Part shown: one piece after another, positions 1 through 34,473 of the stretch
Position numbering within the stretch: position 1 is the first letter of the stretch
Layout of the letters: the number at the start of each line of letters is the position of its first letter
IMG/VR virus record: IMGVR_UViG_3300035703_000266
Location: 1-34,473 of that record
DNA from: a virus
Reading direction: 5' to 3' (one strand)
DNA: 34,473 nt
The notes under the pieces: model-generated
Databases searched by the model: none
Told to the model about the DNA's origin: nothing
The model's input: only the letters and a program-made list of their open reading frames with translations
Made by a program: the position numbers and the translations under genes

Positions 1-25
1 CAGGTGCTGCCACAGGCACAGGTGC
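1..25. repeat. Terminal direct repeat (left copy) marking circular closure
   Basis: Bases 1-25 are identical to bases 34449-34473. The overlap lies inside an 18-base tandem repeat (unit ACAGGTGCTGCCACAGGC) that codes for an Ala-Thr-Gly linker. Removing one copy keeps the split gene in frame, which supports a circular or circularly permuted genome of 34,448 bases. Because the overlap is itself repetitive, the true number of 18-base units is uncertain. Confidence 0.85.
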
Positions 26-1196
26 TGCCACAGGCACAGGTGCTGCGTTGACAGTCGAACAGCTTTACCAGCAATATGCAGGCCGCGAAGGTGACCCAAG
101 TGGCATAAATTACTTCAACCAACTATTTGGCCCAACGATTGAGCCTGAAGAGGTTGCGCGTTTCCAGACTGCTATTGCCGAGGCGCGTGCGCAGGGGTCT
201 GACGAGGCTGCTGCCGAACCTACAAATCTTACGGTCGAACAGCTTTACCAGCAATATGCAGGCCGAGCAGGCGATGCTGGCGGCATTGATTACTTCAGCC
301 AATTGTTTGGCCCTGAAATTGACAGCAATGAAGTGGCGCGTTTTCGAACTGCCATTGCCCAGGCGCGTGCGCAGGAGTCTGAGCCAGCCACGGCAGAACA
401 ACTCGCAGCGGCCAGGATAGCTGCGGATGCGGCTGCGCGTGCTACTGCACAGCGACAGGGAGCGATTGACGCTCAAGTAAGGCGCGAAGAGGTGGCGGCA
501 AGACTGCGTGCAGAGGGAATGCTAAACCCATTTGCAAATGCCACGCAAGGACTTCAACCCAACACCCGTGGCACTTACACCTCAATTCCAATTGGTGTAC
601 AAAGTTTTGACCAGAATTTCCAGAACTACATCAACAGCCCATTGGGCGGCCAGTACAACCCTGGAGTCACGGGCGGGGTATCACCCTATAGTGCGGTGAT
701 GAACCAGATGCAAGACTTCAGCAACCCGTATGCAGGCGCTATTGCCAGCCAGCCTATCGGTGGTTACAACCCAAACATTTACGATCCAAACCTGTACGGG
801 CGTGTGGTGCAAGAGCGTGCGGCGAGGATGGACGCACAAACCGCAGCCGCCTTGGCTGCCCAAAATGCCGCAGACCTATCTGGGCAAGGTGGCGATGCTT
901 TTGGTGGTGGTGATAACGGCTCAGAAGGGGCTGCCGGACAAAGTGGCGGCTTTGGTGGCGACACGGGAGATGCTCCCGGCAGTGATGGCACACCAGGCTC
1001 TGGTGCCTACATGGGTGGACTGATCACCAAAGTCTTTGGCCCCGATCCGGCTGGTCCTGATGAGGGCCAGATCAACATTCAGCGCGGCGAATACGTTATC
1101 AAAAAATCATCGGTCAACAAATACGGCAAGGGCTTTCTGGACATGATCAACGAAGGCAAGATTCCAGCCAAGAAAATTAAATCACTTTTGGATTGA
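1..1196 (+). CDS. Virion protein with DUF4214-like repeats, 3' part (gene split by window ends)
   Basis: The reading frame is open from the first base (first full codon at 3) and ends at 1194-1196. It continues the gene that starts at 34106; joined over the 25-base end overlap it encodes 512 residues. This part starts with an Ala-Thr-Gly linker, then has two copies of a domain of about 58 residues with the pattern VEQLYQQYAGR..D..GI.YF, very like DUF4214 (known from bacterial surface and secreted proteins). A coiled-coil-like Ala/Arg stretch, a Pro/Asn/Tyr-rich middle and a Gly-rich region follow. The C-terminal motif GEYVIKKSSVNKYGKGFLD is familiar to me from phage tail and ejection proteins. 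The next gene starts 10 bases downstream. I infer a structural or host-contact protein; the function is unproven. Confidence 0.85.
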   Translation, partial: GAATGTGAATGTGAALTVEQLYQQYAGREGDPSGINYFNQLFGPTIEPEEVARFQTAIAEARAQGSDEAAAEPTNLTVEQLYQQYAGRAGDAGGIDYFSQLFGPEIDSNEVARFRTAIAQARAQESEPATAEQLAAARIAADAAARATAQRQGAIDAQVRREEVAARLRAEGMLNPFANATQGLQPNTRGTYTSIPIGVQSFDQNFQNYINSPLGGQYNPGVTGGVSPYSAVMNQMQDFSNPYAGAIASQPIGGYNPNIYDPNLYGRVVQERAARMDAQTAAALAAQNAADLSGQGGDAFGGGDNGSEGAAGQSGGFGGDTGDAPGSDGTPGSGAYMGGLITKVFGPDPAGPDEGQINIQRGEYVIKKSSVNKYGKGFLDMINEGKIPAKKIKSLLD

Positions 1197-1205
1197 GAGG
1201 CAGAT

Positions 1206-2144
1206 ATGTCAAAAGGCGGCGCACCAGATGTAACGACCAATGCGGTTGATCCAGACATTAAAGAGGCATTCCTAGCCAACTTCCAGAACGCCCAAAGCGT
1301 GGCTGGTGCGCTGCCTGTGCAGCAGTTTGCTGGGTTTAACCCGCTGTACCAAGCTGGCGAGGAAGCACTGGTAAACACTAGCTTGGCTGGCCCAGGCATC
1401 AGCGGCACGGACTTGGCCGCGCAGATGGCGGCCTATGGCGGCATCTACCAGCCAGCCATGCAGACTGCGGGTCAGGCCAACCTCGGCATGACTGGCCCTG
1501 GCAACATTGCCAGCTACATGAACCCCTACACATCCCAAGTGCGTGCCAACGCCTTGGGTGACTTGGAGTCTGCACGGCGTGCTGCTGTGCAGCAGACAGG
1601 TGAGCGTGCCATGCAGGCTCGGGCATTTGGTGGATCTCGCCAAGGTGTGGCCGAGGCGCTGACCAATGCAGGCTTTGCCAAGCAGGCTGGCACCTTGGGG
1701 ACACAACTCAACGAAAACGCCTTCAACCAGGCTGTGCAGTTGCAGGCGGCTGACTTGGCACGCCAACAGCAAGCGGCGGCGGCCAACCAAACGGCTGGCC
1801 TGCAAGGCGCTCAGTTGCGCTTGGGCGGTGCGCAGCAACTCGGCAGCTTGGCAGCACAGCAGCAGGCTTTGCGCCTTGGTGGTGCGCAGGCTGTCATGGG
1901 TGCAGGCGGTGCGCGTCAGGCAGCCGATCAGCAGCAGATGGATGCCATCCGCAACATCGGCTTGCAGCGTCTGGGCATCGTCCAGTCATCGCTGGGTGCC
2001 AGCCCTGCCAACTTGGGTGGCACGGTCAGCACGCCCACATACAGTAACCCAGCGTCCGGCGCCTTGGGTGGTGCCTTGGCTGGTGGGCAAATGTTTGGCC
2101 CATATGGGGCTGTTGCTGGCGGCCTGCTTGGCCTGCTGAGTTAA
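1206..2144 (+). CDS. Ala/Gln-rich internal virion (ejection-like) protein
   Basis: A 312-residue protein starting nine bases after a GAGG ribosome site. It is rich in Ala, Gln and Gly with long predicted helices. It carries a central motif, SYMNPYTSQV followed by RAFGGSRQGVAEAL, that I associate with phage internal virion or DNA-transfer proteins. The C-terminus is a Gly/Ala-rich hydrophobic stretch (about residues 283-312, GALAGGQMFGPYGAVAGGLL) that could insert in a membrane. It lies between the DUF4214 protein and two more large helical proteins, an arrangement resembling the three ejection proteins of short-tailed phages. The ejection role is inferred from composition and position, not from a defined domain. 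Confidence 0.75.
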   Translation: MSKGGAPDVTTNAVDPDIKEAFLANFQNAQSVAGALPVQQFAGFNPLYQAGEEALVNTSLAGPGISGTDLAAQMAAYGGIYQPAMQTAGQANLGMTGPGNIASYMNPYTSQVRANALGDLESARRAAVQQTGERAMQARAFGGSRQGVAEALTNAGFAKQAGTLGTQLNENAFNQAVQLQAADLARQQQAAAANQTAGLQGAQLRLGGAQQLGSLAAQQQALRLGGAQAVMGAGGARQAADQQQMDAIRNIGLQRLGIVQSSLGASPANLGGTVSTPTYSNPASGALGGALAGGQMFGPYGAVAGGLLGLLS

Positions 2145-2154
2145 GGAGAGCGAC

Positions 2155-3510
2155 ATGGCAATTGACTTCATGAACATGTTTGCCCCACGGGGTACGCCAT
2201 CTGCTTTGGACGCACTGCTGTCTGCTGACCAGCGCAGGCTGCTGAACCGCAACGCCAACCTTTCGGCTGCCGCTGCGCTGCTGGCCGCCAGTGGCCCCAG
2301 CCGCCAGCGTGTGGGTCTGGGCCAAGCCCTTGGCGCTGCCTTGCAGGCGGGGCAGCAGGGCTACCAACAAGCCCGTGCCGGATCGCTGCAAGAGTTGTTG
2401 CTGGGTGAGAAGCTCAAAGAGTCGCAAGACGAGCGTCAGCGCAACCTCGATTATTTGAAATTGTTGGAGGGTACACCCGCACCAGCGACAGCGGCTCCTG
2501 GCTTGGCCGCTCCTGGCTTGGCCGCTCCTGGCTTGGCCGCTCCTGGCTTGGCCGCTCCTGGGCCTACAGACTACCCGGTGATGCCCTTGACGGTGCAGAC
2601 CAGCGACAACATGCGCGAGGTGGCTCCCCCTGCCCAAATGGTGCCACAAGCCCCTGTGGCGGCACCCGCAGCGTCCAACCCTTTCAGTGGCCTCACAGCA
2701 CAGCAGCGTGCCATCATGCGCGGCTTGCCTCGCGCCGAGGGCTTGAAGTATGCAATGGATGCGCTCAAGCCCGAGCCAACACCAGAATCCATCCGCACGC
2801 TGCGTGCATTGCGTCTGCCAGAAACGGTGGAGGGCTTACGCCAACTGGACAAGCCAGAAGCCTCGCCATCAGAAGTCAGAATTTTGCAAGCTACTGGCAC
2901 GCCAGTGACGATGGAAAACGTCATGAAGCTGCGCCAATCTAGTGCCTCTAACGTGAACGTCAAAGTGCCTGTGGACATGACGGGCGGTCAAAAGGGCTTT
3001 GAGAATGAGATGAAGCTGGGCAGCGCCTTCAAAGGTGAACCCATCTACAAAGACTTCAACGACATGAAGGCAGCCTTTAGTCAGGTGGTGTCATCTCTGA
3101 GCGCAGGCACACCCATCGGCGATGTGGCTGGCGCGACCAAGATCATGAAACTGTTGGACCCTGGATCTGTGGTGCGTGAGTCTGAATTGGGCATTGCCAT
3201 GGCTGCGGCTGGTCGGTTGGACCGTCTGCAAAACTACTTTAACAATTTGATGACGGGCGAGAAGCTGACCCCCACTCAGCGCGAAGACTTTAAGTCATTG
3301 GCGAATGAACTGTATGCAGCGGCTGGTCAGGCATACAACCAAAAGCGCGACGAGTATCAGCAATTCGGCCAAGCCTACAATTTCAAAAACTTGGGCACCG
3401 CCTTGGGTCCAGCGGCTAATATCCCATCAGTGATGCGCAAGCCTACCCTGACCCCTGGTGGCACGCCAAGACAGCGCCGAGACTTAAACGACATTTTTGG
3501 AGTCCGATAA
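2155..3510 (+). CDS. Internal virion / ejection-like protein with APGLA repeats
   Basis: A 451-residue protein with a good GGAGAG site before its ATG. The N-terminal 100 residues are helical and Ala/Leu/Gln-rich. Residues about 112-135 are four tandem APGLA units and a partial one, a likely flexible linker encoded by a 15-base DNA repeat. The C-terminal half (from about residue 275) is a mixed helical domain with the segment GDVAGATKIMKLLDPGSVVR followed by ESELG, which I have seen in internal virion proteins. The stop codon overlaps the next start by one base (TAATG). A DNA-ejection or inner-core role is inferred from context; no enzymatic motif is visible. Confidence 0.75.
   Translation: MAIDFMNMFAPRGTPSALDALLSADQRRLLNRNANLSAAAALLAASGPSRQRVGLGQALGAALQAGQQGYQQARAGSLQELLLGEKLKESQDERQRNLDYLKLLEGTPAPATAAPGLAAPGLAAPGLAAPGLAAPGPTDYPVMPLTVQTSDNMREVAPPAQMVPQAPVAAPAASNPFSGLTAQQRAIMRGLPRAEGLKYAMDALKPEPTPESIRTLRALRLPETVEGLRQLDKPEASPSEVRILQATGTPVTMENVMKLRQSSASNVNVKVPVDMTGGQKGFENEMKLGSAFKGEPIYKDFNDMKAAFSQVVSSLSAGTPIGDVAGATKIMKLLDPGSVVRESELGIAMAAAGRLDRLQNYFNNLMTGEKLTPTQREDFKSLANELYAAAGQAYNQKRDEYQQFGQAYNFKNLGTALGPAANIPSVMRKPTLTPGGTPRQRRDLNDIFGVR
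2494..2553 (+). repeat. 15-base tandem repeat, four copies
   Basis: Four identical copies of GCTCCTGGCTTGGCC (2494-2508, 2509-2523, 2524-2538, 2539-2553) and a partial fifth copy. They encode APGLA repeats inside the ejection-like protein. Exact identity between copies points to recent slippage or expansion; copy number may vary between relatives without breaking the frame. Confidence 0.95.
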
Positions 3511-5597
3511 TGGAAGACATCAAGGACAAAATCAAAGCTGCCAAAAAAGAGGGCTTTACTGACGTTCAGATTGTTGACTTCTTGGCCCAGCTTCCAGATG
3601 TCGGGCCACAGGTCACCACAGCCCTAGAAAACCAGTACAAGCCCGATGAGATCCTGAAGTTCTTGGGGCAGTCGCCTGCCTACCGGGAAGGAACCAAGCA
3701 AAGCACGCTGCAAAAAGGGTTGGCGAGTGCCATGGCTGGACCTACCTTTGGTTTCTTTGATGAGTTGGCTGGGGCCATCAGCGCACCAGTCAAAGCCATT
3801 CAGCAAGGCATCCCATTGGGTGAGGCTTATCGCCAAGGCCGCGACATTGTGCGCGGCGCTGCTGAGTCCTATGAGAAAGAGTCGCCCTTCTTGGCGGCTG
3901 GTGGGCAGATTGTCGCCAGCGGCCCCATGGCTCTGACCCGAGCGCCCACAGCCATTGGCCGTGCGGTCATGCCATCTATCACCGCAGCAGCCCCCAGCAT
4001 TGCGCCTACAGTGCAAGCTGCTGGCCGCTACCTGACTGCTGCACCTGCCACGGGCCAAGTGATGGGGTTGGGTCAGCGCACAGCACAGGCTGGCGCGTCT
4101 GGGGCTGGATATGGTTTTCTCAGCGGCCTTGGCGGCTCGACAGAAGAAAACGCTTTTGACATGCTGCAAGACGCTGCCAAAAGCACCATTGTTGGCGGCA
4201 CATTGGGTGCTGCTTCCCAGCCAGCCATGTCGGTGCTTGGCGCTGTTGGCCGTCAGGGTATGGCTCGGGTGTCACCCACTGCGGCTGGCACCTACGCCCA
4301 GCAGAAGGTGGCAGAGGCTTTGATTCGTGATGTGCCCGAGGATTTGGCCTCCAGTGCCCTGACCCGCGCACAGACACGCTTGGCACGCCTTGGGCCAGAA
4401 GCACGCATTGCCGATGTGGGTGGCAAGTCCACCCGCAATTTGCTCGATGTGCAGGCCACACTGCCAGGCACCACGACAGATGCGGTGGAGCGTGCCATTC
4501 GTGAACGTCAAGCAGGCCGCGCTGGCCGACTCATGACTGCTGCCGACACCGCCCTTGGCACACAAGGTGCGCAATATTTGGCAAAACTGGAAGACTTTAG
4601 CCAGCAGCGTTTTACCCAGTCGCGCCCATATTACGCAGCCGTTGACCGCGCAACGGCAACAGTGGATGACGCTGTGGCTGATGTCTTGAACAAATCGCAG
4701 GCCGTGCAACGTGACGCTGAATTGCTCTTTAAAACCAAAACAGGTCAGGACATTGACTTGTCCCAGTTGCAGCCAGGTCAAAGCGTGCCAATGAACGTGC
4801 TGGATTCGCTGAAGCAATCGCTGTATGACGCATCTCAATCGTTGCGGCGCAGTGGCAGCAATGAGCAGGCCAACGCATATGACCAAGTGCGCTTAAAGCT
4901 GATCGGTGAACTGGAAAAACAGTCGCCAAAAATCGGTGGTCAATCGGCATACACCATGGCCCTGAGAACATGGGCTGGCCCATCGCAAATGATGGATGCT
5001 GCCGAGATTGGTCGCAGCGTCATGCGCGGGGACATTTTGGACGTACAGCAGGCCACTCGGAATTTATCGCCTTCTGAGGTGGACGCATTCCGCATTGGTG
5101 CCTTGCAAGCCTTGCGCCAGTCCACTGGCACGGAATCAGGCCAAACCTCATTGCTCAAGATGTGGAAAGAGCCAGCCACGCAAGAGCGCCTGAAGGCCGC
5201 ATTTGGCAATGATTACCGCACCTTTGCGGCTGCGGTCGCCAAAGAGGCACGCCTTAAAGGCATGGAGTCGGCTGGCCGTGGATCGCAAACCGCTGCACGC
5301 TTGGCGGGTACGGCAGATCTGGACATTGCGCCACTCGGTCAGACCTTGGCCGCTGCCTCGACTGGCAGCCCCACAGGCATCATTGCAGCCGCCACCAACC
5401 TCGCCAACCAGACCCGCACGCCAGAGGCTGTGCGCAATGAGATTGGTCGCATCTTGCTGTCGCGTGACCCGCAGCAATTGCAGCGGCTGGAAGAGATCGT
5501 GCGACAGATCAATGCGTCACGCTCACGCGCTGCTGGTGTGGCTGGCTTTGGGGCTGGTCAAGTTGGCGGGATGTCGGGCGGCCTACTTGGTAACTGA
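3510..5597 (+). CDS. Large internal virion / DNA-ejection-like protein
   Basis: A 695-residue protein, the largest of the three helical virion proteins. It starts at an ATG overlapping the previous stop, with GGAG upstream. Residues 1-60 look like a small helical domain (KEGFTDVQIVDFLAQLPDV). An Ala/Gly/Pro-rich hydrophobic region follows to about residue 250, then long helices. The C-terminus is Gly-rich. No lytic transglycosylase or protease motif is evident. It is the last rightward gene before the convergent leftward block, and its final 15 bases overlap the end of the opposing gene. By size, composition and position I infer an injected inner-core protein; a tape-measure-like role is the alternative. 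Confidence 0.75.
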   Translation: MEDIKDKIKAAKKEGFTDVQIVDFLAQLPDVGPQVTTALENQYKPDEILKFLGQSPAYREGTKQSTLQKGLASAMAGPTFGFFDELAGAISAPVKAIQQGIPLGEAYRQGRDIVRGAAESYEKESPFLAAGGQIVASGPMALTRAPTAIGRAVMPSITAAAPSIAPTVQAAGRYLTAAPATGQVMGLGQRTAQAGASGAGYGFLSGLGGSTEENAFDMLQDAAKSTIVGGTLGAASQPAMSVLGAVGRQGMARVSPTAAGTYAQQKVAEALIRDVPEDLASSALTRAQTRLARLGPEARIADVGGKSTRNLLDVQATLPGTTTDAVERAIRERQAGRAGRLMTAADTALGTQGAQYLAKLEDFSQQRFTQSRPYYAAVDRATATVDDAVADVLNKSQAVQRDAELLFKTKTGQDIDLSQLQPGQSVPMNVLDSLKQSLYDASQSLRRSGSNEQANAYDQVRLKLIGELEKQSPKIGGQSAYTMALRTWAGPSQMMDAAEIGRSVMRGDILDVQQATRNLSPSEVDAFRIGALQALRQSTGTESGQTSLLKMWKEPATQERLKAAFGNDYRTFAAAVAKEARLKGMESAGRGSQTAARLAGTADLDIAPLGQTLAAASTGSPTGIIAAATNLANQTRTPEAVRNEIGRILLSRDPQQLQRLEEIVRQINASRSRAAGVAGFGAGQVGGMSGGLLGN

Positions 5598-5984
5598 CCC
5601 AAAAAAAGCAGCCACTAAGGGGTCGCGTTTGACCACGCGCCTTTGCTGTCTGCGCCTGGCATCGGCAAAGTCTTTGTCATCGGCGGTCATCTTGGCGCGG
5701 AACTCATGCACCCGCTGGGTGCTGGTCCGGCCAGTGGGCGGTGGGCATGGCGCATCCTCACCATCACCCAGCCTGTACTGAGGCCGCCAGCGGTAACTGG
5801 CACCCGCCTTGGCCCAGCCAGCGATGTGAACCAGCCCCTGCTGGTGCATCTTCTCCAACTCGCGCTGCACAGATCTGCGCTCACAGAAGATGATGTCCAC
5901 CAGTTCCCGGTCGCACCTCGCACGGCCATCGGCCATGACGAGTTCCAGCTTTGGCCGGATGCGCGGCTTCAGTCCAGCTTGCAT
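5583..5984 (-). CDS. Winged-helix-like small protein, last gene of leftward block
   Basis: A 133-residue basic protein. Residues about 10-70 (KLELVMADGRARCDRELV, then RSVQRELEKMHQQGLVHI) read as a winged helix-turn-helix: a helix, a recognition-like helix and a short beta hairpin ending in a tyrosine/tryptophan segment. The tail is rich in Arg and Asp. Its start overlaps the upstream leftward gene by 16 bases, so translation is probably coupled; its ribosome site is weak. Its 3' end overlaps the convergent virion gene by 15 bases. A DNA-binding regulatory role is likely from fold pattern, but the target is unknown. Confidence 0.65.
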   Translation of the reverse strand: MQAGLKPRIRPKLELVMADGRARCDRELVDIIFCERRSVQRELEKMHQQGLVHIAGWAKAGASYRWRPQYRLGDGEDAPCPPPTGRTSTQRVHEFRAKMTADDKDFADARRRQQRRVVKRDPLVAAFFGSVTK

Positions 5985-6154
5985 AACTCGGCCAGGTCTT
6001 TGCGGTACACAGATCCGAAGTGCATCAGGCTGGGCAGCTTGTACGCATCCATCGCGCCGGGCCTCCCGGTGTATGGCAGCAACTCTTTGCCATCGTATGT
6101 GCCAGCCATCTTGTCGATCATGTTGGCGGGGGTCTTAATAAATTGGTCGGCCAT
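5969..6154 (-). CDS. Small conserved-looking phage protein, unknown function
   Basis: A 61-residue protein with the segment YDGKELLPYTGRPGAMDAY, a pattern I recognise from other small phage proteins without an assigned role. No membrane segment or metal-binding cluster is visible. An AGGA lies about 10 bases upstream of the ATG. It overlaps both neighbours (20 bases with the gene before it, 16 with the gene after it), as expected inside a compact leftward operon. I do not assign a function. Confidence 0.6.
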   Translation of the reverse strand: MADQFIKTPANMIDKMAGTYDGKELLPYTGRPGAMDAYKLPSLMHFGSVYRKDLAELCKLD

Positions 6155-6344
6155 TTTCGAGGCATCCTATGATGTATTGAAGGCTCTTGACCTCGCGCCA
6201 GGCTTGGTCAGAGGATTGCAGGTCGCTGGGGCAATTGCGCACAGCATGGGCTGGCAGTGATGTGGCACGCGCACGGTCCAGTGCATGTTGAAGCTGGACC
6301 TCCAACTCGGGCAGGTCAGCAATGGTCAGGTCTTTGACTCTCAT
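6135..6344 (-). CDS. Small hypothetical protein of leftward operon
   Basis: A 69-residue protein. I chose the ATG at 6344 because it overlaps the upstream stop as ATGA, although the frame stays open further upstream. The N-terminal half is a probable amphipathic helix (DLPELEVQLQHALDRARA); the C-terminus has SDQAWREVKSLQYIIGCLEN. No known domain is recognised. It sits between a small membrane protein and the GRPGAMDAY-containing protein and is presumably co-transcribed with them. Confidence 0.55.
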   Translation of the reverse strand: MRVKDLTIADLPELEVQLQHALDRARATSLPAHAVRNCPSDLQSSDQAWREVKSLQYIIGCLENGRPIY

Positions 6345-6484
6345 GCCGACAACCCGTAGAACAGGCAGGCGGCCAAGGCCACGCCGATGACGACGGCCAG
6401 AGCAACATCCAGACACGCCTCTGCGCGTGCGTGCAACTTGGCGGCCTTGACTTGGTAATGCTGGTGGTATTTGTGGTGTTTCAT
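6341..6484 (-). CDS. Small single-pass membrane protein, first gene of leftward operon
   Basis: A 47-residue protein with a His/Lys/Gln-rich, positively charged N-terminus (MKHHKYHQHYQVKAAK) and one hydrophobic segment near residues 28-44 (DVALAVVIGVALAACLFYG). An AGGAG lies six bases before the ATG, and a plausible promoter is just upstream (TTGCAC at 6540-6535, CACAAT at 6517-6512, 17-base spacer). The position suggests early expression. Whether it acts on the host membrane is unknown. Confidence 0.6.
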   Translation of the reverse strand: MKHHKYHQHYQVKAAKLHARAEACLDVALAVVIGVALAACLFYGLSA

Positions 6485-6592
6485 GGGGTTCTCCTGTTGA
6501 TGTAGCAACACATTGTGGACTAAATACAAACACTGTGCAACACCTATTTGTTTGTGTCTGAAATTAACAACAATGCCAAGTAAAATGCCGCC
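6485..6592. promoter_or_regulatory. Divergent control region with operator-like repeats
   Basis: This region lies between the leftward gene starting at 6484 and the rightward HTH gene at 6593. On the minus strand TTGCAC (6540-6535) and CACAAT (6517-6512) are 17 bases apart, with a short AGGAG leader. On the plus strand TAAAAT (6581-6586) is the best -10 for the HTH gene, placing transcription start near its ATG. Inverted repeats are ACAAAC (6526-6531) with GTTTGT (6550-6555), and CACA-T-TGTG (6510-6518) over the leftward -10. The motif CACAAACAAA (minus strand, 6556-6547) recurs exactly at 7543-7552. Promoter calls are by eye. Confidence 0.5.
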
Positions 6593-6823
6593 ATGAACTC
6601 CATCCACGACATCCGAGACATGGCGCGTCTGCACAAGATCCAGATGAAGCAGGTCTGCACGCTGGCCCAAATACAACAGCCCCAGGTCAGCAGATGGCTG
6701 TCTGGGGCTGTTGATCCTCTGTGGACCTCGGTCAATCAGATGGAGGCTGCTTTATTTGCACTGATAGCACAACGGGAGACTCAAGGCCCGTGCGCAGCAG
6801 ATACCGAACAAGCGCAGCCTTAG
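6593..6823 (+). CDS. Small XRE-like helix-turn-helix regulator
   Basis: A 76-residue protein whose centre (KIQMKQVCTLAQIQQPQVSR, then WLSGAVDPLW) fits a Cro/CI-type helix-turn-helix: a QVCTLA helix, a turn, a QPQVSRWL recognition helix and a following helix. It is short for a repressor and lacks an oligomerisation domain, so it is closer to Cro or an Xre fragment. No Shine-Dalgarno is visible, and a -10-like TAAAAT is only six bases before the ATG, consistent with a leaderless message. It faces away from the leftward operon across operator-like repeats, and its 3' end overlaps the opposing gene at 6732 by 92 bases. I infer an early-gene regulator; no integrase accompanies it. Confidence 0.6.
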   Translation: MNSIHDIRDMARLHKIQMKQVCTLAQIQQPQVSRWLSGAVDPLWTSVNQMEAALFALIAQRETQGPCAADTEQAQP

Positions 6824-6911
6824 ACATGCCCAAGGCCTGCGAGGTGGCCTCCAGCTTGTCGTGTAGCGCCTGATCGACATGCGCTGCCACTAGGTGCTTA
6901 CCATTCGTCAT
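6732..6911 (-). CDS. Small ribbon-helix-helix-like DNA-binding protein
   Basis: A 59-residue protein. I chose the ATG at 6911 because a GGAGG stands six bases upstream, although the frame is open further back. The pattern is a short strand (KHLVAAHVDQ), helix A (ALHDKLEATSQALG) and helix B (MSKAALVRYLLRTGLE), typical of CopG/Arc-type transcription regulators. It overlaps the end of the ssDNA-binding gene by 14 bases, so the two are probably co-transcribed. Its 3' part is antisense to the last 92 bases of the HTH gene. Target sites are unknown; the shared inverted repeats in the two control regions are candidates. Confidence 0.65.
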   Translation of the reverse strand: MTNGKHLVAAHVDQALHDKLEATSQALGMSKAALVRYLLRTGLESPVVLSVQIKQPPSD

Positions 6912-7470
6912 TAAACGCCTCCATGGCCGCGGCAGGGGCTGCGGCACCACGGGTGATGCCAAAGTCATCCGCAGCAGATGGCTTGGCACCACCCAGCGGC
7001 TGGCCCTTCTTGACCAGCAAGATGTTGTTCAGGCCGAACGACACCCCGTTATTGCCTGCCTGAGAGTAGGCATAGGCATTCAAGGACACGCGCACAAAGT
7101 CGCCACTCACGATGTCATCAGACCCAATCAGGTCATTGCCATGCGTGTCGATTGCACCCGGCTTGCTGGTGCTTTTGACGTTGCAAAAGTAATGGCCCTG
7201 ATACTCGCGGCCCAGTGGGCTGCCATCGGTCTTGGTTTCGGTGTCACCGTCTCTCAGAGGATTACGCACGTTCTTGGGGATCTTGTCGCCAAACTTGGCA
7301 GCCAATGCCTCTTTGGCCGCAGCCTTCATGGCGCTCAAGGTGGCCGTGTCGGTCTTGGGAATCAGGATCTGGGTGCTGAATTCATCCTTGCCATTCATCT
7401 CATTCTTGCGTGCCTGCAAGGCCGAGAAGTAAGAGGTGCGCACCTCGCCAGTTGTCACACGTGTAGTCAT
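6898..7470 (-). CDS. DUF2815-type single-stranded DNA-binding protein
   Basis: A 190-residue protein resembling the DUF2815 / T7 gp2.5-like group of phage ssDNA-binding proteins. It has an N-terminal strand TTGEVRTSYFSALQARK, the segment FSTQILIPKTDTATLSAM, a central NPLRDGDTE turn, and the strand-rich NDLIGSDDIVSGDFVRVSL followed by an AYAYSQAGNNGVSFGLNNI block. The C-terminus is Ala-rich and ends in an acidic/aromatic tail (EAFNDEW), as expected for ssDNA-binding proteins that recruit partners. An AGGA lies eight bases before the ATG. It is transcribed divergently from the SNF2 helicase. Family assignment is from pattern memory. Confidence 0.8.
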   Translation of the reverse strand: MTTRVTTGEVRTSYFSALQARKNEMNGKDEFSTQILIPKTDTATLSAMKAAAKEALAAKFGDKIPKNVRNPLRDGDTETKTDGSPLGREYQGHYFCNVKSTSKPGAIDTHGNDLIGSDDIVSGDFVRVSLNAYAYSQAGNNGVSFGLNNILLVKKGQPLGGAKPSAADDFGITRGAAAPAAAMEAFNDEW

Positions 7471-7619
7471 GATCGGTTCCTTTGGTTGTGATCGTTTAAC
7501 AGGTTTTCAGCCCCATCAGGTGATGGAGCAGTTGCACTTTAGCACAAACAAAGTGCTTGTATAAAAGATTTTTACACCGCACAATTGAGGCTCTTTCAAC
7601 CGCTAAACCGAGGAAACCG
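7471..7619. promoter_or_regulatory. Divergent control region between ssDNA-binding protein and SNF2 helicase genes
   Basis: This 149-base region separates leftward and rightward early genes. It contains a perfect 7-bp inverted repeat, GCACTTT (7534-7540) and AAAGTGC (7550-7556), with a nine-base spacer. It also contains CCATCA-GG-TGATGG (7513-7526). TATAAA at 7560-7565 is a candidate -10 for the rightward gene; no convincing -35 is seen at standard spacing, and the first repeat would overlap it. CACAAACAAA (7543-7552) also occurs, inverted, in the other control region. Promoter details are inference. Confidence 0.45.
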
Positions 7620-8840
7620 ATGAAGCTATATCCGCACCAAGAGCAGTCCAAGCAGTTCTTGCTGGACACCAAGAGGGCCATCTTGGCCGACCAGCCGCGC
7701 GTGGGAAAAACTTTACCCACAGCAGCCGCAGCACTTGAACATCTCCCTGCCCTGATCGTCTGCCCAGCCATCGCCAAGACCGTGTGGGAGGCTGCATTCA
7801 ACAAGCTGTCCAACGCCACTGTGCGGGTGGTCAACGGCAAGAATGATGCGATGAAAACCACCGACCACCAAGTGGTCATCATCAATTACGACCTGCTGCA
7901 ATACTTCAACAACGCTGGCTACCAGACGCTGGTGCTAGACGAGTGCCATCGGGTCAAGAATCCGAAGGCGCAAAGAACTAAAGCCGCGCTGTTTCTTATG
8001 AAGCAAATTGATCGTGTGTATGCCCTCAGCGGCACACCTATGAGCAATAGGCCATCTGAGATGTGGCCTGTGCTGCATGGCTTGGGCATTTATCGTGGCG
8101 GCTGGTTTGACTTTGTGCATCGGTATGCAAAAGCCTGGAACCCGCCATGGGGTGGTCTTGATGTTTCAGGGGCATCGAACATTCCCGAGTTAAAGGCACT
8201 CATGAAGCCTTATGTCCTGCGCCGGAAAAAAGAGGACATCTTCATGAACTACCAAGAGCCGCAGGTGTCATTGATCACGTTTGACTTGGCGGTGGATAAG
8301 CGTGAGCAGGAGTTTGATGTCGATGCCTTGATGGCAAACCCCAACGCGCTGCTGGCTTTTGAAGGGCTGTCAGAAGTGATGCGCGAGGCTGGCATTCGCA
8401 AAGCGCCATTGGCTGCTGACTTCATTGACGACTTGCTGCACGCTGGTGAGCCTGTCGTGGTCTTTGCTCACCATAAAGAAGTGGTCAACATATTGGAAGA
8501 AGAATTGCGCGTGCATAAGCCTGTCAAGGTGGTCGGTGATACGCCTAAAGCGCAGCGCCAGAAAAACATTGACGCATTTCAGGCTGGCAAGACCAAATGC
8601 TTTATCGGCAACCTGGCCTCATGCAGTGAGGGCATTGACCTGTCGGTGTCTGACACCATCGTCTTTGTTGAGCCAACCTGGCAGACCAGCGCATTGGAGC
8701 AGGCCAGCAGCAGGGTCGAGAACATCACGAAAAACGGCACGAAGCCGCTGATTTATCTGCTCACAGTCCGCGCCTCGCTGGATCACAACATCTTAAAACG
8801 TGTGATCGAAAAGCAAAACATCATCAACCAGATTATTTAA
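7620..8840 (+). CDS. SNF2-family DNA helicase/translocase (SF2)
   Basis: A 406-residue protein. I chose the ATG at 7620 (GAGGA five bases upstream) over an upstream TTG because homology-like sequence starts at KLYPHQEQ. Motifs in order: Q-like PHQEQSKQ, Walker A DQPRVGKT (residues 24-31), CPAI (48-51), Walker B DECH (107-110) and motif III SGTP (137-140). A helicase C domain follows with VVVFAHHKEVV and motif VI QASSRVENITKNG. In this motif the second arginine of the usual QxxxRxxR is Asn. Phage SNF2-like proteins are usually placed with recombination or replication. The next gene, a Cas4/AddB-like nuclease, starts 10 bases later. Confidence 0.9.
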   Translation: MKLYPHQEQSKQFLLDTKRAILADQPRVGKTLPTAAAALEHLPALIVCPAIAKTVWEAAFNKLSNATVRVVNGKNDAMKTTDHQVVIINYDLLQYFNNAGYQTLVLDECHRVKNPKAQRTKAALFLMKQIDRVYALSGTPMSNRPSEMWPVLHGLGIYRGGWFDFVHRYAKAWNPPWGGLDVSGASNIPELKALMKPYVLRRKKEDIFMNYQEPQVSLITFDLAVDKREQEFDVDALMANPNALLAFEGLSEVMREAGIRKAPLAADFIDDLLHAGEPVVVFAHHKEVVNILEEELRVHKPVKVVGDTPKAQRQKNIDAFQAGKTKCFIGNLASCSEGIDLSVSDTIVFVEPTWQTSALEQASSRVENITKNGTKPLIYLLTVRASLDHNILKRVIEKQNIINQII

Positions 8841-8850
8841 AGGAGCCACC

Positions 8851-9876
8851 ATGCAACACACTGAACGCGCACACGCCCGACTGTCAGCATCACGCGCTGA
8901 ACGCTTTATGACATGCCCCGGCTCTGTCCGGCTTGAAGCGCAGATGCCGCCCGAGCCAGCAGGCGAGGCCGCAGCCATTGGCACCCACATCCATGAGTTG
9001 TCCGAGAAGCTGCTCAGAGGCGAGGAACTCGACAACCCTGACCTCGACCCCGAACACGTTGCGATGGCGCAGGAGTACGCCACATTCGTCAACACGCTGG
9101 TCACAAGCCCACGCAAGCGCATGATTGAGGTCAACGTGGATGCTGGCCTAAAGTCCCTGCACCAAGCCCTTGGCGGCACCGCTGACGCTGTGCTGGTGGA
9201 CGGTGACCACCTCCATGTCATCGACCTCAAGACTGGCCGTGTCTTGGTCGAGGCCAAGGACAACAAGCAACTGCTGACCTATGCCCTTGGCGTGATGCGG
9301 CAGTTCAACGCACCAGCCTCCATCCAGTGCACCATGCACATCTTCCAGCCCCGTGCAGGCCACTCCAAGTGGACAGTCAGCGGCATGGACCTGATCAGCC
9401 ATGGCTTGGCCCTCAAGCAGGCCGCAGACCTGGCCCTCAGCCCCGATGCCCCCACCAACCCATCACCCGATGCCTGCAAGTACTGCAAGGCCAAGACCAT
9501 CTGCCCGTCCATGCGCCAGAAGGTCCAAGACAACGCACGCAAGGAGTTCGCCACCGACACGGCCATTACCCCCGAGATGTTGGAACTCGCCCACCTCGCG
9601 GCCGACTGGTCCGATGCGGTCATCACCGCCGCTAAGAAGCAACTGACTGAAGGCGTAACGATCAGTGGATGGAATCTCAAGCCTGGCCGCAAGACGCGCT
9701 TTTGGAAGTCTGAAGCCTTGGCAGCGGCTGCACTGAAGGACCACCCAGAAGCCTTCAGCCTGAAGTCACCGTCAGCCATTGCCGACCTCAAGATTGAGGT
9801 GTCCGATGACCTGATTGGCGTGAAGCAGGCAGCGGCATCACTGGCGAAAGAGAAGGCCCAAAAGGCCCAAGACTAG
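8851..9876 (+). CDS. DUF2800-type PD-(D/E)XK nuclease with putative Fe-S cluster
   Basis: A 341-residue protein after an AAAGGAG site. The RecB/Cas4-type nuclease core is visible: GTHIHE near residue 44, GGTADAV with D112, VIDLKTG with D125 and K127, and QLLTYALG with Q140. Cys22 (MTCPGS) plus Cys209, Cys212 and Cys218 (CKYCKAKTIC) match the one-plus-three cysteine arrangement that holds a 4Fe-4S cluster in AddB/Cas4 enzymes. DUF2800 proteins accompany SNF2 helicases and DUF2815 proteins in many phages, as here. A role in DNA end processing or recombination is inferred. An imperfect hairpin follows the gene. Confidence 0.88.
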   Translation: MQHTERAHARLSASRAERFMTCPGSVRLEAQMPPEPAGEAAAIGTHIHELSEKLLRGEELDNPDLDPEHVAMAQEYATFVNTLVTSPRKRMIEVNVDAGLKSLHQALGGTADAVLVDGDHLHVIDLKTGRVLVEAKDNKQLLTYALGVMRQFNAPASIQCTMHIFQPRAGHSKWTVSGMDLISHGLALKQAADLALSPDAPTNPSPDACKYCKAKTICPSMRQKVQDNARKEFATDTAITPEMLELAHLAADWSDAVITAAKKQLTEGVTISGWNLKPGRKTRFWKSEALAAAALKDHPEAFSLKSPSAIADLKIEVSDDLIGVKQAAASLAKEKAQKAQD

Positions 9877-9899
9877 AATCCCCATTCCCCAAAAGAAAA

Positions 9900-9927
9900 C
9901 CCCGGCATGACGCGAATCATGTCGGGG
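9900..9927. terminator. Hairpin between nuclease and primase genes (possible terminator)
   Basis: CCCCGGCATGA (9900-9910) pairs with TCATGTCGGGG (9917-9927) around a CGCGAA loop: an 11-bp stem with one G-U pair. On the plus strand only TAAATTT follows, so termination would be weak. On the minus strand TTTTCTTTT follows, a better terminator tail, although no leftward gene is seen here. It could alternatively act as a processing or attenuation hairpin before the primase. Confidence 0.5.
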
Positions 9928-9958
9928 TAAATTTGCAAAGAAAATCAAGGAGTTTGCG

Positions 9959-12103
9959 ATGAGTATTTTACCTGATCAACACGGATCAACATTCGACCAG
10001 TCTCAGGCCATGGCGCTTAAGCTAGGCAACGCCTACCCAGCCGCTAATTTCTGCACCTTCAGCCTCGACGGCTCCAAGAAACTCCCCTACAAACGTGACG
10101 GCTCCATGGGTGTGGCCCGAGACACCCCACCCGAACTCTTGTTCACCACCGAGGACATCTGGGCCATGGATGCCATGCCTCACGGCCAATACTTCGGTTT
10201 GGTGCTACAAAAGGCGGCAGCCATCCCTACCAAGGGCCATCTGGTGGTCTTGGACGTTGACCTCAAGCACAGCCAGACCACCACCAACATGGCGATTCAA
10301 AAGATGGCCCGGTGGGTCAAGGCCAACAAAGCCCTGACTGAAATCTCAGTCTCAGGCAAGGGCCGCCACATATTCCTGATCGCCAAAACGGCCGAGAACA
10401 TCCTCCCCAAGTACAAGCTGGCCGCAGGCCAAGAGGTCGAGGTCTTTGGCCTCGATAACAGCGCAGGCAAGTCAGTGCTGCTCAGTGGCTCCCAACTCAC
10501 TGGCGACATCATCGAGGTGGATGATCTGCACGCTCTCTTAACCGAGTGGGGAATCATCGAGCAGCACCAACTGAACCAGCCCAAGCCAGCACCACAAGCC
10601 CCCATCGACTTCAGCCCCATCCTCAAGCCCCAAGACGATTACGCCCGTGCGGCCAATGCCCTCCAGTTCATCAGCCCTGATATTGAGTACGACCAATGGA
10701 TTGAACTAGGCCAAGCCCTCCACACCGCCTTTGGCGGCCAAGGCAAGGACTTGTGGCAGCAGTGGTCATCATCTGGCTCCAAGTACCAAGGCGACAAGGA
10801 CATCGACACCCACTGGAAGTCCTTTCACCAAGGCAAAGGCGTAACCCTTGGCACGCTGTTCCACACGGCAAAGCAAAACGGCTGGGAGTCACCCACCAAA
10901 GCCACTGAGCGTAAATCAGCCGTGGAAGACTTCCAAAACATATTGAATCCAGTACCTGTTGCGACAGGCTCACCGGATGAGCCACTGCCATTGAATGCAC
11001 TGCAAGGATGGCCGGAACTCACACTAGACATCTCCAGCCTCAAGCCGATTGAATACCTGATCCAAGGCTTTTGGGCGCATTCCTTCTTTGTCTTGGCAGG
11101 GCAGCCAGGAGTTGGCAAGACCACGGCCATGATCGCCGCCTGCATGGTCATGGCCGGGTTCCAGATTGGTGATGCACCACTGACCGCCAAAACCCGCCGC
11201 AAGACCATATTCGTCACAGAAGACTCAGACCAGATCACCCGCACCCTGTTTGCCTATTCCAAGCACTTCCACATCGACCCCATGGAACTGCTGAACTGGT
11301 TTGTGGTGATTGATGCCAAGCGCTCGGATGTCAAGGATCTGCTCACGCTGGCCCACAACGTCATGCGCCACACGGTCGATGGCATCCGGCCACACCTGGT
11401 GCTGGACACGGCCAACAGCACCATGGCGATTGACAACGAGAACGACAACTCCGAGGTCGGCAGCTACCTCGCAGCCCTCAAGCAGACCATCTACGTCCAA
11501 CTGCACACGCCCATCTCCATCCTGACCCACACCAATAAAACCATCTCAAGACAAGACTCAGATGCCATGGCCCGTGGAGCCAGTGCCTTCACAGGTGATG
11601 CCACCCTGACTGGCATCTTGTTCATGGACGAGGACAACACCCGCTACCTGAAACTGACCAAAACCCGCTACGAGCCAGATTTCAGGGAAATCAGGTTCGA
11701 CAGTCAGCTATTTCCCGAAATCGTGATCGACCAGAACGGAGAGCCACAGACCATGTTGTGCCGCATCGCCATCCCAATGGCCTCCAGTGAGACTGACCGC
11801 AAGCAACTCAACGCCGCCAAGATGGAAGACAAGCGCCAGCAGCAGATCACCGATGCCGCTGATGCCGCCTGCAACTTCATCCAGACCCTGATCAATCAGC
11901 ACCATAACGTCATCATGCGTAAGGGGCCAGGTCGCCCAAACGTGCCAAAAGAACTGTCAGATGCCTATCAATTGGAGTGGCAAGAGGTCTACCAAGCCGT
12001 GCCAAGTGCCGACCAGTCCTATGCCAGAAAGGCTGTTGGGACTGCCATATTTCAGCGGTTTGGCATTGCACCAAGTGCCAGTGGTTGGGTCAGATTAGTC
12101 TAA
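9959..12103 (+). CDS. Primase-polymerase / PriCT-2 / AAA helicase replication protein
   Basis: A 714-residue multidomain protein with AAGGAG before its ATG. Residues about 20-200 look like an archaeo-eukaryotic-type primase-polymerase: VVLDVDLKH (D99, D101) and SGKGRH (132-137). Residues about 228-308 match the primase C-terminal 2 pattern (YDQWIELGQALHTAFGG, then WSSSGSKY and THWKSFH). A RepA/RecA-like ATPase follows with Walker A GQPGVGKT (381-388) and Walker B HLVLD (D483). The C-terminal 90 residues are variable and basic and could contact DNA. Its stop codon forms part of the first of several TAATCCGGTA iterons, so it is the best candidate initiator for the adjacent origin. No DNA polymerase gene accompanies it, so host polymerase is probably used. 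Confidence 0.88.
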   Translation: MSILPDQHGSTFDQSQAMALKLGNAYPAANFCTFSLDGSKKLPYKRDGSMGVARDTPPELLFTTEDIWAMDAMPHGQYFGLVLQKAAAIPTKGHLVVLDVDLKHSQTTTNMAIQKMARWVKANKALTEISVSGKGRHIFLIAKTAENILPKYKLAAGQEVEVFGLDNSAGKSVLLSGSQLTGDIIEVDDLHALLTEWGIIEQHQLNQPKPAPQAPIDFSPILKPQDDYARAANALQFISPDIEYDQWIELGQALHTAFGGQGKDLWQQWSSSGSKYQGDKDIDTHWKSFHQGKGVTLGTLFHTAKQNGWESPTKATERKSAVEDFQNILNPVPVATGSPDEPLPLNALQGWPELTLDISSLKPIEYLIQGFWAHSFFVLAGQPGVGKTTAMIAACMVMAGFQIGDAPLTAKTRRKTIFVTEDSDQITRTLFAYSKHFHIDPMELLNWFVVIDAKRSDVKDLLTLAHNVMRHTVDGIRPHLVLDTANSTMAIDNENDNSEVGSYLAALKQTIYVQLHTPISILTHTNKTISRQDSDAMARGASAFTGDATLTGILFMDEDNTRYLKLTKTRYEPDFREIRFDSQLFPEIVIDQNGEPQTMLCRIAIPMASSETDRKQLNAAKMEDKRQQQITDAADAACNFIQTLINQHHNVIMRKGPGRPNVPKELSDAYQLEWQEVYQAVPSADQSYARKAVGTAIFQRFGIAPSASGWVRLV

Positions 12104-12280
12104 TCCGGTAATCCGGTAGTAATCCGGTAGTAATGCGGTATACCGGATTAGACAATGGCTGGGTCTGGGGATTAAGTGGGGGCTATTTGCCCCACTTATC
12201 CACAGGCCAGTCTCGGACAAATGCTTGGTTCTGGGGCTAATCCGGTAAGGCGGTAAATTCCTTTGGGGTCTACCGGATTA
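12101..12280. repeat. Iteron array TAATCCGGTA (origin candidate)
   Basis: Direct copies of TAATCCGGTA lie at 12101-12110, 12109-12118, 12120-12129 and 12238-12247. A one-mismatch copy (TAATGCGGTA) is at 12131-12140. Inverted copies TACCGGATTA lie at 12141-12150 and 12271-12280. A perfect 8-bp hairpin (arms 12174-12181 and 12190-12197) sits between the two groups. The array begins at the stop codon of the primase-helicase gene. Clustered short repeats next to a replication-protein gene are the hallmark of iteron origins in plasmids and some phages; the origin function is inferred. Confidence 0.75.
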
Positions 12281-12356
12281 GGAATACTCATAAGGTATAC
12301 AGATTTTTAAGGGGTAAATTGATGATGATTTCAGAGTTATCCACAGGTTATCCACA
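12196..12356 (+). promoter_or_regulatory. DnaA boxes beside the iterons
   Basis: Three perfect TTATCCACA boxes: 12196-12204 (overlapping the 3' arm of the hairpin), 12337-12345 and 12348-12356. The last two are tandem 11-base repeats of GTTATCCACAG, one helical turn apart, and lie inside the first codons of the next gene. The sequence is the classical bacterial DnaA consensus, so host DnaA is the expected ligand. Function is inferred. Confidence 0.75.
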
Positions 12357-12669
12357 GGCTGCAAGCTGGGTCGAGGATGACCGCGTTTTGTGCCAAAACT
12401 GCGCTAATGCGGTAGAGGTGGATTGCAAGCAGTCCATGCCAGCAGAGCAGATGGAAAAGCACCGCAAAGTCAACGCAAGGCCGCTGCAATGGATGTTCGA
12501 CAATGCCAAGGTCAGGAACGGCTGGGCGACAGTGACATGGAAGGAATGGCAGTGCCAGGCAACTGGTATGTCCACACTGCCCATGGATCTCAAGCACCGC
12601 TGCCATTTGTATTTGAAGGCAACAGCCAAGCCATCATCGGTAGAATCCGAGGCATGGTGGCAAGACTGA
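12322..12669 (+). CDS. Small hypothetical protein, gene starts inside origin-like region
   Basis: A 115-residue protein. The start is one of the ATGs at 12322 or 12325; AAGGGG at 12309-12314 favours the first, and a TTG at 12319 is also in frame. Residues include a CxxC pair (VLCQNCANA) and further cysteines, plus a Trp-rich stretch (MFDNAKVRNGWATVTWKEWQ). Its third to twelfth codons contain two DnaA boxes, so the N-terminus is constrained by DNA function. It overlaps the VRR-NUC gene by 16 bases. I recognise no family; a small metal-binding protein is possible. Confidence 0.55.
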   Translation: MMISELSTGYPQAASWVEDDRVLCQNCANAVEVDCKQSMPAEQMEKHRKVNARPLQWMFDNAKVRNGWATVTWKEWQCQATGMSTLPMDLKHRCHLYLKATAKPSSVESEAWWQD

Positions 12670-13031
12670 GAAAAAGCATCGAACACACTGAGCAGGTCAA
12701 ACTGGTGCAGCGGGTCCGAGCGTTTTATCCAGATGCCATCATTGCGGCAATACCGAATGGAGGCGATAGAACGGCCTCAGAGCGCGTTAGGCTGCATGGT
12801 GAGGGGGTACTGGCTGGAATGCCTGATCTGTGCGTCCTGGAGGCTTGTGGAGGGTTCCACGGGCTGTTTGTGGAGATGAAGACGGCCACAGGGCAGCAGA
12901 GCAAAGAGCAGAAGGCTTTGCAGTTGCAATTAAACAACAGGGGATACCTCTGCACGGTCGCACGGTCGGCAGCAGAAGGTTTTGAAATGATTAAGGAGTA
13001 TCTGAATGGCAAGCGCAAACACACTGTCTGA
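12654..13031 (+). CDS. VRR-NUC domain nuclease
   Basis: A 125-residue protein matching the stand-alone VRR-NUC nuclease pattern found in many phages. It has AAIPNGGDRT (about residues 31-40), GEGVLAGMPDL with D58, FVEMK with E74 and K76, EQKALQLQLN with Q86, and a C-terminal RGYLCTVARSAAEGFEMIKE. These residues form the PD-(D/E)XK active site. The family is linked to cleavage of branched DNA; a resolvase-like role in phage replication or packaging is likely but not proven. ATG 12654 has GAGG only one base upstream, so the GTG at 12657 is an alternative start. It overlaps the small terminase gene by 26 bases. Confidence 0.87.
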   Translation: MVARLRKSIEHTEQVKLVQRVRAFYPDAIIAAIPNGGDRTASERVRLHGEGVLAGMPDLCVLEACGGFHGLFVEMKTATGQQSKEQKALQLQLNNRGYLCTVARSAAEGFEMIKEYLNGKRKHTV

Positions 13032-13500
13032 AGTGGCTGACAACATTGCCGCCAGGCAGATGAATCAACGCGAGATGGCAACCGTTGATCGCCAAGAGAT
13101 GAGCGCCATCAATAAAAAGATCCACGCCTTTGGCGGTGAAGCTATGCTCTTTGACCATATCGCACAAGGTAAGACCGTGGATTCGATGATTAAGGCGCTC
13201 GGGGTGAGCATTGGCGGCTTTTACAAATGGGTTGATAGGGATGCAAAGCGGGGAGAGCTTCTCGCTCGCGCACGCACGCGAGGTGGGCAGAGTTTAGCCG
13301 AGCAGACGCTGGAGATCGCCGACAGCGCGACCCCGCAAGAGGCGCAGGTCGCCAAGCTGCGCGTCGATACGAGGCGCTGGCTGGCCTCCAAGATGAACGA
13401 TGACTATGGCGACAAGCAACAGCCGCTGGTCAACATTGACCTGGGCAGCATGGCGCTCGATGCGCTGCGCAAACGCAGCATAGTGAATACCAACGACTGA
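13006..13500 (+). CDS. Putative terminase small subunit (TerS-like)
   Basis: A 164-residue protein with AAGGAG before its ATG. A helix-turn-helix-like segment (TVDSMIKALGVSIGGFYKWV, about residues 57-76) is followed by RARTRGGQSLAEQTLEIAD and then VAKLRVDTRRWLASKMNDD with YGDK. This matches Sf6-type small terminases and related phage DNA-binding proteins. It would recognise the packaging site and load the large terminase. It is unusual in lying 2.7 kb from the large terminase, with an origin-like region and nine small genes in between. The assignment rests on motif pattern; a plain transcription regulator is the alternative. Confidence 0.75.
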   Translation: MASANTLSEVADNIAARQMNQREMATVDRQEMSAINKKIHAFGGEAMLFDHIAQGKTVDSMIKALGVSIGGFYKWVDRDAKRGELLARARTRGGQSLAEQTLEIADSATPQEAQVAKLRVDTRRWLASKMNDDYGDKQQPLVNIDLGSMALDALRKRSIVNTND

Positions 13501-13835
13501 CGCTGCTTCATACAACGTCCATTATGTTAAGTCGATGCTGAGATATCCACAGATTTATGGATACGTTTGGTATAGGTTTGTAGTTATCCACAGGAATCTG
13601 TGGATAACTGTGGACAAAAACCTGTGGATAGATGGACTCGACCAGCCGACCTGGCCGCGCTGACCCCCCCCCTTGGGCCGCCGCGGCGGGGGCGGCTGCT
13701 GCGGTACTTGACACCCATCTACATCCCCTCATCCAAAAAAAAATTTTTTAACTTCATCAAAAAATGACTCTTAAGCACTTGCACCCCATCACCAACTTGC
13801 CTTAAACTGCAATTCCTATCAACCTGGAGTAAACG
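13501..13835. other. Non-coding DnaA-box cluster with GC palindrome and A/T tract (second origin candidate)
   Basis: This 335-base stretch has no gene. It holds DnaA-box-like sites at 13543-13551 (ATATCCACA), 13584-13592 (TTATCCACA), 13599-13607 (inverted perfect box), 13609-13617 (TGTGGACAA) and 13623-13631 (TGTGGATAG). AGTTATCCACAG (13582-13593) and CTGTGGATAACT (13598-13609) form a perfect 12-bp inverted repeat with a four-base spacer. Downstream are nine Cs (13664-13672), the perfect 12-base palindrome CCGCCGCGGCGG (13678-13689) and an A9T6 run (13735-13749). An initiator-binding cluster followed by an AT-rich unwinding tract is typical of DnaA-dependent origins; a packaging site is also possible next to a TerS gene. 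Confidence 0.65.
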
Positions 13836-14000
13836 ATGAACACGACATACCTGATCAAAGTGAGGGCGTTGTACCCGCATAGTCGGCACAACCAAAGGCA
13901 GTGGATCAAGAGCATTCGGCATTTGGGGGCACGCTGGTTGTTGGGCCAGCCGCAGCCGCATGAGAAGCTGCGTGAGCAGGCGGCTGGGAGGTGTGTATGA
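13836..14000 (+). CDS. Small basic hypothetical protein, first of a coupled gene chain
   Basis: A 54-residue Arg/His-rich protein (KVRALYPHSRHNQRQWIKSI, then HLGARWLLGQPQPHEKLREQ). CTGGAG lies seven bases before the ATG. It opens a run of nine genes in which every start overlaps the preceding stop by four bases, so it probably carries the main ribosome entry site for the chain. No family is recognised; the high basic content would suit nucleic-acid binding, but this is only composition. Confidence 0.55.
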   Translation: MNTTYLIKVRALYPHSRHNQRQWIKSIRHLGARWLLGQPQPHEKLREQAAGRCV

Positions 14001-14239
14001 GCGCCAACACAGGTGGGCCAGCGTTTCCGGCCTTTGAGCACCATCCTGGTTATGGGCAAATGCTGTCGGTGGGCGGAATGACCCTGCGCGACTACTTTGC
14101 GGCACAAGCACTTACGGGCGCTCAGATTTGGGATGCTGTTCTGAACGGCAAAAACTCGCAATTTTCAGGCGGTGTTGAAAAACTTGCTGAAACAGCTTAT
14201 GCCGTTGCCGATGCCATGCTGAAAGCGAGGGGGTCATGA
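13997..14239 (+). CDS. Small conserved-type phage protein with GGMTLRDYFAAQ motif
   Basis: An 80-residue protein. I chose the ATG at 13997, which overlaps the previous stop as ATGA, over an upstream GTG. The segment GGMTLRDYFAAQAL and the C-terminal AYAVADAMLKAR match a very common small protein of phages and prophages whose role is unknown. It has no membrane segment or catalytic motif. It is coupled to both neighbours by four-base overlaps. Confidence 0.75.
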   Translation: MSANTGGPAFPAFEHHPGYGQMLSVGGMTLRDYFAAQALTGAQIWDAVLNGKNSQFSGGVEKLAETAYAVADAMLKARGS

Positions 14240-14400
14240 CCTGCTGTGACGACTATGGCAACTGCCGACAGGGCCGGGACTGCCCGATCCGCAAGGAGAT
14301 GGAGGCCGAGCCAACCCCTGCTGATGGGCAGTTGATTTGGATACTGTGGGCCTTCATCGTGTTGATGCTTGGCTTGTTGACATTGAGGAGTTGTTTATGA
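14236..14400 (+). CDS. Small Cys-rich membrane protein
   Basis: A 54-residue protein with four cysteines in the first 16 residues (MTCCDDYGNCRQGRDCPIRK) and one hydrophobic segment (about residues 34-51, QLIWILWAFIVLMLGLLTL). Similar short phage proteins with an N-terminal CCDDYG motif occur widely, with no known role. The layout suggests a membrane-anchored metal- or redox-binding knuckle facing the cytoplasm. ATGA overlaps link it to both neighbours. Confidence 0.65.
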   Translation: MTCCDDYGNCRQGRDCPIRKEMEAEPTPADGQLIWILWAFIVLMLGLLTLRSCL

Positions 14401-15107
14401 CCACACAACTTGTTCGTTCGTCCATGAAGCTGATGGCTGATGCTGGAGTCGATATTGTTGACATGAAATGGTTTGACATGACTGGTGCAGTTGAAGACAA
14501 GCAAAAAGCCAATTTAGACCCGGTAATGACGCACAGACCGCCGTTCGGCAAATGTTTTGTTGCTTGGCAAGGCAAGACCCGTCACCACCCAAGCTACGAA
14601 GTTCTGATGTTGGTAGCGGGGGATGACCCCGATGAAGGGATTTCTGTGTCCATGTGGAAAGGGCCATCTGGAACACGCTTGCGCCCTATTCCTGCAATGT
14701 TTTACTTCATTGAAGGTGACGAGATTCGTTATGGTTCCGTCAACGAAGATGAACCGGTAGACAAAGAACTTGCTGAGTTGATGCTGGCGCAGCTTGGAGC
14801 TTGGTATAGCGGAATGGATCGCCGCATGGAGGCATACATCCCATCGGTGCGTGACACATTTACCAACCGCCGGAAGATACAGCAAGGCAAGCTGCCAACC
14901 TACGACTGGAAAACGGTGTGGATTGAGCCATCTAAGCCCCGCCAAGAGTCCAAAGGGGGCACACACGCATCACCCCGACTGCATGAGCGCAGAGGCCACC
15001 TGAGAAGGCTAAAAACAGGCAAGAACGTCTGGGTCAAGTCCTGCAAGGTTGGTGACGCAATCAAGGGGGCGATATTCCACGACTATGCAATCAAGGAGAA
15101 CACATGA
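14397..15107 (+). CDS. Hypothetical phage protein with basic C-terminal domain
   Basis: A 236-residue protein starting at the ATG at 14397, which overlaps the preceding stop; the open frame extends upstream without support. The first 160 residues are a mixed fold with no motif I recognise. The C-terminal 45 residues (SPRLHERRGHLRRLKTGK, then VWVKSCKVGDAIKGAIFHDY) are a strongly basic beta-rich module that I have seen at the end of many uncharacterised phage proteins. It is by far the longest gene of the coupled chain. The function is unknown; nucleic-acid contact through the basic tail is plausible. Confidence 0.7.
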   Translation: MTTQLVRSSMKLMADAGVDIVDMKWFDMTGAVEDKQKANLDPVMTHRPPFGKCFVAWQGKTRHHPSYEVLMLVAGDDPDEGISVSMWKGPSGTRLRPIPAMFYFIEGDEIRYGSVNEDEPVDKELAELMLAQLGAWYSGMDRRMEAYIPSVRDTFTNRRKIQQGKLPTYDWKTVWIEPSKPRQESKGGTHASPRLHERRGHLRRLKTGKNVWVKSCKVGDAIKGAIFHDYAIKENT

Positions 15108-15307
15108 AGACCGTAATTGAAATGGCGCGTGAGGCTGGCATACGGGATTGCACCTGCAACGGGACAAAGGGATGCCTTGAACGCTTTGCCGAACTTGTCC
15201 GTGCTGACGAGCGCAACGCAACGCTGGACGAGATTGCAAAGTGGCTTAAGGACGAAAAAGACGCGCCGTATTGGGCGGAATTAGTCCAAGCAAGGAGCAG
15301 CACATGA
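15104..15307 (+). CDS. Small hypothetical protein, coupled chain
   Basis: A 67-residue protein with two cysteines close together (RDCTCNGTKGCLERF) and a C-terminal amphipathic helix containing FAELVRADERN. The repeated segment ELVRADE/ELVQARS resembles small phage proteins seen in replication-to-packaging intervals. It overlaps both neighbours by four bases. No function is assigned. Confidence 0.6.
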   Translation: MKTVIEMAREAGIRDCTCNGTKGCLERFAELVRADERNATLDEIAKWLKDEKDAPYWAELVQARSST

Positions 15308-15420
15308 GAGAACTAGACCCCGACACCTGGTTGATGATTGGCATCAGTTGGTTTCACGGCCTGCTGTGCGGGTACGCCATCTGGCGTGAAGACAAACGCA
15401 AGCCGCTGGAGGACGAATGA
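15304..15420 (+). CDS. Tiny hydrophobic protein
   Basis: A 38-residue protein with one short hydrophobic segment (about residues 9-26, TWLMIGISWFHGLLCGYA) and a charged tail ending in KRKPLEDE. It is too short for standard ORF cut-offs, but the ATGA junctions with both neighbours support translation. It could be a single-pass inner-membrane peptide; no relatives are recognised. Confidence 0.5.
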   Translation: MRELDPDTWLMIGISWFHGLLCGYAIWREDKRKPLEDE

Positions 15421-15611
15421 GGCCGGACAGTCCCTGCATAGCGGTGTGCACGACGCTGTATGACGAGAAGTGCAAGGGCTGTGGCCGCACGTACCTGGAG
15501 GTGGCGCACTGGAACGAGATGACGCCACCGGACCGGGAGGTGGTCTGGCAGCGGATTGACAAAGAGGCGACAGCCTGGCGGTACAACAGATATAAGGACC
15601 GAGTGAAGTGA
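15417..15611 (+). CDS. DUF1289-like Cys protein
   Basis: A 64-residue protein matching the DUF1289 pattern: SPCIAVC near the N-terminus (Cys7, Cys11), then CKGCGRTYLEV (Cys19, Cys22), a Trp (W32) and a helix with DREVVWQRI. The four cysteines likely bind zinc or iron. DUF1289 proteins are common in proteobacterial genomes and have no established activity; their presence in phages is less usual. It is translationally coupled on both sides by ATGA and GTGA overlaps. Confidence 0.8.
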   Translation: MRPDSPCIAVCTTLYDEKCKGCGRTYLEVAHWNEMTPPDREVVWQRIDKEATAWRYNRYKDRVK

Positions 15612-15910
15612 CACCCATACGCCAAAAGAAAATACGCACCATATTGCGCACCAGGCCCAGCGGGATGACTCCAATTGAAATTGCAGAGGCAACAGGGATG
15701 CACGTTGCCAATGTCAGAACGGCACTGAGGGCCATGCCGGATGTCTATGTGGACCGCTGGAGGATGGGTAAGCGTGGGCAGTTTGAGAAGGTGTGGATTG
15801 CGGTGTATGTGCCTGAAGACTGTCCGCATCCCAAAGACCGCCTGAAGTGGGGTGCGCATTACACAAAGCCAAAGACCCAGTGGGTCATTACTGAAGGAGC
15901 AAGAGCATGA
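15608..15910 (+). CDS. Winged helix-turn-helix protein (GTG start)
   Basis: A 100-residue basic protein starting at a GTG that overlaps the previous stop as GTGA. Residues about 8-42 form a winged helix: KIRTILRTRPSGMTPIEIAE, then ATGMHVANVRTALRAMP as the recognition helix, then VYVDRWR as the wing. This is the MarR/ArsR-like or replication-control type found in small phage regulators. The C-terminus has several Trp and Lys residues. It may control late genes because it precedes the terminase and capsid block; this is inferred from position. Confidence 0.7.
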   Translation: MTPIRQKKIRTILRTRPSGMTPIEIAEATGMHVANVRTALRAMPDVYVDRWRMGKRGQFEKVWIAVYVPEDCPHPKDRLKWGAHYTKPKTQWVITEGARA

Positions 15911-16206
15911 GTCAGGAAAGATTGAGGCCGCAGGGTCTGAGCGATATGCACATGGAGATGCTGGACGCTGGTGCGAACGGCCTCACAGCGGATGACATCC
16001 AAGTCAGCGGCAGTCATTACAAGGACATGCCGATGCAGCCGTGGCATGTGATGGAGGCGGTGCTGACCCCCGAGGAGTTCAAGGGGTTCCTCAAGGGCAA
16101 CATCATCAAGTACAGCATGAGGGCTGGCCGCAAGGATGGGACGGATGACGCTGGCAAGGCGCGGCACTACGCCCAGAAGCTGCAAGAGGTGCAGGGCAAG
16201 GCATAA
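15907..16206 (+). CDS. DUF3310 protein
   Basis: A 99-residue protein with the DUF3310 signature: SGSHYKDMPMQPWHVMEAV (about residues 34-52) and GNIIKYSMRAGRKDG followed by DDAGKARHYAQKL. DUF3310 proteins are frequent in phages, often near nucleotide metabolism or replication genes; no biochemical activity is settled. Its ATG overlaps the previous stop, with GGAG upstream. It ends immediately before the large terminase frame, so it closes the coupled chain. Confidence 0.85.
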   Translation: MSQERLRPQGLSDMHMEMLDAGANGLTADDIQVSGSHYKDMPMQPWHVMEAVLTPEEFKGFLKGNIIKYSMRAGRKDGTDDAGKARHYAQKLQEVQGKA

Positions 16207-16215
16207 TTGCCAACT

Positions 16216-17631
16216 ATGGCAAATAGCACTGAAAACGTCTTTAAGCAGTGGGTGGACAGGTATCACCCTGACCCGGTGCTGTTTGTTCAGGAGGTGCTGG
16301 GGGTTGACCCTGACCCCTGGCAGATTGAGTTTTTGAAGGCCATTGCCAGAGGGGATCGCAAGATCTCGGTCAGGTCCGGCCACGGGGTGGGCAAGAGTAC
16401 GGCATCCTCATGGGCCATGCTGTGGTACTTCATGACCCGATCACCCGTGAAGGTGGTGGTGACTGCGCCGACCAGCAGCCAGCTTTATGACGCGATGTTT
16501 GCGGAATTGAAGCGGTGGATCAATGCGATGCCTGTGCCCCTCCAAGGGCTGCTGACGGTTAAGCAAGAGCGTATTGAGTTCAACGCTGCGCCGACCGAGA
16601 TGTTCATCTCAGCGCGGACATCAAGGGCAGAGCAGCCGGAAGCCTTGCAGGGGATTCACTCCGAGAATGTGATGCTGGTGGCCGACGAGGCTTCAGGCGT
16701 GCCTGAGCAGGTGTTTGAGGCGGCGGCAGGGTCCATGTCTGGGCACAACGCTGTGACGCTGCTGCTGGGCAACCCGGTGAGAAGTAGCGGGTTTTTCTAC
16801 GACACGCACACGCGCCTGGCCGACGAGTGGACCACGTTTCAGGTGTCGTGCTTGGACTCGCCACGGGTGAGCGATGAGTACGTCAAAGAGATGCAGATGC
16901 GCTACGGCGAGGAGAGCAACGTCTACCGCATCCGAGTGGTGGGCGAGTTCCCAAAGGGTGATGACGACACGGTGATCGCGATGGACTTGCTGGAGCAGGC
17001 GGTCACCCGCGATGTGGCCCCCAGCCAACACGCACCCGTGGTGTGGGGCTTGGATGTGGCCCGGTTCGGCAGTGACAGATCGGCGCTGTGCAAGCGCCAA
17101 GGCAATGCCATGACCGAGGCGGTGCGGACTTGGAAGAATCTGGACCTGATGCAACTCACAGGTGCGGTGGTGGCCGAGTACAACGCGCTGCCGCCCAGCC
17201 AGCAGCCGCGGGAGATCTTGGTGGACAGCATCGGCTTGGGGGCTGGGGTGGTGGACCGCCTGCGTGAGTTAAACCTGCCAGCCCGAGGCATCAACGTGGC
17301 TGAAAGCCCGGCGCTGGGCGGGACTTACAGGAATCTGAAGGCTGAACTCTGGTACAGGGCCAGAGCGTGGCTGGAGGCGCGGGACTGCAAGATGGCAAAG
17401 GACGAGGTGCTGATTGCTGAACTGGCGACGGTGCGCTACAGTTTTACGAGCAACGGCAAGATACAGATTGAGGGCAAGGACGAGATCCGGCGGCGGGGAC
17501 TGCCTAGTCCAGACAAGGCCGATGCGTTTGTGCTGACGTTTGCAAGTGACGCAATTGCGGGGATGTACGGCTCGGCGGGGAGCAGCAAGTGGAGCCAGCC
17601 GCTGCGCCGAAACCTGTCGCGGGTTGCATAA
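16216..17631 (+). CDS. terL: Terminase large subunit (packaging ATPase/nuclease)
   Basis: A 471-residue protein counted from the ATG at 16216. An in-frame TTG at 16207, directly after the previous stop and five bases from AAGG, is a real alternative. The ATPase half has Walker A SGHGVGKS (residues 54-61), a coupling-like TAPT (83-86) and Walker B VMLVADE (152-158). The RNase H-like nuclease half has VWGLDVARFGSDRSA with D280, ILVDSIG with D337 and PDKADAF with D433/D436. This pumps DNA into the prohead through the portal encoded 2.3 kb downstream and trims it at the packaging site. The GHGVGKS P-loop is typical of this terminase subgroup. Confidence 0.95.
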   Translation: MANSTENVFKQWVDRYHPDPVLFVQEVLGVDPDPWQIEFLKAIARGDRKISVRSGHGVGKSTASSWAMLWYFMTRSPVKVVVTAPTSSQLYDAMFAELKRWINAMPVPLQGLLTVKQERIEFNAAPTEMFISARTSRAEQPEALQGIHSENVMLVADEASGVPEQVFEAAAGSMSGHNAVTLLLGNPVRSSGFFYDTHTRLADEWTTFQVSCLDSPRVSDEYVKEMQMRYGEESNVYRIRVVGEFPKGDDDTVIAMDLLEQAVTRDVAPSQHAPVVWGLDVARFGSDRSALCKRQGNAMTEAVRTWKNLDLMQLTGAVVAEYNALPPSQQPREILVDSIGLGAGVVDRLRELNLPARGINVAESPALGGTYRNLKAELWYRARAWLEARDCKMAKDEVLIAELATVRYSFTSNGKIQIEGKDEIRRRGLPSPDKADAFVLTFASDAIAGMYGSAGSSKWSQPLRRNLSRVA

Positions 17632-17656
17632 TCTGGGCTAACCAACTGGAGGTTTT

Positions 17657-17842
17657 ATGCGCATGAGCAAGGCAGACAAGAAAATCGGCAAGGTCATGTC
17701 CGAGTACAAGGCTGGCAAGCTGCACAGCGGCGGCACTGGCAAGGTGGTGAAAAACCCCAAGCAGGCGGTCGCCATTGCCATGTCTGAGGCCAAGATGCCT
17801 ATGCGCGGCCAGCGCACAGCCACCAACAGGAGCAAGAAGTAA
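17657..17842 (+). CDS. DUF6496-like small basic protein
   Basis: A 61-residue Lys-rich protein with the pattern KVMSEYKAGKLHSGG, then KNPKQAVAIAMSEAKMP, which I recognise as DUF6496-like. Such proteins are short, basic and found in both phages and bacteria; a DNA-associated role has been suggested by composition only. AACTGGAGG lies upstream. Its stop overlaps the next start by one base (TAATG). It opens the late-gene cluster after terL. Confidence 0.7.
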   Translation: MRMSKADKKIGKVMSEYKAGKLHSGGTGKVVKNPKQAVAIAMSEAKMPMRGQRTATNRSKK

Positions 17843-18321
17843 TGGCAACGCTAAAGCGCACCATGGAGCAAGCCATGGACATGGAAGAAGGCAAAGACAT
17901 GGAGGAGGGCAGCAACTGCCCGATGCCGACTCAAGACATCACGCTGAACCTAAAGAATCGCGCCAAGGCGATTACCAGCGCGGCCTATGGGCCGCAAAAC
18001 CCCAAGCTGCCCAACCGTGCGTTTTGGGCCAAAAAGGCTGACACATGGGATGTGTCCGAGAAGGAAGCCAAGACAAGCCTGTGCGGGAACTGCGCGGCAT
18101 TCAACGTGTCCGATGACATCAAAGAGTGCATCGCGGGTGGCATTGGCATGGATGCCGACCCATGGGGCACGATTGAGTTGGCCGAATTGGGCTACTGCGA
18201 AATCTTTGACTTCAAGTGCGCAGCCAGCCGCACCTGCGATGCGTGGGTGGTGGGTGGCCCAAACACGGGTGAGCAAGAGGGTGAAGAAGGCGAAGAATAT
18301 GAGGAGGAAGACGAATCATGA
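17842..18321 (+). CDS. Cys-rich phage protein with acidic tail
   Basis: A 159-residue protein. Six cysteines lie in a compact region (CGNC at 81-84, Cys96, Cys119, Cys126, Cys132) within GYCEIFDFKCAASRTCDAWV, suggesting a zinc or iron-sulfur site. The C-terminal 20 residues are almost all Glu/Asp. Proteins with this CAASRTCDAWVVGGP ending are common in environmental phages next to terminase and portal genes; their role is unknown. Start selection is supported by AGGAG and the TAATG junction. A minor head or scaffold-associated role is inferred from position. Confidence 0.75.
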   Translation: MATLKRTMEQAMDMEEGKDMEEGSNCPMPTQDITLNLKNRAKAITSAAYGPQNPKLPNRAFWAKKADTWDVSEKEAKTSLCGNCAAFNVSDDIKECIAGGIGMDADPWGTIELAELGYCEIFDFKCAASRTCDAWVVGGPNTGEQEGEEGEEYEEEDES

Positions 18322-18476
18322 AACAAGGTTTGTACAGCAACATCGCGGCCAAGCGTGAGCGCATCAAGGAGGGTTCGGGCGAGAAGATGCGCAAGCCCGG
18401 CACCAAGGGTGCGCCAACTGCGGCGGCTTTCAAGGCGGCGGCCAAGACCGCCAAGCCTGCCAGGGCCAAAAAATGA
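18318..18476 (+). CDS. Very basic small protein of the terminase-portal interval
   Basis: A 52-residue protein with about one third Lys/Arg (SNIAAKRERIKEGSGEKMRK, then an Ala/Lys tail). I recognise the KRERIKEGSGEKMRKPGTKG pattern from other phages, where it sits beside the next gene's family. Its ATG overlaps the preceding stop by four bases. A DNA- or RNA-binding virion accessory role is possible from charge alone. Confidence 0.65.
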   Translation: MKQGLYSNIAAKRERIKEGSGEKMRKPGTKGAPTAAAFKAAAKTAKPARAKK

Positions 18477-18769
18477 AGACCCCGGCATGGCAGCGTGCTG
18501 AGGGCAAAAGCCCCTCGGGCGGCTTGAATGCCAAGGGCCGGGCCAGTGCCAAGGCCGAGGGCATGAATCTGAAAGCCCCGGTCAAGTCGGGTGACAACCC
18601 CAGACGGGCCAGCTTCTTGGCGCGGATGGGCAACATGCCTGGGCCGGAGATGAAGGGCGGGGAGCCGACTCGGCTGCTGCTGTCTCTGAAGGCGTGGGGC
18701 GCAAGTTCCAAGGAAGATGCCAAAGCCAAGGCCAAGGCCATCTCGGCCAGAAACAAAGCCAAAAAATGA
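18473..18769 (+). CDS. DUF6321-like small basic protein
   Basis: A 98-residue protein with PAWQRAEGKSPSGGLNAKGR near the N-terminus, GDNPRRASFLARMG in the centre and TRLLLSLKAWGASSKEDAKA near the end; this pattern matches what I know as DUF6321. It is Lys/Ala-rich and probably binds nucleic acid, but no activity is known. Four-base overlaps on both sides place it in one translational unit from the Cys-rich protein to the glycosyltransferase. Confidence 0.72.
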   Translation: MKTPAWQRAEGKSPSGGLNAKGRASAKAEGMNLKAPVKSGDNPRRASFLARMGNMPGPEMKGGEPTRLLLSLKAWGASSKEDAKAKAKAISARNKAKK

Positions 18770-19458
18770 TCCCTATTTGTATCTCGACTGTGCATGGCAA
18801 GGGCTTGGCGGTGCTGCTGGAGTCCATCAAGCAGTACGCCCCAGAGTGCCCTGTTTACCTGCGCGGCCCTGAGTCGGTCATTGAGCAGTACGACCAGGCA
18901 TTCCTGAAGATTTACGGCCAGCCGAGCAACTTTGGCGATGACTACAACAACGTGATTGGTGAGGCGCTCAAGGACTGGAATGATTGCATTGTTGCCAACG
19001 ATGACATTGTGCTGACCCCTGACAGCGTGAAGACGCTGATGGAGGATGTGCATATCGTCAAGAGTATGCACAGCGTCAAGGCCGGGTGGATTGCCGCCAG
19101 AAGTGATGCGGCCAGGCCGTGCCAAAACGTCAGGATCACGGACCAGCCAGAGCGCCTGCACTTTTACAAATTCCCCTCTGAGGCCCACATCAAGATGGTG
19201 GAAGAGGTCAGCCCCATCTTTGCGTACATCAGTAAAAACGCATTTGGTGGGGGGTTCCCCCCGCTGAATTGGTATTCAGACGATGTGCATTGTCGGGATT
19301 TGATTGAGCGCGGGTTCAGCCACTTTGTCAGCGCGTCCTATGTCCACCACATTGGCAGCCACACAATTGGCTTTAATGCAAAGAAACTGCACGACCATGC
19401 GATGCCTTGGCTGCTAGAGAACAGGCCAGAGTATGCAAAAGCCTGGTTTGACGCTTAA
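18766..19458 (+). CDS. Glycosyltransferase-like (GT-A) protein
   Basis: A 230-residue protein starting at an ATG that overlaps the preceding stop; the frame is open further upstream without support. PICISTVHGKGLAVLLESI is a GT2-like first strand and helix, NFGDDYNNVIGEAL follows, and CIVANDDIVLTPDS carries the acidic metal-site motif (residues 78-80). The C-terminal SYVHHIGSHT resembles the end of GT-A folds. Substrate and acceptor are unknown; phage-encoded transferases can decorate capsids, DNA or host surface sugars. It overlaps the next gene, a methyltransferase, by 26 bases, suggesting the two act together. Confidence 0.75.
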   Translation: MIPICISTVHGKGLAVLLESIKQYAPECPVYLRGPESVIEQYDQAFLKIYGQPSNFGDDYNNVIGEALKDWNDCIVANDDIVLTPDSVKTLMEDVHIVKSMHSVKAGWIAARSDAARPCQNVRITDQPERLHFYKFPSEAHIKMVEEVSPIFAYISKNAFGGGFPPLNWYSDDVHCRDLIERGFSHFVSASYVHHIGSHTIGFNAKKLHDHAMPWLLENRPEYAKAWFDA

Positions 19459-19966
19459 TTTAGGCTCGGGCAAGGACTGGCGCGAGGACTGCCTGAATGC
19501 CGACATTCAGGCCAGCAAGAATCCAGACTGGGTGCTGGACATCACCACTATCCCTTGGGGTGAGACAATTGCTACCAGGCTGGGCGAGTTGGAGATCCGG
19601 CGCGAGATGTTTGATGTCATTTTTGCCAACGATGTGCTGGAGCACATCCCCGACTTGGTGGCGGCCATGACAAACTGCAAAGAACTGCTGAAAGTCGGCG
19701 GGGAGATGCGGATTCATGTGCCCTATGACTTGAGCCTGGGGGCGTGGCAAGACCCGACCCATGTCCGAGCGTTTAACGAGAACTCTTGGCGCTATTACAC
19801 CGATTGGCACTGGTATCTGAACTGGCCGGATCGGTTTGAGTTAACCATGCTGGAGATGCGTCTTTCAGCGGTCGGTCAGGCACTAAAATTGCCAGAAGCC
19901 GAAATCCTCCGCACGCCACGGGCTGTGGATTCAATGTATGTGGTTCTCACAAAGGTTGCACCATGA
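19433..19966 (+). CDS. SAM-dependent methyltransferase
   Basis: A 177-residue class I methyltransferase. Motif I is LNLGSGK (residues 8-14), an acidic residue follows at D24 (NADIQ), and DVIFANDVLEHIPDL is the motif IV/post-IV region with LEH at 69-71. RIHVPYDLSLGAWQDPTHVR is a typical later element of sugar or lipid methyltransferases of the Methyltransf_11 type. The start lies inside the glycosyltransferase gene and its stop overlaps the portal start (ATGA). No Shine-Dalgarno is obvious, so coupling is likely. The target (glycan, protein or small molecule) cannot be read from the sequence; a DNA methylase is unlikely because no NPPY/DPPY motif is seen. Confidence 0.82.
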   Translation: MQKPGLTLNLGSGKDWREDCLNADIQASKNPDWVLDITTIPWGETIATRLGELEIRREMFDVIFANDVLEHIPDLVAAMTNCKELLKVGGEMRIHVPYDLSLGAWQDPTHVRAFNENSWRYYTDWHWYLNWPDRFELTMLEMRLSAVGQALKLPEAEILRTPRAVDSMYVVLTKVAP

Positions 19967-22164
19967 ACGAGCAAGACATCACCAACACCATTAACACCGA
20001 CATCACGGCGGTACAGCCCATGGATGATGCGGAATTGCAGTCCATCATCACGCAAGACTTGGTGGATGCGGTCAGCTACATCGACAGCGACATCTCGCCC
20101 ACACGGGCCAAGGGCACCGAGTATTACCGTGGCGACCTGTTTGGCAACGAGGTCGAGGGCAACAGCAAAGTGGTGGCGATGGAGGTGCGCGACACGGTGA
20201 GCGCCATGCTGCCCAGCCTGATGCGTGTTTTCTTTAGCACCGAGAACGTGGTGGAGTTTGTGCCGCGAGGCCCAGAGGATGTGGCGAACGCCCAGCAGGC
20301 GACCGATTACGTCAACTACATCTTCCAAAACGACAACAACGGGTTCCTGACCAGTTACGCCATTTTTAAGGATTCGCTGGTGCGCAAGTGCGGCATTGCG
20401 AAATTCTGGTGGGAGGACGAGGAGAAGGTCAACATCGACGAGTACACGGGGCTGGACGAGCAGACGCTGCAAATGCTGATGCAAGAGCCGGAGGCCGAGG
20501 TCAAGATCGTGGTGTCCTACCCTGACCCCGAGGTGGATGAAATGCAACTGACCACGGTGGACCCGATGACGGGCCAGCCCGTGGTGATGCCTGCGCCCAT
20601 GCTGCACGATGTGCAGATCAAGCGCATCACCAAGGATGGCCGCATCCGCATCATGGCCGTGCCGCCCGAGGAGTTGCTGCTGGACCGCCGCGCCCGGTCC
20701 TTTGATGACTCGACCATCATTGCCCACCGCCAGATGGCGACCGTGGCCGACCTGATCGCCATGGGGTATGACCAAGAAGAGATTGAAGAGAACATCATGT
20801 CCAATGACTTGGACAGCAATGATGAGTATCTGGCACGCCAGCCGCTGTCCACGACATTCGGCACCAATGACGCTGCCAACCCGATGATGCGGCGGGTGCT
20901 GTATGTTGAGGCATATTCGCGTGTGGACTATGACGGCGATGGCATTGCCGAGTTGCGCAAGGTCTGCTGCATGGGCGGCGGCTACAAGGTGGTGCGCAAC
21001 CTGCCAGCCTCTTACATCCCCTTTGCCGACTTCCCATGTGACCCCGAGCCGCACACATCGCCATTGGAGGCGATGAGCATTTTTGACATCACCCGCGACC
21101 TGCAAGAGATCAAGTCGGAGATCCTGCGCAACACGCTCGACAGCCTGGCGCAGTCCATCCACCCGCGCACGGCCGTGGTGGAGGGCCAGGTCAACATCGA
21201 CGATGTGCTGAACAACGAGACAGGCGCGATTATTCGGATGCGTGCGCCTGGCATGGTCCAGCCGCTGTCCACGCCATTTGTCGGGCAGGCTGCCTTCCCG
21301 ATGATGGAGTACATGGACCAGATCAAGGAAGACCGCACGGGCATGAGCAAGGCGGCCATGGGCCTCAATGCCGATGCCTTGCAGTCCAGCACCAAGGCGG
21401 CGGTGAACGCCACGATCAGCGCCAGCCAAGGCCGCATTGAGTTGACAGCACGCATCTTGGCCGAGGGCATGAAGAAGCTGTTTAAGGGCATCTTGTTCTT
21501 GGTGGTGACCCATCAGGACAAGGCACGCATGGTGCGGATGCGCAACGAGTGGGTGGCGATGGATCCGCGCCACTGGGAGTCCACCATGGATGCCAGCATC
21601 AACATTGGGCTGGGCAATGGAGACATGAACGAGCGCCGCCAGGCTTTGATGATGATCTTGACCAAGCAAGAGCAGATCTTGCAGCAGCTTGGCCCCACCA
21701 ACCCGCTGGTGACTCCGCAGCAGTTCAGCAACACGCTGCGCAAGATCGTGGAGTTGTCTGGGTTCAAGGATGCGTCCAGCTACTTCCAAGACATCCCGGC
21801 CGACTATGTGCCGCCAGCACCGCCACAGCCCAAGCCCACGCCAGAGCAGGTGCTGGCGCAGGTACAGGCCGAGAGCATCAAGGCCGACATCCAGAAAAAG
21901 GCGGCAGAGTTGGAACTGCGCCGCCAGCAGATGGTGATGGACGATGACTTAAAACGTGACCAAATGGCTCAAGATCTGTACCTCAAAAAATACGAAATTG
22001 AGTTAAAGTACAACTCACAGATCAGTACAGCCGAAATTGATGCGGCCCAGAATATTGATCGTGAAGCGATACGCCAGCAGGCGGTGATTGCGCAGCAGCA
22101 GGCAGCGCAGTTGATGCAAGCACCGCAGCAGGCTCCATCAACCTTTAACGGAATGGCACAGTGA
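19963..22164 (+). CDS. Portal protein
   Basis: A 733-residue protein placed directly upstream of scaffold and capsid genes. It matches large portals of podovirus-like phages: an N-terminal helical region with AKGTEYYRGDLFGNEVEGNS, a wing/stem region (YPDPEVDE, EELLLDRRARSFDDS), IPFADFPCDPEPHTSPLEAM, a helix with DITRDLQEIKSEILRNTLDS, and MSKAAMGLNADALQSSTKAA. The last 120 residues are a Gln/Lys/Ala coiled-coil-like barrel (QKKAAELELRRQQMVMDDD). The dodecameric ring would form the DNA channel, dock the terminase and hold the tail adaptor encoded at 25383. It begins and ends with four-base overlaps. The length fits extended-barrel portals. Confidence 0.9.
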   Translation: MNEQDITNTINTDITAVQPMDDAELQSIITQDLVDAVSYIDSDISPTRAKGTEYYRGDLFGNEVEGNSKVVAMEVRDTVSAMLPSLMRVFFSTENVVEFVPRGPEDVANAQQATDYVNYIFQNDNNGFLTSYAIFKDSLVRKCGIAKFWWEDEEKVNIDEYTGLDEQTLQMLMQEPEAEVKIVVSYPDPEVDEMQLTTVDPMTGQPVVMPAPMLHDVQIKRITKDGRIRIMAVPPEELLLDRRARSFDDSTIIAHRQMATVADLIAMGYDQEEIEENIMSNDLDSNDEYLARQPLSTTFGTNDAANPMMRRVLYVEAYSRVDYDGDGIAELRKVCCMGGGYKVVRNLPASYIPFADFPCDPEPHTSPLEAMSIFDITRDLQEIKSEILRNTLDSLAQSIHPRTAVVEGQVNIDDVLNNETGAIIRMRAPGMVQPLSTPFVGQAAFPMMEYMDQIKEDRTGMSKAAMGLNADALQSSTKAAVNATISASQGRIELTARILAEGMKKLFKGILFLVVTHQDKARMVRMRNEWVAMDPRHWESTMDASINIGLGNGDMNERRQALMMILTKQEQILQQLGPTNPLVTPQQFSNTLRKIVELSGFKDASSYFQDIPADYVPPAPPQPKPTPEQVLAQVQAESIKADIQKKAAELELRRQQMVMDDDLKRDQMAQDLYLKKYEIELKYNSQISTAEIDAAQNIDREAIRQQAVIAQQQAAQLMQAPQQAPSTFNGMAQ

Positions 22165-22421
22165 CCAACGACGACCAGATTAGGAAGGGCCGAAAGGCCC
22201 AGCAGATCCTTGAGGACGAAACCCTCAACACTGCAATTGCGAAACTTGAGGGGGATCAGCTTTGGGCATTTCGGTCATCGAAGCCTGAAGAATCCGCAAA
22301 GCGCGAAACAGCTTGGTGCATGTTGCAGGCCATTGACGGCCTGCGGCAAGAGTTAATCAAGATCATGGACAACGGCAAGATTGCCCAAAAGTCCATGGAC
22401 CGCACGCAGAAACTAATTTGA
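22161..22421 (+). CDS. Small helical head-associated protein (GTG start)
   Basis: An 86-residue protein beginning at a GTG that overlaps the portal stop as GTGA. It is almost entirely helical with heptad-like spacing (IRKGRKAQQILEDETLNTAI, then CMLQAIDGLRQELIKIMDNG). A protein of this size and pattern commonly lies between portal and scaffold genes in related phages, without a defined role. It could be a small chaperone or minor head protein. No domain is recognised. Confidence 0.65.
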   Translation: MTNDDQIRKGRKAQQILEDETLNTAIAKLEGDQLWAFRSSKPEESAKRETAWCMLQAIDGLRQELIKIMDNGKIAQKSMDRTQKLI

Positions 22422-22429
22422 GGTAAATG

Positions 22430-23410
22430 ATGTCAGAATCTCAAGCAATGAATGTGGCCGATGCGGCCACTGCTATCTCGGCAATGATGGCCCCCGAACA
22501 GGGACAAGCAGAAGTTGACGAGGCGCAGCCAGTCGAGGAGTCCGAAGAGGACTCTGAGACAGCGGCTTCTGAGGAGGAATCCTCTGGTGTGGAAGACGCG
22601 CCAGATGAGGAAACCTTAGAGGAACAGTCCGAGGACGGCGAAGAATCCGAGGAGCAAGAACAGCCACAGACTTTCACCGTCAAATTAGATGGCAAGGAAG
22701 TTTCTGTAACGCTGGACGAACTCCAAAAGGGTTATTCGCGGACCCAGGACTACACCCGAAAAACGCAGCAGATTGCCGAGGTGCGCAAGCTAGTCGAGCA
22801 AGAAACGCAGGCAGTTCGGGCCGAGCGTCAACAGTACGCTCAATTGTTGGGTGCATTGCAAGCACAACTTCAAGCGACCGAGCCGCAAGTCGATTTGGAC
22901 CGTCTTTATCATGAAGACCCAATCGAATGGGTGCGGCAAAAAGAGGTCATGCGGGAGAGACAAGAGAAAGCCTATGCTATTCAGGCCGAGCAGCAGCGGT
23001 TATCTCAACTGTCCCAATATGAACAGCAGCGTGCCATGCAGGCGACACTTTCTAGCCAGAAAGATGCCTTGCTGGCAGCCTTGCCCGAGTGGCGAGATCC
23101 CAAGAAGGCGCAAGCCGACAAGGCGCTGGTGATTGAATCTGCGAAGGCGGCAGGTTTCTCTGAGGAAGACTTGAAGAGCGTTTACGACCACCGTCTGGTT
23201 TTGCTGCTGCGTAAAGCGGGGCTGTACGACCAGATGGTGAGCAAACGCCAGGGCATCAAGCCCGTTGTGAACAATGGCCCACGACCTGCCAAGCCGGGAG
23301 CAGCAGGTCGGGTTTCGACAACAACTGAGAGTACGAGGGCAAAGCAGCGTCTTGCAAAAACTGGCCGCATCGACGATGCGGTTTCTGCAATTGAACTTTT
23401 ACTGAGGTAA
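22430..23410 (+). CDS. Scaffold-like acidic coiled-coil protein
   Basis: A 326-residue protein counted from the ATG at 22430; the ATG at 22427 is equally in frame, but GAGG spacing favours the second. The N-terminal 80 residues are extremely acidic (Glu/Asp/Ser). The middle is a long coiled coil (QQIAEVRKLVEQETQAVRAE, then Gln-rich helices), and the C-terminus is basic (RPAKPGAAGR and beyond). This charge layout and the position directly before the major capsid gene are those of a capsid scaffolding protein, which would bind coat protein through its basic tail and leave during maturation. No protease domain is seen. Confidence 0.82.
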   Translation: MSESQAMNVADAATAISAMMAPEQGQAEVDEAQPVEESEEDSETAASEEESSGVEDAPDEETLEEQSEDGEESEEQEQPQTFTVKLDGKEVSVTLDELQKGYSRTQDYTRKTQQIAEVRKLVEQETQAVRAERQQYAQLLGALQAQLQATEPQVDLDRLYHEDPIEWVRQKEVMRERQEKAYAIQAEQQRLSQLSQYEQQRAMQATLSSQKDALLAALPEWRDPKKAQADKALVIESAKAAGFSEEDLKSVYDHRLVLLLRKAGLYDQMVSKRQGIKPVVNNGPRPAKPGAAGRVSTTTESTRAKQRLAKTGRIDDAVSAIELLLR

Positions 23411-23415
23411 TCAAA

Positions 23416-24378
23416 ATGGCTATTGTTAGCAACACCTTCTTGACCTATTCGGCCAAGGGCATCCGCGAAGACTTGAGCAATGTGATCACAAACATCGCTC
23501 CTGAAGAAACCCCTTACATGAGCAACATTGGCCGTGAAAACGTGTCCAACAGCTTGTATGAGTGGCAGACCGACACATTGGCCGCAGCCGCTGCCAATGC
23601 TCAACTGGAAGGTGATGATGTCGCATCGTTTGATGCTGTCACTGCCACCGTGCGTTTGCAAAACTACGCACAGATCAGCCGCAAGACCATCATCTTGTCG
23701 GCCACTGAAGAAGTGGTCAACAAGGCAGGTCGCCGCAGCGAACTGGCCTACCAGATCGCAAAGCGTGGCGCTGAGATGAAGCGTGACCAAGAGTTCAGCA
23801 TGTTGAACGGCGCTATTGCTGTGGCTGGTGATTCCACCACTGCACGCGCTACTGCCTCGCTGGGTGCCTTTGTCAAGACCAACACCGACAAGCAGACCAA
23901 CGGTGTCGATCCATCGTACACAACGCTGCCAAACAGCGCCCGTACCGATGGCAACGTGCGTACCTTCACTGAAACCATCTTGAAGAACGTCATTCAAAAG
24001 GTGTGGACCGCTGGCGGCACTCCAAAGATCCTGATGTGCGGCCCTGTCAACAAACAGCGCGTGTCCGGTTTTGCGGGTATTGCTTCTTCACGCTTTAATA
24101 TCGATGGCGGTGCAAAACCTGCTACTTTAGTAGGCGCTGTAGATATTTATGTCTCAGATTTTGGGAACGTGCAAGTTATTGCCAACAGGTTCCAACGCGA
24201 GCGTGACGCATGGGTGATCGATCCTGACTACGCCAAGATGACCGTGCTGCGTCCTTACCAGCAAGTCGAACTGGCGAAAACAGGTGACGCTGAGAAGCGC
24301 ATGCTGATCGTGGAATGGGGTCACAAAGTGACCGCTGAAAACGCCCACGGCTTGGCCGCAGACTTGGTTACTTCTTAA
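23416..24378 (+). CDS. Major capsid protein, DUF5309/SU10 type
   Basis: A 320-residue protein with GAGG upstream. The sequence fits the DUF5309 / SU10 major head protein group: TPYMSNIGRENVSNSLYEWQ near the N-terminus, NYAQISRKTIILSATEEVVN (about residues 76-95), then SELAYQIAKRGAEMKRDQEF, and KILMCGPVNKQRVSGFAG in the second half. These belong to the HK97-fold capsids; the KRDQEF helix corresponds to the spine helix region. It follows the scaffold by five bases and is followed by a strong terminator, consistent with a high-dose transcript. I see no sign of an N-terminal prohead cleavage domain. Confidence 0.9.
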   Translation: MAIVSNTFLTYSAKGIREDLSNVITNIAPEETPYMSNIGRENVSNSLYEWQTDTLAAAAANAQLEGDDVASFDAVTATVRLQNYAQISRKTIILSATEEVVNKAGRRSELAYQIAKRGAEMKRDQEFSMLNGAIAVAGDSTTARATASLGAFVKTNTDKQTNGVDPSYTTLPNSARTDGNVRTFTETILKNVIQKVWTAGGTPKILMCGPVNKQRVSGFAGIASSRFNIDGGAKPATLVGAVDIYVSDFGNVQVIANRFQRERDAWVIDPDYAKMTVLRPYQQVELAKTGDAEKRMLIVEWGHKVTAENAHGLAADLVTS

Positions 24379-24390
24379 ACCAAACGGGAA

Positions 24391-24419
24391 AGGGCCAAGG
24401 AAACTTGGCCCTTTTTTTT
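24391..24419 (+). terminator. Strong intrinsic terminator after the major capsid gene
   Basis: The stem AGGGCCAAG (24391-24399) pairs with CTTGGCCCT (24404-24412) around a GAAA tetraloop, followed by a run of Ts to 24419. This is a textbook rho-independent terminator. It starts 12 bases after the capsid stop codon and its last T is immediately followed by the ATG of the next gene, so downstream genes depend on read-through or another promoter. Confidence 0.9.
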
Positions 24420-24737
24420 ATGATTGAAAAAAAACTGTTTGATGTCAACGCCCAGCAAGGCATCACCCGCCACTGGCACTACAACACCGACACCGAGGAG
24501 GTGACGATCCAGACGCAACAGGACGTTACCGATGTCATTGAGGCCAACAAAGCCATCTACAATTCAGTTGACGAGAAAGCCAATTGGACGGGTGAGTGGC
24601 ACTTGGTCGCAAGCATTCCAGAAGCCTTGTATTACAAGATGAAGGCCGAGGGAAAAATTGACGATCAGGAGTACATGAAGCGCTGGTTGAACGACTCCGA
24701 AAATCAATTCTTCAGAACTCGACCAGGAAAAGTATGA
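24420..24737 (+). CDS. Small phage protein directly after capsid terminator
   Basis: A 105-residue protein. The first in-frame ATG is at 24420, directly after the terminator T-run; no Shine-Dalgarno exists because the upstream sequence is the hairpin. The protein reads FDVNAQQGITRHWHYNTDTE near the start and WHLVASIPEALYYKMKAEGK near the middle, mixed alpha/beta without a known motif. I have seen this protein type after capsid genes in environmental phages. A head decoration or internal head role is possible. The next gene starts within its stop (ATGA). Confidence 0.65.
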   Translation: MIEKKLFDVNAQQGITRHWHYNTDTEEVTIQTQQDVTDVIEANKAIYNSVDEKANWTGEWHLVASIPEALYYKMKAEGKIDDQEYMKRWLNDSENQFFRTRPGKV

Positions 24738-25393
24738 ATTACATTGCAGTCTGCACGCCAGCCCGAGATCAGGTCCACACCAACTACACCTACTGCATGG
24801 TGAACATGGTGGCGTACCACACGCTCAACACCCAAGACGCTATCAGTCTGAAGTTGATGCAGGGCACGATCATCCAGAACCAGCGTGCGGATCTGTGCCT
24901 TGATGCCATGCGCGAGGGCTGCACGCATATCCTGTTTATCGACAGCGACATGACCTTCCCCCAGGACTTGGTTGGCCGCCTCTTGGCGCACGACAAAGAG
25001 ATCGTGGCCGCCAACTGCGCACGGCGCAGAATGCCCACTGGCCCCACGGCGCAAGACTATGACGAGAACGGCAAGCGCATCCCCGTCTACACCATGCCAG
25101 AGTCCACTGGACTGCAAGAGGTGGGAAGCATTGGGACAGGCATAATGCTGATCAAGCGTGAGGTGTTTGAGGGCATGTCAGAGCCTTGGTTTGACATGCC
25201 TTGGCAGACCACCCGTGGCTACATGGGCGAGGATGTGTTCTTCTGCAAGAAGGCACAAGAACTCGGCTACAAGGTCTACATCGACCACGATGTGTCTAAA
25301 GAGATTGGGCACATTGGCACGTTTGAGTTCCGGCACGACCACACCTGGATCGTGAAGGAGGAAATGGACAAAGAGGCGCAACATGGCACTTAG
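24734..25393 (+). CDS. Glycosyltransferase-like (GT-A) protein, second copy type
   Basis: A 219-residue protein with a GT-A-like core: IAVCTPARDQVHTNYTYCMV, NQRADLCLDAMREGCTHILF, the DxD site FIDSDMTFP (D70-D72), SIGTGIMLIKREVFE and GYMGEDVFFCKKAQELGYKV with a later conserved-looking HIG. These features match small GT2/anp1-like transferases in phage head-tail operons. It overlaps the preceding stop by four bases and the adaptor gene start by 11. The substrate is unknown. It is only distantly similar to the transferase at 18766, so this is not a recent duplication. Confidence 0.72.
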   Translation: MNYIAVCTPARDQVHTNYTYCMVNMVAYHTLNTQDAISLKLMQGTIIQNQRADLCLDAMREGCTHILFIDSDMTFPQDLVGRLLAHDKEIVAANCARRRMPTGPTAQDYDENGKRIPVYTMPESTGLQEVGSIGTGIMLIKREVFEGMSEPWFDMPWQTTRGYMGEDVFFCKKAQELGYKVYIDHDVSKEIGHIGTFEFRHDHTWIVKEEMDKEAQHGT

Positions 25394-26006
25394 CACATAC
25401 GCACAGTTACAGACATCCATCGGAGACTGGCTCAACAGGTCAGACCTGACGGCCACCATCCCCGACTTCATCTCCTTGGCCGAAGCGCAGATCGAGCGCA
25501 CGCTGCGCACGCGCCAGATGATTGTTCGGGCAAATGCGTCTTTTGACTCCCAGTATGGCGCTGTCCCTGCTGACTTCTTGGAAACCAAGTCTTTGAAGTT
25601 GACCAGCACCAACCCACCAACGCCCCTGTCGTTTTTGAGCATTGACGCATTGGACGAGCAGTCCACGCGCTACACGGGCAGCGGCAAGCCCAAGTTTTTT
25701 GGCGTGGTTGGTGGGCAGTTCCGCATTGTTCCCATCCCTGATGCAACCTATACCGCCGAGTTGACCTACTTTGCCAAATTGACAAAGTTGTCAAACGATT
25801 TGACCAGCAATTGGCTTTTGACATCAAGTCCAGACGTTTATTTGTACGGTTCGCTCTTGCAGGCTGCGCCATACCTGCAAGACGATGCGAGAATTCAGAC
25901 ATGGGCCACGCTGTACGAGCGTGCATTGAATGATCTGCGCACAGCCGATGATCGCGCTGCATCTTCTGGCGGTGCGCTGCTGACCCGAGCAAAAACTTTT
26001 GGATAA
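25383..26006 (+). CDS. Head-tail adaptor protein (SU10-adaptor type)
   Basis: A 207-residue protein with the features of phage head-tail adaptors that sit below the portal: a helical N-terminus (YAQLQTSIGDWLNRSDL, then IPDFISLAEAQIERTLRTRQ), a beta-rich middle (VPADFLETKSLKL, FGVVGGQFRIVPIP) and a C-terminal helical bundle (LLQAAPYLQDDARIQTWATL). The DWLNR...IxxFIxLAE..I.R.LR pattern is widely shared by such proteins in podovirus-like genomes. It would form a ring on the portal. GAGG lies before the ATG, and the gene follows the transferase without a gap. Confidence 0.82.
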   Translation: MALSTYAQLQTSIGDWLNRSDLTATIPDFISLAEAQIERTLRTRQMIVRANASFDSQYGAVPADFLETKSLKLTSTNPPTPLSFLSIDALDEQSTRYTGSGKPKFFGVVGGQFRIVPIPDATYTAELTYFAKLTKLSNDLTSNWLLTSSPDVYLYGSLLQAAPYLQDDARIQTWATLYERALNDLRTADDRAASSGGALLTRAKTFG

Positions 26007-26016
26007 GGACTAGGCG

Positions 26017-26415
26017 ATGTCATCTTTCACCGACTACACCGAAAATCTGGTGCTTAACTTTTTGTTGACCACCAACACGGCCACACGCCCAACAGCTTGG
26101 TATGTGGGCCTGTTTACGGCTGCCCCATCTGATACAGGCGGCGGCACTGAGGTGTCGGGCAACGGCTACGCCCGAGTGGTCACAGGCACCATGAGCGTGT
26201 CGGGCACATCGCCCACCACGGCCACCAATGCTGCGGCGATTGAGTTTGCGGCGGCCTCTGGTGGCAACTGGGGGTCCATTGGCTGGGCGGCCATCTTTGA
26301 CGCATCGACCAGCGGCAACATGCTGGCCTGGGCTGCGCTGTCCACCGCACGCACCATCAACGATGGCGATGTGCTGCGCATCCCTGCTGGCGACCTTGAT
26401 GTCACATTGACATGA
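26017..26415 (+). CDS. Beta-rich small tail protein
   Basis: A 132-residue protein rich in Thr, Ser, Ala and Gly with AAGGA upstream. It contains LLTTNTATRPTAWYVGLFTA, a typical opening of a widespread small phage tail protein, then YARVVTGTMSVSGTSPTT and IGWAAIFDASTSGNMLAWAA, and ends with DVLRIPAGDLDVTLT. It is predicted to be a compact beta-sandwich. In other genomes such proteins are labelled tail fibre or virion proteins; I infer a virion role from the position between the adaptor and the fibre genes. Confidence 0.72.
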   Translation: MSSFTDYTENLVLNFLLTTNTATRPTAWYVGLFTAAPSDTGGGTEVSGNGYARVVTGTMSVSGTSPTTATNAAAIEFAAASGGNWGSIGWAAIFDASTSGNMLAWAALSTARTINDGDVLRIPAGDLDVTLT

Positions 26416-26416
26416 C

Positions 26417-27178
26417 ATGGCTGCCTACGGTCTTGGTCCATACGGCCTAGGGAATTACAGTTACGGCGTAAGCCTCGCTGCTGTCACCATGGAGGCCACC
26501 AGTGCGGTGGCCGTGGACGCAAAACGCATCTGCATAGGTGCGTTTTCTGTTTCTGCTGCCAGTACGGTGTCGGTGTCGGCCAACCCGATCAAGGATGCGT
26601 CCTTGGCGGTGTCGGCCTCTAGCGGCGCATCGGCTGCGGCGCAAAGAATTGCAGTGGCATCGGCCACGGCCTCCAGCGCCTCTAGCGTGGCCGCAAATGC
26701 TGTGCGGTATGCCATAGGTGCGGCAACGGCTGCATCGGCCTCTGGCGCGTCTGCTGCGGCACTGCGCGTGGCGATTGCCAGTGCCACGGCTGTGGATGCC
26801 AGCGCGATGGCCGTGAATGCGGTGCGTGTGCCGCTGATCCAGATCCTGATTGAAGACTTTGGGCAGATGACGGTCAGCACCTCGGTGATCGTCAACCAGT
26901 CGGTGGTGATCGCTGCGGCATCGGGGATGTCGGTCAATGGGGTGCGCAGGCAGTCCTTTGATGTGCTGTTTGAGGCCACATCACAGATGCTGGTCGATGC
27001 AAACCTGAAGTGGGTGGTGGATCCTGACACTGCTGAGAGTTGGTCGGCACTGCCTGACACTGAAGAGGTGTGGACCCCCCTGACTGATGAGAGTGAAACC
27101 TGGGCTGCGATTGAAGACACAAGCGAAACTTGGTCGGCAATTGCGGATAATACTGAGACTTGGCAAATTGCCGCATGA
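26417..27178 (+). CDS. Ala/Ser-repeat virion protein with Trp-repeat tail
   Basis: A 253-residue protein of low complexity. The N-terminus is MAAYGLGPYGLGNYSYG, typical of phage tail-associated proteins. Residues about 22-140 are degenerate repeats alternating VAVDAxRI and ATAxSAS-type segments, probably beta-solenoid or extended. Residues about 160-205 continue with VIAAASGMSVNGVRR. The C-terminus has five Trp-containing repeats with about ten-residue spacing (ESWSALPDTEEVW, then ETWAAIEDTSETWSAI). No cysteine-rich or catalytic site is present. It probably forms a fibre or tail-tip element next to the S74 fibre gene. I do not recognise a named family. Confidence 0.68.
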   Translation: MAAYGLGPYGLGNYSYGVSLAAVTMEATSAVAVDAKRICIGAFSVSAASTVSVSANPIKDASLAVSASSGASAAAQRIAVASATASSASSVAANAVRYAIGAATAASASGASAAALRVAIASATAVDASAMAVNAVRVPLIQILIEDFGQMTVSTSVIVNQSVVIAAASGMSVNGVRRQSFDVLFEATSQMLVDANLKWVVDPDTAESWSALPDTEEVWTPLTDESETWAAIEDTSETWSAIADNTETWQIAA

Positions 27179-27186
27179 GGTGAAAT

Positions 27187-29367
27187 ATGGCTGATACAAC
27201 CACCACGAACTTATTGCTGACCAAACCAGAGGTGGGAGCCTCGACTGATTCCTGGGGCACCAAGATCAACACCGACTTGGACTCGGTGGATGCGGTCTTT
27301 GCGGCTGCTGGTAACGGCACCAGCGTGGGCTTGAATGTCGGCGCGGGTAAGACGCTGAATGTGGCTGGCACGGCCACCCTGCCTGCTGCCACAACTTTGG
27401 GCGGTGTGACGGCGGTGGGCACAACTACCACGCAGACCCTGACCAACAAGACGATCAACCTGACCAGCAACACGTTGGTGGCGACATCGGCTCAACTGGC
27501 CGCAGCGGTGACAGACGAAACAGGCTCTGGCGCTTTGGTGTTTGCCACCAGCCCCACCCTAGTGACTCCGGCATTGGGTACACCAGCAAGTGCAACGCTG
27601 ACCAATGCGACAGGACTGCCTTTAACTAGTGGTGTGACAGGAACACTGCCGACTGCTAATGGTGGAACAAACCTCACATCATTCACAGCTAACGGGGTGG
27701 TTTACGCCTCAAGTTCCAGTGCCCTGACCACGGGGAGTGCGCTGACGTTTAGTAATAGCAACTTTCTTATCAATGGAGCAGCTAGCGGCAGTGCGCTTTC
27801 TGGTAGTGCTTCTGTTGTGGCAATTCGCGATGCTGCGACTAATAACGTGGCCTCATACAAAGTAATTGGTGGTGTTGGCGGGACACAAATTGAGTTGTTT
27901 GCTTCAGCTTCTACAACAGGGCTTTGGTCAACCACAAACACCCCAATGTTGTTTACGGTCAACTCCTCCGAACAAATGCGCCTGACCTCCACAGGTCTGG
28001 GTATTGGGACGAGTTCGCCAATTGGACGGCTAGAAGCAGTAGGCGGCACTGGCGCTGGTTTTTCTGGGTGGTTTAGAACTGGCGATGCAACTGCCGCAAA
28101 CAATGCTGGCGGTGGTTTTTACAACACCTCAAGCGCAACAGCGGCAAGCAGACAAGCAGTAATGGCGTTAGATGCTGACGGTGCAAACTTGGGTGGCGGT
28201 GATTATTTCGTCATTCAAAAGAACGGCAACAGTGGTACTGCGGATATTTTGCAGTATTCAAATGCCGCAATGAGATTTGGCGCTAACTACACTGCCCGTG
28301 CCGCCTATGACATGACCCTCGACGCATCCGGCAACCTCGGCTTGGGAGTTACTCCGAGTGCTTCAAGTTCGCTTAACAAGGCGTTTGATTTCAACACTAC
28401 TGGCGGCATCGGCTCTTACAGCAATAGCACATCTACGCAGTTCACATACGTATCGTCCAACGCTTTCTTAAACTCAAGCGCAAACTTTGCTTATAAGTTT
28501 ACAGGTGTAGCTGCTGCCGCTTATTTGCAAGGCAACAATACTGGTCACGCTTGGTTCACCGCCCCCTCCGGCACAGCAGGTAACGCTATCACCTTTACTC
28601 AGGCGATGACGCTGGATGCGAGTGGGAATTTGGGGGTGGGGACTACGAGTCCATCAAATAGACTTCATGTAGCCGGGGCCGCTACTACGCAGTTGCAAGT
28701 GCAAATGACTGGTCAAGCAGACATGAGGATCATCTCCGACACTGGCTACGGCGCTTTAAGTCTTGAAAGCAATATGCCCCTGATTTTCAGGACTAACGCC
28801 ACCGAACGCGCCCGTATCACTTCCGGCGGGGACTTGCTGGTGGGGACTACATCAACTTCTGCGGGTGCAAGATTGTACGTTGTGGGTTCTGGTGCTTCAG
28901 GTGCTGCGGCCAGATTGTATAACCCTGACCTCACCGACAGTAACTTCACGCTTTACGTTGACAAACCATCTGCTACAACAACAACCAGTCAGGTGTTTAT
29001 TGGCTTTACTGTTAATGCACAAGGAACTGGTTCTGGGCAAATCAATGCCAACGGGGCTTCACAAGCGGCTTTTGGTTCTTTCTCTGATGCCCGTTTGAAA
29101 GAAAACATTGTTGACCTAACTCCGCAACTAAGCAACTTAATGGCTTTGCGACCCGTGGAGTTCGATTACAAAGATGGCTCTGGTCATCAAACGGGCTTTG
29201 TCGCTCAAGAGATGCAACAGGTTTACCCTGATGCCATCGGTGAGCAAAACGGCTTCTTGACTGTCTCCGGCTACGGTAAAACAGAGGCTCGGCTTATCAA
29301 AGCCATCCAAGAGCAGCAAGCCCTTATCAACTCACTCAAGGCGCGTTTGGATGCCGCAAACATTTAA
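27187..29367 (+). CDS. Tail fibre with C-terminal S74 self-cleaving chaperone
   Basis: A 726-residue protein with GAGG before its ATG. The N-terminus ([20 protein letters not shown]) is a common phage fibre start. The body contains many short repeats such as [30 protein letters not shown] and [13 protein letters not shown], typical of trimeric beta-helical fibres. The last 94 residues form a peptidase S74 intramolecular chaperone: SDARLKENI (Ser633), [25 protein letters not shown], then a coiled-coil helix. By family knowledge it cleaves itself just before Ser633 after trimer folding. It is probably the main receptor-binding fibre. The Thr/Gly-rich middle shows shifting base composition, typical of exchange between phages. 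Confidence 0.9.
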
Positions 29368-29385
29368 TCACTGAAAGGAAAAATC

Positions 29386-29691
29386 ATGACCGCAACTACA
29401 ACTTGGACAATTACCCAAACCGATTATGAAGTCGCAAACGGCTTCATCACTACGGCCCACTGGACTGCCACAGCAACTGATGAGGGTTACACAGCCTCCA
29501 TCTATTCCACTTGCAGCTTTGCCGCTGCTACACCATCCATCCCCTACGCTGATGTGACCATGCAAGAAGTTTTGAACTGGTGCTGGAACAACGGTGTGGA
29601 TAAAGATGCCACTGAGTCTGCCTTGGCTGCCAACATTGCCCTGCAAAAGAATCCTGTGCAAGCCAGCGGAACGCCTTGGGGTCAGGCATGA
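29386..29691 (+). CDS. Small protein following the fibre gene
   Basis: A 101-residue protein preceded by AAAGGA. It reads TTTWTITQTDYEVANGFITT, then AHWTATATDEGYTASIYSTC, then an acidic/aromatic helix (MQEVLNWCWNNGVDKDATES). I know this type from environmental phages, directly after S74 fibres, without a role. It could be a fibre-associated or assembly factor. Its stop overlaps the next start by four bases. Confidence 0.7.
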   Translation: MTATTTWTITQTDYEVANGFITTAHWTATATDEGYTASIYSTCSFAAATPSIPYADVTMQEVLNWCWNNGVDKDATESALAANIALQKNPVQASGTPWGQA

Positions 29692-29843
29692 ACTTGAATC
29701 TCGAAACCAATGAAGTGCAATTCATCCTGAACGTGCTTGGCGAGATGCCAGCCAAGTCTGGCGTGTGGCCTTTGATCGTCAAGATTCAAGAGCAGGCCGC
29801 ACCACAGGTGAAGCCCGCAGAGCCAGAAAACCCGACAGAGTAA
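29688..29843 (+). CDS. Tiny protein of the fibre-lysis junction
   Basis: A 51-residue protein too short for standard cut-offs. Its ATG overlaps the previous stop (ATGA). It has a likely amphipathic helix (LETNEVQFILNVLGEMPAKS) and a Pro/Glu-rich tail (VKPAEPENPTE). Small proteins with an NEVQ.IL..L.E.P pattern are frequent at this position in related genomes. No function is assigned. Confidence 0.55.
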   Translation: MNLNLETNEVQFILNVLGEMPAKSGVWPLIVKIQEQAAPQVKPAEPENPTE

Positions 29844-29858
29844 TTTAAAGGTTGCAGT

Positions 29859-30038
29859 ATGACCACCATCGACAAAACAGACGCACGCCTCTTTACACAT
29901 GAAGAAATTTGTGCCATCCGCTACGAGCAAATCAACGCCCGTCTGAAGCGCATCGAGGGCATCATGATGCGAACCGCCGGAGTCATGATCCTGTCAATGG
30001 CAGGCACTATATTTTCCGCAGTCTGGATCCTCAAATGA
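29859..30038 (+). CDS. Small membrane protein, possible lysis accessory
   Basis: A 59-residue protein with AAGG before the ATG. An amphipathic charged helix (EEICAIRYEQINARLKRIEG) leads into one hydrophobic segment (residues about 37-58, MRTAGVMILSMAGTIFSAVW). The layout resembles small holin-associated proteins of the XhlA type: cytoplasmic helix plus C-terminal anchor. It lies 0.5 kb before the holin and overlaps the next tiny membrane gene by four bases. A role in timing or membrane lesions is inferred from topology only. Confidence 0.55.
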   Translation: MTTIDKTDARLFTHEEICAIRYEQINARLKRIEGIMMRTAGVMILSMAGTIFSAVWILK

Positions 30039-30130
30039 AAGACTGGGCCGTCAGCTTTATCGCGGCGGCCCTGCTTGTTGGCCTAGTCATCTGGTGCGTC
30101 AAAATCATGGTGTGGGCCTATGTTGGTTGA
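30035..30130 (+). CDS. 31-residue membrane peptide
   Basis: The ATG overlaps the previous stop (ATGA). The peptide MKDWAVSFIAAALLVGLVIW plus a short tail is one transmembrane helix with little else. Its stop lies inside the start of the next gene (11-base overlap). Position suggests part of the lysis region. Its small size lowers confidence that it is functional. Confidence 0.45.
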   Translation: MKDWAVSFIAAALLVGLVIWCVKIMVWAYVG

Positions 30131-30551
30131 ACTCGCGGCGGCGAACGCAGCATTCCAAGTCATCAAGGAAACTGTCCAAAACGGCGGCGATATCATGGCC
30201 GCGGGTCAGAAGCTGTTTGACTTCTTTGACAACAAAAGCGCCATCCAAAAGAAAGCCAGCAGCGGCAACGACATGGAAGCGTTTGCGGCTCTTGAGCAGA
30301 TCAAGAACAACGAGGCCGAGTTAAAGCGCATGATGGTCTACCACGGCAGGGCAGGGCTGTGGGAGGATTGGCTGAAGTTCCAGAAAGAAGCCAAGCAGCG
30401 GCGCGAGGCTGAAGAAAAAGCCGCAGCGCGTAAGAAGGCTGCAAGGGTCGAAAAGGCTTGGGCCATTGTCATGTGGTCGGCTGTTTTTGTGGTGGTCTGC
30501 ACCCTGACCATCATCGGCCTGTACGTTGTCAATCACCTGAAAGGTAAATAA
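30120..30551 (+). CDS. Coiled-coil protein with C-terminal membrane anchor
   Basis: A 143-residue protein. An N-terminal helix (VELAAANAAFQVIKETVQNG) and LFDFFDNKSAIQKKAS lead to a long charged coiled coil (about residues 60-108, ending KEAKQRREAEEKAAARKKAA). One strong transmembrane helix near the C-terminus follows (residues about 113-136, AIVMWSAVFVVVCTLTIIGL). I recognise the N-terminal pattern from environmental phages, always next to holin-like genes. No spanin pair is otherwise present here, so this anchored coiled coil is a candidate for that function, although its orientation (C-tail anchor) is not the classical one. The next gene starts directly after its stop. Confidence 0.65.
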   Translation: MLVELAAANAAFQVIKETVQNGGDIMAAGQKLFDFFDNKSAIQKKASSGNDMEAFAALEQIKNNEAELKRMMVYHGRAGLWEDWLKFQKEAKQRREAEEKAAARKKAARVEKAWAIVMWSAVFVVVCTLTIIGLYVVNHLKGK

Positions 30552-31076
30552 ATGCTGTCACTCATCTCAACCCTTGGCGGTCTGCTGATCTCGGGCCTGC
30601 CCAAGCTGCTGGAATACTTCCAAAACAAGGCCGACCAAAAGCACGAGTTGGCGCTTGCCGCTGTCCAGACCGAGCGTGAACTGGCCCTGGCCGCTGCTGG
30701 CTTTGCAGCGCAAGCACGGGTCGAAGAGATCCGCACCGAGCAGGTCGCCATGCAGACCCAGGCGCAGATGGCCGAGGCCGAGGCTGAGATGGTCAAGGGT
30801 GCGCAAGACCATGACAAGACCATCATTCAGCATGGCTCCCGGTGGATCGTCAACTACATCGGAACGGTGAGGCCCACGGTCACCTACATCTTTGTGATGG
30901 AGTTGGTCGCTATCAACGCATTCCTGTGCTACTACCTGTGGACCAACCCCGGCATGGTGTCCAACATGGATGACGTACTAAGGTACGCAGATATTATTTT
31001 CAGTCCGGACGAAATGGCTATGCTTGGAGGAATAATCGGTTTTTGGTTCGGAAGTCGTAATTGGAGTAAGAAGTGA
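30552..31076 (+). CDS. 3TM-type holin
   Basis: A 174-residue protein resembling the 3TM holin family (GTA-type). It has a short N-terminal hydrophobic stretch (SLISTLGGLLISGLPKLLEY) and a long Ala/Glu/Gln amphipathic middle (QTERELALAAAGFAAQARVE). HGSRWIVNYIGTVRPTVTYI leads into a transmembrane helix ending ELVAINAFLCYYLW. The C-terminal hydrophobic segment is MLGGIIGFWFGSRNWSKK. HGSRW, RPTVTY and GFWFGSR are recurrent in the family. It would open the inner membrane to release the downstream lysozyme, whose GTG start overlaps its stop. The last 35 codons are AT-richer than the rest. Confidence 0.82.
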   Translation: MLSLISTLGGLLISGLPKLLEYFQNKADQKHELALAAVQTERELALAAAGFAAQARVEEIRTEQVAMQTQAQMAEAEAEMVKGAQDHDKTIIQHGSRWIVNYIGTVRPTVTYIFVMELVAINAFLCYYLWTNPGMVSNMDDVLRYADIIFSPDEMAMLGGIIGFWFGSRNWSKK

Positions 31077-31579
31077 AAACTTCTGATGTAGGCATACACT
31101 TAATGCACTATTTTGAAGGCTACCGCAACAAACCATACAAATGCAGTGCAAAAATTTGGACGGTGGGTTGGGGCCATGCAATGTATTCAGACCAATTGCG
31201 TTTGCCAAATGTGCGAACTGAAAGCTATACCGGGATGATTCGCGATGACTACCAACTTAAAACCGAAGACAATCGCATTTGGTCAAAAGAAGAACTGGTT
31301 GAAATATTCAAGAATGACCTCGCAACTTTTGAACGTGGTGTTTTACGACTTGTTCCCGGCTGTGCTGGCCGTCAAGGCGCTTTTGACGCTCTGGTATCTA
31401 TATCCTTCAATTTTGGCTTAGGCAACCTCCAACGCTCCACCATCCGTATGAAGGCCAACCGAGGCGACTGGGAGGGCGCAGCCGAGGCATTCATGATGTG
31501 GACCAAGGGCGGTGGTCAAGTGCTGCCCGGTCTGGTCAAAAGGCGCAAGGCCGAGATCGCATTGTTTCTGAGTGATTGA
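31073..31579 (+). CDS. Endolysin, GH24 lysozyme (E-C-T triad)
   Basis: A 168-residue muramidase-type endolysin. It begins at a GTG overlapping the holin stop (GTGA) with GGAG upstream. The catalytic region reads FEGYRNKPYKCSAKIWTVGW: Glu15, Cys24 (in the position of the usual Asp) and Thr30, the known E-8aa-D/C-5aa-T pattern. A C-terminal helical part follows (GRQGAFDALVSISFNFGLGN and GLVKRRKAEIALF). It would cleave the glycan strands of peptidoglycan. No signal peptide or SAR segment is visible, so it needs the holin. The first two-thirds are AT-richer than the remainder, with a switch near 31370. Confidence 0.9.
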   Translation: MKTSDVGIHLMHYFEGYRNKPYKCSAKIWTVGWGHAMYSDQLRLPNVRTESYTGMIRDDYQLKTEDNRIWSKEELVEIFKNDLATFERGVLRLVPGCAGRQGAFDALVSISFNFGLGNLQRSTIRMKANRGDWEGAAEAFMMWTKGGGQVLPGLVKRRKAEIALFLSD

Positions 31580-31594
31580 TGGAATAATTGCACC

Positions 31595-32248
31595 ATGGCA
31601 AACGTCAAGCAGCAATTAGAAGTCCCGTCGATCCCCAGCCTGGGCTTTGCCCCAGAGGGGTACGAACGCCGCTACTTTGCCGAAAACAACGGCGCATTAA
31701 ACGGCTACTTCCGCAAACTGATCAGCGTGCTGGGTGCGCTGTTTGGCCCACAGGGCGGCAAGTTCATCAACACGCCTCATGGCGCATTTCATGATGACAC
31801 GGACCAGGTGGCCGCCAGCACCACCACGGCTTACCCGGTGGTGTTCAGCAACACCGACATCTCCAACGGCGTGACCCTTGCCAGTGGGTCAAGACTGACG
31901 GTGGGGGTGGACGGCATCTGGAACGTCCAGTTCTCCTTGCAGATCAAGAACGTCAGCAATGACGGCCAAGACTTTGAGATCTGGTTCCGCAAGAACGGCA
32001 CCGACATTGACAACTCCAACAGCCGATTCCACATCTCGGCCAGAAAATCAACGGGTGACCCCAGCCACATCATTGCCTCTTTGAATTTTTTTGTGAGTCT
32101 GGTGGCGGGCGACTATGTGGAAATCGTGGGCAAAGTCAGCAGCACCGATGTGAGCCTAGAGCATTTTGCGGCAGGCACCAGCCCGACACGCCCGGCCACG
32201 CCATCGGCCATCGCCACCTTGACCTTTGTGTCCAACTTACCAGGTTAA
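31595..32248 (+). CDS. Jelly-roll (C1q-like) virion protein
   Basis: A 217-residue protein. The N-terminal 70 residues (FAPEGYERRYFAENNGALNG, then YFRKLISVLGALFG) may attach it to the virion. Residues about 62-170 form a beta-rich domain: HDDTDQVAASTTTAYPVVFS, VDGIWNVQFSLQIKN, FEIWFRKNGTDIDNSNSRFH and LVAGDYVEIVGKVSS. This is a widespread phage C1q/TNF-like jelly roll, probably trimeric and surface-exposed. I infer a tail or head-surface adhesin. It follows the lysis genes, so it is likely co-transcribed with the tail block. Confidence 0.8.
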   Translation: MANVKQQLEVPSIPSLGFAPEGYERRYFAENNGALNGYFRKLISVLGALFGPQGGKFINTPHGAFHDDTDQVAASTTTAYPVVFSNTDISNGVTLASGSRLTVGVDGIWNVQFSLQIKNVSNDGQDFEIWFRKNGTDIDNSNSRFHISARKSTGDPSHIIASLNFFVSLVAGDYVEIVGKVSSTDVSLEHFAAGTSPTRPATPSAIATLTFVSNLPG

Positions 32249-32252
32249 AGCC

Positions 32253-33731
32253 ATGTACATCCCGATCAAACTGCCGCCTGGCATTTACCGAAATGGCACC
32301 GAGTACCAAGCCGCTGGCCGATGGTATGACGCAAACCTGGTGCGCTGGTACGAGAACACCCTGCGCCCTGTTGGCGGCTGGCGGCAACGCTCGGGCACGC
32401 AGATCACAGGCATGTGCCGAGGCTTTTTGAACTGGCGCGACAACAGCGCCATCCGTCACACGGCCTTGGGGACACACTCCAAACTCTACGCCATGAGCGA
32501 GTCCGGCACCATCAAGGACATTACGCCAACCGGGTTCACGGCTGGCACGGGTGATGCCATTGTGAAGACGGGTTACGGCTACAGCGACTACGGCAAGTTC
32601 AGCTACGGTGTGGCACGGCCTGACCTTGGCTCCATCACCCCGGCCACCACTTGGTCCTTGGACACATGGGGTGAGTATCTGGTGGCGTGTTCCAACGCTG
32701 ACGGCAAGATCTACGAGTGGCAGCTTGACTTTGCCACGCCCACCTTGGCTGCGGCCATCACCAACGCGCCAACGGGGAACAAGGCCGTGCTGGTGACTGC
32801 CGAGCGGATCTTGTTTGCTCTTGGTGCGGGTGGCAACCCCCGCAAAGTGCAGTGGTGCGACCAAGAGAACAACACCCTCTGGACCCCTGACACCGACAAC
32901 TTGGCGGGTGACTTTGAGTTGGCAACCCCAGGTGCGCTGCTGGCTGGCAAGCGCGTCAAGGGCATTAACTTGCTGTTCACCGATGTGGATGTCCACACGG
33001 CCCAGTATGTGGGCGCGCCATTCGTTTACGGCTTTGAGAAGGCAGGCAGCGGCTGCGGCCTGATCTCGGCTCAGGCGGTGGCGGCCATTGACACTGCGGC
33101 CATCTGGATGAGCAAGTCGGGCTTTTGGATTTATGACGGCTACGTCAAGCCGCTGCCCAGTGATGTGTCTGACTACATCTTTGGCAACATGAACTTCAAC
33201 CAATCGAGCAAGGTGTACGCCATACACAACAGCCAGTACGGCGAGATCTGGTGGTACTACCCGAGCAGCGCCAGCAACGAGAACGACAGCTACGTTACAT
33301 ACAACTACCGCGAGAACCACTGGGCCGTGGGCACACTGGCGCGTACCGCTGGCACGGACGCTGGGGTGTTCTCACGCCCGATGGCGGTGTCGGTGGATGG
33401 GTATGTGTACGAGCATGAGGTGGGCTTTAACTATGACGGTGCGTCTGTCTTTGCAGAGTCTGGACCCGTGCAGATCGGCAACGGCGACAACATCATGAGC
33501 GTGCGCGAGGTTATTCCAGACGAGCAGGCGCTGGGCGAGGCGGTGGTGTCATTCACGGCGCGGAATTACCCCACGGGTGCGGAGTTCTCATTTGGACCGT
33601 ATTCGGCATCGAACCCGACAAGCGTGCGATTCTCTGGCCGACAGATCAACATGAAGGTGACGGGCGCTGTTTTGGCTGACTGGCGCGTGGGTGTCATGCG
33701 CCTAGATGCGGTGGCGGCTGGCAAGCGATGA
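32253..33731 (+). CDS. Large tail/hub protein, beta-propeller-like
   Basis: A 492-residue protein. I chose the ATG at 32253 because the family sequence starts with YIPIKLPPGIYRNGTEYQAA; the frame is open slightly upstream. The N-terminal segment GRWYDANLVRWYENTLRPVG, then GGWRQRSG is the common opening of a tail protein of short-tailed phages. The body has many strand repeats with Trp/Tyr (ATTWSLDTWGEYLVAC, NSQYGEIWWYYPSSASNEND), suggesting a propeller or beta-rich hub similar in role to P22-type gp10 tail proteins. No cleavage motif is seen. The next gene starts in its stop (ATGA). Assignment is by pattern and position. Confidence 0.82.
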   Translation: MYIPIKLPPGIYRNGTEYQAAGRWYDANLVRWYENTLRPVGGWRQRSGTQITGMCRGFLNWRDNSAIRHTALGTHSKLYAMSESGTIKDITPTGFTAGTGDAIVKTGYGYSDYGKFSYGVARPDLGSITPATTWSLDTWGEYLVACSNADGKIYEWQLDFATPTLAAAITNAPTGNKAVLVTAERILFALGAGGNPRKVQWCDQENNTLWTPDTDNLAGDFELATPGALLAGKRVKGINLLFTDVDVHTAQYVGAPFVYGFEKAGSGCGLISAQAVAAIDTAAIWMSKSGFWIYDGYVKPLPSDVSDYIFGNMNFNQSSKVYAIHNSQYGEIWWYYPSSASNENDSYVTYNYRENHWAVGTLARTAGTDAGVFSRPMAVSVDGYVYEHEVGFNYDGASVFAESGPVQIGNGDNIMSVREVIPDEQALGEAVVSFTARNYPTGAEFSFGPYSASNPTSVRFSGRQINMKVTGAVLADWRVGVMRLDAVAAGKR

Positions 33732-34096
33732 GTGACCGCGAGCATTTGGAGAGGCTGCGCCAGCATGTGGAGGCGGCATTAGAATACTCTGGCGGCACAC
33801 ACCATTTTGAGGATGTCCTTGAGATGGTAGAAAAGAATCAGTTGCAGGTGTGGCCTGCAACCCAGTCGATTGTGCTGACAGAGATCATTGTCTATCCAAG
33901 GCTCAAGAATTTGCATTACTTCTTGGCTGGTGGCGACCTCGATGAACTCTCAAGGATGCGACCGATGATCGAATCCTGGGGCAAGTCGTTGGGCTGCACC
34001 AGGGTGTCATTGGCAGGCCGAAGAGGCTGGGCCAAGACATTTTTGAAAGATGAAGGATACAGCCCACAGTGGACTGTCCTTGCAAAGACACTTTAG
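33728..34096 (+). CDS. GNAT-like small protein
   Basis: A 122-residue protein with an acetyltransferase-like pattern: VLTEIIVYPRLKNLHYFLAG as central strands, a helix (DLDELSRMRPMIESWGKSLG), then CTRVSLAGRRGWAKTFLKDE and GYSPQWTVLAKTL at the C-terminus. The acetyl-CoA loop is degenerate, so activity is doubtful. Related proteins sit just before internal virion genes in other podovirus-like genomes. Its ATG overlaps the previous stop, and the DUF4214 protein starts 9 bases after it. It may be a virion component or assembly factor. Confidence 0.68.
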   Translation: MSDREHLERLRQHVEAALEYSGGTHHFEDVLEMVEKNQLQVWPATQSIVLTEIIVYPRLKNLHYFLAGGDLDELSRMRPMIESWGKSLGCTRVSLAGRRGWAKTFLKDEGYSPQWTVLAKTL

Positions 34097-34105
34097 GAGC
34101 AAACA

Positions 34106-34473
34106 ATGGCACTTACCGTCGAACAGCTGTACCAGCAATATGCAGGCCGCCCAGGTGACCCAGGCGGCATAAATTACTTCAACCAACTGTTTGGCGCTGA
34201 AATTGATCCCTCTGAAGTGGCCCGTTTTCAGACTGCTATTGCCGAGGCGCGTGCGCAGGGGTCTGAGCCTGCACCTGCGCCTGCGTTGACAGTCGAACAG
34301 CTTTACCAGCAATATGCAGGCCGTCAAGGTGACCCAGGTGGCATAAATTATTTCAACCAACTGTTTGGCCCAACGATTGAGCCTGAAGAGGTTGCCCGTT
34401 TCCAGACTGCTATTGCCGAGGCGCGTGCACAGGGGTCTGAGCCTGCCACAGGTGCTGCCACAGGCACAGGTGC
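34106..34473 (+). CDS. Virion protein with DUF4214-like repeats, 5' part (continues at position 1)
   Basis: The ATG at 34106 follows an AGGAG seven bases upstream. The part in view encodes two copies of the 58-residue DUF4214-like domain (VEQLYQQYAGR..D.GGINYF, then EVARFQTAIAEARAQG) and the beginning of an Ala-Thr-Gly linker. The gene runs off the end and continues at position 1 through the 25-base overlap, giving four domain copies in total. Copies two and three are nearly identical in DNA, copies one and four are more divergent. DUF4214 modules are known from secreted or cell-surface proteins; here one sits in a virion operon, perhaps binding host surface material. Partial only because of the window boundary. 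Confidence 0.85.
   Translation, partial: MALTVEQLYQQYAGRPGDPGGINYFNQLFGAEIDPSEVARFQTAIAEARAQGSEPAPAPALTVEQLYQQYAGRQGDPGGINYFNQLFGPTIEPEEVARFQTAIAEARAQGSEPATGAATGTG
34449..34473. repeat. Terminal direct repeat (right copy)
   Basis: These 25 bases are identical to bases 1-25. See the left copy for the frame test that supports circular closure. The repeat lies in the 18-base tandem linker repeat of the DUF4214 gene, between domain copies two and three. Confidence 0.85.

Follow-up and report, generated by a model that had tools for sequence, protein, structure and literature searches.

Within the window, the whole 34.5-kb virus record analysed here (34,473 nucleotides, from a freshwater phage whose portal and capsid proteins are of the SU10 type), positions 12101-12414 are likely to be the phage's own replication origin, with the C-terminal domain of the primase-helicase RepA reading the iterons and host DnaA helping; from sequence comparison, we give this reading a probability of about 0.85. 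The origin is placed here because of the skew minimum, the least stable DNA segment, the DnaA boxes (kept in 88 of 90 loci) and the concerted change of the iterons among relatives. The plasmid-type origin beside an initiator gene that the first-pass annotation of this DNA had proposed is strongly supported by the same skew, stability and iteron evidence, together with the layout described below.

Layout of the probable origin region

The features of the region, in window coordinates, are the following.

12101-12110, + strand: iteron 1, exact TAATCCGGTA, holding the repA stop codon TAA (12101-12103)
12109-12118, + strand: iteron 2, exact TAATCCGGTA, overlapping iteron 1 by 2 bp
12120-12129, + strand: iteron 3, exact TAATCCGGTA
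12131-12140, + strand: iteron 4, TAATGCGGTA, one mismatch
12141-12150, - strand: iteron 5, exact TAATCCGGTA, inverted, closing the left block
12173-12198, no strand: hairpin TAAGTGGGG...CCCCACTTA, abutting DnaA box 1
12196-12204, + strand: DnaA box 1, TTATCCACA
12238-12247, + strand: iteron 6, exact TAATCCGGTA, right block
12246-12255, + strand: degenerate iteron TAAGGCGGTA, two mismatches (a perfect TAATCCGGTA in relative L007)
12271-12280, - strand: iteron 7, exact TAATCCGGTA, inverted, closing the right block
12276-12326, no strand: putative unwinding element, the least stable 50-bp window of the genome (stability scan)
12337-12345, + strand: DnaA box 2, TTATCCACA
12348-12356, + strand: DnaA box 3, TTATCCACA
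12405-12414, + strand: distal iteron TAATGCGGTA, within the coding sequence of the next ORF (12322-12669)

The iterons are arranged in two blocks: the left one has direct copies at 12101, 12109, 12120 and 12131, spaced by 8, 11 and 11 bp, and an inverted copy at 12141, and the right one has a direct copy at 12238 (plus that at 12246) and an inverted copy at 12271. Eight matches to TAATCCGGTA with at most one mismatch occur in the window compared with 0.36 expected, all of them within 12101-12414, and none of 100 shuffles reached this number. The seven iterons of the first-pass annotation (five direct, one of these mismatched, and two inverted) are found at exactly the positions given, as are its three perfect DnaA boxes at 12196, 12337 and 12348 and the stop codon in the first iteron, which begins with the TAA; the degenerate copy at 12246 and the copy at 12405 are additions to it. 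The perfect hairpin that it described is also present, but with arms of 9 bp (12173-12181 and 12190-12198) rather than 8 bp and a loop of 8 nt, and the 3' arm enters DnaA box 1. An Rfam search gave no match, and a scan for intrinsic terminators found none at the hairpin, where a T run is absent.

In all 12 genomes compared, each of about 34-40 kb, the minimum of the detrended cumulative GC skew lies 16-223 bp before the repA stop codon. At fourfold sites, the skew is strongly negative upstream (-0.27) and neutral downstream (+0.03) and varies by gene; therefore, the skew step is partly of coding origin, and the skew serves as supporting evidence only. Among the 50-bp windows, the least stable starts at 12276 (rank 1 of 34,423 in this genome), in the stretch that separates the last iteron from the tandem DnaA boxes, and the corresponding minimum in the relatives is low but not the lowest (top 0.3-6%). 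As in iteron-type origins, short direct repeats stand beside the initiator gene, and an easily melted AT-rich segment stands beside the iterons and DnaA boxes.

The ORF at 12322-12669 (115 aa, with the CxxC motif WVEDDRVLCQNC) is conserved but has no family match. Its first codons carry two DnaA boxes and one iteron, so that selection at the DNA level and at the protein level overlaps there.

Conservation of the layout and pairing of the iterons with the RepA C-terminal domain

From 22 close relatives and further sets, 90 distinct repA/origin loci were collected; since these loci and genomes share ancestry, the counts given here are not independent. The conservation in relatives that the earlier annotation had named as a check was found behind repA in about 90 distinct loci. 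In all 90 except the L009/L010 cassette type, the same order is kept: the left block at the stop codon, the hairpin or another palindrome by a DnaA box, the right block, and one or more further DnaA boxes, the DnaA spacing being somewhat different in the TCGRAGATACC clade (L023, L103-L138). In 74 of the 90 loci, the distal iteron is found at +287 to +311; across 42,759 positions at +400 to +900, its patterns were matched 0 times. Allowing up to one mismatch, 2-4 DnaA boxes are present in each of 88 of the 90 loci, compared with 0.067 expected per 330 bp, which is the rate upstream in the same loci at the same threshold. The hairpin shows paired changes in relatives (GTGGGG/CCCCAC to ATGGGG/CCCAT; AAGTAGGG/CCTACTT), and in part of the L023 clade, it is replaced by other palindromes. 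In L009, L010 and L172, no DnaA box with at most one mismatch is found at 0 to +420 after the repA stop codon; at about +110, a perfect 18-bp palindrome, TGCACACATATGTGTGCA, present once per locus, replaces the hairpin and DnaA box. The left-block word was found in 57 IMG/VR stretches: in 54 of them, it follows repA directly, and the remaining 3 contigs begin there; satellites or decoys carrying the origin without repA were sought among these 57 stretches, and none was found.

RepA itself is composed as follows.

9959-12103, + strand: RepA, 714-residue primase-helicase (Pfam, full-length model, PDB fold matches)
residues ~10-200: NrS-1-like AEP primase-polymerase domain (Pfam, PDB fold match)
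residues 232-304: PriCT_2 domain (Pfam)
residues ~350-609: AAA_25/RecA-fold RepA-type helicase (Pfam, RecA-fold PDB matches)
11789-12100, + strand: putative iteron-binding C-terminal domain, residues ~611-714 (AlphaFold model; tracks iteron type)
residues 687-700: predicted recognition helix SYARKAVGTAIFQR in the C-terminal domain (AlphaFold model)

The AEP fold is matched by PDB entry 7rr3 (E 1.7e-10, fold search with the model), and the residues of the catalytic DxD and H motifs (D99, D101 and H137) are invariant. The helicase is assigned to AAA_25 by Pfam and matches the RecA folds of Rad51, Dmc1 and Twinkle in the PDB, which places it outside the SF3/D5-like and DUF927 helicases; neither Rep_3 nor RepA_N is among the Pfam matches of the protein. 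Plasmid matches span at most one third of RepA, and no close plasmid relative was found. The full-length model has a mean pLDDT of 72, with low confidence in the helicase part, and the model of the C-terminal domain has a pLDDT of 82. In the latter, a long helix at residue 611 comes first, close to the cassette break described below, and the predicted order of the domain (helix-strand-strand-helix-helix-strand) would fit a winged helix. Pfam gave no family for this domain, no solved structure in the PDB matched the predicted fold (best E 3.5), and in the fold search of the PDB and BFVD, the sole match was its own homologue.

At least six iteron types occur (TAATCCGGTA, TAAACCGGTA, TAATGCGGTA, TAATGCGGAA, TCGACCGGACG, TCGGAGGGACG and TCGRAGATACC), and the iterons change in concert: the words vary between clades, mostly one type is used within a genome, and the layout is kept. 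The C-terminal domain was compared in this respect with the primase, PriCT, helicase, TerS, VRR nuclease, PD-(D/E)XK, SNF2 helicase and ORF116 proteins. Over the 90 loci, its distance gives the highest correlation with iteron distance (r 0.86), ahead of the helicase (0.78), ORF116 (0.58), VRR (0.53), primase (0.50) and TerS (0.28). Given the C-terminal domain, no other protein adds anything (partial correlations of -0.23 to 0.04), while the C-terminal domain given the helicase retains a partial correlation of 0.52, which was reached in 0 of 300 permutations.

Natural exchanges point the same way. Between L008 and L009, identity is 100% in the primase and 99% in helicase residues 480-600 but 47% in the C-terminal domain; their origins are mostly 20-50% identical in nucleotides, with unrelated iterons, and from +320 on, the identity returns to 95-100%. 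The exchanged cassette thus spans approximately 620 bp, from about -300 to +320 around the repA stop codon. L172 compared with L009 is the reverse case, with an unlike N-terminal part, a cassette 91-100% identical and a left break again near -300, and in L015, the primase is unlike (23-45%), while the C-terminal domain is 76-80% identical and the iteron is the same. Because domain and origin were exchanged as one cassette between L008 and L009, the C-terminal ~100 residues of RepA are most likely the part that reads the origin iterons. What the comparison of loci shows is where the origin lies, that its layout is conserved and that the domain is paired with the iteron type.

The first residues of helix 687-700 in the model vary by iteron type (QSYARKAV, QSYSRRAV, AGYIRKHI, RSDTRKAI, RGDTKKAI and KGDVKRAI). 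A strict one-residue code in this helix was considered and rejected: in L117-type loci, the left block has GGGACC-like iterons and the right block GATACC, and near-identical domains accept changes at iteron positions 5-6. In fact, near-identical C-terminal domains are paired with TAAACCGGTA in L034/L075 and with TAAAGCGGTA/TAAACAGGTA in L080; therefore, the iteron centre is not strictly read. Column-wise mutual information between domain and iteron was set aside as confounded by ancestry. The relatives of the window phage offer naturally matched domain-iteron pairs, covering at least six types of iteron, together with a swap experiment made by nature. With such pairs, a small domain and short oligonucleotides allow direct tests of the protein-DNA recognition rules and of what DnaA does. 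It may be, and we put this forward tentatively and at somewhat below even odds, that the C-terminal ~100 residues represent a new family of sequence-specific DNA-binding domains, and that domain and matching iteron origin move together between phages as a cassette of ~600 bp that can be exchanged; related phages would thereby switch origin specificity in one recombination step and possibly escape decoy origins or incompatibility.

Proposed initiation mechanism and alternative readings

We infer the following course for physical binding, ring loading, the roles of DnaA and the hairpin, and the use of the host polymerase. RepA would bind the short iterons via its C-terminal domain (~611-714), most likely with helix 687-700, and the two blocks of direct and inverted iterons would load RepA rings on either side of the segment holding the hairpin and DnaA box 1. 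Host DnaA at the three boxes may aid the opening of the AT-rich segment 12276-12326, after which the RecA-fold helicase of RepA would unwind the DNA. On the single strand exposed in this way, the AEP primase domain could then start DNA chains, with the hairpin as a possible site, and a host polymerase would probably take over. As for the joint action of the phage protein and host DnaA suggested in the first-pass annotation, covariation and cassette exchange lend indirect support to the binding of RepA to the iterons, and the DnaA part is plausible but weaker, with boxes in 88 of 90 loci but none at the origins of L009, L010 and L172.

An oriC-like arrangement, in which DnaA is the main initiator and the RepA iterons only regulate DnaA or load the helicase, would suit the three perfect boxes, two of them in tandem by the AT-rich segment, and their wide conservation. 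It is nevertheless unlikely, given the box-less stretch in L009, L010 and L172: the helicases of L009 and L010 are nearly identical to that of L008, and these two loci retain only a distant box cluster, 1.45-1.53 kb away. DnaA is probably a helper, since the origins of such swapped-cassette relatives lack a DnaA box, and the boxes are not indispensable to the architecture, since the L009-type cassette has the TGCACACATATGTGTGCA palindrome and no box there. That distant cluster (13543-13631, five boxes with at most one mismatch), which is conserved in most relatives including L009/L010 and is followed at 13731 by an AT-rich stretch, the second least stable segment of the genome, might itself be taken for the real origin. 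However, it is without iterons, the skew minimum lies 1.4 kb off, and it is missing in G010, G012 and MW202879, all of which keep the iteron origin, so that this reading is very improbable. A role as a DnaA sink or control site is possible for the cluster. It lies behind terS, at +1430 to +1550 in most relatives (it is missing in the MW202879 clade), and two of its five boxes form a TTATCCACA...TGTGGATAA palindrome.

Two further readings give the iterons another function. The repeats might be operators through which RepA or another phage regulator represses the downstream operon, with the origin elsewhere; they do lie between two genes, the right block just upstream of ORF116, and a repressor would covary with its operators too. 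This is improbable, as the skew minimum, the least stable segment and the DnaA boxes all indicate an origin, and a scan of 11800-12700 found no promoter-like site, although RepA may autoregulate on top of its origin function. The repeats might also be a pac site read by TerS, the small terminase subunit, since pac sites are often near terS and this gene (13006-13500) lies 0.9 kb downstream. This reading was rejected as highly improbable because TerS does not covary with the iterons: its correlation of 0.28 falls to a partial of -0.02 given the C-terminal domain, L015 has the same iterons with a TerS only 53% identical, and L012 has different iterons with a TerS 79% identical. In addition, a pac site would not be expected to come with DnaA boxes or a skew minimum.

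Comparison with known initiators and further observations

Compared to known systems, the reading of 12101-12414 as a RepA-dependent origin has its closest analogies in initiators that carry their own origin-recognition domain. SaPI Rep and SCCmec Cch2 are described as self-loading initiator helicases with a short-iteron origin directly downstream (Ubeda et al. 2007, PMC7581432), and according to the same account, they recognise it by the C-terminal domain, which for Cch2 bound in isolation (PMC7581432). The likeness, by analogy, lies in recognition by a helicase C-terminal domain and in the origin directly behind the helicase gene. However, those helicases belong to chromosomal islands and are of the DUF927 or D5-like kind, whereas RepA is a tailed-phage protein that joins a RecA-fold AAA_25 helicase to an AEP/PriCT_2 primase and ends in an unclassified domain, and DnaA boxes are present here. 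P4 alpha is described as uniting primase, helicase and C-terminal DNA-binding domain on one polypeptide that binds origin repeats (PMC4234260), functions that RepA would similarly combine; its primase is of the Toprim type and its C-terminal domain a winged helix, whereas no solved winged helix could be matched to that of RepA. As described, RSF1010 (IncQ) has a helicase (RepA), a primase (RepB'), iterons and stem-loop single-strand initiation sites (PMC4234260), elements shared with the window phage, but there, three proteins are used and RepC reads the iterons, whereas here, all functions appear to reside on one chain.

pRN1 ORF904 and the BPP-1/BIP-1 type phages have a prim-pol, a helicase, a C-terminal DNA-binding domain and an origin-like stem-loop behind the gene, and no specific binding could be shown for them (PMC4234260). 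They resemble RepA in this order of parts and differ in the SF3 helicase, the large stem-loop and the lack of iterons. The PrimPol-PV1 AEP proteins (PrimQH family) carry a RepA-type helicase and a C-terminal WH domain suggested to recognise origins (PMC5862659); the combination of AEP, PriCT, RepA-type helicase and C-terminal domain is shared with RepA as a likeness and not as a family assignment, and the origin role there is a suggestion without origin sequences (PMC5862659). For fusions of AEP primase and RepA helicase, C-terminal origin recognition had thus been suggested previously from domain order (PMC5862659).

Repeats are also found behind more distant helicases. In L181 and L182 (31-33% identity), GGGACATTGG/CCAATGACCCC repeats lie just behind the helicase stop codon, in the same position, which suggests that the arrangement may be older than the clade of the window phage. 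In L101, a Methylophilales contig, a distant helicase (37%) is followed by TTGGAATA/TTGGAATG tandem-like repeats (7300-7450). At the ends of the window itself, positions 1-25 and 34449-34473 are identical over 25 bp within a CAGGTGCTGCCACAGGCA repeat stretch, which would fit either a circular or permuted genome or an assembly that ends in a repeat.
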